This document shows positions 1-64,000 of a DNA stretch of 64,000 nucleotides, in pieces (within the stretch, counting starts at the first letter, position 1; each line of letters starts with the position of its first letter). The position numbers and the translations under genes were made by a program. The notes beneath the pieces were generated by a model. The model saw only the letters and a list, made by a program, of their open reading frames with translations. It was not told the origin of the DNA and made no database searches. Origin of the DNA: Pseudomonas sp. ML2-2023-3 (GTDB lineage Bacteria; Pseudomonadota; Gammaproteobacteria; Pseudomonadales; Pseudomonadaceae); contig NZ_CP146343.1 of NCBI RefSeq assembly GCF_037055275.1, positions 3,010,501 through 3,074,500 of the forward strand, read 5' to 3'.

Positions 1-1
1 C

Positions 2-508
2 GACGAAGACCGTTTGTTCAACGGTTCGCCAGAGCGCTTCGACTGGAAATTGATCGGCAAGCGTGAGGTTTACATCCCGGCCAACGCCTACAAGCCCAAC
101 GCAGGCACGGTGAAGTACGCAGACATGCTCACGCCCAACCATCCCAACCCTGACCTGATGCGTTATGAACTGCGTCGTGTGTGGGTGCTGGAAGGGGACC
201 TGAAAGAAGGCTATCGCCACGTGTACGGCAAGCGTGTGCTGTTTATCGATGAGGACACCTGGAACTCGGTGATGGCAGACAACTACGATGCCCGTGGGCA
301 GCTGTGGAAACACGCCATGATCAACTACTACTACCATCCGGACATGAGCGCCTGGCAGGCGGGTTCGCAGTTCTTCATGGACTTGAACTCGGGGCAGTAC
401 ACCGGCTACGGCATGACCAACGAAGCCAAGAAAGGCCCGATCCTCAACGAAGGCAAGTTCACGCCTGACCAGTACACCGCGGATGCGGCACGGGCGATGG
501 GACGGTAA
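2..508 (+). CDS. DUF1329 family protein (3' part only)
   Basis: The reading frame is open from the first bases of the window, so the true start lies outside; about 168 C-terminal residues are visible. The Trp/Tyr-rich end, with segments such as YGKRVLFIDEDTW and MINYYYHPDMSAWQAG, matches the DUF1329 family. These are secreted or outer-membrane-associated proteins of about 450 residues that are common in Pseudomonas, often beside lipid or aromatic-compound genes, and have no settled biochemical role. A strong intrinsic terminator follows 33 bases downstream, so this is the last gene of its transcript. The family call is from recognition; the function is unknown. Confidence 0.75.
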   Translation, partial: DEDRLFNGSPERFDWKLIGKREVYIPANAYKPNAGTVKYADMLTPNHPNPDLMRYELRRVWVLEGDLKEGYRHVYGKRVLFIDEDTWNSVMADNYDARGQLWKHAMINYYYHPDMSAWQAGSQFFMDLNSGQYTGYGMTNEAKKGPILNEGKFTPDQYTADAARAMGR

Positions 509-540
509 ACGCCAGGCTGCACGTTTTGAGCAACAAGCAA

Positions 541-575
541 AAGCCCCGTCGGTGTTGCGCCGACGGGGCTTTTTT
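541..575 (+). terminator. bidirectional rho-independent terminator
   Basis: A perfect 11-bp stem (AGCCCCGTCGG / CCGACGGGGCT, arms 542-552 and 560-570) with a 7-nt loop is followed by a run of six T. It sits between two convergent genes, the DUF1329 gene and the VOC gene, and can end transcription of both. Confidence 0.9.
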
Positions 576-580
576 CGGAG

Positions 581-937
581 TTATTTGTTTGCCGACCAGA
601 CCGCCAGTTCGTAGCCGTCCAGGTCGGTGAAGTGAAAACGGCTGCCCCCCGGGAACTTGAATTCGGGCTGGGTGATTTTGCCTCCGGCGTCAACGATTGC
701 CTGCTGTGCACGGGGCAGGTCGTCGGCATACACAATGATCAGCGGGCCACCCGGGCGCACGTCCTCGCCAGTGGTGAAACCGCCGCTCAGGCGGCCATCG
801 CTGAACTCGGTGTAGGTGGGGCCATAGTCAGTGAAAGTCCAGCCAAATACGGCGCCATAAAACCCTTTGCTGCGCGCGATGTCGTGGACGTTGAATTCGA
901 TGTTGTTGATGGTGTTGTGGTGGTTTTGTGTGGTCAC
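581..937 (-). CDS. VOC family protein (glyoxalase/bleomycin-resistance fold)
   Basis: A small protein of about 118 residues with the vicinal-oxygen-chelate pattern: an N-terminal NIEFNVHDIARSKGFY segment and a C-terminal HFTDLDGYELAVW segment, matching the paired beta-alpha-beta-beta-beta modules. A GTG start at 937 is preferred because AAGGAG lies six bases upstream. The ATG at 943 would sit directly on that ribosome-binding site, and the longer frame to 1060 has no such site. VOC proteins of this size include lyases, dioxygenases and binding proteins, so the substrate cannot be inferred. It is convergent with the preceding gene and divergent from the acyl-CoA synthetase operon. Confidence 0.8.
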   Translation of the reverse strand: MTTQNHHNTINNIEFNVHDIARSKGFYGAVFGWTFTDYGPTYTEFSDGRLSGGFTTGEDVRPGGPLIIVYADDLPRAQQAIVDAGGKITQPEFKFPGGSRFHFTDLDGYELAVWSANK

Positions 938-1165
938 GGGCATCTCCTTATGTGCGTGAAATATAGATAGCAGCAGGGATAAACGCCACCTGGCTGCCGG
1001 TTGCGATCTCTGGGACTGAGGCGCGTTCGGGCAAGATCGCGCATTGGCCAAAGCAGTCATTCAGCTTGAGCGGTTTGACCATTGTTGCAGAGCCTTCCCA
1101 GGGCGATTATCAACAGGATTGTTCACGGTTCCCATCCTAAAAATAAAGACCGAGGGATTCTGCTG

Positions 1166-2830
1166 ATGCGCGACTATCTGACCGCGATGACTGATTTCGA
1201 CTACCAACGCACGGTGACGGGCGCCCTGGACGGCCACCTGGAGGCCGTCAATGCCTGTGTCGAGTGCTGTGACCGGCATGCCTTGCCGGGCCGCATTGCG
1301 TTGTTCTGGGAAGGGCGCGATGCCAGCAGCGCAACGTATACCTTCACCCAGTTACAGGATCAGGCTGCACGCTTTGCCAACTTTCTGTTGGCCCAGGGCG
1401 TAAAACGCGGCGACAAGGTGGCAGGTTTGCTGCCGCGCAATGTCGAATTGTTGATTGTGGCGTTTGCCACCTGGCGCATTGGTGCCATCTACCAACCACT
1501 GTTTACCGCATTCGGCCCCAAGGCCATCGAACACCGGCTCAACAGTTCCGGCGCCGCGCTGGTGGTCACTGATGGGGTGAACCGGGTCAAACTCAATGAA
1601 GTCAACGACTGCCCGGCGATTGTCACCGTGGCCGGCCCCAAAGGGCAGGGCCTGGTACGCGGCGATTTCAGCTTCTGGGCCGAACTGGACAACTACACGG
1701 CGGACTGTGAGCCGGTCATGCTCACCGGCGAAGACCCGTTTTTGCTGATGTTTACTTCGGGCACCACAGGCCCGGCCAAACCGCTGCTGGTGCCGCTCAA
1801 GGCAATTGTCGCGTTCCAGAGCTATACCCGTGATGCGGTGGGGCTGCGTCCTGAGGATTCGTTCTGGAACCTGGCTGATCCGGGTTGGGCCTACGGAATC
1901 TATTTCGGGATCACCGGGCCTTTGTCCATGGGCCATCCGATCACGTTGTACGATGGCCCGTTTACGGTTGAAAGCACCTGTCGGGTGATCAAGAAATACG
2001 GCATCACCAACCTCACCGGTTCACCTACCGCGTATCGCATGCTGATTGCTGCCGGGGCTGCCTTCTCCAGCAAGATCAAGGGCCAGCTGCGAGTCGTCAG
2101 CAGCGCCGGTGAACCCCTCAATCCCGAGGTGATTCGCTGGTTTGCCGATGAGCTGAACGTCACCATCCATGACCACTACGGCCAGACCGAAGTCGGCATG
2201 GTGCTGTGCAACCATCACGGGCTCGACCACCCGGTGCATATGGGCGCTGCCGGTTTCGCCTCCCCGGGTCACCGGATCGTGGTGCTCGATGACAACCATC
2301 AGGAATTGCCGGTGGGCCAGCCTGGGATTCTGGCCGTTGACCGTAGCCAGTCGCCCATGTGCTGGTTTGGCGGCTATCAAGGTTTCAACACCAAGGCTTT
2401 CGTTGGCAACTACTACCTCAGCGGCGACACCGTGGAGCTGAACCCCGATGGCAGCATCAGTTTCGTCGGGCGCAGCGATGACGTGATCACGACCTCCGGT
2501 TATCGCGTGGGGCCTTTTGATGTGGAAAGCGCCCTGATCGAGCACCCGGCAGTCGTCGAAGCCGCCGTGGTGGGCAAGCCCGACCCCGAGCGCACCGAGC
2601 TGGTCAAAGCGTTCGTGGTGTTGAACCCCCACTATCTGGGTGATGCGCAACTGGCCGAAACCCTGCGTTTGCACGTCCGCCAGCGTCTGGCCGCCCACGC
2701 TTACCCCCGTGAAATCGAATTTGTCAGCGAGCTGCCGAAAACCCCGAGCGGCAAGCTGCAGCGCTTCATTTTGCGCAACCAGGAAATTGCCAAGGCCGAG
2801 CTGGCGTCAAGCGCCAAAGCCACGGCCTGA
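1166..2830 (+). CDS. AMP-forming acyl-CoA synthetase (FadDx-like)
   Basis: A 554-residue ANL-superfamily enzyme that activates a carboxylic acid to its CoA thioester through an acyl-adenylate. Visible motifs are the P-loop LLMFTSGTTGPAKP, the DHYGQTE adenylate motif, YLSGDTVELNPDGSISFVGRSDDVI and the C-terminal lysine motif PKTPSGKLQR. The ATG at 1166 (MRDYLTAM) is chosen because CGAGGG precedes it and it fits the usual length; an ORF extension to 1082 looks untranslated. It is the first gene of a five-gene operon of beta-oxidation-type enzymes. The order synthetase, type-II dehydrogenase, thiolase, ACAD, hydratase matches the P. putida KT2440 PP_2213-PP_2217 cluster, linked to short and branched acyl chains. 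The exact substrate is inferred only. Confidence 0.88.
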   Translation: MRDYLTAMTDFDYQRTVTGALDGHLEAVNACVECCDRHALPGRIALFWEGRDASSATYTFTQLQDQAARFANFLLAQGVKRGDKVAGLLPRNVELLIVAFATWRIGAIYQPLFTAFGPKAIEHRLNSSGAALVVTDGVNRVKLNEVNDCPAIVTVAGPKGQGLVRGDFSFWAELDNYTADCEPVMLTGEDPFLLMFTSGTTGPAKPLLVPLKAIVAFQSYTRDAVGLRPEDSFWNLADPGWAYGIYFGITGPLSMGHPITLYDGPFTVESTCRVIKKYGITNLTGSPTAYRMLIAAGAAFSSKIKGQLRVVSSAGEPLNPEVIRWFADELNVTIHDHYGQTEVGMVLCNHHGLDHPVHMGAAGFASPGHRIVVLDDNHQELPVGQPGILAVDRSQSPMCWFGGYQGFNTKAFVGNYYLSGDTVELNPDGSISFVGRSDDVITTSGYRVGPFDVESALIEHPAVVEAAVVGKPDPERTELVKAFVVLNPHYLGDAQLAETLRLHVRQRLAAHAYPREIEFVSELPKTPSGKLQRFILRNQEIAKAELASSAKATA

Positions 2831-2862
2831 TTTTTCACCCCCATTTTTGGTCAGGAACAACC

Positions 2863-3630
2863 ATGCAAATCGAAAACAAGGTTTTTATCGTCACCGGTGG
2901 TGCATCGGGACTGGGTGCCGCCACAGCCGACATGTTGGTCAAGGCAGGTGCCCGGGTGATGCTGGTGGACATGAACGCCGACGCCGTGGCCGCACAAGCG
3001 AACAAACTGGGCCGTTCGGCCCGCAGCGCCGTGGCTGACATCAGCCAGGCAGACGCCGCACAGGCAGCTGTTGCGGCCACGGTGGCAGCCTTTGGCGGGG
3101 TCAACGGGCTGGTCAACTGCGCGGGCATCGTGCGCGGCGAAAAAATCCTCGGCAAAAATGGCCCCCACGGGCTGGAGAATTTCAGCCAGGTCATCAACGT
3201 CAACCTGATTGGCAGTTTCAACATGCTGCGCCTGGCCGCAGCGGCCATTGCCGAGACCACCGCCGATGCCGATGGAGAGCGCGGGGTCATCATCAATACC
3301 GCTTCGGTGGCGGCGTTCGACGGCCAGATCGGCCAGGCGGCCTATGCGGCTTCCAAGGGCGCCATCGCCAGCCTGACCTTGCCTGCGGCCCGTGAACTGG
3401 CCCGCTTCGGGATTCGCGTCATGACCATCGCACCGGGCATTTTTGAAACCCCGATGATGGCTGGCATGACCCCTGAAGTGCGTGAGTCTCTGGCCGCCGG
3501 TGTGCCGTTTCCACCGCGCTTGGGCAAGCCTGACGAGTACGCGTCGCTGGTGCGCCATATCATTGAAAACAGCATGCTCAACGGCGAGGTGATCCGTCTC
3601 GACGGCGCCTTGCGCATGGCCGCCAAATAA
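2863..3630 (+). CDS. SDR: type-II 3-hydroxyacyl-CoA / 3-hydroxy-2-methylbutyryl-CoA dehydrogenase
   Basis: A 255-residue classical short-chain dehydrogenase with the TGGASGLG nucleotide-binding turn at residues 11-18, a VNCAG motif near 82-86, and the AYAASKG catalytic Tyr/Lys segment. Sequence style (MTIAPGIFETPMM, FPPRLGKPDEYASLV) matches HSD17B10-type enzymes, which oxidise 2-methyl-3-hydroxybutyryl-CoA to 2-methylacetoacetyl-CoA with NAD+ in isoleucine degradation. It lies 32 bases after the synthetase and 10 bases before the thiolase, so the three are co-transcribed. Specificity is inferred from family and neighbours. Confidence 0.88.
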   Translation: MQIENKVFIVTGGASGLGAATADMLVKAGARVMLVDMNADAVAAQANKLGRSARSAVADISQADAAQAAVAATVAAFGGVNGLVNCAGIVRGEKILGKNGPHGLENFSQVINVNLIGSFNMLRLAAAAIAETTADADGERGVIINTASVAAFDGQIGQAAYAASKGAIASLTLPAARELARFGIRVMTIAPGIFETPMMAGMTPEVRESLAAGVPFPPRLGKPDEYASLVRHIIENSMLNGEVIRLDGALRMAAK

Positions 3631-3640
3631 GAGGTGTGAA

Positions 3641-4834
3641 ATGACAATTGCCAATGATCCGGTCGTGATTGTGAGTGTTGCACGCACGCCCATGGGTGGC
3701 TTTCAAGGTGACTTCAAGGGCCTGACCGCGCCGCAACTGGGCGCTGCGGCGATCCGCGCAGCGGTAGAGCGGGCCGGTGTGGCGCCCGATGGCGTAGAAG
3801 AGGTGCTGTTCGGATGCGTGCTGTCGGCAGGCCTGGGCCAGGCGCCTGCCCGCCAGGCCGCCCTGGGCGCCGGGCTGGACAAGGGCACACGCTGCACGAC
3901 GCTGAACAAGATGTGCGGCTCGGGCATGGAAGCCACCATCCTGGCCCATGACCGCCTGCTGGCCGGGAGCGTCGATGTGGTGGTGGCAGGGGGCATGGAA
4001 AGTATGTCCAACGCGCCGTATTTGCTCGATCGCGCACGCAGTGGCTACCGCATGGGTCATGGCCGGGTGCTGGATCACATGTTCCTGGACGGCCTGGAAG
4101 ACGCCTATGACCGTGGCCGCCTGATGGGTACTTTCGCGGAAGACTGCGCCCAGCTCCACGGCTTCAGTCGTGAGGCCCAGGATGCATTTGCCGTGGCGTC
4201 GCTGACCCGTGCGCAGCAGGCGATCAAGGACGGCAGCTTCAGCGCCGAGATCGTTGCGGTGCAGGTCACCGTGGGCAAGGAGCCGCGCCTGATCAGTGAT
4301 GATGAGCAGCCGCCCAAGGCCAATCTGGCAAAGATCCCCACGCTGAAACCGGCGTTTCGGGAGGGTGGGACGGTCACTGCGGCCAACTCCAGTTCGATTT
4401 CCGATGGTGCGGCGGCACTGGTGTTGATGCGCCGTAGCGAGGCGCACAAACGCGGCCTGGAACCCCTGGCGGTGATCCACGGGCATGCGGCGTTTGCCGA
4501 TGAGCCCGGTCTGTTCCCGACCGCCCCGGTGGGGGCGATCAAGCGGCTGATGAGCAAGACCGGCTGGGATCTGAACGAGGTTGATCTGTTCGAGATCAAC
4601 GAAGCGTTTGCAGTGGTCAGCCTGGTCACGATGGCCGAACTGGATATCCCCCACGCCAAGGTCAATATCTACGGCGGCGCCTGTGCGCTGGGCCATCCGA
4701 TCGGTGCTTCGGGAGCGCGCATTCTGGTGACCCTGCTTTCGGCACTGCGTCAGCAAAAGGCCAAACTCGGCGTTGCAGCGATCTGCATCGGCGGCGGTGA
4801 AGCCACGGCGATTGCCGTGGAATGCTTGTACTAA
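3641..4834 (+). CDS. acetyl-CoA C-acyltransferase (thiolase)
   Basis: A 397-residue degradative thiolase that cleaves 3-ketoacyl-CoA (probably 2-methylacetoacetyl-CoA here) with CoA. The nucleophilic Cys is at about residue 92 in TTLNKMCGSGMEA. The catalytic His lies in the GHPIGASG segment and the second Cys in the CIGGGE segment near the C-terminus; NEAFAVV is also present. Length and motifs are complete. It sits between the SDR and acyl-CoA dehydrogenase genes with gaps of about 10 bases. FadAx of the comparable P. putida cluster is the likely counterpart. Confidence 0.92.
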   Translation: MTIANDPVVIVSVARTPMGGFQGDFKGLTAPQLGAAAIRAAVERAGVAPDGVEEVLFGCVLSAGLGQAPARQAALGAGLDKGTRCTTLNKMCGSGMEATILAHDRLLAGSVDVVVAGGMESMSNAPYLLDRARSGYRMGHGRVLDHMFLDGLEDAYDRGRLMGTFAEDCAQLHGFSREAQDAFAVASLTRAQQAIKDGSFSAEIVAVQVTVGKEPRLISDDEQPPKANLAKIPTLKPAFREGGTVTAANSSSISDGAAALVLMRRSEAHKRGLEPLAVIHGHAAFADEPGLFPTAPVGAIKRLMSKTGWDLNEVDLFEINEAFAVVSLVTMAELDIPHAKVNIYGGACALGHPIGASGARILVTLLSALRQQKAKLGVAAICIGGGEATAIAVECLY

Positions 4835-4843
4835 GGATTTTTT

Positions 4844-5971
4844 ATGCTGCCCACATCCGAACAATTACAAATTCGCGAAGCAGCCCAACAGTTTGCCCAG
4901 GAGCGTTTGAAGCCCTTTGCCGCTGAATGGGACAAGCAGCACCGCTTCCCCCGGGAGGCCATTGACGAGATGGCGCAGCTGGGTTTTTTCGGCATGCTGG
5001 TGCCTGAAGAGTGGGGCGGTTGCGATACCGGTTATCAGGCCTACGCGATGGCCCTCGAAGAAATCGCCGCGGGCGACGGGTCGTGTTCCACAATCATGAG
5101 CGTGCACAACTCAGTGGGTTGCGTGCCGATTCTCAAGTACGGCACCGAGTATCAAAAACAAACGTTTCTGGTCCCGTTGGCCAGTGGTGCGATGCTTGGG
5201 GCATTTGCCCTGACCGAGCCCCAGGCGGGCTCCGACGCCAGTGACCTGAAAACCCGTGCCCGCCGGGAAGGCGATTTCTATGTGCTCAATGGCTGCAAGC
5301 AGTTCATCACGTCGGGGCAAAATGCCGGGGTAGTGATTGTGTTTGCGGTGACGGATCCGGCGGCGGGCAAGCGCGGTATTACCGCCTTTATCGTGCCCAC
5401 GGACTCACCGGGTTACAGCGTGGCCCGAGTCGAAGACAAGCTGGGGCAGCACGCGTCAGACACCTGCCAGATCCTCTTCAACGACCTCAAGGTGCCGGTG
5501 GCCAATCGTCTGGGTGAAGAAGGGCAGGGCTACAAAATTGCCCTCGGCAACCTGGAAGGCGGGCGCATCGGCATCGCTTCGCAAGCAGTGGGCATGGCCC
5601 GCGCGGCCTTCGAAGCTGCACGGGACTATGCCCGTGAGCGCGTGACCTTTGGCCAGCCATTGGTTGAGCATCAGGCCGTGGCATTCCGCCTGGCCGACAT
5701 GTCGACTGAAATCGCGGTTGCCCGGCAGATGGTTCGTTACGCCGCGGCCTTGCGTGACAGCGGTCAATCGGCGTTGGTCGAGGCCTCGCAAGCCAAGCTG
5801 TTTGCTTCGGAAATGGCCGAGCGAGTGTGCTCCAAGGCGTTGCAAACCCTGGGCGGTTATGGCTACTTGAGCGACTTTCCACTGGAACGCATCTACCGCG
5901 ATGTGCGGGTGTGCCAGATCTATGAAGGCACCAGTGATATTCAGCGCATGGTCATTTCGCGCAATCTTTGA
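4844..5971 (+). CDS. short/branched-chain acyl-CoA dehydrogenase
   Basis: A 375-residue FAD-dependent acyl-CoA dehydrogenase that introduces the alpha,beta double bond and passes electrons to ETF. Family signatures are [14 protein letters not shown] in the middle domain, TLGGYGYL, and the C-terminal [12 protein letters not shown], whose Glu is the catalytic base in SCAD and isobutyryl-CoA dehydrogenase. In this operon a 2-methylbutyryl-CoA dehydrogenase role fits best, though short straight-chain activity is equally possible. It starts nine bases after the thiolase stop and is followed 16 bases later by the hydratase. Confidence 0.9.
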
Positions 5972-5987
5972 ATCGAGGACATTAGTG

Positions 5988-6761
5988 ATGAGCTACGAAA
6001 CCATTCTGCTGGACATTCATGGGCATGTAGGCCTGATTACACTGAACCGGCCCCAGGCGCTCAATGCCCTGAATGCGCAGTTGGTCAGCGAAGTGAACCA
6101 GGCGCTGGACACGCTGGAAGCCGATAACGGGATTGGCTGCATCGTCATTACCGGTTCGAAAAAAGCCTTTGCCGCCGGTGCGGACATCAAGGAAATGGCG
6201 GACCTGAACTACCCGCAAATCTACCTCGATGACCTGTTTTCTGACAGTGATCGCGTGGCGACCCGACGCAAGCCGATCATTGCGGCGGTAGCGGGTTTTG
6301 CGTTGGGGGGCGGCTGTGAACTGGCGATGATGTGCGATTTCATTTTGGCCGGTGACAACGCCAAATTCGGCCAGCCGGAAATCAACCTGGGTGTGTTGCC
6401 GGGCATGGGTGGAACGCAGCGTCTGACCCGCGCAGTGGGCAAGGCCAAGGCGATGGAAATGTGCCTGAGTGGGCGCTTGATCGGGGCCGAAGAGGCCGAG
6501 CGTTCGGGGCTGGTTGCACGCGTGGTACCGGTCGATGAGTTGCTGGATGAAGCGTTGAAAGTCGCAGCGCTGATTGCCAGTAAATCCTTGCCGGTGCTGA
6601 TGCTGACCAAGGAATGCGTGAATCGGGCATTCGAGATCAGCCTGTCTGAAGGTGTGCGTTTCGAGCGTCGGGTGTTCCACGCCATGTTCGCGACACATGA
6701 CCAGAAAGAAGGGATGGCGGCGTTTGTGGAAAAGCGTGCTGCCGAGTTTGAAAACCGCTAA
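5988..6761 (+). CDS. enoyl-CoA hydratase
   Basis: A 257-residue crotonase-fold enzyme that hydrates 2-enoyl-CoA (tiglyl-CoA in isoleucine degradation). Visible are [17 protein letters not shown] (oxyanion-hole loop) and the pair of catalytic Glu regions, [10 protein letters not shown] and [20 protein letters not shown]. The ATG at 5988 follows GAGGAC; the upstream in-frame extension overlaps the previous gene and is not used. It ends the operon, and a REPIN follows 17 bases downstream. FadB1x of the P. putida PP_2213-PP_2217 cluster is the probable counterpart. It could also serve methacrylyl-CoA from the valine genes opposite, which lack their own hydratase here. Confidence 0.9.
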
Positions 6762-6778
6762 AAGTCACTGACTGTGGA

Positions 6779-6865
6779 TGTGGGAGCGGGCTTGCTCGCG
6801 ATTCAGTTAACCGGGTATGTCAGTCGTACCGGGGCGCTGACATTGCGAGCAAGCCCGCTCCCACA
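6779..6865. repeat. REPIN (paired REP elements)
   Basis: Two REP copies face each other, 'tgtgggagcgggcttgctcg' at 6779-6798 and its reverse complement ending at 6865, around a 39-base centre. The structure can fold into a long hairpin and lies between two convergent operons, where it can also act as a transcription barrier. The same REP core recurs at 51827-51926 and 54393-54418. Confidence 0.9.
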
Positions 6866-6881
6866 GGCTCAGCGCTGGTGT

Positions 6882-8033
6882 CTAGATCAGATAATTCTTC
6901 AATTCCCGCGCAATAACCATTCGCTGAATCTCGCTCGATCCCTCATAGATCTGGGTGATGCGCGCATCTCGGTAGTAACGCTCAACCGGGTAGTCTTCAA
7001 GGTAGCCATAGCCGCCATGGATCTGGATGGCTTTGGAGCACACATACTCGGCCATTTCCGAAGCAAACAGTTTGGCCTGTGAGGCTTCTGACAGGCAGGG
7101 CTTGCCCGCGCTGCGCAGGCGCGCCGCATGCAGGATCAGCAGTCGCGCTGCATTGATCCGGGTTTGCATGTCAGCCAGCATGTTGGCGATGCTTTGGTGT
7201 TCGATGATCGCCTTGTCAAATTGCACCCGGTCACGGGAATAGCCCAGTGCCGCTTCGAAGGCAGCACGGGCGATGCCCAGTGCCTGGGCGCCAATACCGA
7301 TGCGTCCGCCTTCGAGGTTGGACAGGGCGATGGCCAGCCCCTTGCCGCGTTCGCCGAGCATGTTGGCTTCAGGCACGGTGCAATTGTTCAGGGTAACGGC
7401 GCAGGTGTCCGAGGCGCGAATGCCCATTTTGTGTTCGGTACGGTCGACGATGAAACCCGGGGTCGCGGTAGGCACCAAAAACGCCGAAATGCCTTTTTTG
7501 CCAAGGTTTGGATCGGTGACGGCAAACACGATGGCCAGCTTGGCGCGCTTGCCATTGCTGACAAACTGTTTGGCGCCGTTGATCACCCACTGGCCGTCGC
7601 GCAGTTCCGCTCGTGTGCGCAGGTTGTGGGCTTCAGAGCCCGCCTGTGGCTCGGTCAGGCAGAAGCAGGCGATGGTCTGGCCACTGGCAAGCTCCGCCAG
7701 CCAGGTTTGTTTTTGCGCCTCGCTGCCGTATTTGAGGATGGGCCCGCAGCCGACGGAGTTATGGATACTCATCAGCGCACCGGTTGCGCCATCACCGGCC
7801 GATATTTCTTCCACGGCCAGGGCGTAGGCAACGTAGTCGACATAGGTGCCGCCCCATTCTTCCGGAACCACCATGCCCAACAGGCCCAGTTCGCCGAGCT
7901 TGGCCACCAGTGCATCGTCGATCCAGCCGGCCTTTTCCCAGGCCTGGGCATGGGGGGCGATTTCACGGCGGGCAAAGTCGCGGGCCATGTCGCGGATCAT
8001 CACTTGTTCTTCGCTCAGTTCGATATCTTGCAT
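6882..8033 (-). CDS. acyl-CoA dehydrogenase (isobutyryl-CoA dehydrogenase type)
   Basis: A 383-residue acyl-CoA dehydrogenase with [24 protein letters not shown] and the C-terminal [12 protein letters not shown] containing the SCAD-type catalytic Glu. It is translated three bases after the upstream 3-hydroxyisobutyryl-CoA hydrolase stop, so the two form one transcript. That pairing points to valine degradation: isobutyryl-CoA to methacrylyl-CoA, with electrons to ETF. It is paralogous to the acyl-CoA dehydrogenase at 4844-5971 and convergent with that operon. Confidence 0.88.
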
Positions 8034-8036
8034 GGC

Positions 8037-9143
8037 TCAGGCTCCCGTCGCGTCGAATGAGGTGAAAAAGCTGACGACATGCACAGGGTCCAGTGCGTCC
8101 AGGGCAGGCGGGTTCCAGCGCGGGTTTTTGTCCTTGTCGATGATCAGTGCGCGCACGCCCTCCATCAGGTCGCCGCGATCGAACCATTGACGGTCAAGGT
8201 GCAGTTCGAGGGCAAAACACTGTTCCAGAGTCAGTTCACGGCCACGGCGCAGCATTTCGAGGGTGACGGCCATTGCCAACGGGGAGCGGGTTTGCAGAAG
8301 GTCGGCGGTTTCATTGGCCCAGTCGCGGGTTTCCGGCGCCGTGACAGCGCGCAGATGAGCGACGATTCGCGGTATATCGGCCTGGGCGAAAACGCTGTCT
8401 ATCAGGGGGCGAAGCCTGGCCAGCGGCGGCTCGGGCAACACGGTCACTGCGAGCGTTCCGATCAGTGCTGTCAGATCATCAATGGGGGTGCCTCGCCATT
8501 CGAGGGTATCGAGGCTTCTATCCAGTTCAGGCAGTTTGCTGCTCTCCAGATAGCCGTCAGCCAGCCCGCAGTACAGTGCGTCACTGGCGCGGATTTGCAC
8601 GCCACTGACCCCCAGGTAAGTACCAAGCTGGCCCGGTGTGCGGGTCAGAAAGTAGCTGCCGCCAACGTCAGGGAAATAACCGATTGCCACTTCAGGCATC
8701 GCCAGCTTGCTGCGCTCGGTGACCAGGCGCAGATCCGCGCCTTGCACCAGTCCCATGCCGCCGCCGAGGACAAAACCGTCCATCAAGGCAATCACGGGTT
8801 TGGGGTAGTGGTGCAGGGTCAGGTCGAGGGCGTATTCCTCTTCGAAGAACACCGTGTGCAGGGTGTCGTTGTTTTGATAACTGTCGTAGAGCGAGCGGAT
8901 GTCCCCGCCAGCGCAAAAGGCTTTTTCGCCAGCGCCACGCAGCACAATGGCTTTTACCTGAGGGTCTGTGGCCCAGGCATCGAGATGCTGCTGAAGGCTG
9001 CGCACCATCTCCAGGTTGATGGCATTGAGACCGCTGGGGCGGTTGAGGGTCAGGTGACCAATGTGGTTGCGGACCTCGGCCAGAATCGTCTCGTCAATTG
9101 GAGCGATTTCCGGTGTCGGTGAGGAGGAAACCTGAGCAGTCAT
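8037..9143 (-). CDS. 3-hydroxyisobutyryl-CoA hydrolase
   Basis: A 368-residue crotonase-superfamily protein, longer than ordinary hydratases, as expected for HIBYL-CoA hydrolase. Diagnostic segments are KAFCAGGDIRSLYD, MDGFVLGGGMGLVQGADLRLVTE and MPEVAIGYFPDVGGSYFL. The ATG at 9143 is chosen because AGGGAG lies six bases upstream; a GTG one codon earlier is too close to it. The enzyme releases free 3-hydroxyisobutyrate from its CoA ester in valine catabolism, and the acyl-CoA dehydrogenase follows directly. No methacrylyl-CoA hydratase or 3-hydroxyisobutyrate dehydrogenase (mmsB) is in this stretch. Confidence 0.9.
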   Translation of the reverse strand: MTAQVSSSPTPEIAPIDETILAEVRNHIGHLTLNRPSGLNAINLEMVRSLQQHLDAWATDPQVKAIVLRGAGEKAFCAGGDIRSLYDSYQNNDTLHTVFFEEEYALDLTLHHYPKPVIALMDGFVLGGGMGLVQGADLRLVTERSKLAMPEVAIGYFPDVGGSYFLTRTPGQLGTYLGVSGVQIRASDALYCGLADGYLESSKLPELDRSLDTLEWRGTPIDDLTALIGTLAVTVLPEPPLARLRPLIDSVFAQADIPRIVAHLRAVTAPETRDWANETADLLQTRSPLAMAVTLEMLRRGRELTLEQCFALELHLDRQWFDRGDLMEGVRALIIDKDKNPRWNPPALDALDPVHVVSFFTSFDATGA

Positions 9144-9291
9144 CACTAACTCCCTGCTTTATATTATTTTTAGTCGGTGTTCACGGGCGAACGATAACGG
9201 ATGCTAACAGTGCAAATTTGCTCATTACAACCCTGATAAGTGCAGGGCTGGTGTGCATTTTTGCATGTTGGGTATGCAGCGATCCGCCCAC

Positions 9292-10062
9292 TTATTGCGC
9301 CAGCCAACCGCCGTCCACGTTCCAGGCGGCACCACGCACCTGGCTGGCTGCCTCGCTGCATAAAAACAGCACCAGTTCGCCCAGTTGGGGCGGGGTCACG
9401 AACTCCAGGGAGGGTTGTTTCTCGGCCAGCAGATCGTGCTGCGCCTGATAGGGGTCAATGCCCTGGCTGATGCGCTGATCAATCTGTTTTTGCACCAGTG
9501 GTGTGAGCACCCAGCCTGGGCAGATGGCATTGCAGGTGATATTGCTGGTGGCGGTTTCCAGGCCAACGACTTTGGTCAGGCCGATCACGCCATGTTTGGC
9601 GGCCACATAGGCGGCTTTGCCGACCGACCCCACCAGGCCATGAACCGAGGCGATATTGACGATGCGCCCCCAGCCGCGCTTGCGCATGCCGGGCAAGGTC
9701 AGGCGAGTGCTGTGAAACACGCTGGACAGGTTGATCGCGATGATTGAATCCCAGCGTTCTACCGGGAACTCCTCGACGCTGGCCACATGCTGGATGCCTG
9801 CGTTGTTGACCAGAATGTCGATACCACCGAACTCGCGTTCGGCATAACTGATCATGTCGGCGATCTGCGCCGGGTCGCTGACATCTGCAGGATGGTGACC
9901 CACTTTGACGCCCAGTTGCTGGATGTCTGCAATGACTTTGCTGGCATCGCCAAAGCCGTTGAGTATCAGGTCGGCTCCAGCCTTGGCCAGGCTCAGTGCG
10001 ATGCCAAGGCCGATGCCGCTGGTGGAACCGGTAACCAGTGCAGTTTTACCCTTAAGGCTCAT
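9292..10062 (-). CDS. bdhA: 3-hydroxybutyrate dehydrogenase
   Basis: A 256-residue SDR with TGSTSGIG, LVNNAGIQHV, and the Tyr/Lys segment GKAAYVAAKHGVIGLTK. The sequence from GIQHVASVEEFP through to the C-terminal AWNVDGGW is typical of D-3-hydroxybutyrate dehydrogenase, which interconverts 3-hydroxybutyrate and acetoacetate with NAD. GAGG lies eight bases before the ATG at 10062. It is separately transcribed from the valine pair (about 150 bases between). Acetoacetate formed here could be activated by the CoA transferase encoded at 51957-53355. Confidence 0.85.
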   Translation of the reverse strand: MSLKGKTALVTGSTSGIGLGIALSLAKAGADLILNGFGDASKVIADIQQLGVKVGHHPADVSDPAQIADMISYAEREFGGIDILVNNAGIQHVASVEEFPVERWDSIIAINLSSVFHSTRLTLPGMRKRGWGRIVNIASVHGLVGSVGKAAYVAAKHGVIGLTKVVGLETATSNITCNAICPGWVLTPLVQKQIDQRISQGIDPYQAQHDLLAEKQPSLEFVTPPQLGELVLFLCSEAASQVRGAAWNVDGGWLAQ

Positions 10063-10131
10063 GATCAATTCCTCAGAACGACGGGTTCGTGAATGAGGAA
10101 ACGTAGCACGTGGTTTGCAGTTGCGGATACG

Positions 10132-10159
10132 AAACGGCCCACCAATAGGTGGGCCGTTT
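10132..10159 (-). terminator. intrinsic terminator after the parvulin gene
   Basis: A perfect 12-bp stem (AAACGGCCCACC at 10132-10143 with its complement at 10148-10159) and a four-base loop lie 20 bases past the stop of the minus-strand parvulin gene. A short T run is present in either orientation. Confidence 0.8.
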
Positions 10160-10178
10160 TCACGCAGCGCGGGGAGGA

Positions 10179-10460
10179 TTAGTCCTGGCGGCTGGTGACT
10201 TCCAGCAGGTGATAGCCGAACTGGGTCTTGACCGGGCCTTGCACCACGTTGATTGGCGCGCTGAAGACGACGGTGTCGAATTCTTTAACCATCTGGCCTG
10301 GACCGAAAGAACCCAGGTCGCCGCCCTGACGGCTGGACGGGCAAGAAGAGTTGGCTTTCGCCACTTCGGCGAAATCAGCGCCGCCTTCGATTTGGGCTTT
10401 CAGTTCGTTGCACTTGTCTTCGGTGGCAACAAGGATGTGACGGGCAGTGGCTTTAGCCAT
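10179..10460 (-). CDS. parvulin-type peptidyl-prolyl cis-trans isomerase
   Basis: A 93-residue single-domain parvulin, the size of E. coli PpiC. Recognisable are ARHILVATEDKCNELKAQI, FAEVAKANSSCPSSRQGGDLGSFGPGQMV and the C-terminal QFGYHLLEV. It has no signal peptide, so it is cytoplasmic. AAGGAG precedes the ATG with suitable spacing. It stands alone between the hydroxybutyrate dehydrogenase and the broken lipase gene and has its own terminator. Confidence 0.93.
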   Translation of the reverse strand: MAKATARHILVATEDKCNELKAQIEGGADFAEVAKANSSCPSSRQGGDLGSFGPGQMVKEFDTVVFSAPINVVQGPVKTQFGYHLLEVTSRQD

Positions 10461-10588
10461 GAGGGAGTACTCCTTTCAAGAAAGTGCCGAGCCTACCGGA
10501 TTCAGTGGGTTTTTTCTCGGCAAAAGTTCTGTTTTGCGTTTTTGCTGACTGGCGGATCAATGCTTGACGTACTGCGACCGGACTATTT

Positions 10589-11470
10589 TTATAACCCTTT
10601 GTTTTTCAAAAGCTTGGCGTGTTCGACATAAAGCGTGAGCGGGTTGACGGTTTTTTTTCTCATGGGGGCCAGGTGATTAATGGTGTCGAGGTGATCAAGG
10701 GGGTAGTCCGAGCGGATCACATGGCCCAGATGGGAGCTGAATCGTCCCACCATTCCGTCATTTTCCTTGGTCTCACGGGTAAAAAAGCTGCCGAACACAC
10801 GGCAGGCGTTGTGCAAGGGGTCGAGCAGGTTCAGCGATTCCGACAATCGTGAGCCTTTGATAATGCCGCTCCAGGAGTAATAGAACACATCGTTTACGTA
10901 CTCGGCCCCCATGCCGCCCCAGGTTTCAGGCAGGCATTGGGGGTATTTAAGGTTAAATGCAGTAACTCCTTCGGTGGTCAGGGCGTTGAGCGCCTCAAGT
11001 GCGTGTTGCGGCAGTTGCGAGTGGTCGGTTATCGCTGACAGGAATGTGGAGAACGCTGTGGTCAGGGCGCCGGCGATGGTTTCGGGCAGTGTGCCCGGCA
11101 CAAAGGCCTGACGCATGCGGTCTGCTGCTTCCGAACCATGATTCGGGCCGCTGACCGAGGTCACGGAGGCGACAAGATGTGGCGCGGTGGCAGCTGCATA
11201 GCGGGCGGTCAGGGCGCCCTGGCTGTGGCCGATCAGGTTGACCCGCTGTGCGCCGGTCTGGGTGCACACCCTGCGTATATGCTAAAGCAGTTGTTCGCCC
11301 CGTGTCTCGTTGTTGTTGGCGGCCGAAATGATCGGCACGAAAACCCTGGCGCCTGATTCAGCGAGCGCGTCCTCGATGCCTTTAAAGTAGTTGAAGGGGC
11401 CTATCCGGCCGAAACCGAACAGTCCGTGTACCAGCAGAATCGGGTAGTGGGTATTGGCTGAGTCATCCAT
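10589..11470 (-). pseudogene. triacylglycerol lipase (family I) interrupted by an in-frame amber codon
   Basis: Two open segments in the same frame join into a 293-codon lipase like those of P. fluorescens. The first, from 11470, holds YPILLVHGLFGFGRIGPF and ends in RGEQLL. The codon at 11284-11282 then reads TAG, and the sequence resumes with HIRRVCTQTGAQRVNLIGHSQGALTA, which carries the nucleophile elbow GHSQG. The C-terminal DYPLDHLDTINH region holds the expected catalytic Asp/His. Close homologues have a charged or polar residue at the stop position, and CAG to TAG is the simplest explanation. No signal peptide is seen, as in type I secreted lipases of this group. It could be a recent null allele or a sequencing error; the 226-codon remainder is too short to fold as a lipase alone. 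Confidence 0.85.
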
Positions 11471-11580
11471 GGGGTGTTTTCCTTGGTGTTGTTAACCGTA
11501 AAAAACACCTTAGTCGATATCGACTTCGCGCAGCCGTGGGCATATTCCCGGGCTGCGCAGAGGTTTGCCGAGCAGGCTTG

Positions 11581-12669
11581 TCAGGCGATGACCCGGGCGA
11601 CGCGGCGCTGTGTTTGCAGCTGTTGGGCGGCGTTGCGCAGCAAGTGCTCGGTGGCATCCCAGCCCAGGCAGCCATCGGTCACGGAAACCCCGTAGCGCAT
11701 GTTCGCACTCAGGGGCTGGCAGCCTTCGAACAGATGGCTTTCGAGCATCATGCCAATCAGGGAGTGATCACCTGCCAGGCGCTGTTCGAGCACATCATTG
11801 AACACTTCCGGCTGGCGCAACGGGTCTTTGCCGCTGTTGGCGTGGCTGCAGTCGATCATCATGCGGGCCGGGATGGCGCTTTTTTCCAGTCCGGCGCGAG
11901 CCTTGGCCACACTGGCGCGGTCGTAGTTCGGGCCGCTGCGGCCACCGCGCAGTACCAGATGGGTGTCGGGGTTGCCGGGCGTCTCGACGATTGCCGGATG
12001 GCCCTGGCTATCGACCCCGAAATGACGGTGACTGTGCGCGGCAGAGCGCATGGCATCGCAGGCGATTGCCACACCGCCGTCAGTGCCGTTTTTGAAGCCT
12101 ACCGGCAGATCAAGGCCGCTGGCCATTTCGCGGTGAATTTGCGATTCGGTGGTGCGGGCGCCAATGGCCACCCAGCCCAGCAGGTCGTCGAAGTAGCCTG
12201 CAGCGATGGGCTGCAACAGTTCGGTGGCGACCGGAAGGCCCATGCGCAGGATTTCGAGCATCAGTTCCCGTGACAGGGTCAGGCCGTGAGCCATGTCATC
12301 GCTGCCATCCAGGTGCGGATCGTAGGCCAGGCCTTTCCAGCCCACAGTCGTGCGCGGTTTTTCGATGTAGGCACGCATGACCAGTAGCATGTCGTCGCTC
12401 ACTTCATGGGCCAAGGCTGCGAGATTGCTGGCGTATTCGAGTGCGGCGAGGGGGTCGTGGATGGAGCAGGGGCCGACAACCACCAGTAAACGGGAGTCTT
12501 CACCGTTGAGGATGGCGCGAATGGCCTGGCGCTGGCTGCTGATCTGCTCGCGAAGCTTGATGCTCAGGGGCAGTTGCTGTTTGAGTTGCGCTGCGCTGGG
12601 CAGGCGACGGGTCGAAATCTGGGTAGTTGCAGTGTGTACGGCTGGCAGAGCGGATACGGATGCGTTCAT
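11581..12669 (-). CDS. aroF: 3-deoxy-7-phosphoheptulonate (DAHP) synthase, class I
   Basis: A 362-residue AroFGH-type DAHP synthase. It condenses phosphoenolpyruvate and erythrose 4-phosphate in the first step of the shikimate pathway. Motifs are LVVVGPCSIHDP, MRAYIEKPRTTVGWKGL, RTTESQIHREMASGL, PVGFKNGTDG and DCSHANSGKDP. The ATG at 12669 (MNASVSAL) is chosen; the longer frame to 12837 is not supported by homology. The isozyme letter is tentative. The 460-base leader contains an aromatic-rich peptide gene, an intrinsic terminator and a second small ORF, implying control by aromatic amino acid supply. Confidence 0.92.
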   Translation of the reverse strand: MNASVSALPAVHTATTQISTRRLPSAAQLKQQLPLSIKLREQISSQRQAIRAILNGEDSRLLVVVGPCSIHDPLAALEYASNLAALAHEVSDDMLLVMRAYIEKPRTTVGWKGLAYDPHLDGSDDMAHGLTLSRELMLEILRMGLPVATELLQPIAAGYFDDLLGWVAIGARTTESQIHREMASGLDLPVGFKNGTDGGVAIACDAMRSAAHSHRHFGVDSQGHPAIVETPGNPDTHLVLRGGRSGPNYDRASVAKARAGLEKSAIPARMMIDCSHANSGKDPLRQPEVFNDVLEQRLAGDHSLIGMMLESHLFEGCQPLSANMRYGVSVTDGCLGWDATEHLLRNAAQQLQTQRRVARVIA

Positions 12670-12716
12670 GGTTTGTGCTTCCTGGGCAGGCGGCGGGTTC
12701 TCCCGCGCGCTCAGCC

Positions 12717-12869
12717 CTACTGGGGTGTTCGACAATTGGCCAGACTGGCTATGAGTGCTTGCGTGCCACCAATGTGGGTCCGTTCGGAGGCGGCAGGCTG
12801 TCCCGAACGGCGGCTGATAAATCGCCATGCAGTGCAAAGGTCGAAGCGGTAATAAGTGGCGTAGTTCAT
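12717..12869 (-). CDS. putative 50-codon leader ORF with aromatic N-terminal cluster
   Basis: A small ORF starting MNYATYYRFDLCTAWRF, with three Tyr, two Phe and one Trp in the first 17 codons, lies between the attenuator terminator and the DAHP synthase start. A good site, TTGAGGAT, precedes its ATG by seven bases. It stops 48 bases before aroF. Inside it an exact 8-bp inverted repeat (CCGTTCGG at 12780-12787, CCGAACGG at 12803-12810) could form a hairpin just after the aromatic codons. The ORF may be a second regulatory leader peptide. Translation is not proven, and I do not recognise a family. Confidence 0.5.
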   Translation of the reverse strand: MNYATYYRFDLCTAWRFISRRSGQPAASERTHIGGTQALIASLANCRTPQ

Positions 12870-12907
12870 GGGGTAAATCCTCAATTCAATAAAATGTCAG
12901 GGGCCAG

Positions 12908-12944
12908 AAAAACAAAACCCCCGGTCGGGAAGCCGACCGGGGGT
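12908..12944 (-). terminator. attenuator terminator in the aroF leader
   Basis: On the minus strand a perfect 12-bp GC-rich stem (ACCCCCGGTCGG / CCGACCGGGGGT) with loop CTTC is followed by TTTGTTTTT. It lies 49 bases after the stop codon of the aromatic leader peptide and about 240 bases before aroF. That is where a ribosome-controlled attenuator is expected. Confidence 0.85.
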
Positions 12945-12992
12945 GAGAATTCTCTGGTAGGCGACCCCTAAGTAGTGGGCGCCGTGTGGGTA

Positions 12993-13127
12993 TCAGGCGC
13001 GCCAGTGGCTAAACCAATACCCAAAATAAAATCGTGCGGTGGAGTGCATGTTGTTCGCGCACACAGATTCAGCCAGACGCTCGTCGCGTGCGGTCTTACA
13101 AATGTCTGTGGGGGCGTGATGCAACAT
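12993..13127 (-). CDS. aromatic-rich leader peptide of the DAHP synthase gene
   Basis: A 44-codon ORF starts at an ATG (13127) seven bases after GGAG. It ends in RFYFGYWFSHWRA and a TGA at 12993, so seven of ten consecutive codons near the end specify Phe, Tyr or Trp. The arrangement of control codons, stop, then an intrinsic terminator 49 bases on is that of pheL/trpL-type transcription attenuation. A ribosome stalled at aromatic codons would favour read-through into aroF. An internal ATG gives an 18-residue version, but it lacks a visible ribosome-binding site. The mixed Phe/Tyr/Trp run suggests the signal is general aromatic shortage rather than one amino acid. Confidence 0.75.
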   Translation of the reverse strand: MLHHAPTDICKTARDERLAESVCANNMHSTARFYFGYWFSHWRA

Positions 13128-13137
13128 GGGTGGTCTC

Positions 13138-13379
13138 CGATTGATGGTTCGCAGCTTACTTGAGGCGAACGGGCGTATTCAATCAAAAAATACTATGTGG
13201 ATTAACAATTCAGACTATTGCCATCAGAGTCAGGGGCAGGCGAGATGTTTATTCGAACCGGTCACGAACACGTGAGGGCCCTGTTTCGGGCTTTGCGCCG
13301 CCGCTCGCCGTGCGTGCTGTTGGGGGGGGAGGGCGTGCCTGAATACTAAATCGGGAGTCACGCCCGATTAGGCGCATAC
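13138..13379. other. non-coding stretch upstream of the aroF leader
   Basis: About 240 bases separate the leader peptide start from the gp16-like gene. The part next to 13180-13230 is AT-rich and should hold the leader promoter, but I cannot fix -35/-10 boxes with confidence. A plus-strand 34-codon ORF (13245-13349) is present and has no recognised relative. An inverted repeat, AATCGGG/CCCGATT at 13349-13369, lies just past the stop of the minus-strand gp16-like gene and could end its transcript. Confidence 0.5.
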
Positions 13380-13622
13380 TCAAGCGAACTCATCACCTTC
13401 TGCCTCAACTGAATGTGTGGTCTGAGAGGCAATGATGCCGTCTTTCATGCCCACAAGAACCGCTACCTTGTGGGCTTCACCACGCTTCCCCTTTTTGCGC
13501 CCGGCGAGCACTTGATAAGTGGTGGCCGGGTCGACGCCATGTTCCCGAGCGAACTCTTGAACGGATTTCCCCTGGTATTCCAGCCATGCCTTGGCTTGTG
13601 CGGCAGTACGAATTCCGGTCAT
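13380..13622 (-). CDS. small DNA-binding protein, BcepMu gp16-like
   Basis: An 80-residue protein with the pattern KAWLEYQGKSVQEFAREHGV, then DPATTYQVLAGRKKGKRGEAHKVAVLVGMKDG. This is a helix-turn-helix followed by a basic stretch, as in the BcepMu gp16 family of phage regulatory proteins. It is divergent from a phage-repressor-like gene 63 bases away, the layout of a phage early switch. No other phage genes surround it, so it is a remnant or a domesticated pair. Role inferred only. Confidence 0.65.
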   Translation of the reverse strand: MTGIRTAAQAKAWLEYQGKSVQEFAREHGVDPATTYQVLAGRKKGKRGEAHKVAVLVGMKDGIIASQTTHSVEAEGDEFA

Positions 13623-13685
13623 AGTTCAAAACCGTTCAATTTTGTTTAATATTTATGGATTATACCATCCTTGCGGGTGTTTAAA

Positions 13686-14091
13686 ATGGGATCCTACATC
13701 CAAATGAGTGGAATTGGTTTGCGCTTGCGCCAAGAGAGAGAGCGACTGGGTTTGTCGCAGAAAGCTTTTGGCGAAATTGGTGGTGTCGAGGCGAATGCCC
13801 AAGGCAAATATGAGAGTGGTGATCGCGCGCCCAAGGCGGACTACTTGTCGCGGGTCGCGGGTCGCAGGGCGTGGGGTGGATGTGCTGTTTGTATTGACCG
13901 GCAGCCCAACCCCGACATTAGTAGACAACCTCAGTCATATAGAAGAAAAAGTCCTGACCAGCTACCGGGTCTTGCAAAAGGAAGATCAGGACGCCATCCG
14001 CCGCTTGACCACAACCTTGGCCGAGCTGTCTGTCGCTCACCCGGCAAAGGAACTTCGTGATCCTGAAGATATTGAGGCCGTCAAGGGCTGA
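13686..14091 (+). pseudogene. Cro/CI-type HTH regulator, frameshifted by a 7-bp tandem duplication
   Basis: The 5' part encodes an XRE-type helix-turn-helix (IGLRLRQERERLGLSQKAFG, then KYESGDRAPKADYL). The rest, VDVLFVLTGSPTPTLVDNLS to DPEDIEAVKG, continues in the +1 frame. The switch point holds GTCGCGG GTCGCGG GTCGCAG (13847-13867). Removing one 7-base unit restores a continuous frame reading YLSRVAGRGVDVLF. The gene would encode about 133 residues from the ATG at 13686, or slightly fewer from 13704. As sequenced, the DNA-binding domain is followed by unrelated out-of-frame residues. The ORF pair is divergent from the gp16-like gene. Confidence 0.8.
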
Positions 14092-14207
14092 ATATTTACA
14101 AGGATTTAACGCTTTGGCGTGGATAGTTGACGCAAGTCGGTAGGTTGGTGGATTAGTTTTTGCTAAGGTGTCCACAATCAACCAAGACCAATTTGCGAGG
14201 TATCGAC

Positions 14208-14846
14208 TTGATTCGGGTTCTAGTGGTCGATGACCACGATCTTGTGCGTACAGGGATCACACGAATGCTGGCCGATATCGAAGGCTTGCAAGTGGTCGGT
14301 CAGGCCGAGTCCGGTGAGGAGTCCCTTCTCAAGGCCCGCGAGCTGAAGCCTGATGTGGTTTTGATGGATGTCAAAATGCCCGGCATTGGTGGTCTGGAAG
14401 CTACCCGCAAGATGATGCGCAGCCACCCCGACATCAAGGTTGTCGCCGTGACGGTGTGTGAAGAAGACCCTTTTCCGACGCGCTTGCTGCAGGCAGGCGC
14501 CGCAGGCTACATGACCAAGGGCGCGGGTCTGGCCGAGATGGTCCAGGCAATCAGGCTGGTATTCGCCGGTCAGCGCTACATCAGCCCGCAAGTCGCACAG
14601 CAATTGGCACTCAAATCCTTTCAGCCTGCAAGTGACTCTCCGTTTGATGCCCTGTCCGAGCGCGAAATTCAGATCGCGCTGATGATTGTGGGCTGTCAGA
14701 AGGTCCAGGTCATTTCAGACAAACTTTGCCTGTCGCCCAAGACGGTCAATACCTACCGCTACCGCATTTACGAGAAGCTCTCGGTCAAAAGCGATGTTGA
14801 ACTGGCCTTGCTGGCTGTTCGTCACGGCATGGTCGATGCTGGTTAA
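14208..14846 (+). CDS. gacA: response regulator GacA (UvrY)
   Basis: A 212-residue NarL/FixJ-type regulator, the partner of the sensor GacS. It activates transcription of the Rsm small RNAs and so secondary metabolism and exoproducts. Receiver residues Asp8, Asp9 and the phospho-acceptor Asp54 (in [10 protein letters not shown]) are present, as is the Lys of YMTKGAG. The C-terminal LuxR-type HTH reads [14 protein letters not shown] to [17 protein letters not shown]. The start is TTG at 14208 with GCGAGG seven bases upstream, as known for gacA; the frame to 14160 is not used. uvrC starts two bases after its stop, the classical gacA-uvrC operon. Confidence 0.97.
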
Positions 14847-14848
14847 CG

Positions 14849-16672
14849 ATGACTGACGTGTTTGACGCAAGTGCGTTTCTTTCGACCTGCAGCGGTCGTC
14901 CTGGCGTGTATCGCATGTTTGACGGCGATGCACGGCTGCTTTACGTGGGTAAGGCCAAGAACCTAAAAAAGCGTCTGGCCAGCTACTTTCGCAAAACCGG
15001 CCTGGCGCCTAAAACAGCTGCCCTCGTGGCACGTATCGCGCAAATAGAAACCACCATTACCGCCAATGAAACCGAGGCGTTGCTGCTTGAGCAGACGCTT
15101 ATCAAGGAATGGCGCCCGCCGTACAACATTCTGTTGCGCGACGATAAGTCCTATCCCTATGTGTTTCTGTCGGATGGTGAATTCCCGCGCCTGAGCATTC
15201 ATCGCGGTGCCAAGAAGCTAAAAGGCAAGTACTTCGGGCCTTACCCCAGTGCGGGCGCTATTCGCGAGAGCCTGAGCATCTTGCAAAAGACCTTTCTGGT
15301 GCGTCAGTGCGATGACAGCTACTTCAAAAACAGAACGCGGCCTTGTTTGCAGTATCAGATCAAGCGCTGCAAAGCGCCTTGTGTCGGGTTGGTTGAGCCG
15401 CAGGAGTATGCCGAGGATGTTCGCCACTCGATCATGTTCCTGGAGGGGCGCAGCAGCGCGCTGACCGACGAGCTCAACAGTGCAATGGAGCAAGCCGCCA
15501 GCACCCTTGATTTTGAGCGTGCCGCTGAGGTACGTGACCAGATTTCGCTCTTGCGCAGGGTTCAGGACCAGCAAAGCATGGAAGGCGGGACCGGCGATGT
15601 GGATGTGATTGCCGCTTTCGTAAACCCCGGCGGCGCCTGTGTGCATTTGATCAATGTGCGCGGCGGGCGGGTATTGGGCAGCAAGAACTTCTTTCCTCAG
15701 GTTGGTATCGAGGAGGAGGTGGCCGAAGTCATGGCGGCCTTTCTCGGTCAGTACTACATCAGCAGCCCTGAGCGCGACTTGCCGAGCGAGCTGATTGTAA
15801 ACGTGGAGCACGAGAGCTTCGGCGCAATCATCGACGCCATCGAAGAGCTGCGGGGCCGAGAGCTGGCCATCAGCTACAGGGTGCGTGGCACGCGGGCGCG
15901 ATGGCAGCAACTGGCGGTCACCAATGCCGAGCAGGCGCTGGTTGCCCGCCTGACAAACCGTCTGCATGTTGCGGCACGCTTTGAGGCCCTGGCCAAAGTA
16001 TTGAAACTCGACGAAATCCCACAGCGTCTGGAGTGCTATGACATCAGTCACTCCAGCGGTGAAGCGACCGTTGCATCCTGCGTGGTGTTCGGCCCCGAAG
16101 GTCCGATCAAGTCGGATTACCGGCGCTTCAACATTGAAGGCGTCACCCCGGGCGATGACTATGCCGCCATGCACCAGGCGCTGATGCGCCGTTTCAGCCG
16201 GCTTAAAGAGGGGGAGGGCAAGCTGCCCGACATCCTGCTGGTCGATGGTGGCAAGGGTCAGCTCTCAATGGCCCGTGATGTGCTCAATGAACTGGCCGTG
16301 CCAGACTTGATCCTGCTTGGCGTGGCCAAGGGGGCAACACGCAAGGCGGGCTTCGAAACCCTCTATCTGAACGATGCTGCCCATGAATTCACGTTAAAGG
16401 GTGACTCGCCGGCCTTGCATTTGATCCAGCAAATCCGTGACGAGGCCCACCGTTTTGCCATTACCGGACATCGGGCGCGACGGGGTAAAACCCGTCGAAC
16501 CTCAACCCTGGAAGGCATTCCAGGGGTAGGGCCGACTCGCCGCCGAGATTTATTGAAACATTTTGGTGGCTTACAGGAGCTATCTCGTGCCAGCATCGAG
16601 GAGATCGCCAAAGCACCCGGGATCAGTAAAAAGCTCGCTGAGTTGATTTATGCAAACCTGCACAGCGAGTAG
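14849..16672 (+). CDS. uvrC: excinuclease ABC subunit UvrC
   Basis: A full-length 607-residue UvrC, which makes both incisions around a lesion with UvrB during nucleotide excision repair. The N-terminal GIY-YIG domain shows PGVYRMF and [15 protein letters not shown] cysteine-containing [15 protein letters not shown] segment follows, then a UvrB-binding UVR helix region ([24 protein letters not shown]). The RNase H-like endonuclease domain has [12 protein letters not shown] and LLVDGGKGQ, and tandem HhH motifs ([27 protein letters not shown]) close the protein. It is translationally coupled to gacA and followed 32 bases later by pgsA. Confidence 0.98.
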
Positions 16673-16704
16673 AATGCCCCCTCACCTCGTAGCCAGTTGT
16701 GCCG

Positions 16705-17262
16705 ATGAATATCCCTAATTTGATCACCGTACTACGCGTTCTACTCATTCCTTTCTTCATTCTGTTGTTTTACATGCCGTACAGCTGGAGTTATGTAGCC
16801 GCCAGCTCAGTCTTCGCGTTTGCGGCGGCGACGGATTGGCTCGACGGCTATTTGGCCCGTCGACTGGAGCAAAGCACGCCTTTTGGCGCCTTTCTGGATC
16901 CGGTAGCCGACAAATTGATGGTTGCTGTGGCGTTGGTCCTGTTGGTGCAAGAGCACCACAACGTGTGGCTGACCCTGCCTGCGGCCGTGATTATTGGCCG
17001 TGAAATTGTCATTTCCGCGTTGCGCGAGTGGATGGCAGAGTTGGGAGCACGGGCTCAGGTTGCCGTATCGAACATGGGCAAATGGAAAACAGCGGCGCAA
17101 ATGCTGGCCCTGATCATCTTGCTGGCCAATCCATCGGACTTCAGCTTCTGGGTGTTGGTGGGTTACGGGTTGCTGCTGGTGGCGGCCGGGTTGACCTTGT
17201 GGTCGATGCTTCAGTATTTGCGGGCCGCCTGGCCGCATCTGAAGACGACCTCGGTAAAATAA
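16705..17262 (+). CDS. pgsA: CDP-diacylglycerol-glycerol-3-phosphate 3-phosphatidyltransferase
   Basis: A 185-residue inner-membrane enzyme that makes phosphatidylglycerol-phosphate. The CDP-alcohol phosphotransferase motif [10 protein letters not shown], then [13 protein letters not shown], is intact (D-G-x2-A-R-x8-G-x3-D-x3-D). Several hydrophobic segments follow. The ATG at 16705 begins [16 protein letters not shown] as in homologues; a GTG two codons earlier is possible but less likely. It completes the conserved gacA-uvrC-pgsA-tRNA-Gly order. Confidence 0.97.
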
Positions 17263-17285
17263 ATAAAACTTTTTGAATCAATGGG

Positions 17286-17313
17286 TTGACGCATTCTTTT
17301 ATTGCTATAGAAT
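17286..17313 (+). promoter_or_regulatory. probable tRNA-Gly promoter
   Basis: TTGACG (17286-17291) and TAGAAT (17308-17313) are separated by 16 bases and end 15 bases before the mature tRNA. This is a sigma-70-like pair placed as expected for a tRNA gene. An overlapping TATAGA gives a poorer spacing of 14. Confidence 0.6.
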
Positions 17314-17328
17314 GCCCAGCACCAAGAC

Positions 17329-17404
<76 letters not shown>

Positions 17405-17446
17405 AACATGGCTTTACGAATTCATTGCAGTTCGATAGAGCAGAAC

Positions 17447-17469
17447 AAAGGACCTTCGGGTCCTTTTTT
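17447..17469 (+). terminator. intrinsic terminator after tRNA-Gly
   Basis: AAAGGACC and GGTCCTTT pair around a TTCG tetraloop and run into TTTTTT, 43 bases after the tRNA. Confidence 0.9.
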
Positions 17470-17718
17470 CGTTTCTGGCTTTTCATCAGGGAGCTTGTCC
17501 AGGCGCCCAACGATGATTTCTTTGCGGCATCTCTCTCAAGTCACCACCCAGGATGCTCCGGATTTTCAGGGGTTTGAAGGTGAGGGTGTTTGGGTATTCC
17601 CAAATGCGCAACGCCAGACCCGCAAGTCGTCTAGTGACGAGACTTTCAGTATCTGGCGCTGCCTGTGGGGCGGGAGTTGCAGAGTCTTCAGTTCAAGATA
17701 AACAGCCTGGGTGGCCGA
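17470..17718. other. gene-poor stretch between tRNA-Gly and the NCS1 permease gene
   Basis: About 250 bases hold short overlapping frames but no ORF with recognisable protein character, no integrase piece and no visible copy of the tRNA 3' end. I see no supported feature in it. Confidence 0.5.
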
Positions 17719-19134
17719 TCAGACACCGGCGACCAATGCGCCCTCGTTCATCCTGCGTTTGTAGGCACTGTCACGATTCGCCAGCCAGAAATACAACGGC
17801 GAAGTCACCACCAGCCCGACGATCCAGGACAAGTCCGCTCCGTTGATGTGTTCTGAAATCGGACCCACATACAGCGGCGTGTTCATGAACGGAATCTGCA
17901 CCACAATACCGACCGCATACGCCAGCAATGCCTGGGGGTTGTAGCGCCCGTAAATCCCGCCATCCACACGAAAGATCGACGCAATGTCGTACTTGCCCTT
18001 ATGGATCGCGTAGAAGTCGATCAGGTTGATCGCTGTCCACGGCACCAATACCACCAGCAACACCAGCACCATATCGACGAAGTGCCCGATAAAGTCCTTG
18101 GAGGCGAACACGGCTGCAGTTGCACACGTGGCCAGTACGATGATGGAGATCACCGCACGGCTTTTGGCCGTTGGAATCCAGCGATACGCAAAGGTCTGCA
18201 CCAGGGTGATGATCGACAGTACCGCGCCGTACAGGTTGAGGGCGTTGTGGCTGATCACGCTGAGCAAAAAGAGCACCAGCATCAGGGGGCCGATGGAGCC
18301 CGTGGCGAGTTTGACCGCTTCCATGGTGTCCATTCCTACCGGGGTGGCGAGGACGGCAACGGCGCCAAAGATGAAGGACAGACTGGAGCCCAGGACCGAA
18401 CCCAGGTAAGTGGTCCAGAATGTGGACGCAACGGGGACGTCAGCCGGCAGGTAGCGGGAGTAGTCAGACACGTAGGGGGCAAAGGCGATCTGCCACAGGG
18501 CAGCCAGGGAAATGGTCGCCAGCACGCCTGCAATGTTGAACCCGCCGCGGGTCAGAAAGTCGGTGGTCTGTATGTGGGTGAAGATGTAGCCGAAACCGAG
18601 CACGATCCCGGCGCCCAGTACCCAGGTGCCAATGCGGTTGAGCACGTGGATAAAGCGGTAGCCGATGATGCCGATAATCCCGGAACCGATGGCGCCGATC
18701 ACGATGCCGACCGGCACGGGCACCGAATCGACCACGCCGTGCAGGGATTTGCCCGCCAGCACGATGTTGGAGGCAAAGAAACCGATGTACATGACACCCG
18801 CGATCACCACCACCAGCAACGCGCCGAGGGAGCCGAACTGGGCACGGCTCTGGATCATTTGCGGGATGCCCATCTGCGGGCCCTGGGCCGAGTGCAGCGC
18901 CATCAGCACACCGCCGACCAGGTGACCGATGAGGATGGCGACGATGCCCCACATCAGATTAAGGTTGAACAGTTGCACACCCAGTGCTCCGGTGACGATC
19001 GGCAGCGGCGCGATGTTGCCGCCGAACCACAGGGTGAACAGGTCTCTTACCTTTCCATGGCGATCTTCGGGGGGCACGTATCCAATCGTGTGTTTCTCGA
19101 TGAGCGGGGCGTTGGCTGTTGCAGTGGTGACCAT
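17719..19134 (-). CDS. NCS1 family cytosine/purine-type permease
   Basis: A 471-residue polytopic protein with about 12 membrane segments, matching the nucleobase:cation symporter-1 family (CodB, Mhp1 and relatives). Visible marks are DLFTLWFGGNIAPLPIVTG near the N-terminus, the PYVSDYSRYLP segment, and the last loop NGADLSWIVGLVVTSPLYFWLA. The ATG at 19134 has TTGGAG six bases upstream; the longer frame is rejected. It is divergent from a LysR gene 249 bases away that probably controls it. There is no cytosine deaminase beside it, so the substrate is open; hydantoin, allantoin, thiamine-related and pyrimidine substrates are all known for the family. Confidence 0.85.
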   Translation of the reverse strand: MVTTATANAPLIEKHTIGYVPPEDRHGKVRDLFTLWFGGNIAPLPIVTGALGVQLFNLNLMWGIVAILIGHLVGGVLMALHSAQGPQMGIPQMIQSRAQFGSLGALLVVVIAGVMYIGFFASNIVLAGKSLHGVVDSVPVPVGIVIGAIGSGIIGIIGYRFIHVLNRIGTWVLGAGIVLGFGYIFTHIQTTDFLTRGGFNIAGVLATISLAALWQIAFAPYVSDYSRYLPADVPVASTFWTTYLGSVLGSSLSFIFGAVAVLATPVGMDTMEAVKLATGSIGPLMLVLFLLSVISHNALNLYGAVLSIITLVQTFAYRWIPTAKSRAVISIIVLATCATAAVFASKDFIGHFVDMVLVLLVVLVPWTAINLIDFYAIHKGKYDIASIFRVDGGIYGRYNPQALLAYAVGIVVQIPFMNTPLYVGPISEHINGADLSWIVGLVVTSPLYFWLANRDSAYKRRMNEGALVAGV

Positions 19135-19383
19135 GACGAACTCCAAGGCAGGTGAGTACGTGGACGTACTTCGCAGTGCGCCGACAGGGCGGCGCTTTGT
19201 TGTTGGAGTGATCATCTGTAATGGGGGCAGGGAGGTAAATTAGTAAGTTTGTTGCTATAGACATTAAAAAAAGTATCTCCCGGGCTTTTTTGCTCCGGTA
19301 TGTTGCATGCTCCGTGAACGCTGAATAAAACAGCTTTTTCTTGCACTGGTTTGGGGCGAAATCCCACGTTTCCCGAGGTTCCG

Positions 19384-20295
19384 ATGGCTGCCTACAACCT
19401 GCGCCAACTCAGATATTTTGTAACCACGGCCGACTGCGGCAGCGTCGCCGAAGCGTCGCGCAAGCTTTACATCGCACAACCGTCCGTCTCGACCGCGATC
19501 AAGCAACTGGAAGACAGTTTTGGTGTGCAGCTGTTTATCCGCCATCACGCCCAGGGCGTGTCACTCACACCCAGTGGCGCACGGTTTTACCGCAAGGCGC
19601 TGGAGTTGTTGCGAGTGGCCCATGAGTTCGAACAAAACGCCCTGGCCGACAATGACGTGGTGGCGGGGCAGATCGATATCGGCTGCTTTGAAACCGTCGC
19701 ACCGCTGTACTTGCCGCGTTTGATCGCCGGCTTCAAGGCGCGTTGGCCCGGGGTGGAGATCCGCATTCGCGACGGTGAGCAGCAGGAGCTGGTACAGGCG
19801 CTCACCGCAGGCACTATTGATGTGGCGATGCTGTTTGAACACGACCTGGGAACCGCCATCGAGACTGCGCCACTGATGCCGCCGCAGCAGCCATACGCCC
19901 TGTTACCGGCCGATCACCGCTTTGCACAGCAAGCCAGAGTGTCCCTGGCGGATCTGGTCCTGGAGCCCATGATTCTGCTGGATGTGCTGCCCAGCCGGAC
20001 CTACTTCGTGAGCATATTCGAAGAGCGCGGGTTGACGCCGAATATCGTGTTCAGTTCGCCGTCGATCGAGATGGTTCGGGGGATGGTGGGCAGGGGGTTC
20101 GGCTTTTCGATACTGGTGACCAAACCGTTCACCGAGTACACCTATGACGGCCAGAAGGTCGTGTGTGTGCCGCTGGCTGAAACGGTCACCGGTTCAGGCT
20201 TGTCGGCTGTGTGGCTGCGTCGCGCACCATTGACCAAGCCGGTGCAGCTGTTTGTCGACTATTGCCGTGAAGAACTGGCGCAGTTACTGGGCTAG
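19384..20295 (+). CDS. LysR family transcriptional regulator
   Basis: A 303-residue LysR regulator. The N-terminal winged HTH reads NLRQLRYFVTTADCGSVAEA to IAQPSVSTAIKQLEDSFGVQLF, and a periplasmic-binding-protein-like effector domain follows (GQIDIGCFETVAPLYLP onward). The ATG at 19384 follows CCGAGG. The divergent placement relative to the NCS1 permease suggests it senses the imported compound or a product. Confidence 0.88.
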   Translation: MAAYNLRQLRYFVTTADCGSVAEASRKLYIAQPSVSTAIKQLEDSFGVQLFIRHHAQGVSLTPSGARFYRKALELLRVAHEFEQNALADNDVVAGQIDIGCFETVAPLYLPRLIAGFKARWPGVEIRIRDGEQQELVQALTAGTIDVAMLFEHDLGTAIETAPLMPPQQPYALLPADHRFAQQARVSLADLVLEPMILLDVLPSRTYFVSIFEERGLTPNIVFSSPSIEMVRGMVGRGFGFSILVTKPFTEYTYDGQKVVCVPLAETVTGSGLSAVWLRRAPLTKPVQLFVDYCREELAQLLG

Positions 20296-20297
20296 AA

Positions 20298-20329
20298 CTG
20301 TGGGAGCCGGGCTTGCCCGGCTCCTACAG
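20298..20329. repeat. REP-like hairpin
   Basis: CTGTGGGAGCCGGGC and GCCCGGCTCCTACAG form a near-perfect hairpin between the convergent LysR and ArgE-like genes. The 'gtgggagc...' core relates it to the REP family, but the centre differs (CCGGGC). It may also work as a terminator. Confidence 0.7.
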
Positions 20330-20351
20330 TTGATGGGTATCGTTTGGGGTA

Positions 20352-21497
20352 TCAGGTGCGGATCGAGTGCAGCATCCGCAGCAACATGGCATCACATCCC
20401 GCCAACTGAGCCACACTCACAAACTCATCCGGCTTGTGCCCCTGGTCCATGCTGCCGGGCCCGCAGACCACCGTGGGAATGCCCACGGCATCGAACAGCC
20501 CCCCTTCGGTACCAAACGCGACGGTGCCGAATTCCCGCGAGCCGCTGAACGCAGCAATCAACTCAGCCGCCTGGCTGCGCTCATCAGTCACCAGGCCCGG
20601 GTACGCGGACAACTCGGTAAAGCGGATCGCACTTTGCGCGCTGACGGCCTGCATGCGTGGCAACACCTGTTGCTCGGCGTACGCCTTCAACTGCGACGCC
20701 ACCTCACTCGGGTCCAGGGACGGCAATGCGCGAATCTCGAAATCAAACCGGCAATCGGCAGGCACGATGTTCAGCGCTTTGCCCCCGGTAATCACCCCGG
20801 TTTGCACGGTGCTGAACGGCGGATCAAAACGGGGATCCTGTGTCTCCTGTAGTTGGTGTCCTATACGCCCCAACTCGCCAATCAACGCGGCGGCATGCTC
20901 GATGGCATTCACGCCATAGGGCGCATAGGCCGAATGACACGCCTCGCCTTGCACATCACAGCGCATGGCGAGCTTGCCTTTATGGCCGAGTACCGGCTTG
21001 AGCTGCGTCGGTTCGCCGATAATGCACAACATCGGCTTCACCGGCCGCTGCTCCAGTACCTTGAGCAACGAGCGCACGCCCAGGCAGCCGACTTCTTCGT
21101 CGTACGACAGGGCGATATGCACCGGCATGCGCAACGGCGCCTGAATCAGCGCCGGGACCAACGCCAGCACACAAGCGATGTAACCCTTCATATCCGCCGT
21201 GCCCCGGCCAAACAGCTTGCCGTCGCGCTCAGTCAGCTCAAACGGTGGCACTGTCCATGGCTGGCCATCCACCGGCACCACGTCGGTGTGTCCCGACAGC
21301 ACAATACCCGCCAGTCCTTGCGGGCCAATACTGGCGAACAGGTTGGCCTTGCTGCGCTCTTCGTTGTAGACCAACTCACTGGCCACACCGAACCCGGCCA
21401 GGTAATCGCGCACAAAGTCGATCAGTTGCAGGTTGGACTCGCGGCTGGTGGTGTCAAACCCCACCAGCTTGTGCAGCAGATCGCGGCTGCTACTCAT
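20352..21497 (-). CDS. acetylornithine deacetylase (ArgE-type M20 metallohydrolase)
   Basis: A 381-residue M20-family zinc hydrolase close to ArgE in style. It shows VLSGHTDVVPVDGQPW, GRGTADMKGYIACVLA, SYDEEVGCLGVRSLL and IIGEPTQLKPVLGHKGK, which hold the metal ligands and catalytic Glu; the C-terminal His lies in MDQGHKPDEF. Its ATG overlaps the stop of the upstream DUF1028 gene by four bases. It therefore belongs to a catabolic operon rather than arginine biosynthesis, and probably hydrolyses an N-acyl or N-carbamoyl amino-acid-like intermediate. True acetylornithine activity cannot be excluded. Confidence 0.85.
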   Translation of the reverse strand: MSSSRDLLHKLVGFDTTSRESNLQLIDFVRDYLAGFGVASELVYNEERSKANLFASIGPQGLAGIVLSGHTDVVPVDGQPWTVPPFELTERDGKLFGRGTADMKGYIACVLALVPALIQAPLRMPVHIALSYDEEVGCLGVRSLLKVLEQRPVKPMLCIIGEPTQLKPVLGHKGKLAMRCDVQGEACHSAYAPYGVNAIEHAAALIGELGRIGHQLQETQDPRFDPPFSTVQTGVITGGKALNIVPADCRFDFEIRALPSLDPSEVASQLKAYAEQQVLPRMQAVSAQSAIRFTELSAYPGLVTDERSQAAELIAAFSGSREFGTVAFGTEGGLFDAVGIPTVVCGPGSMDQGHKPDEFVSVAQLAGCDAMLLRMLHSIRT

Positions 21498-22171
21498 CGA
21501 TCATCTCCGGCCACGCCGTAGCCGGGGGAGCGGTCGGGAGCGATGGCGCGGTCGATGTAGTCCTGCACTTGCGGGCGATAAGCGTCCCAGAGTTTCTGCA
21601 GTTCAGTGATCGGGCGCTCATCGGCCCAGTCCACCCGCAGGTTGATGATCGGCCAGGTCAGTTCGCCCACCACCACCAGCGCGGCGGAATGCACCGGGCC
21701 GGCCTCGCCGCCAGCGTCGATGGCGGCATGCATGGCGGCCAGCAGCCGGTCCGCCAGTTGGCCTTCGCCTTGCTCGAACGCCAAGACCATGGCCTCGATC
21801 ACTGCGCGGTCGGCCAGCATGTTGCCCGCCGCCACGCATTGTTCGCCCGCGACCCCATTGTGGGTACCCAGGGTCTCGCTGCCGCTGAAATGCACGGTGC
21901 GGCCCAGATGATCAATCGCCGTCAGTTGCCGGTACTGGCTGTAGCCATTGCTCGTAAGCGCCTTGTCCAGCGCTGCGGCCGGGGCGAGGCCCCGTTCCAG
22001 CAAGTCCAGCACGTCCGGGCCCAGGGCCGGCAGGGTGATGTTCTGGGTTGAAACCGCGCCAACACCGGGGCGCAACCAGGGGCAGCGGGCACCCACGGCA
22101 ATACTCGATGAGCTGATGGCGATGCCCAGCTGGCCGGTGTCCGCGCAACGGCCAACGATTGAAAACGTCAT
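21494..22171 (-). CDS. DUF1028 family protein (Ntn-hydrolase-like)
   Basis: A 225-residue protein beginning MTFSIVGRCADTGQLGIAIS, with VGARCPWLRPGVGAVSTQN and GVAGEQCVAAGNML. These are hallmarks of DUF1028, which structural work places near the Ntn-hydrolase fold; no reaction is firmly assigned. AAGGAGG precedes the ATG at 22171. It overlaps the ArgE-like gene (ATGA) and follows the RidA-like gene by 11 bases. It probably encodes an amide hydrolase in the same pathway, which is inference. Confidence 0.87.
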   Translation of the reverse strand: MTFSIVGRCADTGQLGIAISSSSIAVGARCPWLRPGVGAVSTQNITLPALGPDVLDLLERGLAPAAALDKALTSNGYSQYRQLTAIDHLGRTVHFSGSETLGTHNGVAGEQCVAAGNMLADRAVIEAMVLAFEQGEGQLADRLLAAMHAAIDAGGEAGPVHSAALVVVGELTWPIINLRVDWADERPITELQKLWDAYRPQVQDYIDRAIAPDRSPGYGVAGDDR

Positions 22172-22182
22172 GGGTAGCCTCC

Positions 22183-22593
22183 TTACTCCGGGATAACCGC
22201 GATCACATCGATTTCCATCAGCCACTGGGGCTGCCCGAGGGCCGACACCACCAGTCCGGTGGAGATCGGAAACACCCCCTTGAGCCATTTGCCGACTTCC
22301 TGGTAAACCGGCTCGCGGTAGCGCGGGTCGATCAGGTAGGTGGTGGTCTTGACGATATGGCTCAGGTCGCTGCCCGCTTCTTCGAGCAGTTGCTTGACGT
22401 TGCGCATGGCTTGCTCGGTCTGGGCCCTTGGGTCTCCCAGGCCAACGAGCCTGCCTTCGAAATCGGTGCCCACCTGGCCACGCACATACACGGTGTTGCC
22501 GGCGCGCACGGCCTGGCACAGGTCGTTGTCCAGGGTTTGGTTAGGGTAGGTTTCCTTGGTGTTGAACATGCGGATGCGAATGTGAGTAGGCAT
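22183..22593 (-). CDS. RidA family protein lacking the catalytic Arg
   Basis: A 136-residue YjgF/RidA-fold protein (TVYVRGQVGTDFEG, ALGQPQWLMEIDVIAV). In RidA proper, the segment PARS near the C-terminus carries the Arg that binds the imine or enamine carboxylate. Here it reads FPISTGLVV, with Ser in place of Arg. This places it among the Rid subgroups without demonstrated imine deaminase activity. It is encoded between the DUF1028 and flavin monooxygenase genes with short gaps. It may act on an unstable intermediate made by the monooxygenase, as RutC does in uracil degradation; this is analogy only. Confidence 0.85.
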   Translation of the reverse strand: MPTHIRIRMFNTKETYPNQTLDNDLCQAVRAGNTVYVRGQVGTDFEGRLVGLGDPRAQTEQAMRNVKQLLEEAGSDLSHIVKTTTYLIDPRYREPVYQEVGKWLKGVFPISTGLVVSALGQPQWLMEIDVIAVIPE

Positions 22594-22616
22594 CAAATAA
22601 ACTCCGAAAAAAGTGA

Positions 22617-23906
22617 TCAGGCGCTGACAGTCGGTTGGCGAGCCACGGCAGGGGCTTGGCGGTAGTCGAGGTATTTGCGCTGGGTGGCGATGTGGTCGGC
22701 CACGTGCTTGGCGTCGTGCCAGACGCCCCAGATAAACGAAGAGCCTCGACGCGACTGCCACGGCAAGCCAAGGAAGTAGATCCCGGACTCGCTCGATACG
22801 CCGCGCTGGTGCTGGGGCTTGCCGGTGGCGTCGAACGCATCGACCTTCAACCAGCTGTAGTCCACGGCAAACCCGGTGGCCCAGATGATCGACGTGATAC
22901 CCGCCGTGGCCAGATCCAGTTCCAGGATCGGGTTCTTGATGCACGGCGCATCAGCAAACACGCGACGGGCTTGCGGTTCCGCAGGCAAGTCCAGGCCGTT
23001 GCGCTCTACATAGGCATCGGCCGCATCCAGCAGGGCCAGGTAGTTCTCATCACCGCGGGCCAGGTTTTCCAGCAGGTTGGGCTGGAAACGGGCGACGCTG
23101 CCATTGAACGATTGGGTCAGGCCAACCAGCGTCATGCCTTGCTGGGCCAACTCGCGAAAATCAATGGTTTTGCCGCCCTGCGCGCCGCTTACCGCAATGG
23201 TCACGTGCTCGCGGCCAGGCTTCATCGCCGCCTGATCCCACTCGCCCAGCACACCCAGCCACCAGCAAAAATCGCGGTTGCGATAGGCGCGGGGCGGGCG
23301 GTCGTGGGCACCGACAGACAGGTACACCTGGCGACCGGAGCGTTGCAATTCATCGGCGATCTGCACGCCGGAAGAACCCGCGCCCACCACCAGAACGGCG
23401 CCAGCCGGCAGCTGCGAAGGGTTGCGATAGTCGGCGGAGTGAATCTGATGCAACGCGGTGTCTTGAGGTGCAATCGCCGGTATCACCGGTTTCTGGAATG
23501 GCCCGGTCGCCGCCACCACGCGGTTGGCTTCGATCACGCCTTCGCTGGTGTGCACGGTAAAGCCCGGGCGCCCGATATTGCGGGTTACAGACAGTACGTC
23601 AACGCCGGTACGGATCGGCGCATTGAACTTGCGTGCATAGGCTTCAAAGTAATCCGCCACCCGCTCTTTTGGCGCAAAGCCATCGTCGGCGACGTCATCG
23701 AATGCCATACCCGGAAACCGGTCATGCCAGGCAGGTCCGTTGGCCACCAGCGAATCCCAGCGCCCGGTGCGCCAGCGTTCGGCAATACGACTGCGCTCCA
23801 GAACTAGGTGCGGCACACCTTGCTTGCTCAGGTGCTCACTCATGGCCACGCCAGCCTGACCGGCTCCCACCACCAGGGTGTCTATTTTTGTTATCGCTAC
23901 CGTCAT
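22617..23906 (-). CDS. FAD/NAD(P)-dependent flavin monooxygenase (CzcO/YUCCA-like)
   Basis: A 429-residue class B-type flavoprotein with two Rossmann motifs, GAGQAGVAMSEHL for FAD near residue 14 and VVGAGSSGVQIADEL for NAD(P). The RWRTGRWDSLVANGPAW segment and the IIWATGF motif near the C-terminus are typical of the family. AAGGACA precedes the ATG at 23906. It is the first gene of the minus-strand operon with the RidA-like, DUF1028 and ArgE-like genes. It probably hydroxylates or oxidatively opens the substrate. N-hydroxylation, Baeyer-Villiger oxidation and oxidative decarboxylation are all possible. Confidence 0.85.
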   Translation of the reverse strand: MTVAITKIDTLVVGAGQAGVAMSEHLSKQGVPHLVLERSRIAERWRTGRWDSLVANGPAWHDRFPGMAFDDVADDGFAPKERVADYFEAYARKFNAPIRTGVDVLSVTRNIGRPGFTVHTSEGVIEANRVVAATGPFQKPVIPAIAPQDTALHQIHSADYRNPSQLPAGAVLVVGAGSSGVQIADELQRSGRQVYLSVGAHDRPPRAYRNRDFCWWLGVLGEWDQAAMKPGREHVTIAVSGAQGGKTIDFRELAQQGMTLVGLTQSFNGSVARFQPNLLENLARGDENYLALLDAADAYVERNGLDLPAEPQARRVFADAPCIKNPILELDLATAGITSIIWATGFAVDYSWLKVDAFDATGKPQHQRGVSSESGIYFLGLPWQSRRGSSFIWGVWHDAKHVADHIATQRKYLDYRQAPAVARQPTVSA

Positions 23907-24265
23907 GTCTCTGTCCTTGCGTAATGCAGTTGGATTCAGTTCGTGCATGACTTCAAGGCTAGGGGGAGGGCAGTTTTAAATAAAATATTATTAAGCTGGG
24001 AAGTGAGCATAAAAATTGAATGCAGAAGTTCTCGCCCTGATTACTCAATATTGCCCCTGTATCAACGCGAAAAAGGGTATGTACACGGTGCTCAGGACCC
24101 TTGTGCCAGACGGGCTGACGCCTTGACCGTGGCCAGGCCGGGGTGGCCAGGCTCCTCACCCTAACGGGTGATTTCGATGATTTTCAGGGTGTGGGAGTAT
24201 CACTCCACTCCTTGGCGCCAGTGACGTGGTGTCGTACTCAACCGTACTTTCGGCGAGTCTTTGAA
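23907..24265. other. divergent intergenic region between monooxygenase and LuxR-type genes
   Basis: About 360 bases with an AT-rich core around 23975-24050, where promoters for the two divergent units are expected. An open frame continues upstream of the LuxR gene to 24143 but lacks protein-like character. I cannot name an operator. Confidence 0.45.
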
Positions 24266-25105
24266 GTGGAAAACGACCGGCTTTCATCTGCGCAATGGTT
24301 CGAACAGATGGCCAGAGTGACCGAGAGCATCGGGCAAGCGGGCTTCACCGCTACGTTGTTCGAAGCCCTGGGATGTATCTGGCCCATTCAGGCGACCACG
24401 TTGTACCTGTACCCCCACGGGGGCATGCCCAGTGCGTTGTTCGAACTGGAAGGCCCCTGGTTGCCACAAGGCAATGTGCGCCAGTACCTGTCCGGGTTCT
24501 ATTTGCTGGACCCGTTCTACGGGGCCTGCATCGAAGGCGTCAGTTCAGGGTGTTACAACCTTGAGGATGTTGCCCCCGATCACTTCGAACTCGGCGAATA
24601 CTTCCAGTCGTTTTACCGTCACTCCCATCTGGAAGATGAGTTGAACTACATCCTTCAGTCCAGTGCCGGGCTGAGCCTGTCGGTGTCACTGGCGTTTACG
24701 CAAAAACTGGACGCAACCACCACCCAGCAGTTCAAGCGGATAGCGCCCTGGGTGCTGGCGGTGCTGGGCAAGCATTTCGTCGGTCTGGATGCCCGGGGAT
24801 CGCGCTTCGAAAACCTGCTGGAACAGCGAATCCATTCGGCCCTGAACAACTTTGGCTCGTCGCTGCTGACCGAGCGCGAATGCCGGATTGCCCAGCTGAT
24901 CTTGCGCGGCCACTCCACACGTTCTCTGGCCGAACGCCTTGGGGTCACGGAAGACACCATCAAGTCCCACCGCAAGAACATCTACAGCAAGCTGGATATC
25001 GGTACGCAATCGGAACTGTTTTCCCTGTTTATCGATTCCCTGGCAGAAGCCCAGGGGGTGCTCAGCAAAGACCCCCTTGAAAGCTACATGAGCAAGAACC
25101 GCTGA
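24266..25105 (+). CDS. LuxR family transcriptional regulator
   Basis: The C-terminal third is a clear LuxR/FixJ HTH: LTERECRIAQLILRGHSTRSLAERLGVTEDTIKSHRKNIYSKLDI. The N-terminal part (WFEQMARVTESIGQAGF) resembles the ligand-independent or unknown-sensor LuxR proteins found beside polyamine and amine catabolic genes; it is not an AHL domain I recognise. The start is uncertain. GTG at 24266, with GGCGAG eight bases upstream, gives 279 residues; ATG at 24311 and the longest frame from 24143 are alternatives. It lies 45 bases before the aminotransferase and probably controls that unit and the divergent operon. Confidence 0.8.
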   Translation: MENDRLSSAQWFEQMARVTESIGQAGFTATLFEALGCIWPIQATTLYLYPHGGMPSALFELEGPWLPQGNVRQYLSGFYLLDPFYGACIEGVSSGCYNLEDVAPDHFELGEYFQSFYRHSHLEDELNYILQSSAGLSLSVSLAFTQKLDATTTQQFKRIAPWVLAVLGKHFVGLDARGSRFENLLEQRIHSALNNFGSSLLTERECRIAQLILRGHSTRSLAERLGVTEDTIKSHRKNIYSKLDIGTQSELFSLFIDSLAEAQGVLSKDPLESYMSKNR

Positions 25106-25150
25106 GCGGTGCGCTTGCCCTTGTGTGACTCCCAACAAAAAGAGAAAACC

Positions 25151-26533
25151 ATGAATTTACCATTCGAGTTGAAGCGCCAGACCGAAGATTACCAGCAGGC
25201 TGACGCGGCCCACCACATCCACGCCTTTGTGGATCAAAAAGCCCTGAATGCCGAAGGCCCGCGAGTGATGGTGCGGGGCAAGGGCCTGTATCTATGGGAC
25301 AGCGAAGGCAAGCGCTACCTGGACGGCATGTCGGGGCTGTGGTGCACCCAGCTCGGCTATGGTCGCAAGGACTTGACCGCCGCTGCCGCCGCGCAGATGG
25401 ACCAGCTGTCGTACTACAACATGTTCTTTCACACCACCCATCCGGCGGTGATCGAACTGTCCGAGTTGCTGTTCAGCCTGCTGCCGGGTCACTACAGTCA
25501 CGTGATCTACACCAACTCCGGTTCCGAAGCCAACGAAGTGCTGATCCGTACCGTGCGCCGCTACTGGCAAGTGGTCGGCAAGCCGCAGAAAAAAATCATG
25601 ATCGGCCGCTGGAATGGCTACCACGGTTCCACCCTCGCGGCTTCTGCGCTGGGCGGCATGAAGTTCATGCACGAAATGGGGGGCATGATTCCCGACGTCG
25701 CCCATATCGATGAGCCGTATTGGTACGCCCAGGGCGGCGAGTTGACCCCAGCTGAGTTCGGTCGTCGCTGTGCCCTGCAACTGGAAGAAAAGATCCTCGA
25801 ACTGGGCGCCGAAAACGTCGCGGGCTTTATCGCGGAACCGTTCCAGGGCGCGGGCGGGATGATTTTCCCACCAGAAAGCTACTGGCCCGAGATTCAACGC
25901 ATCTGTCGCCAGTACGATGTACTGCTCTGCGCCGATGAGGTGATTGGTGGCTTTGGTCGCACCGGCGAGTGGTTTGCTCACGAGTACTTCGGTTTTGAGC
26001 CAGACACCCTGTCGATCGCCAAGGGCCTGACCTCCGGTTACATACCGATGGGCGGCCTGGTTCTGAGCAAGCGCATTGCCGATGCGCTGGTGGAGCAGGG
26101 CGGGGTCTTCGCCCACGGCCTGACCTACTCCGGGCACCCGGTCGCGGCAGCGGTGGCGCTGGCCAACCTCAAGGCGCTGCGTGATGAAGGCATCGTACGC
26201 ACGGTGAAGGAAGACACCGGGCCATACCTGCAACAGATCCTGCGCGAAGTGTTCGCCCATCACCCGATGATCGGCGAGATCCAGGGCACGGGCTTGCTCG
26301 CGGCCTTGCAGTTCGCCGAGGACAAGAGCACGCGCAAACGCTTCGACAATGAAAACGACCTGGCCTGGCAGTGCCGCACCTTTGGTTTTGAAGAGGGCGT
26401 CATCATTCGCTCGACACTGGGCCGCATGATCATGGCGCCCGCCCTGGTAGCAACCCGAGGCGAGCTGGACGAGCTGGTCGAGAAGACCCGCATTGCAGTA
26501 GACCGCACCGCACGGATCGCGGGAAAACTGTGA
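25151..26533 (+). CDS. class III aminotransferase (SpuC/omega-transaminase type)
   Basis: A 460-residue PLP enzyme. The Schiff-base Lys lies in SIAKGLTSGYIPMGG; LLCADEVIGGFGRTG and YTNSGSEANEVLIRTVRRYW are the cofactor-binding segments. The style is that of putrescine- or beta-alanine-pyruvate transaminases, which move a terminal amino group to pyruvate and leave an aldehyde. An aldehyde dehydrogenase and an amino-acid/polyamine permease follow, completing the logic of amine uptake, transamination and oxidation. ATG at 25151 is preferred over the frame from 25109. Confidence 0.88.
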   Translation: MNLPFELKRQTEDYQQADAAHHIHAFVDQKALNAEGPRVMVRGKGLYLWDSEGKRYLDGMSGLWCTQLGYGRKDLTAAAAAQMDQLSYYNMFFHTTHPAVIELSELLFSLLPGHYSHVIYTNSGSEANEVLIRTVRRYWQVVGKPQKKIMIGRWNGYHGSTLAASALGGMKFMHEMGGMIPDVAHIDEPYWYAQGGELTPAEFGRRCALQLEEKILELGAENVAGFIAEPFQGAGGMIFPPESYWPEIQRICRQYDVLLCADEVIGGFGRTGEWFAHEYFGFEPDTLSIAKGLTSGYIPMGGLVLSKRIADALVEQGGVFAHGLTYSGHPVAAAVALANLKALRDEGIVRTVKEDTGPYLQQILREVFAHHPMIGEIQGTGLLAALQFAEDKSTRKRFDNENDLAWQCRTFGFEEGVIIRSTLGRMIMAPALVATRGELDELVEKTRIAVDRTARIAGKL

Positions 26534-26542
26534 AGTGATCGG

Positions 26543-26570
26543 CCCACCACCCCGCATCCGGGGTGGTGGG
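26543..26570. terminator. GC-rich hairpin between aminotransferase and permease genes
   Basis: CCCACCACCCC and GGGGTGGTGGG form a perfect 11-bp stem with a six-base loop, ten bases after the aminotransferase stop. No T run follows, so it may stabilise the upstream mRNA or lower expression of the downstream genes rather than terminate fully. Confidence 0.65.
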
Positions 26571-26685
26571 CGACATCGTTACATTGCCCTGCGTGCACAT
26601 CACCACTTTCAACGAATGATTCACTAACGGTATCGATTTCATCGAATGCCGCGGCGCCCTGCATTCCAATTTCCAGGAGTCAGCA

Positions 26686-28065
26686 ATGAATACAATAACA
26701 AACGTGGCCGATACTCCCTCCCATCATTCCCCCTCCAGCGCAACGTCGGCCCGCAGGTTTCGACAACCGCTGGGCCTTGTCGGACTGGTTCTTTTCGGCC
26801 TGGCCTACATGGTCCCGCTGGCGGTGTTTACCACCTACGGCCTGGTCACCCAGATGACCAAGGGGCACCTGCCGACCGCCTACCTGTTGACGCTCGCGGC
26901 CATGCTGCTGACCGCCTACAGCTATGGACGCATGGTTCAGGCGCACCCCTATTCAGGATCGGTCTACACCTATACGCGCAAGGCATTTGGTGCCTATTTC
27001 GGCTTTCTTGCCGGCTGGACGTTATTGCTGGACTACATCTTCCTGCCGTTGCTCAGCTATTTGCTGATCGGCATCTACATGTCCGAGTACTTTCCCGCCA
27101 TTCCGACCGCGGTGTGGGTGCTCGGCTCCATTGCCCTGGTGACGGTACTCAACCTGGTGGGTATCGAGTCCATCACCCGGGTCAACTGGATACTGATCGT
27201 TGCCCAACTGGTCTTCATCGTGGTGTTCGTGGCGTTGTCAGTGAACACCCTGAGCGGGCGTTCCGAACCGCTTTCGCTGCTCGAACCTTTCCACCATGAA
27301 GGCTTCAGCGTGCCGTTGATCATGACGGGGGCAGCCGTGCTGTGCCTGTCATTTCTGGGCTTCGATGCGGTGTCGACCATGGCCGAAGAAACCCCTGACC
27401 CCAAACGTACGATCCCGCTCGCCATCATGGTGGTGTCGTTGGTCGGAGGGCTGCTGTTTCTGGTGGTTTCGTATTGTGCCCAAATGGTTTTTCCGGAATG
27501 GAACAGCTTCGCCGACCCGGATTCGGCGTCGGTGGACGTGATGCGTCGCGTCGGTGGCGAACTGCTGGTGACTGCGTTTACCGCAACCTATGTGGCGGGC
27601 TGTTTCGCCTCGGCAATGGTGTCCCAGGCCAGTGTCTCCCGCGTGCTGTTTGCAATGGGACGGGACGGAGCATTGCCCCGCGTACTCGGCAAGCTGGTCT
27701 CGAAAAAACGGGTGCCTGCCAACGCGATCATCTTGGTCAGTCTGTTCTCTCTGATTGCCCTGTTCATCACCCTGGATACCGTCGCCAACATGATCAGCTT
27801 TGGCGCGCTGTTCGCGTTCTCGGCGGTGAATCTGGCAGTGATCAAGCATTACCTGATTGATCAGAAGCTGCGCGGACGCCGCAACTACCTGATGTACGCC
27901 GTGCTGCCGGGGCTGGGGTTCCTCAGCACCCTCTGGTTGTGGACGAGCCTTTCGAGCATGTCGTTCCTCATTGGTCTGTGCTGGATGGGCCTGGGGCTCC
28001 TGTGTCTGCTGGGCGTCACCCGGGGGTTCCGGGTGGGCATGCCGGATTTGAAAATCGCGGAATAA
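26686..28065 (+). CDS. APC family amino acid/polyamine permease
   Basis: A 459-residue transporter with about 12 membrane helices in the inner membrane, starting near residue 28 (LGLVGLVLFGLAYMVPLAVF). The first helix region, HPYSGSVYTYTRKAFG and SFLGFDAVSTMAEETPDPKRTIP are standard APC superfamily marks, close to putrescine importers such as PuuP. AGGAG precedes the ATG. It is encoded between an aminotransferase and an aldehyde dehydrogenase and probably imports their amine substrate. Confidence 0.88.
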   Translation: MNTITNVADTPSHHSPSSATSARRFRQPLGLVGLVLFGLAYMVPLAVFTTYGLVTQMTKGHLPTAYLLTLAAMLLTAYSYGRMVQAHPYSGSVYTYTRKAFGAYFGFLAGWTLLLDYIFLPLLSYLLIGIYMSEYFPAIPTAVWVLGSIALVTVLNLVGIESITRVNWILIVAQLVFIVVFVALSVNTLSGRSEPLSLLEPFHHEGFSVPLIMTGAAVLCLSFLGFDAVSTMAEETPDPKRTIPLAIMVVSLVGGLLFLVVSYCAQMVFPEWNSFADPDSASVDVMRRVGGELLVTAFTATYVAGCFASAMVSQASVSRVLFAMGRDGALPRVLGKLVSKKRVPANAIILVSLFSLIALFITLDTVANMISFGALFAFSAVNLAVIKHYLIDQKLRGRRNYLMYAVLPGLGFLSTLWLWTSLSSMSFLIGLCWMGLGLLCLLGVTRGFRVGMPDLKIAE

Positions 28066-28095
28066 CTACAAAAACATCCACTTGGGAGTACTGAC

Positions 28096-29586
28096 ATGTT
28101 CAACCTTGACTACTGGCAGCAGCGTGTTGCCCGCCAAACCTTCATTGACACCGCGCTGATCGACGGCCAGCCAGTGAGTTCGATGTCCGGAGCGACCTTC
28201 GACGCCATCAACCCGGCGACCAATCAATTGCTGGCCCGTGTCGCCGCGTGCGGCGAACAAGAAGTCAACCTGGCAGTGCGCTCAGCACGGCGCGCCTTCA
28301 ACACAGGCCCTTGGCGGCGCATGGCCCCGGGGGAGCGCAAGAAAATCCTGATCAAGTTGTCCGGGCTGCTGATGGCCCACCGCGAAGAGCTGGCGCTGCT
28401 GGATTCGCTGAACATGGGCAAGCCGGTGATGGATGCCTACAACGTGGATGTACCCGGCGCCGCACACGTTTTTGCCTGGTACGGCGAAGCCCTCGACAAG
28501 GTCTATGATCAGGTCGCACCTACGGCTCACAACGCACTGGCCACCATCACCCGGGAAGCGCTGGGGGTTGTTGCCGCGGTGGTGCCGTGGAATTTTCCGC
28601 TGGACATGGCCGCCTGGAAACTGGCCCCCGCATTGGCTGCCGGCAACAGCGTGGTGCTGAAACCGGCGGAGCAATCGCCATTTTCTGCGTTGCGCCTGGC
28701 CCAGCTCGCCTTGGAGGCCGGTATCCCGGAAGGTGTGCTGAACGTGGTGCCCGGCCTGGGCGAGAGCGCCGGCAAGGCCCTCGGCTTGCATCCCGACGTT
28801 GATTGCCTGGTGTTCACCGGTTCCACCCAGGTCGGCAAGTACTTCATGCAGTATGCCGCGCAGTCCAACCTCAAGCAGGTCTGGCTGGAGTGCGGTGGCA
28901 AGAGCCCGAACCTGGTGTTCGAAGACTGCCAGGATCTGGACCTGGCTGCGGAAAAAGCCGCCTTCGGCATTTTCTTCAATCAGGGTGAAGTGTGCTCGGC
29001 CAACTCCCGGCTATACGTGCAGCGCTCCATCCACGACGAATTCGTCGAGCGCCTGATCAGCAAGTCCCGCGCCTGGTTGCCCGGTGATCCCCTGAACCCG
29101 GGAAGCGCTTCGGGCGCCATCGTCGACAGCGAGCAAACAGCCCGCATCATGAAAGCCATCGGCCAGGCCACTGCGGGTGGTGCCACGCTGTTGAGCGGAG
29201 GTGAACAACTGACCATCAATGGCTCTTCAAACTTTATCCAGCCGACGATATTCGCCAACGTGAACAGCGCCATGAGCATTTCCCGTGAAGAGGTGTTTGG
29301 TCCCGTCCTGGCCGTCAGCGCCTTTGATACTGAAGAGGAGGCCGTGGCCCAAGCCAACGACAGCATTTACGGCCTGGCGGCGTCGGTGTGGAGCGATGAC
29401 CTGAATCGTGCCCACCGTGTGGCCTGTGCCCTGAATGCCGGTACGGTGTCGGTCAATACCGTCGACGCTCTGGATGTGGCGGTTCCCTTTGGCGGAGGCA
29501 AGCAGTCCGGTTTCGGGCGCGATCTGTCGCTGCACTCGTTTGACAAGTACACGCAGCTGAAAACTACCTGGTTTCAGTTTCGTTAA
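28096..29586 (+). CDS. NAD(P)-dependent aldehyde dehydrogenase (PuuC-like)
   Basis: A full-length 496-residue ALDH. The active-site Cys is in FNQGEVCSANSR, the general-base Glu in WLECGGKSPNLVFED, the cofactor loop is FTGSTQVGKYFM, and VVPWNFPLDM is present. It resembles gamma-glutamyl-gamma-aminobutyraldehyde dehydrogenase (PuuC/KauB). It would oxidise the aldehyde produced by the aminotransferase upstream. Its stop overlaps by four bases the stop of the convergent LysR gene. Confidence 0.9.
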   Translation: MFNLDYWQQRVARQTFIDTALIDGQPVSSMSGATFDAINPATNQLLARVAACGEQEVNLAVRSARRAFNTGPWRRMAPGERKKILIKLSGLLMAHREELALLDSLNMGKPVMDAYNVDVPGAAHVFAWYGEALDKVYDQVAPTAHNALATITREALGVVAAVVPWNFPLDMAAWKLAPALAAGNSVVLKPAEQSPFSALRLAQLALEAGIPEGVLNVVPGLGESAGKALGLHPDVDCLVFTGSTQVGKYFMQYAAQSNLKQVWLECGGKSPNLVFEDCQDLDLAAEKAAFGIFFNQGEVCSANSRLYVQRSIHDEFVERLISKSRAWLPGDPLNPGSASGAIVDSEQTARIMKAIGQATAGGATLLSGGEQLTINGSSNFIQPTIFANVNSAMSISREEVFGPVLAVSAFDTEEEAVAQANDSIYGLAASVWSDDLNRAHRVACALNAGTVSVNTVDALDVAVPFGGGKQSGFGRDLSLHSFDKYTQLKTTWFQFR

Positions 29587-30524
29587 GCCGGTGTGGGAGC
29601 GGGGTGATCGGACGGATTCAGAGGCTGGGCAGAACCCTCGTTTTGCGCCAGCAACCTATCTATCAAGCTGCGGATGACCTTTGGCAGAGCCTCAAGATCA
29701 CGGACCAGAATGCTTCGCTCCCGCACGCGCCAGGGCTCGTCGAGCTCGATGACTGACAGGCCCATGGTCTGTTGATGTCGACGGGCCGAAGACTCCGGCA
29801 GGATGGCCAGGCCCACGCCCGCTTCGACCATCCGGCACATCGCTTCAAAGCTGTAGACCTTGATCCGCATGTTCAGCGTATTGCCGTGCAGGGCCACCTG
29901 TTCGCTCAAGAAACGCAGCAGGGTGGTGCCTTCGTGCAAACCGATGTGCGCATAGGCCAGGGTCTCCGCCAGCTTGATGGATGTGCGCCCGGCCAGGGGA
30001 TGGTCGAGGGGCGTGACCAGTACCAGCTGGTCAGTACTGAAGTGTATGACCTGCAAACTGTCGGCCTCGACCGGGCCGGCAATGATGCCCATGTCCGTCG
30101 AGCCCTCCAGCACGCCCCGAACAATGTCGCGGCTCAACCGCTCCTGCAGGTCAACCGTCACCCCCGGGCGTTCGGCGAGAAAGCCTGCAAGGATTTCGGG
30201 CAAGAACTCCGTGGCCGCCGTGGTGTTGGCAAAGATCCTGATATGCCCCGAGGACTCGGTGCCGTACTCGGTGAACTCGCTTTTCAGGTAGTCCACCTGC
30301 CGCATGATCACGCGGGCATGGTGCAGGAACAGTTCCCCCGCAGGTGTGAGTTCAACGCCCCGACTGTCACGGTAGAGCAGGCGGCTGGAGAGGTTTTCTT
30401 CCAGGCTTTTGATCCGGGCGCTTGCGGCTGCCGGGGAGATGAATGCCTTGCGCGCACCCTGGGTCATGCTGGGGGATTCGGCGATATGGATAAACAGGCG
30501 CAGGTCGACGAGATCAAAGTGCAT
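29583..30524 (-). CDS. ripR: LysR family regulator of the itaconate operon (RipR-like)
   Basis: A 313-residue LysR protein. Its HTH covers DLRLFIHIAESPSMTQGARKAFISPAAASARIKSLEENLSSRLL, and an effector domain follows from about residue 90. It is divergent from the itaconyl-CoA hydratase gene with 143 bases between, the same position as RipR (PA0877) in P. aeruginosa. It therefore probably activates the operon in response to itaconate or its CoA ester. The symbol is assigned from this context. Confidence 0.75.
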   Translation of the reverse strand: MHFDLVDLRLFIHIAESPSMTQGARKAFISPAAASARIKSLEENLSSRLLYRDSRGVELTPAGELFLHHARVIMRQVDYLKSEFTEYGTESSGHIRIFANTTAATEFLPEILAGFLAERPGVTVDLQERLSRDIVRGVLEGSTDMGIIAGPVEADSLQVIHFSTDQLVLVTPLDHPLAGRTSIKLAETLAYAHIGLHEGTTLLRFLSEQVALHGNTLNMRIKVYSFEAMCRMVEAGVGLAILPESSARRHQQTMGLSVIELDEPWRVRERSILVRDLEALPKVIRSLIDRLLAQNEGSAQPLNPSDHPAPTPA

Positions 30525-30667
30525 GGCAGATTTCCCCAGGGCATGAATGCTGCTGTGTGGCTGCGGCGTTAAGCAAAACCGAACGCCCCCTTACCGAAAC
30601 GCAGATTCACAGATCGCTGTGCTTTTGGCAATCATGGTCAAAATAACAAGCCACGGGGCAATCACCG

Positions 30668-31495
30668 ATGAGCGATAACGCACTGTCTGCCTGGATCGGT
30701 CGCACTGAAGAGTGCCATGACTGTCTGAGCCTTAACCTGGTTACCCGCATCGCCGCGACCTTCGGCGAGCAGGCGCCACTGGCCGGTGAGCCGCTGCCGC
30801 CATTGTGGCAGTGGTGTTTTTTCCAGAGCGCAGTGGCGCCGGGGGAGCTGGGTGGCGATGGCCATCCGGCACGCGGGGGCTTCCTGCCACCCGCCGATAA
30901 CCGCAACCGCATGTGGGCGGGCGGGCGTATCGAATTCCACATCCCGCTGAAGGTGGGCGCTCAGGCGACGCGCCTCTCCACCATCACCGATGTCCAGGAA
31001 AAACACGGCAAGACCGGCGCTCTGCTGTTTGTCACGGTGCAGCATGACTACTTTCAAGACGGCCAGCTGGCGATCCGTGAAGAACAGGACATCGTCTACC
31101 GCGAGCCGACGCCCCCCAAGCTGGCGAGCGGCGACCCGATGCCCGAAGGCGCCTGGCAGGAGTCCGTCACGCCTACTCCCACCTTGTTGTTCCGTTATTC
31201 GGCCGTGACCTTCAATGGGCACCGCATCCACTACGACTGGCCCTATGCGACCGAGGTCGAGGGCTACCCGGGGCTGGTGGTTCACGGCCCGCTGATGGCC
31301 ACGCTCAGTGTGCGCGCGTTCTGCCGGGCCAATCCCGATGCACGGCTGCGCCGCTTCGCTTATCGCGGCCTGCGCCCATTGATTGCGCCTCATCCCTTTG
31401 ACGTGAGCGGTCGCATTGCCGCGGCGGGCAGGGCTGAGTTGTGGGTGGGCAATGCTGAAGGTATTGCCCAAAAGAGCGAAGTGACCTTCGACTGA
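30668..31495 (+). CDS. ich: itaconyl-CoA hydratase (MaoC/hotdog type)
   Basis: A 275-residue double-hotdog protein of the mesaconyl-C4-CoA hydratase type. The C-terminal hydratase half shows RYSAVTFNGHRIHYDWPYAT and GYPGLVVHGPLMATL, with the catalytic Asp/His region at HYD. It hydrates itaconyl-CoA to citramalyl-CoA, step two of itaconate degradation. It is the first gene of an operon whose order equals PA0878-PA0886 of P. aeruginosa, where this gene is ich. Confidence 0.85.
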   Translation: MSDNALSAWIGRTEECHDCLSLNLVTRIAATFGEQAPLAGEPLPPLWQWCFFQSAVAPGELGGDGHPARGGFLPPADNRNRMWAGGRIEFHIPLKVGAQATRLSTITDVQEKHGKTGALLFVTVQHDYFQDGQLAIREEQDIVYREPTPPKLASGDPMPEGAWQESVTPTPTLLFRYSAVTFNGHRIHYDWPYATEVEGYPGLVVHGPLMATLSVRAFCRANPDARLRRFAYRGLRPLIAPHPFDVSGRIAAAGRAELWVGNAEGIAQKSEVTFD

Positions 31496-31517
31496 ATAAT
31501 GACAATAAGGATCTGCA

Positions 31518-32681
31518 ATGAATCCGTATCTGAACGAAGACTACAACGCTATTCGCGAGGGTGTGCGCGCCCTGTGTGCCGAGTTTCCCGCGCAGTACTG
31601 GCGCAGGATTGACGAAGAAAAGGGCTTTCCTGAAGCGTTTGTGGCTGCCATGACCGAGGCCGGCTGGCTGTCGGCGATGATCCCTGAACAGTACGGCGGC
31701 TCGGGCCTGGGGCTGGCCGAAGCGTCGATCATTCTGGAAGAAGTGAACCACTGCGGCGGTAACTCCGGCACCGTGCATGGCCAGATGTACAACATGTTCA
31801 CTTTGCTGCGCCACGGCAGTGAAGCGCAAAAAAGCTATTACCTGCCCAAGCTGGCCAGCGGTGAGCTGCGCCTGCAATCGATGGCCGTGACCGAGCCCAC
31901 CACCGGCACCGACACCACCAAGATCAAGACCACGGCCGTTCGCCAGGGCGACTCCTACGTGATCAACGGCCAGAAGGTCTGGATTTCGCGGGTACAGCAT
32001 TCCGACCTGATGATCCTGTTAGCCCGCACCACGCCGCTGGCCGACGTGCAGAAAAAAGTCGACGGCATGTCGATCTTCCTGGTGGATTTGCGCGAAGCCA
32101 TCGGCAACGGCCTGACCGTGCAACCGATTGCCAACATGGTCAATCACGAAACCAACGAGCTGTTCTTCGACAACCTGCACATCCCCGCCAGCAGCCTGAT
32201 CGGCGAAGAGGGCAAGGGCTTTCGCTACATTCTCGACGGGCTCAATGCCGAACGCACCCTGATCGCTGCCGAGTGCATTGGCGATGGCCGCTGGTTCAAT
32301 GAAAAGTCTGCGCAGTACGCCCGTGAGCGTGAGGTGTTCGGCCGTCCGATCGGGCAGAACCAGGGCGTGCAGTTCCCGATTGCCGAGGCCTACATCGAGC
32401 TTGAGGCCGCGGACCTGATGCGCTGGCGTGCGTGCGAGGAGTACGACAGCGGGCGCAGTGCCGGGGCTGCGGCCAACATGGCCAAGTACCTCGCGGCCAA
32501 GGCCAGTTGGGAAGCAGCCAACACCTGCCTGCAGACCCACGGCGGTTTCGGTTTTGCCAATGAATACGACGTCGAGCGCAAGTTTCGCGAGACCCGTCTG
32601 TATCAGGTGGCGCCCATCTCCACCAACCTGATCCTGTCCTACGTGGCCGAGCACCTGCTTGAGTTGCCGCGTTCTTTCTAA
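31518..32681 (+). CDS. acyl-CoA dehydrogenase family protein of the itaconate operon
   Basis: A 387-residue acyl-CoA dehydrogenase fold protein. It has MAVTEPTTGTDTTKIKTTAV, NGQKVWISRV and LQTHGGFGFANEYDVERKFRETRLYQVAPISTNLI. The SCAD-type base motif YEGTS is replaced by YQVAPIST, so the catalytic base, if any, must lie elsewhere, for example the Glu in NAERTLIAAE. It corresponds to PA0879, which is conserved in the operon although the three-step itaconate pathway does not need it. It may handle methylsuccinyl-CoA or a side product. Confidence 0.82.
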   Translation: MNPYLNEDYNAIREGVRALCAEFPAQYWRRIDEEKGFPEAFVAAMTEAGWLSAMIPEQYGGSGLGLAEASIILEEVNHCGGNSGTVHGQMYNMFTLLRHGSEAQKSYYLPKLASGELRLQSMAVTEPTTGTDTTKIKTTAVRQGDSYVINGQKVWISRVQHSDLMILLARTTPLADVQKKVDGMSIFLVDLREAIGNGLTVQPIANMVNHETNELFFDNLHIPASSLIGEEGKGFRYILDGLNAERTLIAAECIGDGRWFNEKSAQYAREREVFGRPIGQNQGVQFPIAEAYIELEAADLMRWRACEEYDSGRSAGAAANMAKYLAAKASWEAANTCLQTHGGFGFANEYDVERKFRETRLYQVAPISTNLILSYVAEHLLELPRSF

Positions 32682-32725
32682 GCATTCACCCGAATTTACA
32701 TCTGGAGCCTTAACGGAGATTAAGC

Positions 32726-33118
32726 ATGCAGATCAGCCATCTCGACCATCTGGTACTGACGGTACGTGATATTCCCAGGAGTCTGGATTTCTACAGCCGT
32801 GTGCTGGGTATGCAGCCGGTAGTGTTTGGCCAGGGGCGCCATGCCCTGTCGTTTGGTCAGCAGAAAATCAACCTGCACCAGGCCGGTGCCGAGTTCGAAC
32901 CCAAGGCTACGCATCCACTGCCGGGGTCGGCCGACGTGTGCTTCATCGTCAAAGACCGACTGGACGTCGTCATCGAGCAGTTGCACGCCCAGGGCGTGAA
33001 GATATTGGAAGGCCCGGTCATGCGTACAGGTGCCCGGGGACCGATCCGCTCGATTTACCTGCTTGATCCGGACCTCAACCTGATCGAACTTTCGAATGCC
33101 ATGGAGCACGCTGAATGA
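32726..33118 (+). CDS. VOC family protein of the itaconate operon
   Basis: A 130-residue glyoxalase/dioxygenase-fold protein. ISHLDHLVLTVRDIPRSLDFYSRVLG opens the first module, and IYLLDPDLNLIELSN ends the second with a metal-ligand-type Glu. It overlaps the MmgE/PrpD gene by four bases. It corresponds to PA0880, annotated as a possible ring-cleaving dioxygenase; a lyase or epimerase role is at least as plausible. Confidence 0.82.
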   Translation: MQISHLDHLVLTVRDIPRSLDFYSRVLGMQPVVFGQGRHALSFGQQKINLHQAGAEFEPKATHPLPGSADVCFIVKDRLDVVIEQLHAQGVKILEGPVMRTGARGPIRSIYLLDPDLNLIELSNAMEHAE

Positions 33119-34497
33119 GTCAGCACACACAAGCGCTCACCGGGTTTTTGGCCGGCCTGCGCTACGAGCAGTTGCCCGAAGCCGTGATCAGCCGTACCGA
33201 AGACCTGTTTCTCGACTGGCTGGGCTCGGCCCTGGCCAGCCAGGGCTCGCACCCCATCCCGTTATTCGAGCGCTATGGCGCAATGATGGGCCCGGCCAGC
33301 GGACCGGCCACGATCCTGGTCAGTGGCAAGACCAGCTCCGCGTATTTCGCCGCGCTGATCAATGGCGCCAGCTCACACCTGGTGGAGCAGGACGACCTGC
33401 ACAACAGCTCCGTGCTGCATCCGGCGACGGTGGTATTTGCGGCGGTGCTGGCTGCTGCCCAGGATCTGGGTAAAACGGGCCGCGACCTGATCGTGGCCGC
33501 CGTGGCCGGTTATGAAGCCGGCATTCGTATTGGTGAATTCCTCGGTCGTTCGCATTACCGCATCTTCCACACCACGGCCACGGTCGGCACCCTGGCGGCG
33601 GCAGTGGGGGTGGGCAAGTTGATGGACTTCAATCAGGAGCAGTTCACCCACCTGCTCGGCACTGCGGGCACTCAGGCGGCGGGCCTGTGGGAGTTTCTGC
33701 GTGATGCGGCAGACTCCAAACAGCTGCATACCGCCAAGGCGGCGGCCGACGGCCTGTTGGCGGCCTACCTCACCGCCGAGGGCCTGAGTGGCGCTAAAAA
33801 TATTCTCGAAGGCGAGCAGGGCATGGCCGCAGGAATGTCCAGCGACGCCAATCCAGCATGCCTGTCCGACAGCCTGGGCAGCCGTTGGGCCCTGATTGAA
33901 ACCTCGTTCAAGTTTCACGCCTCGTGCCGCCACACGCACCCGGCGGCGGATGCCCTGCTGGAGGTGATGCAGCGCGAGAATCTGCGGGCTGAAGACATTG
34001 CCAGCGTGATCACCCGAGTGCATCAGGGCGCCATCGACGTGTTGGGGCGCGTGCAGGTGCCAGAGACCGTTCACCAGGCCAAATTCTCAATGGGCACGGT
34101 GCTGGGCCTGATCGCCGTTTACGGCAAGGCTGGATTGCCCGAATTTCATCAACACGCGTTGACCGATCCACGCATCGGGGCGTTTCGCGACAAGGTAAGC
34201 ATGGTGCTGGACGAGCATGTTGACGGCGCCTACCCGCAGCGCTGGCTGGGCCGTGTGGAGGTGACGACGGTGCAGGGCCGGACCGTGTCCGGCAGCATCG
34301 ATGAGCCCAAGGGCGATCCGGGCAACACCCTGAGCCGCGCCGAGCTGGAGGACAAGTTTCGCCGCCTGCTGGCCTTCTCGGGAGCGTGCAGTGACGAGCA
34401 GGCGACGGGGGTTGTGGAGCTGGTCTGGCACCTGCGCCATCTGGACAACCTGGACGTGCTGACCCGCACTGCCGCACCTGCAGGGACTGCATCATGA
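33115..34497 (+). CDS. MmgE/PrpD family protein
   Basis: A 460-residue member of the 2-methylcitrate dehydratase superfamily. It shows LFLDWLGSALASQG near the N-terminus, INGASSHLVEQDDLHNSSVLHPATVVF and FKFHASCRHTHPAADALL, which contain the conserved acidic and His residues. It corresponds to PA0881. In this operon it may act as a cis-aconitate decarboxylase-like or isomerase enzyme: the eukaryotic itaconate-forming enzyme CAD/IRG1 belongs to the same superfamily. That relation is family knowledge; the role here is unproven. Confidence 0.82.
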   Translation: MSQHTQALTGFLAGLRYEQLPEAVISRTEDLFLDWLGSALASQGSHPIPLFERYGAMMGPASGPATILVSGKTSSAYFAALINGASSHLVEQDDLHNSSVLHPATVVFAAVLAAAQDLGKTGRDLIVAAVAGYEAGIRIGEFLGRSHYRIFHTTATVGTLAAAVGVGKLMDFNQEQFTHLLGTAGTQAAGLWEFLRDAADSKQLHTAKAAADGLLAAYLTAEGLSGAKNILEGEQGMAAGMSSDANPACLSDSLGSRWALIETSFKFHASCRHTHPAADALLEVMQRENLRAEDIASVITRVHQGAIDVLGRVQVPETVHQAKFSMGTVLGLIAVYGKAGLPEFHQHALTDPRIGAFRDKVSMVLDEHVDGAYPQRWLGRVEVTTVQGRTVSGSIDEPKGDPGNTLSRAELEDKFRRLLAFSGACSDEQATGVVELVWHLRHLDNLDVLTRTAAPAGTAS

Positions 34498-35699
34498 ACG
34501 ACACGGCATTCAAACCCCGCCCGCTGGACGGCATCACTGTTGTGAGTCTGGAACACGCCATCGCGGCGCCGTTTTGCACCCGTCAGCTGGCTGACCTGGG
34601 CGCTCGGGTGATCAAGATCGAACGCCCCGGCTCCGGTGACTTTGCCCGTGACTATGACGAGCGGGTCAATGGCCTGGCCTCGCATTTCGTGTGGACCAAC
34701 CGCTCCAAGGAAAGCCTGACCCTGAACGTCAAGCAGCCGGACGCGGGAGAGGTTCTCGACAAGCTGCTGGCCACGGCCGATGTGCTGGTGCAGAACCTGG
34801 CGCCGGGCGCAGCCCAGCGTATGGGGTTGTCGTTCGAAGCCCTGCATGAGCGTTTTCCCAGGTTGATCGTCTGCGATATCTCCGGCTACGGCGAGGGCGG
34901 GCCCTACGAGCAGAAAAAGGCTTACGACTTGCTGATCCAGAGCGAAGGCGGCTTTTTGTCCGTCACCGGCGGGCCGGGGGAAAACGACATGGCCAAAGCC
35001 GGTTGCTCCATTGCCGATATCGCGGCGGGCATGTACGCCTACACCGGCGTGCTTTCGGCCCTGCTGTTGCGGGACAAGACCGGGGAGGGCAGCCGCATCG
35101 ATGTGTCGATGCTGGAAAGCCTGGTGGAGTGGATGAATTACCCGATGTATTACGCCTACGACGGCGCGGCACCGCCTCCGCGGGCCGGGGCCGCCCACGC
35201 CACAATCTACCCCTACGGACCGTTCCCTGCGGGGGACGGCGGTACGGTGATGCTCGGCCTGCAGAACGAGCGTGAATGGCAACAGTTCTGCGACAAGGTG
35301 TTGCTGCAGCCGGGGTTGGCGGCCGACGTACGCTTTAATGCCAACGCGCGGCGCTCGGACAATCGTGCCGAGTTGCGGGCCATCATCGTTGACGAATTTG
35401 CCCGCCTGAGCGCCGATGAAGTCATCGCACGGCTCGACGGGGCGTCGATTGCCAATGCCCATGTCAACGACATGGCCGGGGTGTGGGCCCATCCGCAACT
35501 CCAGGCCCGTGACCGCTGGCGCGAGGTGGACAGTCCGGTCGGCAAGTTGCCCGCACTGCTGCCACCGGGGCGCAACGTCGCTTTTGAACCGCGAATGGAT
35601 GCTGTGCCGCGCCTGGGCGAGCACACCGACAGCCTGCTTGGCGAACTGGGCTATGGCGCCGCGGACATCCAGAGACTCCACCAACAAGGAGCAGTGTGA
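34494..35699 (+). CDS. ict: itaconate CoA-transferase (class III)
   Basis: A 401-residue CaiB/BaiF-type CoA-transferase that moves CoA from succinyl-CoA to itaconate. LEHAIAAPFCTRQLADLGARVIKIERP is the family N-terminus. The catalytic Asp is expected in CSIADIAAGMYAYTG. It overlaps the stop of the MmgE/PrpD gene by four bases and corresponds to PA0882 (ict). Together with ich and ccl it makes the full itaconate to pyruvate plus acetyl-CoA route. Confidence 0.87.
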   Translation: MNDTAFKPRPLDGITVVSLEHAIAAPFCTRQLADLGARVIKIERPGSGDFARDYDERVNGLASHFVWTNRSKESLTLNVKQPDAGEVLDKLLATADVLVQNLAPGAAQRMGLSFEALHERFPRLIVCDISGYGEGGPYEQKKAYDLLIQSEGGFLSVTGGPGENDMAKAGCSIADIAAGMYAYTGVLSALLLRDKTGEGSRIDVSMLESLVEWMNYPMYYAYDGAAPPPRAGAAHATIYPYGPFPAGDGGTVMLGLQNEREWQQFCDKVLLQPGLAADVRFNANARRSDNRAELRAIIVDEFARLSADEVIARLDGASIANAHVNDMAGVWAHPQLQARDRWREVDSPVGKLPALLPPGRNVAFEPRMDAVPRLGEHTDSLLGELGYGAADIQRLHQQGAV

Positions 35700-35734
35700 G
35701 GCCCTCGCCTCAGACTGCCGTACGGAGCATTGCC

Positions 35735-36562
35735 ATGAATAAAACAGTCATTCGATCAGCGCTGTTTGTACCCGCCACTCGCCCCGAGCGTATTGCCAAG
35801 GCGCTGGCAAGCAGCGCCGATGCGGTCATCGTCGACCTTGAGGACGCCGTGGCGGAACACCTGAAGGTGCAGGCGCGGGCCAATCTGGAGGCGTTTCTGG
35901 AGGCCAATCCCGACGCTCGGGTGCTGGTTCGCATCAATGCGCCGCAGCATGAACAACAGGCGGCTGATCTGGACCTGTGCCGTCGCCAGCCCGGTGTGGT
36001 GGCGGTATTGCTGCCCAAGGCAGAGAGCGCCGTGCAGGTCGAATTGGCGGCGGCTTGCGCCAAGCCCGTCTGGCCGATCATCGAAAGCGCCAGGGGCTTG
36101 CTTGAAATAAAAGCCATCGCCCGGGCAGCGGGGGTTGAACGACTGACGTTCGGTGCCCTGGACCTTGGCCTGGACTTGGGCTTGAACAGCACGAGCGCCG
36201 CAGCGCAGCGCATGCTCGACCAGGCCCGCTATGCCATTTTGCTGCACAGCCGACTGGTGCAACTGGCGCCGCCGCTGGACAGCGTTTTTCCGGATATCAA
36301 AAACATCGAGGGCATGGCCCGAATGGCTGCCGATGCCCGGGACATGGGATTTGGCGGCCTGCTGTGCATCCATCCCAGTCAGGTTGCTTTGATTCACGAC
36401 ACCTACATGCCGGGGGCTGAAGAGCTGGACCGGGCCCGGCGGATTCTGGCTGCGGTTGAGTCCGCAGGCGGGGTGTTCGTGGTTGACGGGCAGATGGTCG
36501 ATGCGCCGGTGATCGAGCATTCACGACGAATCGTGCGGCGGGCAGGGGCTGCGCCTGTCTGA
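35735..36562 (+). CDS. ccl: (S)-citramalyl-CoA lyase
   Basis: A 275-residue CitE-like TIM-barrel protein. It shows SALFVPATRPERIAKAL, DAVIVDLEDAV with Mg-binding acidic residues, VLLPKAESAVQVE and LLCIHPSQVALIH. It splits citramalyl-CoA to pyruvate and acetyl-CoA. ATG at 35735 with GGAG seven bases upstream is preferred; a GTG at 35696 overlapping ict by four bases would add 13 residues. It corresponds to PA0883. Confidence 0.87.
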   Translation: MNKTVIRSALFVPATRPERIAKALASSADAVIVDLEDAVAEHLKVQARANLEAFLEANPDARVLVRINAPQHEQQAADLDLCRRQPGVVAVLLPKAESAVQVELAAACAKPVWPIIESARGLLEIKAIARAAGVERLTFGALDLGLDLGLNSTSAAAQRMLDQARYAILLHSRLVQLAPPLDSVFPDIKNIEGMARMAADARDMGFGGLLCIHPSQVALIHDTYMPGAEELDRARRILAAVESAGGVFVVDGQMVDAPVIEHSRRIVRRAGAAPV

Positions 36563-37617
<1,055 letters not shown>

Positions 37618-37713
37618 GGCCTTGTATGTCGTTGGCGACCCCGGGTGGGGTCGCCCGCGCTTGCATCGGTTCCATGTGTCGCTTTGCGACCGCTTTTTCA
37701 AGGGAGATAACCC

Positions 37714-38352
37714 ATGCACGCAGTTGTTCGTGTCTGGAACCACGCGGAAGAAATGCTGGTGGCGTTCCTGCTTGCAGGAATGACCCTGGTCACATTTTCC
37801 TATGTGGTGTTCAACAACCTCTACGGCATTTTCTACTCGCTGGGGGATTCGCTTCCATTTGGCAACGAAGCCATGCTCAGCATCGGCGACGGTATTTTGT
37901 ACATCGCCCAGGAGATGACCTGGAGCGTGGCGCTGACCAAGGCGATGTTCGGCTGGCTGATTTTTGTCGGCCTGGCCTGGGGCGTGCGGATTGGCGCGCA
38001 CATAGGTGTCGACTTGCTGGTGCGCCAGTTCAATCCTGCCAACCAGCGCCGCGTGGCCTTGCTCGCCGTGGCCATCTGCCTGGGTTACTGCGCCTTGATG
38101 GCCTACTCCAGCGAGCAGTGGGTTGCCACGTTGTATCAAGTGGGGACCAGTGCCGAAGACCTGGACCGATTCGGCATTGCCCAATGGCAAATCGTAATGA
38201 TCGTACCCATCGGTTTTGCCCTGATGTTCGTTCGTTTCCTGCAGATTTTCATCCGTATCGCCCAAGGCAAGCAGCAGGGACTGGGCTTGCACAGTGAGCT
38301 GGATGACGCCGTCAAGCTGGCGGAAAACGACAAGCAGGGGACCGACCAATGA
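37714..38352 (+). CDS. dctQ: TRAP transporter small membrane subunit DctQ
   Basis: A 212-residue inner-membrane protein with four hydrophobic helices: near residues 12-33, 55-90, 105-125 and 155-180. This fits the DctQ family, and the Trp-Gly-rich loop ending VRIGAHIGVDLLV is typical. AAGGGAG precedes the ATG. It overlaps dctM by four bases and corresponds to PA0885. It bridges the binding protein and DctM. Confidence 0.87.
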   Translation: MHAVVRVWNHAEEMLVAFLLAGMTLVTFSYVVFNNLYGIFYSLGDSLPFGNEAMLSIGDGILYIAQEMTWSVALTKAMFGWLIFVGLAWGVRIGAHIGVDLLVRQFNPANQRRVALLAVAICLGYCALMAYSSEQWVATLYQVGTSAEDLDRFGIAQWQIVMIVPIGFALMFVRFLQIFIRIAQGKQQGLGLHSELDDAVKLAENDKQGTDQ

Positions 38353-39629
38353 CCATTACCTTCCTTTTTGTCGCCCTGTTCGTGCTGATGTTCATTGGCA
38401 TTCCGGTGGCGATTTCCCTGGGTTTGTCCGGGGCCATGACCATCCTGTTCTTCAGCAACGACTCGGTGCGTTCCCTGGCGATCAAACTGTTTGAAACCAG
38501 CGAGCACTACACACTGCTGGCCATTCCGTTCTTTCTGCTGTCTGGCGCATTCATGACCAGCGGTGGCGTAGCCCGTCGCCTGATCGACTTCGCCAACGCT
38601 TGCGTCGGTCACATCAAGGGTGGCCTGGCCATCGCAGCGATCCTTGCCTGCATGCTGTTTGCCGCCCTGAGCGGTTCGTCGCCGGCCACGGTGGCTGCGG
38701 TGGGTTCGATCGTCATCGCGGGCATGGTGCGTTCCGGCTACAAGCAAGACTTTGCCGCCGGTATTGTGTGCAACGCGGGCACCCTGGGCATTCTGATTCC
38801 ACCGTCGATTGTCATGGTGGTGTACGCCACCGCGACCGAGACATCGGTGGGCAAGCTGTTCATGGCAGGCGTTGTGCCGGGGCTGTTGCTGGGCCTTGTA
38901 TTGATGATCACCATCTACATCATGGCCCGCGTGAAAGACATGCCATCGCTGCCACGGGCCACGTTCAAGGAAATCATGGTCGCGGGCCGAAGGGCCGGTT
39001 GGGGCCTGATGCTGATCGTGATCATTCTGGGCGGTATCTACTCGGGCATGTTCACACCGACCGAAGCGGCTGCCGTGGCCGCCGTCTATGCCGCGTTCGT
39101 GGCCATCTTCATCTACAAGGACATGACCGTACGGCAATGCCCGAAAGTGATTATCGAAGCGGGCAAGCTGAGTGTGGTGCTGATGTTCATCATCGCCAAC
39201 GCCATGCTGTTCGCCCACGTACTGACTACCGAGCAGATCCCGCAGTCGATCACGGCCTGGGTGGTGGAGCAGGGTTTTACGCCGATTGAGTTCCTGCTGG
39301 TGGTCAACGTCGTGCTGCTGGTTGCGGGCACCTTTATGGAGCCGTCCGCGATCATCCTGATCCTTGCGCCGATTCTGTTTCCGATTGCGATGCAACTGGG
39401 CATCGACCCGATCCACCTTGGCATCATCATGGTGGTGAACATGGAAATCGGGCTGATCACACCGCCGACCGGGCTTAACCTGTTTGTCACCTCGGCGGTG
39501 ACGGGCATGCCGCTGACCCGCGTGGTGCGAGCGGTATCGCCGTGGCTGCTGGTGATGCTGGCGTTCCTGGTGCTGGTGACGTATGTGCCGTTTGTTTCAC
39601 TGGCGTTGCCGAACTGGTTGGGGATGTAG
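38349..39629 (+). CDS. dctM: TRAP transporter large membrane subunit DctM
   Basis: A 426-residue protein of 11-12 membrane segments, the Na+-coupled translocation subunit. DctM marks are AIPFFLLSGAFMTSGGVARRL, ALSGSSPATVAAVGSI, GTLGILIPPSIVMVVYA and LITPPTGLNLFV. It is the last gene of the itaconate operon. With dctP frameshifted upstream, uptake would need a substitute binding protein. A block of long inverted repeats follows the stop. Confidence 0.92.
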   Translation: MTITFLFVALFVLMFIGIPVAISLGLSGAMTILFFSNDSVRSLAIKLFETSEHYTLLAIPFFLLSGAFMTSGGVARRLIDFANACVGHIKGGLAIAAILACMLFAALSGSSPATVAAVGSIVIAGMVRSGYKQDFAAGIVCNAGTLGILIPPSIVMVVYATATETSVGKLFMAGVVPGLLLGLVLMITIYIMARVKDMPSLPRATFKEIMVAGRRAGWGLMLIVIILGGIYSGMFTPTEAAAVAAVYAAFVAIFIYKDMTVRQCPKVIIEAGKLSVVLMFIIANAMLFAHVLTTEQIPQSITAWVVEQGFTPIEFLLVVNVVLLVAGTFMEPSAIILILAPILFPIAMQLGIDPIHLGIIMVVNMEIGLITPPTGLNLFVTSAVTGMPLTRVVRAVSPWLLVMLAFLVLVTYVPFVSLALPNWLGM

Positions 39630-39676
39630 GTGTAGCCGCTTCGCGCTCGATCGACACGCGGGATGGGTGAAGAATC

Positions 39677-39824
39677 TGTAGTCGCTGACGAGCCGTGCGA
39701 GGCTGCGATCGGCTGCGCAGCAGTCGTAAAGTCAGCTTCCACGGTTAATCAGGGATACCGCGCGTGCCGGTTTTGCGACCGCTTCGCGCTCGATCGCAGC
39801 CTTCGTTCCTCGTCAGCGACTACA
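39677..39824. repeat. long inverted repeat, family 'tgtag(t/c)cgctgacga', copy A
   Basis: TGTAGTCGCTGACGAGC...GGCTGCGATC at 39677-39710 is matched by GATCGCAGCC...CGTCAGCGACTACA at 39792-39824. The centre of about 80 bases contains a further sub-palindrome (GGCTGCGCAGCAG). It has no coding content. The same family occurs at 39846, 47957, 58956 and 59149, and a partial copy abuts dctM at 39631-39660. Confidence 0.8.
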
Positions 39825-39845
39825 CGCGGGATGGGTGACGAACGC

Positions 39846-39960
39846 TGTAGCCGCTGACGAGCCGTGCGAGGCTGCGTCCGGTTTGGTGCGCCACTGCGAC
39901 GCAGCAGTCGTAAAACATCATGACGCCTATCGCAGCCTTCGTTCCTCGTCAGCGACTACA
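39846..39960. repeat. long inverted repeat, copy B
   Basis: TGTAGCCGCTGACGAG...GGCTGCG at 39846-39876 pairs with CGCAGCC...CTCGTCAGCGACTACA ending at 39960. It follows copy A after 21 bases. A central CACTGCGACGCAGCAGTCGTAAAA segment is shared in part with copy A. The pair separates the itaconate operon from the YeeE/YedE gene. Confidence 0.8.
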
Positions 39961-40044
39961 CCGGCTACACAGCAATTGCCCGCCGCGCAGGTTTATACTC
40001 GGCACCTTCGCAATTCATCACTTCCCTGGGTATCGAGATTTCTC

Positions 40045-41256
40045 ATGAGCCGTTCTCTTTCCATGTCTCCTGCGCGCAAGCCGGTCGCGCCACTGGTGGC
40101 TTTTTTCCTTTTGTTGTTTGGCGCAGCGTTCCTGCAAAACAGTGTCGGCTCGCGCCAGGTTCTGTTGCTGGTCGTCGGGGCTGCTCTGGGTTTGACGCTC
40201 TATCACGCGGCCTTCGGATTTACTTCGGCATGGCGGGTGTTTATCAATGATCGGCGCGGCGCAGGTTTGCGTGCGCAAATGGTGATGCTCGCTGTGGCGG
40301 TGGTGCTGTTTTTCCCCGCGCTGGGAGCTGGCACTTTGTTTGGCCAGCCGGTGGTCGGTCTGGTGGCGCCTGTCGGGATTTCGGTGGTGTTCGGCGCATT
40401 CATTTTCGGGATCGGCATGCAACTGGGCGGCGGGTGTGCGTCCGGGACCCTGTTCACCGTCGGTGGTGGCAATGCGCGAATGCTGGTCACGCTGTTGTTC
40501 TTTATCTGCGGCTCCCTGATTGCCACTCACCATGTTGATTGGTGGTTTGCGCTGCCCTCGTTTGCACCCGTTTCCATCGTCAAGAGCTTTGGCGTGGTTC
40601 CGGCTTTGCTCTTGAGTCTGGCCGTGTTCGCAGTCATTGCTGCGGTGACGGTGCGCCTGGAAAAGAGCCGTCATGGCACGCTGGAAGAGGGCGTTAGCAG
40701 CGAACATCAGGGGCTGCGCCGCTTCTTGCGGGGGCCGTGGCCGTTGGTGTGGGGGGCGATCGGCCTGGCGTTGCTCAATTACGCCACGCTGGCCCTGGCC
40801 GGGCGGCCCTGGGGTATTACGTCGGCCTTTGCACTGTGGGGCGCCAAGGCCGCGAGCGGGTTGGGCGTCGATGTCGGCAGCTGGGCGTTCTGGCAGATGC
40901 CGGGCAATGCCAAAGCCCTGGCCGCGCCTGTCTGGGAAGACGTCACCAGCGTCATGAACATGGGCATTGTCCTGGGTGCGCTCTTGGCGGCAGGTCTGGC
41001 CGGACGTTTCGCACCCAGCCTGAAAATCCCGGCCCGCTCGCTGGTGGCGGCGGTGATCGGCGGCTTGTTGCTCGGTTATGGTTCGCGTCTGGCCTACGGC
41101 TGCAACATCGGTGCGTATTTCAGTGGCATCGCGTCGGGCAGCCTGCATGGCTGGGTGTGGCTCGTGGCTGCGTTCATCGGCAATAGCGTGGGCGTGCGCC
41201 TGCGGCCATTGTTCTTTGAAGGCGAGCGTCGGCAGGTGGCGCTGAGCGGCTGCTGA
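40045..41256 (+). CDS. YeeE/YedE family (TsuA-type) thiosulfate/sulfur transporter
   Basis: A 403-residue inner-membrane protein with about 10 helices. The repeated cysteine signatures GMQLGGGCASGTLFTVGGGN and YGCNIGAYFSGIASGSLHGW are those of TsuA/YeeE. That family passes thiosulfate through the membrane along conserved cysteines. Start ATG at 40045 (MSRSLSMS) excludes a long extension that would read through the upstream repeats. There is no neighbouring TusA or rhodanese gene. Confidence 0.88.
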   Translation: MSRSLSMSPARKPVAPLVAFFLLLFGAAFLQNSVGSRQVLLLVVGAALGLTLYHAAFGFTSAWRVFINDRRGAGLRAQMVMLAVAVVLFFPALGAGTLFGQPVVGLVAPVGISVVFGAFIFGIGMQLGGGCASGTLFTVGGGNARMLVTLLFFICGSLIATHHVDWWFALPSFAPVSIVKSFGVVPALLLSLAVFAVIAAVTVRLEKSRHGTLEEGVSSEHQGLRRFLRGPWPLVWGAIGLALLNYATLALAGRPWGITSAFALWGAKAASGLGVDVGSWAFWQMPGNAKALAAPVWEDVTSVMNMGIVLGALLAAGLAGRFAPSLKIPARSLVAAVIGGLLLGYGSRLAYGCNIGAYFSGIASGSLHGWVWLVAAFIGNSVGVRLRPLFFEGERRQVALSGC

Positions 41257-41352
41257 GAAGGCGGGCGGTACGGGCGTGCTGATCCTTTCTCAGCAACGCC
41301 CGTATTAAAGCGACAGGAAATCTTTATGCCGATTTCCTGGGTTCAAGGTTGA

Positions 41353-42867
41353 TCAGTGTTCTTGCTCGAAGTGCTTTTTACGGGGTGACGAGGCGTGCTC
41401 ATGGTGCTCGTCGGTCTCCACAATCGGCACTTCCTTGCCGTTGCAGTCGAACAGCTTGCCATCGCGGAACACGTCACCGTCGTTGAGCCGGCTGATATCC
41501 CGTGAGTGCAGGATGCGATCGCTGGCGGCGACGAATACCGACTGTTGGTCGGAGTTACCGGCCCGCAGGTGGTTGAACAGCAGGTTGAGCAGGATGGCCA
41601 TGATCGCTGCCGAGCTGATGCCGGAGTGGAAAATGGTCTCGAACCACGTCGGGAAGTGGTGATAGAAGTTGGGCGCCGCAATCGGGATCATGCCGAAGCC
41701 GATTGATGTCGCCACGATGATCAGGTTCATGTTGTTGCGGTAATCCACCTGGGCCAGGGTGCGGATGCCGCTGGCCGCGACGGTGCCGAACAGTACCAGG
41801 CCAGCACCACCGAGGACGGCAGTGGGTACGGCCGCCACCAGTCTGCCCATGACCGGCAGCAGGCCCAGCGTCACCAGGATCAACCCCGCCGTCGCCACCA
41901 CGTAGCGGCTTTTCACGCCGGTGACGGCTACCAGGCCAACGTTTTGCGCAAAGGCACTCTGAGTGAAGGAGCCAAACAGTGGCGCCAGGGCGCTGGAGAT
42001 CATGTCCGCCCGCAGGCCGTTGCCGAGGCGTTTCGAGTCGACCTTGGTTTCGATGATCTCTCCGACGGCGAGGATGTCCGCGGAGGTTTCGACCATGGTC
42101 ACGATGATCACGATCAGCATCGACAGGATGGCGGCAAGCCTGAACTCAGGCATGCCGTAGTGCAGGACTTCGGGCAGTGCGACCAGCGAGCCTTCCAGCA
42201 CATTGGAGAAGTCGGTCATGCCAAAGGCCCATGCGACCAGGGTGCCGATGACGATCGCCAGCAGAATCGACAGGCGAGAAATACTGGCGCTCCCCAGCTT
42301 GCTCAGCAGCAGTACGGTCACCAGCGTGAATGCCGCCAGGCCGATGTTGGCCGTGCTGCCAAAGTCTGCGGCCTGACTGTTGCCACCCATGGCCCAGCGG
42401 GCCGTGACAGGCATCAGGGTCAGGCCGATGGTGACGATGACGATACCCGTCACCAGCGGCGGAAAGTACTTGATGATGCTCGAAAACAACGGCGTGATCA
42501 GCAAGCCCACCAACGACGCCACAATCACCGCCCCGAACACCACAGGCAGCCCGCCAGCCCCGTCGCTGCCGATAATGGCCACCATGGTTGCGACACCGGC
42601 GAAGGACACCCCCTGAACCAGCGGCAGGCGACAGCCGAAGAAGGGAATGCCAAGGGTTTGCAGCAAGGTGGCCAGGCCTCCGGCGAACAGCGATGCGGCG
42701 ATCAGCAGGCCAACATCGGCTGAAGAAAGGCCGGCAGCCTGACCGATGATCAGGGGGACAGCGATGATGCCTCCGTACATGGTCAGCACATGCTGAAGTC
42801 CGTAGGCCAGGTTGGCGCCAATACCGAGGTTTTCGTCCTCTGGACGAGATGAAGCGGAAGAAGTCAT
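41353..42867 (-). CDS. NCS2 nucleobase:cation symporter (purine/urate type)
   Basis: A 504-residue permease with about 14 helices. Family motifs are LAYGLQHVLTMYGGIIAVPL, QGVSFAGVATMVAIIG, SADILAVGEIIE (the QxEP-like region is modified) and AQNVGLVAVTGVKSRYV. It resembles the XanP/UacT urate-xanthine group. The C-terminal about 60 residues form a His/charged hydrophilic tail. It lies 126 bases after an 8-oxoguanine deaminase-type gene on the same strand, consistent with purine salvage or degradation. Confidence 0.87.
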   Translation of the reverse strand: MTSSASSRPEDENLGIGANLAYGLQHVLTMYGGIIAVPLIIGQAAGLSSADVGLLIAASLFAGGLATLLQTLGIPFFGCRLPLVQGVSFAGVATMVAIIGSDGAGGLPVVFGAVIVASLVGLLITPLFSSIIKYFPPLVTGIVIVTIGLTLMPVTARWAMGGNSQAADFGSTANIGLAAFTLVTVLLLSKLGSASISRLSILLAIVIGTLVAWAFGMTDFSNVLEGSLVALPEVLHYGMPEFRLAAILSMLIVIIVTMVETSADILAVGEIIETKVDSKRLGNGLRADMISSALAPLFGSFTQSAFAQNVGLVAVTGVKSRYVVATAGLILVTLGLLPVMGRLVAAVPTAVLGGAGLVLFGTVAASGIRTLAQVDYRNNMNLIIVATSIGFGMIPIAAPNFYHHFPTWFETIFHSGISSAAIMAILLNLLFNHLRAGNSDQQSVFVAASDRILHSRDISRLNDGDVFRDGKLFDCNGKEVPIVETDEHHEHASSPRKKHFEQEH

Positions 42868-42993
42868 GGTGAGTAGCTCGCTTTTGTTATTTTAGATGCG
42901 TCTAACAGCACGTTCTCAGTCGCATTCGACGAGTGTTGGGCTCAGTCGCGGCCCGTCGTTGCCCTCAGTGCAGAGCGCAACGGTTTGAACGGA

Positions 42994-44352
42994 TCATTCG
43001 CCGCTGACCAACTGGCGGGCCAACTGGTTGTGGCGCTCCAGCACCCGGGGCAGGTCGACGGTGGTGAGGTGGCCGTCCTTTACCACCACCCGACCATTGA
43101 TCACGCTGGTGTCGACGTGGGTCGGGGTGCAGAACACCAGGGCAGCCAGTGGATCGTGAAGGGCGCCGGCATAGGCCAGGTGGCCAAGGTCGAAGGCCAC
43201 GAAGTCCGCCACCATGCCGGGGGCCAGGGCACCAATGTCATTGCGGTTGAGTACTTTGGCGCCGCCCAGTGTTGCGATCTCCAGCGCCTCGCGGGCGGAC
43301 ATCGCGTCAGGGCCAAAACCGACACGCTGCAACAGCAGCGCCTGGCGTACTTCGCCGATCATGCTGGCGCCATCGTTGGAGGCCGAACCGTCGACGCCCA
43401 GGCCCACTGATACGCCGTGGTCGCGCATCGTGCGGATCGGTGCGATCCCCGAACCCAGTCGCATGTTCGAGCACGGGCAGTGGGCGACCCCGGTACCGGT
43501 GCGGGCGAACAGTTCGATGCCGTGCTGATCCAGTTGCACACAGTGGGCGTGCCACACGTCGGGGCCGACCCAGCCCAGGTCTTCGACGTATTGGGCAGGA
43601 GTCATGCCGAACTTCTCGCGGCTGTAGGCGATGTCGTTGATGTTCTCCGCAAGGTGCGTGTGCAGCGACACACCGTACTGGCGCGCAAGAACGGCTGATT
43701 CGCGCATCAGGTCGCGGCTCACTGAAAAAGGTGAGCAGGGCGCCACGACCATGCGCAGCATCGAGCCATGACGGGCGTCGTGGTAGTCCTCGATCAGGCG
43801 CTGGGAGTCCTTGAGAATGTCGCTTTCTTTTTCCACCACCGAGTCGGGCGGCAGACCGCCCAGGCTTTGGCCCACACTCATGCTGCCGCGGGCAGCGTGA
43901 AAGCGCATGCCAATCTCTGCCGCTGCATGGATGCTGTCGTCGAGCTTGCAGCCGTTGGGGTAGATGTAGAGATGGTCACTGGATGTGGTGCAGCCGGACA
44001 AAATCAGTTCGGCCATCGCGGTTTGGGTCGAAACGGCGATCATTTCAGGCGTCAGTCGCGCCCAGATTGTATACAAGTTTGTCAGCCAGTTGAACAATTC
44101 GCCGTCCTGCGCCGCCGGTACTACACGGGTCAGGCTCTGGTACATGTGGTGGTGGGTATTGACCAGCCCCGGGATCACCACTTTGCCGGCCATGTCCAGA
44201 ATCACGTCGGCATGTTGGGGCAGGGTGTCGGTAGGACCGACCTGCCTGATCAGGTTGCCTTCGATGAACAGGCCACCGCGCCTGATCTCCCGACGTTCAC
44301 CATCCATTGTCACCAAAAGATCTGCGTTTTTGACCAGTAAAGTTTTGGGCAT
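42994..44352 (-). CDS. 8-oxoguanine deaminase-type amidohydrolase
   Basis: A 452-residue amidohydrolase of the ATZ/TRZ group. Metal and catalytic residues are visible in LVNTHHHMYQSLTR, SLHTHLAENINDIAYS, WHAHCVQLD and LGVDGSASNDGASM. It is close in style to P. aeruginosa PA0142, an 8-oxoguanine deaminase. AGAGGA precedes the ATG at 44352; the extension to 44454 is not supported. The NCS2 permease gene follows, so both may take part in purine turnover. Deamination of related purines or pterins is an alternative. Confidence 0.85.
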   Translation of the reverse strand: MPKTLLVKNADLLVTMDGERREIRRGGLFIEGNLIRQVGPTDTLPQHADVILDMAGKVVIPGLVNTHHHMYQSLTRVVPAAQDGELFNWLTNLYTIWARLTPEMIAVSTQTAMAELILSGCTTSSDHLYIYPNGCKLDDSIHAAAEIGMRFHAARGSMSVGQSLGGLPPDSVVEKESDILKDSQRLIEDYHDARHGSMLRMVVAPCSPFSVSRDLMRESAVLARQYGVSLHTHLAENINDIAYSREKFGMTPAQYVEDLGWVGPDVWHAHCVQLDQHGIELFARTGTGVAHCPCSNMRLGSGIAPIRTMRDHGVSVGLGVDGSASNDGASMIGEVRQALLLQRVGFGPDAMSAREALEIATLGGAKVLNRNDIGALAPGMVADFVAFDLGHLAYAGALHDPLAALVFCTPTHVDTSVINGRVVVKDGHLTTVDLPRVLERHNQLARQLVSGE

Positions 44353-44686
44353 GGGTTTTCCTCTTCCGTGATGGCTCAGGCAAGCATCGGTGTGCGTGTT
44401 GAATGACATGTCTGGATGACGCTCGATGGGTTCGAGCCGCTGTGGAGGTTGCATGGTTATTAACCGTCGCAGTACGCACCGGCGACTGCCGGGGTCGTAG
44501 GCGCGGATTTATGTAACCAGAATTTAAATAGATTGTATACAAGTAAAGTGGGTGCGCTGATTTGCCCGGTAACAGCGGGCGCCCGTTCCACCCGTCCAGT
44601 TCTTGGGTCAGGAAAAGGGAATGTTTTGCCATTACATTGCCATCACTCTATGATCAAAATGCGCTATTTACCGGACGCACAACCCT
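44353..44686. other. divergent intergenic region, deaminase / GGDEF gene
   Basis: About 330 bases carry no supported ORF. An AT-rich patch near 44510-44545 (TTTAAATAGATTGTATACAAG) could hold the promoter or an operator of the deaminase-permease unit. The 10-bp element TTGTATACAA at 44533-44542 is a perfect palindrome. Confidence 0.45.
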
Positions 44687-45550
44687 ATGCCCGTTGACCT
44701 GGACGCTCTCTACCCCAAGCTGATTCATTTGATGCTGGACACGGTTTTTGTGGTCGACAGGGACAACCGGATTGCATTTGTCAGTAATGCCTGCGAGGCG
44801 CTGCTCGGCTACTTTGCCGAGGAACTGACCGGAACCGTCATTACGGACTACATGCATCCTGAGGATCTGACGACCACTCGGGCCTCTATTGCCCGGGTCA
44901 TGAACGGCCAGGCTCACGTTGATTTTCGCAACCGCTACATCCGCAAGGATGGAAGCATCGTGCATATCCTCTGGGCTGCCTTTTGGTCCGAGGATGTGGG
45001 CGCGCGCATCGGCGTTGCGCGGGACGTGACGGCCCTCAGGGACGCCGAAGATGAATTGCGCTTCCTTGCCCATCATGATCCGCTGACAAAGCTGACCAAC
45101 CGCTCGCTGTTCAATGATCGGCTGGACCTGGCCCTGCGGGCGGCGAACCGGCGCAAAAGCACTCTGGCCCTGCTGTTCGTGGACATGAATGACTTCAAGG
45201 GCATCAATGACATTTACGGGCATGCCATGGGCGATCGTGTGTTGTGCATGGCGGCTCGACGGCTGGAGAGCTGCGTGCGCGAGACGGACACCGTGGCTCG
45301 GATGGGCGGCGATGAGTTCACGGTCCTGTTGACGGATATTGGCTCGCAGGACGTCGTGCTCGATAAAGTCGCACAGATCAACGCGGTCATGGCGCAGCCG
45401 CTGGGCGCCGAGTTTGGCGGGATGTACATGCCGTCCTGCAGTATCGGCGTGGCCTTTTATCCGGCAGACGGGGTGGATGCCGATACGCTGCTCAGCCATG
45501 CCGATGGCGAGATGTACCGGGTCAAGCGAAGCCGTTCTCTGGCCGGGTGA
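44687..45550 (+). CDS. PAS domain-containing diguanylate cyclase
   Basis: A 287-residue protein: an N-terminal PAS domain (about residues 8-125, with LDTVFVVDRDNRIAFVSNACEALLGY and the PAC-like IGVARDVTALRDAEDEL), then a GGDEF domain. The active site ARMGGDEFTVLL is intact. The inhibitory site RETD lies five residues before it, so feedback by c-di-GMP is expected. There are no membrane segments, so it is cytoplasmic. The sensed ligand is unknown. The ribosome-binding site at the ATG is weak. Confidence 0.93.
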   Translation: MPVDLDALYPKLIHLMLDTVFVVDRDNRIAFVSNACEALLGYFAEELTGTVITDYMHPEDLTTTRASIARVMNGQAHVDFRNRYIRKDGSIVHILWAAFWSEDVGARIGVARDVTALRDAEDELRFLAHHDPLTKLTNRSLFNDRLDLALRAANRRKSTLALLFVDMNDFKGINDIYGHAMGDRVLCMAARRLESCVRETDTVARMGGDEFTVLLTDIGSQDVVLDKVAQINAVMAQPLGAEFGGMYMPSCSIGVAFYPADGVDADTLLSHADGEMYRVKRSRSLAG

Positions 45551-45909
45551 AGGCCTGTGCGGTGGCTGCGCCTGCACCTTTTCTTGGCCGGATACAGCGC
45601 CGTTGGCGTTTTGCTCCCCGGAGAGGGCGTTTTTTGGCGCTATGGGTTGAAAAATCAGATCGCCGTCTCTTCAACTTGCACGTCTCAGCGGCTACCATGC
45701 GCGCCCTGGTTTTGCATGCCCGGTCAGTGCCAAGGTTTGCGCCCAGCCTGCCTTGAACCTTTCCTGTAACTCGCCAGCCACGGCTGTGGCGTCGAACGAA
45801 GCTCAATCACACATACCTGTTTTCTCCTCCCGCCCCGGTCTTTGCCCGTGCCGGGCTGCACCTGCCTGTCGCGGGTTTTTCCATTGATCAATGAGGTCGT
45901 GAGTTAATT
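45551..45909. other. gene-poor stretch upstream of the MFS gene
   Basis: About 360 bases hold overlapping frames of 60-94 codons on both strands, none with protein-like composition or a good start. I see no supported feature. Confidence 0.5.
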
Positions 45910-47202
45910 ATGTCTGTGCAACTGCTGGCGATGGCGCTGGCACCTTTACTTGGGCTGTTTATCATCAGCATCGGCAACGGCATGCTTGCGTCACTGACGA
46001 CATTGCGACTCGATACCCTGGGCGAGTCAGCCACCATGGTCGGCATCGTCTCTTCGGCTTATTTCATCGGCCTGACCCTGGGCTCGATTTTCAATGACCG
46101 GTTGATCGTGCGGATCGGCCATATCCGCGCCTACAGCTGCTTCGCCGCCCTGATCGCCACCATGATTCTGTTCCAGGGGATGAGTTCTGATCCCTGGACC
46201 TGGTTCGTGTTGCGGCTGATCACAGGCTGGGCCAGTGTCGGCGTGTTTCTTGTGGTGGAAAGCTGGTTGCTGATGGCGGCCGACCCCAAGATCCGCGGGC
46301 GCCTGCTGGCGCTGTACATGATTGCCCTCTACGGCGCAGGCCTGCTGGGGCAAGTCAACCTGGGTGCCATCGCGCAAACCGGTGACACCATTCCCTTCAT
46401 GATTGCGGCCATCCTGGCCTCGCTGTCCCTGTTGCCCATTGTCATGATTCCCCGTGCAACGCCCATCGTGGAACGCGCCGAACCGCTGATGCCGCTGCAG
46501 TTACTGCGCACAACGCCGACCGGGGTCATCGGCTGCTTTGGTTCGGGCATTGCCATTGCGGCGGTGTATGCACTGCTGCCGCTGTACCTGCAACGCATCG
46601 GTATGGACGTGACTGAAGTCGGACACATGATGGCCAGTGTCATCCTCGGCGCCATGCTGTTGCAGTACCCGGTCGGGCGCTGGTCGGATCATCAGGACAG
46701 GCATCTGGTGCTGATCGTGCTGGGGGCTGCCTGCGCGGTGTTGTCGCTGATCATACTGTTCCTGCCGCCTGGGTCGCCCTTGCTGGTCGTGGCGTTTTTC
46801 CTGCTGGGGGGCGGCATTTTCGCGATTTACCCGGTGGCAGTCAGTCACGCGGCGGATCGGGCATCGTCGGGGGCGATCGTGCGCATGATCCAGGGTTTGT
46901 TGCTGATCAACTCCCTGGGTTCTGCCGTCAGCCCGCTGGTGATTTCACCGTTGATGACCAAAGTGGGCGAAGGCGGGCTGTTCTGGGCGCTGGCTGCGCT
47001 CAATGTGTGCCTGGTGCTGTTGTTTATGTGGCGGCGCGGCAAGCGTTCGGAGCCTGTCACGGCCGCACCGTTCACTGCAGCGGCACAGATGTCGGCGGTG
47101 GGCGTGGAGATGCGCGTCACTGAAGACCTGGCCCAGGCCGTGCTCGATCACGAGCGCGATGCCGACGGTGAAGACGAGCACAGGGCGCAGCGTCAGGCCT
47201 AG
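45910..47202 (+). CDS. MFS transporter (YcaD-like)
   Basis: A 430-residue major-facilitator protein with 12 helices in the first about 390 residues. It shows the loop NDRLIVRIGHIRAY after helix 2, RLITGWASVGVFLVVESWL and QYPVGRWSDHQDRH. The hydrophilic tail ends DHERDADGEDEHRAQRQA. It matches the YcaD/MFS-1 group of unknown substrate. It is a single gene with GAGGTCGTG upstream. Confidence 0.85.
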   Translation: MSVQLLAMALAPLLGLFIISIGNGMLASLTTLRLDTLGESATMVGIVSSAYFIGLTLGSIFNDRLIVRIGHIRAYSCFAALIATMILFQGMSSDPWTWFVLRLITGWASVGVFLVVESWLLMAADPKIRGRLLALYMIALYGAGLLGQVNLGAIAQTGDTIPFMIAAILASLSLLPIVMIPRATPIVERAEPLMPLQLLRTTPTGVIGCFGSGIAIAAVYALLPLYLQRIGMDVTEVGHMMASVILGAMLLQYPVGRWSDHQDRHLVLIVLGAACAVLSLIILFLPPGSPLLVVAFFLLGGGIFAIYPVAVSHAADRASSGAIVRMIQGLLLINSLGSAVSPLVISPLMTKVGEGGLFWALAALNVCLVLLFMWRRGKRSEPVTAAPFTAAAQMSAVGVEMRVTEDLAQAVLDHERDADGEDEHRAQRQA

Positions 47203-47250
47203 GGGGCGGGCACGATGGAAAGGAAATGCGCCCCGGCAGGGGCGCATTGA

Positions 47251-47790
47251 TCAGCTCACCGGCATTTGCGGGCGGCGTTTGACGCGGCGTTTTACAAACA
47301 CGGCAATAAACAGCACCACCAGTGCCATTACGCTGAAGAACACCGTGTTGAACCAGGGGAAGGGTTCATCGCGGGTCTTGGTGGCTTCGATCGCGGTGAT
47401 GTTCGGGAACACCGAGAAGATCTTGATGCGCCATCCGTAATATCGAATCAGTGCCAGCTGCTCGGCATCGCGGGAGTATCCCTGGGCCTTGGCCTGGATG
47501 TCAGCGGAGTCGAACTTGAAATACCAGGGGAAGGACCAGCCGGTATCCTCGTTGCGATAAACCATGACTTCCTTGGTCACCGGGTCTTCGGTGTTGATGA
47601 AGTACACATCGCGGGTCGGGCCGTCAGCCGGATTTTCAGCGTTGATGACGCCATTGTGATCGACCCGTTTGACTTCAACCCCGGTGACCATCACCACATC
47701 GTGTTGAGGCAGAAAGTAAAACAGCCCCAGCGCTACAGCGCCGACTGCAAGCAGGATCGCGCCCAGAATGATGCCCTTGAGCCACTTCAT
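47251..47790 (-). CDS. DUF1523 family membrane protein
   Basis: A 179-residue protein with an N-terminal helix (residues about 5-25, GIILGAILLAVGAVALGLFY) and a C-terminal helix (FNTVFFSVMALVVLFIAVFV). An extra-cytoplasmic domain between them holds VTGVEVKRVDH, TRDVYFINTEDP and SFPWYFKFDSADIQAKA, as in DUF1523 proteins. The function is unknown. ATG at 47790 is chosen over the longer frame. Confidence 0.85.
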   Translation of the reverse strand: MKWLKGIILGAILLAVGAVALGLFYFLPQHDVVMVTGVEVKRVDHNGVINAENPADGPTRDVYFINTEDPVTKEVMVYRNEDTGWSFPWYFKFDSADIQAKAQGYSRDAEQLALIRYYGWRIKIFSVFPNITAIEATKTRDEPFPWFNTVFFSVMALVVLFIAVFVKRRVKRRPQMPVS

Positions 47791-47956
47791 GCAAAAACCC
47801 CGTACATATTGATAATTCCTGATTGCTGTTGATTGAACCACTGGCGGAGCTTATCGCAGCCTACGTAAAGGACTACAAGTTCCGAGTGAGTTGGCTACAT
47901 GATTTGTAGCAGTTTAGTTGTTCCTCTACACCATAAGCCGCTGTTGGGGCGTGGGG

Positions 47957-48076
47957 GCACAAAACCTGTAGTCGCTGCCGCAGGCTGCGATAAGGTCCGA
48001 AGGACCTTCGGCTTTTGCACAGCGCGAGCCCTTCGGGCCCGATCGCAGCCTTCGGCAGCGACTACAGGTTTTGTGC
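47957..48076. repeat. long inverted repeat with perfect 24-bp arms, copy E
   Basis: GCACAAAACCTGTAGTCGCT... (47957-47980) and its exact complement (48053-48076) flank nested palindromes, including AAGGTCCGAAGGACCTT and GAGCCCTTCGGGCCC. It shares the TGTAGTCGCTG core with copies A-D but carries CCGCAGGCTGCG instead of ACGAGC. It lies between DUF1523 and the AraC-type gene. Confidence 0.85.
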
Positions 48077-48160
48077 ACAAGTACGGCAGCTGTGCCCCAT
48101 GGCAGGAGGAGCTTTTTAGCCTGCCGGGGGGTAGCATTGGGCATTATCACGGCATAAGAA

Positions 48161-49186
48161 ATGGATCGAACCTTGATCGAGCGACGTCAATTCAGCACTG
48201 GCATGAAGGGCAAGAACCTTCGCTATCTCAACGACAGCCCCGCCGAGGCTGGCCCGGTGGTCCGCACGGGTTTTGTGCTGCTTGAGCATTTTTCACTGCC
48301 CGCATTTACCCAGGCGCTGGACACCCTCATCACCGCCAACCTGCTGCGAGCCGGTTTGTTTACATCGCGCACCTATGGCTTGAGCGACGGTGAGGTCATC
48401 AGCGATCTGGGCCTGGTGATCCGCCCCGATGCGCGCATTGATCCGGGGATGATCGATGAACTGGACCTGCTGGTCATTTGCGGTGGCTACAGAACCGAAC
48501 TCCACATCAGCGACGAACTGGTCAGTCTGCTCAGGGCCGCTTCCAGCGCGGGCATTACTCTTGGCGGGTTATGGAACGGTGCCTGGTTTCTGGCCAGTGC
48601 CGGGCTGCTGGACGGTTACCGTTGCGCTATCCACCCCGAACACCGGCCCGCACTGGCCGAAGTGGCCAAGGCAGCCCAGGTCACCAGCGAGCCGTACGTC
48701 ATTGACCGTGACCGCCTGACGGCCTCCAGCCCTGCGGGGGCGTTCCAGATGGCGCTGGGCTGGATCAAGGGCTTGCATGACAAGGCGCTGGTGGAGGGGA
48801 TCGAGGATATCTTGGCGTTCGAAGAGTCCCGCTATCGGCGGATCAAGCCTGCGCAGAACATCTGCGTGAGCGCCCCACTGCGTGAAGTGGTCATGCTGAT
48901 GGACGCCAACCTTGAGGAACCCCTGGAGCTGGAACAACTGGCGATCTATGTCGGCCGTTCCCGTCGCCAGCTGGAGCGCCTGTTCAAGGAGCAGTTGGGC
49001 ACCACGCCGCAGCGCTATTACCTCGAGCTGCGCATCACCGAAGCCCGTCGCCTGCTGCAACACACCGAGCTGTCACAGGTGGATGTGCTGGTGGCCTGCG
49101 GGTTCGTGTCGCCCAGCCATTTCAGCAAGTGTTACAGCGCCTATTTCGGCTACCGGCCATCCAGGGAAGTGCGCCTGGTCAAATAG
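48161..49186 (+). CDS. GlxA family (DJ-1/PfpI + AraC) transcriptional regulator
   Basis: 341 residues: an N-terminal class I glutamine amidotransferase-like (DJ-1/PfpI) domain, then an AraC DNA-binding domain. The first domain shows TGFVLLEHFSLPAFTQALDTL, and the elbow has GGLWNGAWFLASAG, with Asn in place of the usual Cys. The AraC domain has two HTH motifs (LEQLAIYVGRSRRQLERLFKEQ and VDVLVACGFVSPSHFSKCYSAYFG). This is the architecture of GbdR, CdhR and ArgR regulators of quaternary amine and arginine catabolism. A carnitine-type CoA transferase lies only 3 kb away, but linkage is not proven. The start may be 48161 or 48203. Confidence 0.87.
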   Translation: MDRTLIERRQFSTGMKGKNLRYLNDSPAEAGPVVRTGFVLLEHFSLPAFTQALDTLITANLLRAGLFTSRTYGLSDGEVISDLGLVIRPDARIDPGMIDELDLLVICGGYRTELHISDELVSLLRAASSAGITLGGLWNGAWFLASAGLLDGYRCAIHPEHRPALAEVAKAAQVTSEPYVIDRDRLTASSPAGAFQMALGWIKGLHDKALVEGIEDILAFEESRYRRIKPAQNICVSAPLREVVMLMDANLEEPLELEQLAIYVGRSRRQLERLFKEQLGTTPQRYYLELRITEARRLLQHTELSQVDVLVACGFVSPSHFSKCYSAYFGYRPSREVRLVK

Positions 49187-49277
49187 CGTTGATGCATGGC
49201 GGCGCTGCACACGGCTGAACCTTGGCTATGCTGTTGGCTTGACTGCGCAGGCAGAAGCTCTGGCTTGAGGGACTTGA

Positions 49278-49952
49278 ATGATTTCAGAATGGGAAATGAT
49301 CGCGCGTCTGCTGTTGGCCTCGGTGTTGGGCAGCATGATTGGTTTGCAACGGGAGCATCAGTTTTGGACCGCAGGTTTGCGCACCCATATGCTGGTGGCG
49401 ACCGGGGCGTGTCTATTTATGATCGTATCGGCCTTTGGTTTTCAACAGGCGCTGACCCAGCAGGGTACGCAACTCGATCCCTCGCGGATCGCCGCGCAGA
49501 TCGTCACCGGTATCGGCTTTCTCGGTGCCGGCTCGATCATGATGCGCGGTGAAGTGATCAAGGGGCTGACAACGGCCGCAAGCCTGTGGGCGGTCGCGGC
49601 CATCGGCATGACCATCGGTGGCGGGCTGTATTTGCTGGGGGTGGCAGCAACCCTTCTGATTCTGCTTATCCTGATTACCATCGGGCCGATTGAGCACCGG
49701 TATCGCGATTACATAAAAGTGCATGTCATCAAGCTGGTAGCGCCGATCGGGGTGCTGAATCGCCAGAGCCTTGAGGACTTTCTCGGTGCCGATGCTGGCC
49801 GTCTCAAGCAGGTGGTGGTCGAGCAGGGGCCTGACATGGGCACCGAAAGCATCACGGTCGAGTTCAGGAAAACCAGTCGGGTGGAAACCGCAGAACTGTT
49901 GAAAAAGATTCTGACGATCCCGGATGTCCGTGAGGAACCGCCTCCCCACTGA
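49278..49952 (+). CDS. MgtC/SapB family protein
   Basis: A 224-residue membrane protein. The MgtC core spans residues 8-140, with SVLGSMIGLQREHQFWTAGLRTHMLV, VTGIGFLGAGSIMMRG and GLTTAASLWAVAAIGMTIGGG. A cytoplasmic ACT-like tail of about 80 residues follows. MgtC proteins influence Mg2+ homeostasis and F-ATPase activity. AGGGAC lies before the ATG. It is a single gene convergent with the MFS gene. Confidence 0.9.
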   Translation: MISEWEMIARLLLASVLGSMIGLQREHQFWTAGLRTHMLVATGACLFMIVSAFGFQQALTQQGTQLDPSRIAAQIVTGIGFLGAGSIMMRGEVIKGLTTAASLWAVAAIGMTIGGGLYLLGVAATLLILLILITIGPIEHRYRDYIKVHVIKLVAPIGVLNRQSLEDFLGADAGRLKQVVVEQGPDMGTESITVEFRKTSRVETAELLKKILTIPDVREEPPPH

Positions 49953-49968
49953 CAGCCGTTCGGCGTAG

Positions 49969-51219
49969 TTATCCGGTGTGCCGGGTGACTGTTCCCGTGT
50001 GCTGAACAGTGCTCGGCATCTGGTTCAGTGTGACGGCCCAGAATACGAGGGCCGTCAGGCTGACACCGGCGCCGAGCAGGCACACGCCGGTCCAGCCCCA
50101 TGCCGCGTATAGGGCCGTGGACGCCAGTGCGCCAAACCCGCTGCCAATGGCATAAAACAGCATGTAGCAGCCCACGACACGACTGTGTGCATCGGGGTGT
50201 GTGTTGAAAATCATGCTCTGGTTGGTGACATGAATGGCCTGGGCACCGAGGTCGAGGATCACGACGCCGACAACCAGCCAAACCATCGAGTAACTCGTAA
50301 GCCAGAGTGCAACCCAGGCCAGTATCAGCAATCCCAGGGATATGCCGGTTGTCCATTGCCCCAGCCCTTTATCCGCCCAGACTCCGGCGCGGGTGGCCGC
50401 CAGTGCACCCACTACGCCCACCAGGCCAAATGTGCCGATGGTTGTGTGCGAAAACCCGTAGGGCGCTTGGGTCAGGAGAAACACCAGCGCACTCCAGAAA
50501 ATCCCCAGCACCGCAAAAATGAACAAGGCGAGCATGCCGCGGATTTGCAGCACGGGATCTTCCCTGAGCAATGTAAACATCGAGAGCACCAGCCGCGCAT
50601 ATCCAGTGGGTGTGGCTGACGGTCGCTGTGACGGCAAGACTTTGTAGAGGATCAAGCCGAGCGCCATCATCACCAGTGCTGAACCCAGATAAACCCAGCG
50701 CCACCCGGCCAGGTCCGCAATCAGCCCGGCTGCCAGCCGCGACAGCAACAGGCCAATCACAACCCCGCCCTGGACCGTGCCCACCACCCGACCGCGTTCT
50801 TGCGGCAAGGACGCGGTGGCGGCGAAGGCGATCAGGCCCTGGGTCATGGCGGTTCCCAGCAGGCCTATCCCGAGCATGGCCAGCAGCATGATCAAGGGGG
50901 AGTGGGTCATGGCCACGCAAAAAAGCCCGGCGATCAGTGCGCCGATCTGGGCCAGCATCAAGGTCCGGCGATTTACCTGGTCGCCCAAGGGCACGATCAG
51001 CAGCAAGGCCAGCACACTGCCGACCTGAGTGGCGGTAATCACACCGCCGACCGCGCCAGGGCTGATGGCAAAATCTTCGGCCACCTGGTCAAGCAACGGC
51101 TGGGCGTAATAAACGTTCGCCACACTCAGCCCGCTGGCGCAGGCAAACACCCCGACCAGCCCTCGCGGTGTGCGCAGCGGGACCGATGCAGTAACGGGAT
51201 AGAGTTGATTGTTGGGCAC
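49969..51219 (-). CDS. MFS transporter under putative HxlR control
   Basis: A 416-residue 12-helix MFS protein. It shows SVANVYYAQPLLDQVAEDF near the N-terminus and LIVPLGDQVNRRTLM after helix 2, typical of the YnfM/bicyclomycin-like drug:H+ group. A GTG start at 51219 with GAGAGG seven bases upstream is preferred over the ATG at 51237. It is divergent from an HxlR regulator, and nested palindromes lie between the two promoters, so regulated efflux is likely. Confidence 0.85.
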   Translation of the reverse strand: MPNNQLYPVTASVPLRTPRGLVGVFACASGLSVANVYYAQPLLDQVAEDFAISPGAVGGVITATQVGSVLALLLIVPLGDQVNRRTLMLAQIGALIAGLFCVAMTHSPLIMLLAMLGIGLLGTAMTQGLIAFAATASLPQERGRVVGTVQGGVVIGLLLSRLAAGLIADLAGWRWVYLGSALVMMALGLILYKVLPSQRPSATPTGYARLVLSMFTLLREDPVLQIRGMLALFIFAVLGIFWSALVFLLTQAPYGFSHTTIGTFGLVGVVGALAATRAGVWADKGLGQWTTGISLGLLILAWVALWLTSYSMVWLVVGVVILDLGAQAIHVTNQSMIFNTHPDAHSRVVGCYMLFYAIGSGFGALASTALYAAWGWTGVCLLGAGVSLTALVFWAVTLNQMPSTVQHTGTVTRHTG

Positions 51220-51240
51220 GGGTAAACCTCTCGGCAATCT

Positions 51241-51293
51241 AGTCTCGAAATAAGACTGGTTTCATTCTAGGCCAGCCAGTCTTAAAATGAAAC
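51241..51293. promoter_or_regulatory. nested palindromic operator between MFS and HxlR genes
   Basis: TAAGACTGG (51251-51259) and CCAGTCTTA (51276-51284) are exact inverted arms. GTTTCATT (51259-51266) and AATGAAAC (51286-51293) form a second pair, and AGTCT/AGACT (51241-51257) a third. Their position between two divergent starts suggests a binding site for the adjacent HxlR protein. Confidence 0.65.
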
Positions 51294-51341
51294 TTGATGC
51301 GGGAAGTCACCCGGATTTCCAGGGCAAACAAAGGAGCGAGC

Positions 51342-51791
51342 ATGGCAAGGCAGCACATGGATCCAGCCCCAACGTGTCCGGTGGCACGGACTGTGGACTT
51401 GATTGGCGATCGCTGGTCGCTATTGATCGTGCGCGACGCGTTCGATGGGGTCAGGCGATTTGGAGACTTCCAGAATGGTCTGGGGGTGGCGCGCAGCGTG
51501 CTGACCCAGCGTCTAAAGGGGCTGGTCGAGGCCGGTATTCTGCAGGTACAGCCAGCTTCTGACGGGACCTCGTATCAGGAGTACGTCTTGACGGCGAAGG
51601 GTGAGGGGTTGTTCCCGGTGGTCGTGGCTTTGCGCCAATGGGCAGAGCAGCATGCGTTCGAGCCGCACGAGGCCCGCTCGCAACTCGTGGATACAGCCAC
51701 AGGGCAGCCGCTGGGGTTGATGCAGCCCATCAGCGCCCAGGGACAGGTGATTGCCCCTGAGCAGACCCGGGTCATCAAAAAAACGCTGTGA
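51342..51791 (+). CDS. HxlR family transcriptional regulator
   Basis: A 149-residue winged-helix regulator. It has the HxlR opening CPVARTVDLIGDRWSLLIVRDAFDGVRRFGDFQ, RSVLTQRLKGLVEAGIL, and the wing YVLTAKGEGLFPVVVALRQWAEQH. The N-terminal Cys (residue 12) is the redox or aldehyde-sensing position in several HxlR proteins. AAGGAG precedes the ATG at 51342. It probably represses the divergent MFS gene. Confidence 0.9.
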   Translation: MARQHMDPAPTCPVARTVDLIGDRWSLLIVRDAFDGVRRFGDFQNGLGVARSVLTQRLKGLVEAGILQVQPASDGTSYQEYVLTAKGEGLFPVVVALRQWAEQHAFEPHEARSQLVDTATGQPLGLMQPISAQGQVIAPEQTRVIKKTL

Positions 51792-51826
51792 CTGGCAATG
51801 CTGTTCACTCAGGTTTTTTTTGGCTC

Positions 51827-51926
51827 TGTGGGAGCGGGCTTGCTCGCGATGGTCGTTAACGATGACGCGTCTTTACTGAGTTAATGCGGTGCTCTTAAGA
51901 CCCTCGCGAGCAATCCCGCTCCCACA
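51827..51926. repeat. REPIN (paired REP elements)
   Basis: TGTGGGAGCGGGCTTGCTCG at 51827 and its near-complement ending at 51926 (one mismatch, AATCCC for AAGCCC) flank a spacer of about 55 bases. It lies between the convergent HxlR and CoA-transferase genes. Confidence 0.9.
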
Positions 51927-51956
51927 CTTGAGCAGCGTTGCTCTTGAGTGAACGGT

Positions 51957-52616
51957 TCAGACGAATTGCATTTCCGGGACGTGGTCCGGGACGATCAGCT
52001 TGCCTGCGGTTTTGCGAACGATTTCGTCGACGCTGACGCCGGGTGCGCGTTCCTTGAGGATGAATGCACCGTTGTCTATTTCCAGGTAGGCAAGGTCGGT
52101 CAAGACACGCTTGATGCAACCCGCGCCGGTCAAAGGCAGACTGCAACGGGATAACAGCTTGGACTCTCCGTCCTTGGACGCGTGGGTCATGGTGACGATG
52201 ATGTTTTCCGCGCCGGCCACCAGGTCCATCGCGCCGCCCATGCCCTTGACCAGCTTGCCGGGGATCATCCAGGAGGCGATGTTGCCGTGTACGTCGACTT
52301 CAAAGGCACCGAGTACGGTGAGGTCGATATGGCCGCCGCGAATCATCGCGAACGACTCTGCCGAGGAGAAAATCGACGCCCCGGTGCGCGCGGTGACGGT
52401 TTGCTTGCCGGCGTTGATCATGTCGGCGTCCGCTTCACCGACGCGGGGGAATGCACCCATGCCTAGCAGGCCGTTTTCCGATTGCAGCATGACTTCCATG
52501 CCTTCGGGAATGTAGTTGGCGACCAGGGTCGGGATGCCGATGCCCAGGTTTACATAGAAGCCGTCCTGCATTTCGCGGGCGACGCGCTGAGCCATTTGTT
52601 CGCGGGAAAGAGCCAT
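51957..52616 (-). CDS. dhcB: 3-oxoacid CoA-transferase subunit B (DhcB-like)
   Basis: A 219-residue beta subunit of a class I CoA-transferase. The catalytic Glu is in VMLQSENGLLGMG; GFYVNLGIGIPTLVANYI and GGHIDLTVLGAFEVD are family marks. It moves CoA from succinyl-CoA to a 3-oxoacid such as acetoacetate or 3-dehydrocarnitine. With the A subunit upstream and a divergent LysR gene, the locus equals dhcR-dhcA-dhcB (PA1998-PA2000) of P. aeruginosa. No atoB follows here. The symbol rests on that synteny. Confidence 0.85.
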   Translation of the reverse strand: MALSREQMAQRVAREMQDGFYVNLGIGIPTLVANYIPEGMEVMLQSENGLLGMGAFPRVGEADADMINAGKQTVTARTGASIFSSAESFAMIRGGHIDLTVLGAFEVDVHGNIASWMIPGKLVKGMGGAMDLVAGAENIIVTMTHASKDGESKLLSRCSLPLTGAGCIKRVLTDLAYLEIDNGAFILKERAPGVSVDEIVRKTAGKLIVPDHVPEMQFV

Positions 52617-52656
52617 GGTTGTTCTCCGTGCTCGGGTTCAGGAGTTGGGCTGGGGA

Positions 52657-53355
52657 TCAGGAACGCTCGGTGAGCTGTTCGATGCGTTTTTCGAAGGTGC
52701 CGCAAATGATCCGGTCGACGTAGATGCCCGGGGTGTGGATCTGGGTCGGGTCCAGCTCGCCGGGCTCGACGATTTCTTCGACTTCAACCACGGTAATCCT
52801 GCCGGCAGTGGCGGCCAGCGGATTGAAGTTCTGCGCGGTGTGGCGGTAGATCACATTGCCGAAGTGGTCGGCTTTCCAGCCTTTGACAATGGCGAAATCG
52901 CCCGTGATGGACTCTTCCATCAGGTAGGCGCGACCCTTGAACTCGCGGGTTTCCTTGCCGTCGGCAACCGGAGTGCCGACGCCGGTTGCGGTAAAAAATG
53001 CCGGAATGCCGGCACCGCCAGCGCGCATTTTTTCGGCCAGGGTGCCTTGGGGCGTCAGTTCGACCTCGATTTCACCGCTCAGCAGCTGCTTCTCGAACAG
53101 GGCGTTTTCACCCACGTACGAGGCGATCACTTTGCTGATCTGGCGGTCTTCGAGCAGCACGCCCAGACCGAAGCCGTCAACGCCACAGTTGTTCGAAACC
53201 ACGGTCAGGTCGCGGATGCCCTGACGCTTGATCTCGTTGATCAGGTTTTCGGGGATGCCACACAGGCCAAAGCCGCCAGAGATAACGGTCATGCCGTCCT
53301 TGAGTCCGGCCAGAGCCTCCTCGTAGGAGCCCACACGCTTGTCGAAACCTGCCAT
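52657..53355 (-). CDS. dhcA: 3-oxoacid CoA-transferase subunit A (DhcA-like)
   Basis: A 232-residue alpha subunit. It has the CoA-transferase signature [34 protein letters not shown] and GSPV-like [18 protein letters not shown] precedes the ATG at 53355. It is co-transcribed with the B subunit 40 bases downstream, and the two make a heteromeric enzyme. Function as an acetoacetate:succinyl-CoA transferase is the alternative to 3-dehydrocarnitine. Confidence 0.87.
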
Positions 53356-53488
53356 ACGCACCTCTCTTGTTTTTAGTGGGCTGTTGTTAGCCGTATGAAG
53401 CGAGTGTTACCGGATGTAATTGATTTGTTAAGTTGATTTTTAAGGTGGATTGATAGATAAAATAAATTAATACGCGTGAGGCAAAACC

Positions 53489-54430
53489 ATGACCGTGAAA
53501 CAGATCCGCGCCTTTCTTGCCGTGGCCCAGAGCCTGAGTTTTGCCGTGGCCTGTGAGCGCCTGCATTTATCGCAGTCGGCCTTGAGCCTGACCATCAAGG
53601 CGCTGGAGGAGGGGCTGGGTGGTCGCCTGTTCAGCCGCACCACGCGCCATATGGCACTGACACCCGAAGGCGAGTCGTTGTTGCCGTTGGCCCGACGCCT
53701 GATCGCTGACTGGGACAACGCCGAGGATGAACTGCGCCAGCGCTTCACCCTGCAACGTGGCCGTGTGACCCTGGCGGCGATCCCGTCGTTCTCGGGCAAT
53801 CAGTTACCGTCGATCCTCAAGGGTTTTCGCGTGCGCTACCCCAAGGTCAACGTCACGGTGAACGACGTCATCAACGAGCAAGTGCTGGAGATGGTGCGCG
53901 ATCGCCTGGTGGAACTGGGTGTGGCTTTCGAACCGGCGCCCGGTTCGTCGCTGACGTTTACCCCGTTGTACCTCGACCGTTTTGTCGCGGTGGTGCCCCG
54001 TGATTCCGGGTTGGCCGGGCACTCGCTGATTGACTGGAAGACCCTGCTGCAAGAGCCCTTTATTACCCTGCAACGGCCTTCTGCCGTGCGGGTGATGCTG
54101 GAGGAGCACCTGCAGGCGCGGCAGATGAAGTTGCCGGTGGCATTTGAAAGTCATCAACTGGCCACGGTCGGGCGGATGGTCGCCAGCGGGCTGGGCGTCA
54201 GCGTGGTACCGGCGCTGTGCGCCGAGCAGATGCGTGAACTTGGCGCGTGCTGCATCACCTTGCATGAGCCCGTGGTGGAACGTGCCATAGGCGTGTTGAC
54301 CAAACCCGGCCATGAGTTGTCAGCGCCAGCCCAGGCCATGTTTGACTGCCTGCTTGAGAGCGGCGGGGCCTTTCAGGTAGGTCAAGGTGATGCCATCGCG
54401 AGCAAGCCCGCTCCCACAGTGAGGGTATGA
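53489..54430 (+). CDS. dhcR: LysR regulator (DhcR-like) with REP-derived C-terminus
   Basis: A 313-residue LysR protein with HTH VKQIRAFLAVAQSLSFAVACERLHLSQSALSLTIKALEEGLGGRLF and a standard effector domain (GRVTLAAIPSFSGNQLP onward). It is divergent from the CoA-transferase operon (133 bases), as DhcR is in P. aeruginosa. The last 13 codons (AIASKPAPTVRV and stop) are REP sequence at 54393-54418. The original stop was therefore probably lost, and translation now runs through the repeat; the tail is likely neutral. Confidence 0.82.
   Translation: MTVKQIRAFLAVAQSLSFAVACERLHLSQSALSLTIKALEEGLGGRLFSRTTRHMALTPEGESLLPLARRLIADWDNAEDELRQRFTLQRGRVTLAAIPSFSGNQLPSILKGFRVRYPKVNVTVNDVINEQVLEMVRDRLVELGVAFEPAPGSSLTFTPLYLDRFVAVVPRDSGLAGHSLIDWKTLLQEPFITLQRPSAVRVMLEEHLQARQMKLPVAFESHQLATVGRMVASGLGVSVVPALCAEQMRELGACCITLHEPVVERAIGVLTKPGHELSAPAQAMFDCLLESGGAFQVGQGDAIASKPAPTVRV
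54393..54418. repeat. single REP element inside a gene end
   Basis: CCATCGCGAGCAAGCCCGCT and the following CCCACA equal one arm of the REPINs at 6779 and 51827. The copy overlaps the final codons of the LysR gene. No facing partner is seen within the next 60 bases. Confidence 0.85.
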
Positions 54431-54471
54431 GGGAGCTGGCTTGACTGCGATGCCGACGGTGCGGCCTGTCC

Positions 54472-56601
54472 CTAGGCCTCGCGCCCGGCCTTGTGTCCGG
54501 CACTGATGGCACCCTCGATGTAGCCAATGCTCCGGCAATCGCCAATGCTGGTGGCGCTCAAGCCCGCACGGGTCAATTCGTCGAGCAAGCCGGTGTTGGG
54601 CTGCGCGCCGATCGCCAGTACCACCGAATCGGCCTCGCTGCGGGCACTGCTGCCATCCGCCAGTTGATAAAGCACGGCATGGCCTTCAATGGCCGTTACG
54701 CAGGCTCCGGTAATCATCTCGCCGCCATGCACGCGAATTTCATGCAGCACCCGCCAGCGACGCACGATGGCCAGTTCGCGGCCCAGATGGGTGCCGCTTT
54801 CCAGCACGGTGACCTGGCGTCCCCGAGCGATCAGGAACTCCGCCAGTTCCAGGCCCACCAGCCCGCCACCGATGATGGTCACGCGCTTGCCCAGCGGCAT
54901 CCACACCCGTGACAGTTTTTCCATGGCTTCACGGCTGTCGGTCACCCCGGTCAGGCTGCCGGCTTTCATCAGCGCACGCTGGGTAAAGGACAGTTTGCGC
55001 CGGGCAATCTCGTCAGCCCGGTCGCCGGTCATCAGGCGGCGCAATTCGTCGCCACTCCAAACGTGGTCCTGATCGGCTCCGGGGATCGCCGGTGCCGCGC
55101 GTTCGGCGCCAACGGCCACCAGCACTTGATCCGCGCCCAGGTCGCGGAGCAGGGCAGGGCTGGCCTGGGTGTTCAGGCGCACATCGATGGATGATTGCTG
55201 TACCTGAACCTTGAGGTTGTCCAGCAAACGGGCGTTCTCGGCATAGGCCAGGCCCGCAAAAAACAGCGTACCGCCCAGGCGGTCGCTGCGTTCGAGCAGG
55301 GTCACGCGATGTCCGCGCAGGGCAGCGATGCGGGCGGCTTCCATCCCGGCAGGCCCGGCACCGACCACCACCAGATGCTTTGGCGTTGGGGTGGGACTGA
55401 TGACATATTCGAACTCATGGCCGGTCATGGGGTTGACCGCACACTTTACCCGCTCGTTGATGAAAATCTGGCTGACACACACGTAGCAGTAAATGCACGG
55501 GCGGATGCTGGTTTCCTGATCGTTGAGCAGTTTGTTCGGCAGTTCCGGATCGGCCAGCAGTTTGCGGGCCATGGCAATGAAGTCGCAGTCGCCCCGTTTC
55601 AGGGCAGCTTCACCGGCCTCAGGTTCGATCCGCCCTACGGCAATCACCGGCACTTGCACGCAGCGTTTGAGTGCGCCCGTCCACTCCATGAATCCGTTGG
55701 GCTTTTGTACCAGGGGCGCTTCGGTAAACACCACGCCGCTGGTGATGCGGGCACTGGCGGACACACTGACCGCATCGACCCCGGCGGCCTCGGCCATGCG
55801 CGCCACAGCCTTGGCGTCGTCCAGCGTGATGCCGCCGGGGGTGTGCAGCTCTTCTGCGTCCAGCCGCAGCCAGACAGCAAACTCATTGCCCACTTTGGCA
55901 CGTACTGCCGCGATGATTTCCAGCAGCAGCCGGGCACGGTTTTCCAGGGAGCCGCCGTACTCGTCTTCGCGCTGGTTGTAATAATCGGAAAGGAAACCGG
56001 CAATGATATAGCCGTGGGCCGCGTGCAGCTCCACACCGTCGAAACCGGCGCGTTTGGCCCGGTCGGCAGCCAAGGCAAACCAGTCGATCATGTGTGCGAT
56101 ATCAGCGCTGTCCATCACCCTGATCGGTGAGCCTTCGGCGCGCCGCTTCATGGAACTGACAAAGTTGGCCAGTTCTTCAGGTGTGAGTGCGGCCATCATG
56201 TCGCTTTGCAGCACAGGCGGCACCGAAGGCACCCACAGTTGCCGACCTTCAGCCATGTCGCGCACCGAGGTCTTGCCCGCGTGCTGAAGTTGCATGGCGA
56301 TTTTTGCGCCGTGCTGGTGGACGCGCTCGGCGAGGCGGCTTAAACCGGGGATGAAGTCATCGCTGGACACGCCGACCTGGAACGGCTCGGCGGTCCCGGC
56401 CGGGAACGCCACCGAGCACACGCCCATGATCAGCAGTCCGGCGCCGCCTCGGGCGCGGGCTTCGTAATAGGCTTGAATCCGTTCGCCGCAATGACCATCG
56501 GCTTCGGCGAAGTTGGAGCCCATGGGCGCCATGATGATGCGGTTGCGCAGCTCAAGAGAGCCAATGCGACCGGGTGCCAGCAACTGAGGGTATTTTGTCA
56601 T
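54472..56601 (-). CDS. NADH:flavin oxidoreductase / 2,4-dienoyl-CoA reductase-type iron-sulfur flavoprotein
   Basis: A 709-residue enzyme: an old-yellow-enzyme-type TIM barrel (1-360, with [11 protein letters not shown] and active-site [15 protein letters not shown], His193/His196), a [4Fe-4S] segment and a C-terminal FAD/NAD(P) half ([31 protein letters not shown]). The cluster cysteines are 369, 372, 375 and 387, so C-x2-C-x2-C-x11-C, one residue shorter than the C-x2-C-x3-C-x11-C of 2,4-dienoyl-CoA reductase. It probably reduces an enoyl or enone intermediate. It lies 86 bases after a hydrolase gene on the same strand. Confidence 0.88.
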
Positions 56602-56687
56602 TATTCGTTCAGCCCGAGCGGGTGTTTGAAGAAGGGACGGCCGCCCGCAGGCAGCCGTCAGTCATGGGGTGTACACGATGATGGTGT

Positions 56688-57515
56688 TCAGCCGCGTAAA
56701 AATTCCAGGCAAGCCTTGTTGAAGAGTTCGCGATGTTCCACCTGCACCCAGTGGCCGCACTGGTTGAGCATGATAAAGCGCGCATTGGGCGCGTGGTTCA
56801 GCACTTTGAGCGCGCCACTGGCAGGGTTGAAGTTGTCATCGGTGCCCCAGAAACCCAGGATCGGTGCTTGCAGCTCTTCAAGGCGCTCGGTCATGTTCGG
56901 CACCATCATGGTGGTAAACAGATTGCGCGGCTGGTGCACGGCCACGGCCACACGTTCGGCCAAGAGGCTGTCTTCCAGCTGCGAGCTGTCGAACAGTTGC
57001 AGGCTCATGATCCGGCGCATTTGCTCGATGCCCAGAGGGCCTGCGTTGTACAGTTCGACCATGCGTTGAATGCCGACCATCTTGAAGTAGGTTTCGCGGT
57101 CTTCAACACCGCCGGGAGCCATCAGGACAAGTTTCTCGACGCGCTCGGGTTCTGCCAGCGCCAGGCCCAGGGCAATGGCCCCGCCCAGGGAGTTGCCGAG
57201 CAGGGTCGCCCGCTTGACCCCCACCGCCTTGAGAAACCCCGACAGGGCGCTGACGAAGAACTCAAGGTTGTACTGGGCGCCCTCAGGCTTGTCGGAGCGG
57301 CCGAACCCCGGCAAATCCAGCACCAGATTGCGAAAACCTGCGGCGACAAACTGCGGGTAGTTGCCTTTGAAATTGCTGTAGCCGCTGGCGCCCGGTCCGC
57401 TGCCATGCAGCCACACCACTACCGGGCCGCTGCCTTCATCGAGAAAGTGCAGGCGCAGGCCGCTGTCCAGTGTCACAAAGTGGCCGATGGGCAGGGGAAG
57501 GTCTTGTTCTGTCAT
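56688..57515 (-). CDS. alpha/beta hydrolase (meta-cleavage product hydrolase-like)
   Basis: A 275-residue alpha/beta hydrolase. It has VVVWLHGSGPGASGYSNFKGNYP, nucleophile elbow LLGNSLGGAIAL, acid region LGFWGTDDNFNPA and the His in NQCGHWVQVEHREL. The GSGPGASGY motif is that of C-C bond hydrolases such as BphD/XylF (MCP hydrolases). A role in cleaving a vinylogous diketone or ring-opened product is suggested, but an ester hydrolase is possible. The ATG at 57515 follows GGAG. The MFS gene lies 17 bases upstream. Confidence 0.87.
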   Translation of the reverse strand: MTEQDLPLPIGHFVTLDSGLRLHFLDEGSGPVVVWLHGSGPGASGYSNFKGNYPQFVAAGFRNLVLDLPGFGRSDKPEGAQYNLEFFVSALSGFLKAVGVKRATLLGNSLGGAIALGLALAEPERVEKLVLMAPGGVEDRETYFKMVGIQRMVELYNAGPLGIEQMRRIMSLQLFDSSQLEDSLLAERVAVAVHQPRNLFTTMMVPNMTERLEELQAPILGFWGTDDNFNPASGALKVLNHAPNARFIMLNQCGHWVQVEHRELFNKACLEFLRG

Positions 57516-57532
57516 CACTCAATCTCCAAAAG

Positions 57533-58864
57533 TCAGGCTGTGGCCGCGTCAGCCAGCGATGCTGGGGTCGGGGTCTTGTTCATCAGATGGTTGCGATAGC
57601 GCGGCAAGGCCAGGGCCAGAAAACACGAAGCCAGCACCAGCAACGAGACACAGGAGGCCAAGGCATAGCGCAGGCCTTCGTTGCCCAGGCGATGGGCGAA
57701 GCCGTCACTGAGCATGCCGATCAGCAGCGGGCCGACGCCCACCCCGAGCAGGGTCATGGACATCACGAAAATCGCGGTGGCCTGGGCCAGTCGGGTAGCC
57801 GGGAACAGATGGGAAATGGCCCCCAGGCAGGGTGTCGCCCACCATGTGCCGAAAAAGCTGAACACGCTGTAGAAAATAAAGGCGGTCGGTACAGGCGTGC
57901 TGCCCACATAAAATGCGGTACCAACCGGCCACAGGAAGTAAGCCAGCGCGAACGGTATGCTGATCAGCGTGCCCAGCAGCGGCACCCCGATCTGCCAGCC
58001 CTTGTCACGACGGGCCAGGCGGTCACACAAAATACCGCAGGTGAGGGTGCCAAAGGTGGCCCCGGCACCGCCCGCCACCCCGGCCAGCAGCCCGGCGTCC
58101 TGCAGGCTCAGACCGTGAGAGCGGATCAGAAAGCTGGGGCTCCAGGTGCCGATGGCATAACCGGCAATGGCCGCAGAGCCGCCGGTGAGCACAATCCAGA
58201 GGAAGGACGGGGTCTGGAACAGCTCGCGCACCGTGACGGCCCAATTGGCCTGCGCCACCTGACTGGGGTTGACCAGCATCGCGGGTTTTGGCGCCCGTAC
58301 GGTGAGCAGCAACAGCAGCCCGAGAAAAATCCCCGGTGCGCCGATCACCACAAATGCAAAACGCCAGCCGTAATGCTGCGCGATCCAGCCCCCCAGCCCC
58401 AGCCCGAAAATGGCCCCCAGGCTTGAGCCCAGCATCAGTACTGACAAGGCGGTGGAGCGGCGTTCGGGCGGATACAGGTCCGAGACCATTGCCATTGATG
58501 GAGCGGTGCCACCGGCTTCACCGATCGCCACCCCGATCCGGGCCACCACCAGCATCGCAAAACTGGCTGCGAAGCCGCAGAAAATGGTCATGACGCTCCA
58601 GGCGATACAGCTGAAGGCGATGACTTTCTTGCGTCCGATACGGTCAGAGAGCCGCCCCAGAGGAAAGCCGAAGAGGGTGTAAAAGACCGCAAAGGTCACA
58701 CCTGAAAGCAGGCCGATACCGGTGTCAGAAATGCCGAATTCTGCTTTTACCGGCTCGATCAAAATGGCCATCAGCAGCCGGTCGATGTAGTTGAAGACAT
58801 AGATGGCAGCCAAAACGCCTAATGCGTAATGAGTTCGCCAGGTGGGGCGCAAGGGTATGGACAC
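57533..58864 (-). CDS. MFS transporter (spinster-like)
   Basis: A 443-residue, 12-helix transporter. VFNYIDRLLMAILIEPVKAEFGISDTGIGLL, PLGRLSDRIGRKKVIA and RIGVAIGEAGGTAPSMAMVSDLYPPERR are typical of the Spns-like group common in aromatic and steroid degraders. The start is GTG at 58864 with GGGAGAGC upstream. It heads the minus-strand unit MFS-hydrolase-flavoprotein and likely imports their substrate. Confidence 0.85.
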   Translation of the reverse strand: MSIPLRPTWRTHYALGVLAAIYVFNYIDRLLMAILIEPVKAEFGISDTGIGLLSGVTFAVFYTLFGFPLGRLSDRIGRKKVIAFSCIAWSVMTIFCGFAASFAMLVVARIGVAIGEAGGTAPSMAMVSDLYPPERRSTALSVLMLGSSLGAIFGLGLGGWIAQHYGWRFAFVVIGAPGIFLGLLLLLTVRAPKPAMLVNPSQVAQANWAVTVRELFQTPSFLWIVLTGGSAAIAGYAIGTWSPSFLIRSHGLSLQDAGLLAGVAGGAGATFGTLTCGILCDRLARRDKGWQIGVPLLGTLISIPFALAYFLWPVGTAFYVGSTPVPTAFIFYSVFSFFGTWWATPCLGAISHLFPATRLAQATAIFVMSMTLLGVGVGPLLIGMLSDGFAHRLGNEGLRYALASCVSLLVLASCFLALALPRYRNHLMNKTPTPASLADAATA

Positions 58865-58955
58865 GACGGGCTCTCCCGGTTTTTTGTTCTAGTGAATCCG
58901 TTATTCCATAAAGTGCCTGGCGGGTACATCGTCCATTCAGACCAGCCGGTCATCT

Positions 58956-59119
58956 TGTAGTCGCTGACGAGCGCCGCGAGGCTGCGTCCGGCGGCGAAGC
59001 CGTCGTAAATCCGGATGTTGCGGTGCGTCAGGAAAAGCCGGGGGGTCAGGTTTTGCGGTCGCTACGTCGTAGTGGCGCACAAAACAGATCGCAGCCTCGT
59101 TCTACTCGTCAGCGACTAC
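58956..59119. repeat. long inverted repeat, copy C (tandem with D)
   Basis: TGTAGTCGCTGACGAGCGCC...GAGGCTGCG at the left pairs with GATCGCAGCCTCG...CTCGTCAGCGACTACA at the right. The centre (GTCCGGCGGCGAAGCCGTCG, then TAAATCCGGATGTTG) recurs almost unchanged in copy D. Confidence 0.85.
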
Positions 59120-59148
59120 AAGGCGGGTTGGCGGGTTGGCGGTGAAAT

Positions 59149-59314
59149 GTGTAGCCGCTGACGAGCCGTGCGAGGCTGCGTCCGGCGGCGAAGCCGTCGT
59201 AAATCCGGATGTTGAGATGAATCAGGAAAAGCTGTGGGGCCAAGTTTTGCGGTCGCTACGTCGCAGTGGCGCACCAAACAGATCGCAGCCTCGTTCTACT
59301 CGTCAGCGACTACA
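59149..59314. repeat. long inverted repeat, copy D
   Basis: A near-duplicate of copy C, 29 bases downstream: the same arms, the same GGCGGCGAAGCCGTCG inner palindrome and the same TTTTGCGGTCGCTACGTCG segment, with scattered substitutions between. The pair fills the divergent intergenic region between the MFS gene and the SDR operon. Confidence 0.85.
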
Positions 59315-59453
59315 TGGCGGGTAATGCGCCAGCACGGTCTGAGTGCTGCTTAGTCCCATCGGACGATGTTCAGCTTTTTTCTCCAGTCAATGATTGCTCC
59401 CATACACCGCCCCGGCTTCAGGGCGGCCGGAATCGGGCAGGCGGGAGAACTCT

Positions 59454-60188
59454 ATGAAATTGCTGAATAAAGTGGCGTTTGTAACGGGCGCTGGTCAAGG
59501 CATGGGACGGGCAATCGTTCGTCATTTTGCCGAGCAGGGCGCAAAGGTTGTCGCAGCTGACATCAATCTGGAAGCCGCGCGCCAAAGCATTGAAGGGCTA
59601 GGCGAAAACGCGCTTGCCGTCAGTTGCAACGTGGCCGACAGCGATTCGGTTGCCACCGCAATGGCCGCCGTTCACGCGCATTTCGGCAGCCTCGACGTGC
59701 TGGTCAATAACGCGGGCATCGGTTCGATTGACGCTTTCGCGCAAACACCGGACGAGAACTGGCAGCGTGTCATCGGCGTCAACCTTACCGGTACGTTTTT
59801 CTGCAGCCGTGAAGCGGTAAAACTGATGCTGCAGGCCGCCACCCCCGGCGTGGTGATCAATATCTCCAGCACCTCGGCCCTGACCGGTGAAGGTCCCAGC
59901 CATTACTGCGCGGCCAAGGCCGGTGTGATGGGGCTGACCCGCAGCATGGCCCGGGAACTGGCAGGCAATGGCATTCGCGTCAACACCATCGTTCCCGGTC
60001 CCACCAACACCCCGATGATGGCCGATATCCCGGAAGACTGGATGCAAAGCATGCTCAAGGCCATCCCTCTGGGCCGCATGGGTGAAACCGATGAAATCGC
60101 TCGCGTTGCGGCCTTCCTGGCCAGTGATGACGCGGCATTCATTACCGGCCAGAACCTCGCGGTCAACGGCGGCATGGCGTTTATCTAA
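59454..60188 (+). CDS. SDR family oxidoreductase
   Basis: A 244-residue classical SDR: TGAGQGMGRA nucleotide motif (10-19), LVNNAGIGS, catalytic Ser in NISSTSAL and Tyr/Lys in HYCAAKAGVMG, and a standard C-terminal GQNLAVNGG. GGGAG precedes the ATG at 59454. It is the first gene of a plus-strand unit of at least five genes (two SDRs, SnoaL-like, OYE, acyl-CoA synthetase), divergent from the MFS unit. Substrate unknown. Confidence 0.88.
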   Translation: MKLLNKVAFVTGAGQGMGRAIVRHFAEQGAKVVAADINLEAARQSIEGLGENALAVSCNVADSDSVATAMAAVHAHFGSLDVLVNNAGIGSIDAFAQTPDENWQRVIGVNLTGTFFCSREAVKLMLQAATPGVVINISSTSALTGEGPSHYCAAKAGVMGLTRSMARELAGNGIRVNTIVPGPTNTPMMADIPEDWMQSMLKAIPLGRMGETDEIARVAAFLASDDAAFITGQNLAVNGGMAFI

Positions 60189-60218
60189 ACGCCGGGCGCA
60201 GCAATGGGAGAGCAGATC

Positions 60219-60992
60219 ATGGGTACTCGTTTACACGACAAGATTGCATTTATCACCGGCGCCGGTTCCGGCATTGGTGCTGCTACCGCACTGCGGTTTG
60301 CCGAAGAGGGCGCCCTGGTGGTGCTCTGCGGGCGTCGCATCGAGCCGCTGCAAGCGGTCGCCGCACAGATCCGTGACAGCGGCGGTCGCGCCGAGTGCGC
60401 GGTGGCCGATGTCAGCAATGAAGCAGCCTATGTCGCAGCCATCAGTGAGGCGGCGCAGCGCCACGGTCGACTGGATATTCTGGTCAACAACGCGATGGCC
60501 TACAGCTGGGGCGCGATTGACAGCACTTCGACGGCTGACTGGCATTCCAACTTTGCAACCACCGTGGACGGCACCTTCTGGGGGACGCGCACGGCACTGG
60601 GTCTGATGCGCGCTCAGGGCAGCGGCTCGATCATCAATCTGGCCTCGATCTGCGGTCAGTTCGGTACGCCCTGGATGGCGGGCTATTCCGCCGCCAAGGC
60701 CGCCGTGATCAATTTCAGTCGCGCCGCCGCCAGTGAGGGCGCGAGCCACAACATTCGCTGCAACGTGGTCAGCCCGGGCGTGGTCGAGACACCCGCCACG
60801 GCCGGCATGCTCACCGACGACAAGACCCGCACCAATACCGAAAAACTGATCCCGCTCAAGCGCGTCGGCCAACCCGTAGAAGTGGCCAACGCCATTCTGT
60901 TTTTGGCCAGCGATGAAGCCTCGTATGTCACCGGCGCCTGTTTGCCGGTCGATGGCGGGCGCAGTAGCGAGCTGTACACGGTATTGGAATAA
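60219..60992 (+). CDS. SDR family oxidoreductase
   Basis: A 257-residue SDR: TGAGSGIGAATAL, LVNNAMAYSW (the usual NNAG is NNAM), catalytic Ser in LASICGQ and Tyr/Lys in GYSAAKAAVINF, and the end YVTGACLPVDGG. Start ATG at 60219 (MGTRLHDK) rather than 60204. It follows the first SDR by 30 bases; the two are only distantly alike and probably act on different hydroxyl/keto groups. Confidence 0.88.
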   Translation: MGTRLHDKIAFITGAGSGIGAATALRFAEEGALVVLCGRRIEPLQAVAAQIRDSGGRAECAVADVSNEAAYVAAISEAAQRHGRLDILVNNAMAYSWGAIDSTSTADWHSNFATTVDGTFWGTRTALGLMRAQGSGSIINLASICGQFGTPWMAGYSAAKAAVINFSRAAASEGASHNIRCNVVSPGVVETPATAGMLTDDKTRTNTEKLIPLKRVGQPVEVANAILFLASDEASYVTGACLPVDGGRSSELYTVLE

Positions 60993-61002
60993 GGACCCTT
61001 TT

Positions 61003-61632
61003 ATGGAACAGAACGCCTTGCTTGCCCGTCTTGATCGGCTGGAGTCGATTGAGGAAATTCGCCAGTTGGCCGGCAAATACTCGTTGTCGCTGGACATGCG
61101 CGACCTCGATGCCCACGTCAATCTGTTTGCCGAAGACATCCGTGTCGGTCGCGAAAAAACCGGGCGTGCGCACCTCAAAGCCTGGGTCGATGACACCCTG
61201 CGTGACCAGTTTCATGGCACCTCCCATCACCTTGGTCAGCACCTCATCGAGTTCACCGACCCTGATCACGCCGTGGGCGTGGTGTATTCCAAGAACGAAC
61301 ACGAGACCGGCCCCGAGTGGGTCACCATGCAAATGCTGTATTGGGATGACTACGAGCGGATGCAGGGGCGCTGGTATTTCCGCCGTCGCCTGCCGTGCTA
61401 CTGGTACGCCAGTGACCTCAACAAACCGCCGATCGGCACGCAAAAAATGCGTTGGCCGGGGCGCGAACCCTATGCCGGTACTTTCCACGACCTGTTCCCG
61501 TCCTGGACCGAGTTCTGGGCCCATCGTCCTGACAAGGACCAACTGCCCCAGGTAGCGACAGCAGCCCCGGTCGAACACTTTCTTGCCACCCTGCGCCGAG
61601 GGGCTGGCGCACCGAAAATTCGCGTGCGCTGA
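61003..61632 (+). CDS. SnoaL/NTF2-like protein
   Basis: A 209-residue protein. The SnoaL-type opening is ALLARLDRLESIEEIRQLAGKYSLSLDMRDLDAHVNLFAEDI. Aromatic residues around DQFHGTSHHLGQHLIEF and WYFRRRLPCYWY would line the cone-shaped pocket, with a possible catalytic His in HGTSHH. Such proteins act as hydratases, isomerases or dehydratases on ring compounds; which applies here is unknown. AAGGAC precedes the ATG at 61003. Confidence 0.8.
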   Translation: MEQNALLARLDRLESIEEIRQLAGKYSLSLDMRDLDAHVNLFAEDIRVGREKTGRAHLKAWVDDTLRDQFHGTSHHLGQHLIEFTDPDHAVGVVYSKNEHETGPEWVTMQMLYWDDYERMQGRWYFRRRLPCYWYASDLNKPPIGTQKMRWPGREPYAGTFHDLFPSWTEFWAHRPDKDQLPQVATAAPVEHFLATLRRGAGAPKIRVR

Positions 61633-61641
61633 GGACTGACC

Positions 61642-62715
61642 ATGAGCATTTTGTTTGAACCTGTGCGCCTCGGTGAGCTTGAACTGGCCAACCGTATCGT
61701 CATGGCACCGATGACCCGCAGCCGTGCTGACCAGCATGGCGTACCCACTGCCGAGATGGTCGAGTACTACCGCCAGCGTGCGTCTGCCGGGTTGATCGTC
61801 GCCGAAGGCACTGCGCCTTCAGCCAGCGGCCTGGGCTATTGCCGTACGCCAGCGATTTATAACGCCGGGCAGATCGCTGCCTGGAAGGCCGTGACCGACG
61901 CGGTACACGCCGAAGGCGGTCTGATCGTGCTGCAACTGATGCACGTAGGCCGCGCTTCCAGCGCTCACAACAAACCGGCCGGGGCCGCGACGGTTGCGCC
62001 GTCGGCCTTGCGCGCACGCACCCAGTTGTTTACCGACACCGCCGGGATGGTCGATACCGACGAGCCCCAGGCCATGTCGCTGCAGGATATCGCCCTGGTG
62101 ATCGAGGAATACCGCCAGGCTGCTTTGAATGCACGCCAAGCCGGATTTGACGGGGTCGAGTTGCACTGCACCAGCGGTTATCTGCCGATGCAGTTCATGG
62201 CGTCGGGCAGCAACCTGCGTGAAGACGAGTACGGTGGCAGCGTCGAGAACCGTGTGCGCTTCCCGGCACAGGTGCTGGCGGCAATGGCTTCGGCCATTGG
62301 TGCCGGGCGTGTGGCGCTGCGCTTGTGCCCGGGCAATCCGTTCAATGACATCGATGACGCAGACCCGTTGGCCACCGCCGTGGCGCTGTGCAAGGCCGCC
62401 GAGCCTATGGGCCTGGCGTACGTGCATATCATGCGTTCGCCCCTGACTGAGCTGGATGCCTTTGCCCTGGCCCAGCGTCATTGCAGCAACGGCCTGATCC
62501 TCAATGACGGTTTTGACGGTGAGTCGGCCGAGGCTGCACTGCAGGCCGGGCAGGGGGATGCGGTGTCGTTTGCCCGTCACTTTATTGCCAATCCGGATCT
62601 GGTGGAGCGTCTGCGCAAGGGGCTGCCGCTGGCCCGTTTCGATCGCAAGACCTTGTACTCCCCAGGCCCTGAAGGCTACAGCGATTACCCGCGGGTCGAG
62701 GCGGTGGCGCCATGA
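61642..62715 (+). CDS. old yellow enzyme family alkene reductase (NemA-like)
   Basis: A 357-residue FMN-dependent ene-reductase: LANRIVMAPMTRSRAD, LQLMHVGRASSAHNKP and DEYGGSVENRVRF are typical. The substrate-activating pair is normally H-x-x-N or H-x-x-H before GYLL; here it reads H175-C-T-S178 in ELHCTSGYLPMQFM, so the second ligand is Ser. It would reduce the C=C bond of an enone or enoate if active. It starts nine bases after the SnoaL-like gene and overlaps the synthetase start by four bases. Confidence 0.88.
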   Translation: MSILFEPVRLGELELANRIVMAPMTRSRADQHGVPTAEMVEYYRQRASAGLIVAEGTAPSASGLGYCRTPAIYNAGQIAAWKAVTDAVHAEGGLIVLQLMHVGRASSAHNKPAGAATVAPSALRARTQLFTDTAGMVDTDEPQAMSLQDIALVIEEYRQAALNARQAGFDGVELHCTSGYLPMQFMASGSNLREDEYGGSVENRVRFPAQVLAAMASAIGAGRVALRLCPGNPFNDIDDADPLATAVALCKAAEPMGLAYVHIMRSPLTELDAFALAQRHCSNGLILNDGFDGESAEAALQAGQGDAVSFARHFIANPDLVERLRKGLPLARFDRKTLYSPGPEGYSDYPRVEAVAP

Positions 62716-64000
62716 ACGACATGTCACGCATCAGCGCGCTAACAGCGTCCAGGCAACGGCCCGTGCCCCGGGAGCACACCCAGGCGCTACTGGATGTGCG
62801 TTCTGCGGCCAGTGCCCGGATCAAACCGGCAGACCTGTACACCCTGGCTGACCGCCTTGAGGCCCAGGCGCTGGCTATCCCTGAACGGGTGTTTTTGATC
62901 GACGGCGAGCAGCGCTTCAGTTACGCCACCGTGAATGCACAAGCCGATCGCATGGCGCACGTGTTTTATGCCAAGGGCCTGCGCCCCGGCGACGTGTGCG
63001 CCATTGCCATGGAGAATCGCCCGCAGTTTTTCTTCAGCTGGTTCGGGCTGGTCAAACTCGGTGTCGTGGTGGCGTTTATCAATACCCAGGTCAACGGCAA
63101 GCCGCTGGTGCATGCCTTGCAATCCACCGCAGCCAAGGCTGTCGTGGTCGGTGAAGAGTGCGTGGCCAACCTGCTGGGCACTGAAGGTTTGCCTGACGTG
63201 CCGCTGTGGTTGGTCGCAGACCCGTCAAATCCGTTTGACGGTGATTTGGGCTGTGTTGACCGCCAGTTTGGCGAGCAGATTGCCGCGGCTCCAGGCACTG
63301 CGTTTACGCGTGAAGTGCGTGCTGCGATCACGGCTGAAACCACCACGCTGCTGATTTTTACCTCAGGCACCACGGGGCTGCCCAAGGCCGCGCGTTACAG
63401 CCACATGCGCTGGATGTCCTCGGGTGACGTGATGGAAGTCACCCTGGGCGCCACCTGTGACGATGTGTTTTATTGCTGCCTGCCGCTTTACCACGGCGCG
63501 GCGGCCACTTCGGTGACGTCTACGGCGCTGTGCGCAGGTGCGAGCATCGTGGTGCGGCGCAAGTTCAGCGTGCGCGAGTTCTGGCCTGATGTACGCCGCA
63601 ACGGGATCACCGTGTTCCAGTACATCGGCGAGATCTGCCGTTACCTGCTCAACCAGCCTGTGGTGGCCGGTGAACGTGAGCACAGTTTGCGTTACATGCT
63701 CGGTGCAGGCCTCACGCCTGAGTCGTGGCAGCGCTGGCTGGAGCGTTTCGGCCCCGTACAGGTCTTCGAAGGCTGGGGCGCCACCGAGGCCAACGCCAAC
63801 CTGATCAACGTCGACAACTACGTGGGCTCTTGCGGGCGCGTGCCGGACTGGAGCCGCACCAACCTGCGCCTGGTGCGCTACGACGTCGAAAGCGACAGCC
63901 ATCCCCGGGACGAAAACGGTTTTTATCAGCTGTGCCAACCTGGAGAAATAGGTGAGGCAATGGGCTTTATCGTTGACCACCCGCAGATTGGCGGCGGGCG
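62712..64000 (+). CDS. FATP-type (very-long-chain-like) acyl-CoA synthetase, 5' part
   Basis: The frame opens at ATG 62712 (overlapping the OYE stop as ATGA) and stays open to the window end, so about 429 residues are visible. Motifs: P-loop LLIFTSGTTGLPKAA, CCLPLYHGAAA, EGWGATEANANLI. This style belongs to the FATP/FadD6 group, which activates bulky or very long carboxylic acids, including steroid side chains in some bacteria. It implies that the cluster's substrate or an intermediate is a carboxylic acid made into a CoA ester. Confidence 0.88.
   Translation, partial: MNDMSRISALTASRQRPVPREHTQALLDVRSAASARIKPADLYTLADRLEAQALAIPERVFLIDGEQRFSYATVNAQADRMAHVFYAKGLRPGDVCAIAMENRPQFFFSWFGLVKLGVVVAFINTQVNGKPLVHALQSTAAKAVVVGEECVANLLGTEGLPDVPLWLVADPSNPFDGDLGCVDRQFGEQIAAAPGTAFTREVRAAITAETTTLLIFTSGTTGLPKAARYSHMRWMSSGDVMEVTLGATCDDVFYCCLPLYHGAAATSVTSTALCAGASIVVRRKFSVREFWPDVRRNGITVFQYIGEICRYLLNQPVVAGEREHSLRYMLGAGLTPESWQRWLERFGPVQVFEGWGATEANANLINVDNYVGSCGRVPDWSRTNLRLVRYDVESDSHPRDENGFYQLCQPGEIGEAMGFIVDHPQIGGG

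Follow-up and report, generated by a model that had tools for sequence, protein, structure and literature searches.

Organisation of the region upstream of the DAHP synthase gene

The window (the whole 64,000-nucleotide stretch of Pseudomonas sp. ML2-2023-3 DNA analysed here) carries on its minus strand a DAHP synthase gene scoring 453 bits with TIGR00034 (aroFGH) and 529 bits with NF009395. Two type I-alpha DAHP synthases have been described in Pseudomonas aeruginosa (PMC6435475). Upstream of the gene, on the same strand, lie two short ORFs with aromatic codons, separated by an intrinsic terminator; the second ORF contains a pseudoknot, and a hairpin (H3) follows its stop codon (Table 1). The first-pass annotation had described ORF1 and the terminator and had missed ORF2, the pseudoknot, H3 and the presence of an Rfam family. 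When the whole window was scanned against Rfam, two matches were obtained, a tRNA and RF00627, 'Pseudomonas sRNA P15'. The RF00627 match covers the full model and far exceeds the gathering score of 70 bits. Its coordinates mean that the 'sRNA' model starts inside ORF1 and stops at the terminator. Rfam types the family as a gene (sRNA), and its 5′ part consists of the codons of the aromatic leader ORF1. The function of P15 is, to our knowledge, not known; the RNA was reportedly detected in P. aeruginosa by Northern blot.

Table 1. Features of the DAHP synthase leader region (window coordinates)
Feature	Coordinates	Strand	Basis
Promoter-like site: TTGAAT (13182-13177), 18 nt, TAAGCT (13158-13153)	13153..13182	minus	locus comparison
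ORF1, first aromatic leader peptide (44 aa, ending RFYFGYWFSHWRA)	12993..13127	minus	ORF list, conservation, pN/pS
Rfam RF00627 'Pseudomonas sRNA P15', last part of ORF1 to terminator	12918..13035	minus	122.3 bits, E 1.4e-24
Helix S1 (GGGUAUUGGU with stretch down to AUACCC)	12988..13022	minus	consensus fold
Alternative helix S2 (GCGCC.. with ..GGCGC)	12979..13000	minus	mutually exclusive with S1 and S3
Helix S3 (GGCG-CCC with GGG-U-CGCC)	12960..12983	minus	92.7% of cells paired, 0 both-side changes
Candidate antiterminator S5 (GUCGCC 12965-12960 with GG-U-CGGC 12938-12932)	12932..12965	minus	excludes S3 and terminator
Intrinsic terminator, 12-bp stem and U tract	12917..12944	minus	local scan; alignment
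ORF2, second aromatic leader peptide (50 aa, MNYATYYRFDLCTAWRF...CRTPQ)	12717..12869	minus	GAGG at 12882-12879; pN/pS
Trp-Arg-Phe codons TGG CGA TTT of ORF2	12819..12827	minus	103/108 Pseudomonadaceae loci
H-type pseudoknot in ORF2	12765..12810	minus	covariation, shuffles, covariance model
Hairpin H3, ORF2 stop codon (12719-12717) to synthase Shine-Dalgarno site AGGAA (12683-12679)	12684..12717	minus	stop-to-start folds
DAHP synthase, aroFGH (type I-alpha) family, start ATG 12669	11581..12669	minus	TIGR00034, NF009395

The first leader peptide

Re-reading the coordinates bore out the 44-codon ORF described earlier, with its ATG at 13127, its TGA stop at 12995-12993, and GGAG seven nucleotides 5′ of the ATG. 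The C-terminal sequence had been given as RFYFGYWFSHW, which is correct as far as it goes and lacks the two final residues. ORF1 and the terminator do, as claimed, lie on the strand of the synthase gene (12669 to 11581). Among 224 control ORFs, itself included (all those in 464 kb of the Pseudomonas sp. ML2-2023-3 genome that start with ATG, span 25-60 codons and have a Shine-Dalgarno site), ORF1 ranked as the most aromatic, with seven F/Y/W in 14 residues; the runners-up had five.

RF00627 matches were found in 113 of 148 Pseudomonadaceae genomes. We read 110 of these loci (those of G028, G048 and G144 were left out), and 109 were usable, L072 being dropped because it was mis-oriented; L170, whose contig is equally long, carries both leaders. 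In all 109, ORF1 has a Shine-Dalgarno site, and Phe, Tyr and Trp all occur within its last 16 residues; GYWFS is exact in 105. The ratio pN/pS, computed over sequence pairs that are not independent, was 0.56 in the ORF1 frame and 1.07 and 0.90 in the other two frames, and spacer controls gave 0.86-1.06 across all three frames.

The TAAGCT of the promoter-like site lies 25 nt ahead of the ORF1 start. Among relatives the pattern TTGAA[AT]-N18-TA[AT]G[CG]T recurs approximately 21-26 nt 5′ of ORF1, and over 106 distinct upstream regions the best match per locus averaged 7.45 of 12, as against 6.19 in shuffled sequences. The window holds another promoter-like site of equal score (7), and that at 13182-13153 was chosen for its likeness to the sites of relatives. 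A local promoter scan of 11500-14500 reported no promoter.

Terminator and alternative folds

The perfect 12-bp terminator stem claimed 3′ of ORF1 was confirmed: there are 12 pairs, 10 of them G-C, with a loop of four, the stem running from 12944 to 12917 and being followed by TTTGTTTTT. The distance from the ORF1 stop to the stem is 48 nt, and not the 49 given earlier. When the leader from 12905 to 13060 was folded, its energy had a z-score of -5.8, and none of 200 shuffled sequences was equally low.

Covariation was assessed in an alignment (A1) of 39 non-redundant sequences out of 108. The consensus fold consists of S1, S3 and the terminator, 31 pairs in all, with 94.7% of cells paired. Both sides change in four of these pairs, a number reached in 2 of 500 shuffles, and the covariation score exceeded that of all 500; the number of pair types was not above that in shuffles. 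Taken singly, the terminator has 97.9% of cells paired and two pairs with changes on both sides, and the outer helix of S1, a helix which contains the Tyr and Trp codons and the ORF1 stop codon, has 95.1% and two such pairs. S2 has 91.1% of cells paired and a both-side change in one pair. S5 is near-invariant (97.9% of cells paired, no pair with both-side changes). For S2 and S5 together the count of both-side-changing pairs was no higher than in shuffles.

The first-pass annotation had proposed folding the minus-strand RNA in search of mutually exclusive structures. Such structures exist, and the chain S1-S2-S3-S5-terminator has the parity that is right for stalling to give read-through; the antiterminator in this chain lacks covariation support. 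With a ribosome placed at the Trp codon and the 3′ arm of the terminator not yet made, the RNAalifold consensus consisted of S2 and the GUCGCC/GGUCGGC helix (S5). With the ribosome at the ORF1 stop codon it consisted of S3 and the terminator. When the window sequence was folded alone, as truncated RNA with the ribosome at Trp, S2 formed, but the terminator's 5′ arm was paired with AGGGG rather than GUCGCC. Pairing between the freed region and this arm has an energy of -7.3 to -19.2 kcal/mol. The terminator was present in every full-length minimum-energy fold computed, in all states tried, and the freed region could compete with it only kinetically. As modelled, S5 is a plausible proposal for the antiterminator.

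In the A1 alignment the U of GGUCGG, part of terminator pair 114-125, is unpaired in 7 of 39 sequences, and in six of these the U is retained while the 3′ arm is altered. A retained U would fit a second, antiterminating role of the 5′ arm. One locus (L086) has an insertion of approximately 150 nt between the terminator and ORF2; nothing in its terminator, in ORF2 or from there to the start of the synthase looks disturbed.

Distribution of P15 and its association with DAHP synthase

A DAHP synthase gene 58-100% identical to that of the window lies downstream on the same strand in all 109 usable loci. The association was also examined with a 16-mer of ORF1, GGGTATTGGTTTAGCC, which gave at least 119 exact matches in named genomes. 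Among the matches listed, 89 had an ATG ORF with a Shine-Dalgarno site, and 83 of these had the synthase 150-450 nt further on; in five of the other six the fetched stretch ended first, and one was a chance match in a Shewanella MAG. Two of the 30 other listed matches start too near the end of the stretch, with the synthase present, and the rest resemble chance 16-mers.

We checked 20 of the 35 Pseudomonadaceae genomes without P15. A synthase match was found in 19, always 50-54% identical, which resembles the paralogue in the genome of Pseudomonas sp. ML2-2023-3 itself; the remaining genome, 70% complete, gave no synthase match. Since P15 lies in front of one synthase subfamily, no member of which turned up in the 20 genomes checked that lack P15, the two appear, from these comparisons, to be gained and lost together.

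Across the class, RF00627 matched in 7 of 369 genomes, with two matches above the cut-off (the window's genome and one relative). Leader, terminator and synthase are present at L230, L231 and L233; two weak matches (L232 and L234) with no synthase match nearby were taken as chance. The leader extends to other families: Halotalea, Alcanivorax and two genomes (L230, L231) of a further family. In L259, L261 and, as read by eye, L264, nothing but an aromatic ORF and a terminator precedes the synthase. The aromatic leader of L261 and L264, which belong to the same order, is a different one; it lies approximately 350 nt ahead of the synthase match and is accompanied by a terminator: FFWWFGYGFYFSQ in L261 and, by eye, WWFGYGFYFSQ in L264, with no ORF2 seen in either. 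The first-pass annotation had suggested an alignment across Pseudomonas and had named absence of conservation as a refuting result. In Pseudomonadaceae, and outside that family too, the mixed Phe/Tyr/Trp block is conserved and so is the terminator; the refuting result therefore did not appear.

A second aromatic leader, ORF2

Downstream of the terminator, an ATG ORF with a Shine-Dalgarno site was found in all 108 scored Pseudomonadaceae loci, by a procedure that favoured aromatic candidates (L072 and L086 were left out of the scoring; L086 has ORF2 by eye). Its ATG lies 104-159 nt past the ORF1 stop. The peptide has a Tyr-rich start, with 4-9 aromatic residues among the first 25, and its Trp-Arg-Phe (WRF) core is spelled TGGCGATTT in 98 of 108 loci. 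The value for the window, six aromatic residues in the first 25, is unexceptional in its own genome, being found in 4 of the 224 control ORFs including ORF2 itself. pN/pS was 0.50 in frame, compared with 0.98 and 0.84 in the other two frames.

ORF2 is also present in the halomonad family, by which we mean the family holding the apparent Halotalea (the leader peptides of L308 are those of L189). The synthase was found in 49 of 61 genomes of this family, and 30 loci were read; TGGCGATTTA is present in 24 of the 30. ORF2 was not seen in L175, L259, L261, L264 or four of the 30 halomonad-family loci (L309-L312), and it is reduced in two Alcanivorax. Judged by this distribution, ORF2 is dispensable in evolution.

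A search of approximately 5.8 billion proteins returned 40 relatives of ORF2, hypothetical or uncharacterized where named. There was no match to NCBIfam, and the single Pfam match fell below the cut-off (12.1 against 24.4 bits) and was discarded. Rfam at a loose threshold gave no match in 12640-12900.

In most Pseudomonadaceae loci ORF1 and ORF2 have in common W-(R)-F-S, in the same codons TGG-(CGA)-TTT-AGC, a hint that one of the leaders originated as a duplicate of the other. In both ORFs, TTTAG conceals a stop codon in the -1 frame. Shortly before the ORF2 stop, CGAACA (Arg-Thr) is conserved in many Pseudomonadaceae loci, third codon positions included; no pairing partner for it was found by eye.

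A pseudoknot within ORF2

RNAalifold on the whole ORF2-to-start alignment, with short and long forms of ORF2 mixed, gave only weak structure. When the long forms were split from the short ones and the halomonad sequences were added, a pseudoknot appeared. In the window, stem 1 pairs CCGUUCGG (12810-12803) with CCGAACGG (12787-12780), and stem 2 pairs GCCGCC (12794-12789) with GGUGGC (12770-12765). The structure starts 17 nt past the T of TGG.

For each distinct form of ORF2 we took the best candidate starting 12-23 nt past the T of TGG. The pseudoknot was found in 80 of 81 distinct forms, namely 25 of 25 halomonad forms, 54 of 54 long forms from Pseudomonas and the form from G418; the exception was L333. 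It starts 16-19 nt past this T in 76 forms and 21 nt past it in four. Shuffled sequences matched the quality of the pseudoknot in 3 of 1600 cases for the 80 forms, and in 0 of 760 in a first run on 38 forms. The short forms behaved differently: of the 85 tested, candidates appeared in 15, and in no case did one outscore every one of the 20 shuffles made from that form. The short forms thus lack the pseudoknot, which is seen in the longer forms of ORF2 in the window's lineage and the halomonad family.

In an alignment of 34 sequences (A4), 95.4% of pseudoknot cells are paired, and stem 2 is paired in every cell. Six pairs have changes on both sides, as many as in 3 of 500 shuffles; the covariation score was reached in none of the 500, and covariation is seen in both stems. 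Sliding one strand by three columns gave seven both-side-changing pairs, with only 47% of cells paired. Substitutions at L326 and L331 affect most letters of stem 1, and a C-G pair of stem 2 has become U-A there, yet both stems still pair; as A4 is one column off there, part of stem 1 was counted as unpaired at these loci. G418 (L233) has other letters in both stems (GCUGGCGG/CCGCCGGC and GAGCGCU/GGCGCUC), with place and geometry kept. Loop 1 is partly conserved by eye and loop 3 is not. From the covariation in its two crossing stems, we conclude that the element is an H-type pseudoknot.

A covariance model of the pseudoknot was run with strict filters, under which G418 is missed. Matches came from 2 of the 369 genomes in the class and 12 of the 293 in the order, a single one in each. 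They fall only in the window's genus and the halomonad family, either directly past P15 or directly ahead of the synthase. In some Pseudomonadaceae, CUGGCG in ORF2 was seen by eye to be complementary to CGCCAG, located between the synthase Shine-Dalgarno site and start; this pairing was dropped because it is absent from the window and other relatives.

Hairpin H3 and the synthase start

A hairpin of the H3 type was found in 88 of 90 distinct stop-to-start regions, with a mean z-score of -2.3 and a z-score below -1 in 77. The gap between the ORF2 stop and the synthase is 35-49 nt, filled by H3, in 103 of 105 measured Pseudomonadaceae loci; in the other two (L109 and L110), which are without H3, it is 15 nt. 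H3 does not include the synthase Shine-Dalgarno site, and in 46 of 90 folds at least two of its four nucleotides are paired in a separate weak hairpin.

Gaps were also measured at 26 halomonad-family loci (including L258 and L260 and several close relatives; six loci without TGGCGATTTA were left out). From the ORF2 stop to the synthase ATG the distance is -4 (ATGA) in seven, 2-26 nt in 12 and 32-45 nt in seven. A stop codon at or near the downstream start, as in coupled gene pairs, was thus found in 19 of 26; in Pseudomonadaceae the same arrangement is seen only if H3 is counted as a bridge. The simplest reading of these distances is that the ORF2 stop stays near the ribosome-binding site of the synthase, either along the linear sequence or by way of a hairpin.

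A proposed two-checkpoint model

Both ORFs, the terminator, the pseudoknot and the hairpin, with their spacing, their conservation and their link to the synthase, are established by the sequence comparisons above. On this basis we consider it probable that the region is a two-checkpoint leader of the DAHP synthase gene, acting first at transcription and then at translation.

At the first checkpoint, a ribosome on ORF1 would decode the Phe/Tyr/Trp block and, if charged aromatic tRNA is short, stall there. The stalled ribosome would block S1, so that S2 forms and S3 is broken; the freed GUCGCC could then base-pair with the terminator's 5′ arm, and RNA polymerase would read on. A ribosome at the ORF1 stop, or one that never loaded, would leave S3 and the terminator to form, and the short P15 RNA would be released. 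Translation of the two ORFs, like stalling and antitermination here, and coupling and the sensing of aromatic amino acids by ORF2 below, is what we infer from these arrangements. P15 itself is, from its sequence, best read as a ribosome-mediated attenuator.

The second checkpoint would be translational. Read-through RNA would carry ORF2, with its Tyr-rich start and then Trp-Arg-Phe. The ORF2 stop overlaps the synthase start, adjoins it or is separated from it by a single hairpin, so that translation of the synthase would be coupled to ribosomes that finish ORF2. The leading edge of a ribosome lies approximately 16 nt ahead; with Trp in the P site it would come up to stem 1. An estimate of 12 nt beyond the translated codon is given in PMC4833913. 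The pseudoknot is placed where this edge would arrive during decoding of the Trp or Arg codon of WRF, which should make passage slow and dependent on aromatic tRNA. Such a barrier would apply in the window's lineage and in the halomonads. If the pseudoknot is a gate, a shortage at ORF2 should lower synthase output, opposing the first checkpoint, and this might cap the synthase in severe starvation; an arrest caused by plentiful free amino acid would carry the opposite meaning. We lean towards slow ORF2 decoding lowering synthase output. The more specific proposal is that one RNA carries two serial aromatic-codon sensors, the first deciding transcription and the second coupled to translation of the enzyme, and that the spacing of approximately 17 nt from WRF to the pseudoknot times the ribosome against the supply of aromatic tRNA; it is put forward tentatively, at a little under even chances.

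Alternative explanations

P15 might be a true trans-acting small RNA, with the inner ORF and the downstream gene incidental. Its Rfam type, the promoter-like site and the strong terminator would all suit such an RNA, but a terminated leader would resemble an sRNA on a blot. Moreover, the 5′ part of P15 consists of the codons of a conserved ORF with a Shine-Dalgarno site, and the RNA precedes one synthase subfamily, which did not turn up when 20 genomes lacking P15 were checked. We therefore regard this explanation as the least probable of those considered. By analogy, the leader could act in trans in addition; the Sinorhizobium trp leader RNA does so.

The role of ORF2 is where rival readings have more room. 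It could be a coupling or antenna ORF, or a Rho shield, that helps ribosomes to the synthase start, its aromatic codons being no sensor. Leader ORFs near a gene have been proposed to raise translation by reinitiation (PMC4833913), and the end of ORF2 is close to the synthase start or separated from it by a single hairpin. This explanation leaves the exact TGGCGATTT core and the Tyr-rich start without a cause, as it does the near-fixed distance from the Trp codon to the pseudoknot; it is unlikely on balance, yet it is the rival that we take most seriously. If instead the pseudoknot bound a ligand or protein, or stimulated frameshifting, it need be no ribosome barrier linked to WRF. It is compact and conserved, of the H type, with loop 1 partly conserved by eye, and the LEU element of actinobacterial leuA has been proposed as a protein binder (PMC1262725); a loop 3 that is not conserved, and stem letters that are free to change if paired, are unlike a ligand pocket. 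A programmed frameshift at WRF was rejected, as no XXXYYYZ slippery heptamer was seen by eye 5-9 nt ahead of the pseudoknot. We give these uses of the pseudoknot a small probability. ORF2 might also be an arrest peptide that stalls on plentiful free aromatic amino acid and shuts off coupled translation of the synthase, with a logic like that of TnaC. The sign would be as expected for end-product control, and the WRFS core is common to several families, whereas the distance from WRF to the stop varies widely; this explanation seems to us equally improbable.

Relation to known leaders

Ribosome-mediated attenuation is known in Pseudomonas, where trpE is controlled in this way, and the likeness to the trpL and pheL attenuators noted in the first-pass annotation is borne out by the layout: a short ORF with a Shine-Dalgarno site and end-product codons is followed by an intrinsic terminator and the gene, with predicted alternative folds of the right parity. 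The locus departs from trpL and pheL in three ways: a single block contains codons for three amino acids, the linked helices number five rather than three, and there is a second leader past the terminator. Comparison lends good support to the core of the earlier reading, namely an aromatic leader and an intrinsic terminator ahead of the synthase, but an attenuator would account for only the first half of the region. A block of three amino acids had been called unusual; multi-residue control blocks have precedents in the thr and ilv leaders. RF00627 is the same element as that described here; in our reading it belongs to the 5′ leader of the synthase, contains leader-peptide codons and has relatives outside Pseudomonas.

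Leaders of related genes have been proposed elsewhere. The uORFC-13-1 motif of Acholeplasma aroF (PMC8632094) likewise has a small ORF and a terminator before a DAHP synthase gene, with attenuation proposed, but its Phe codon comes from a run of U and it belongs to another lineage. Two candidate shikimate-gene uORFs (PMC6429828) resemble the present case in having a small ORF upstream and in the proposal of attenuation. In the sections of PMC8632094 and PMC6429828 on these elements, neither a second leader ORF nor a pseudoknot is described. For E. coli, too, leader control of aroF has been proposed (cited in PMC8632094), and the relevant part of a regulon survey names trp and pheA as RNA-attenuated (PMC5343134).

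For the second stage there are partial parallels. One is the LEU element upstream of leuA in Actinobacteria, which combines a leader ORF containing codons for the regulated amino acid with a conserved pseudoknot, but has a base stem joining the Leu codons to the Shine-Dalgarno box and concerns another gene, amino acid and phylum; the part of PMC1262725 on this element mentions no transcription attenuator ahead. In contrast to that arrangement, both stems of the present pseudoknot lie inside ORF2, 3′ of WRF and 5′ of the synthase Shine-Dalgarno site. ermB has two short leader ORFs before one gene under translational control, but an antibiotic is sensed rather than amino acids, and the part of PMC8274638 on this leader mentions no first-stage transcription attenuator. 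In leader-ORF reinitiation the leader stop is likewise near the gene start, and stalling at regulatory codons is said to lower reinitiation; the source is a general survey, and the portion concerned does not describe an aromatic tandem leader with a pseudoknot (PMC4833913). By analogy, stage one would be a further case of the trpL/pheL kind, and stage two would have partial parallels in the LEU element, ermB and reinitiation.

A search of the open-access literature listed no title or abstract on tandem transcriptional and translational amino-acid leaders and none on P15 as a leader; subscription papers were mostly outside its scope, so an earlier prediction of the first attenuator may exist. 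We know of no other amino-acid biosynthetic gene with such a tandem leader. If the model is right, the P15 'sRNA' family would be the released first half of a tandem leader, and a catalogued Pseudomonas sRNA would become a testable leader of the enzyme at the entry to the shikimate pathway. It would also show a single leader region weighing three end products by transcriptional and translational control in series. Natural losses, in loci without ORF2, the pseudoknot or the hairpin, offer ready-made comparisons.

Further upstream, at 13380-14091 of the window, two small ORFs resemble phage-type DNA-binding regulators by eye: one, with MTGIRTAAQAKAWLEYQGKSVQEFAREHG..., is on the minus strand, and the other is a plus-strand frame with GLSQKAFGEIGGVEANAQGKYESGDRAPKADYL. 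They sit between the DAHP synthase promoter and gacA- and uvrC-like genes, and may be a prophage remnant.
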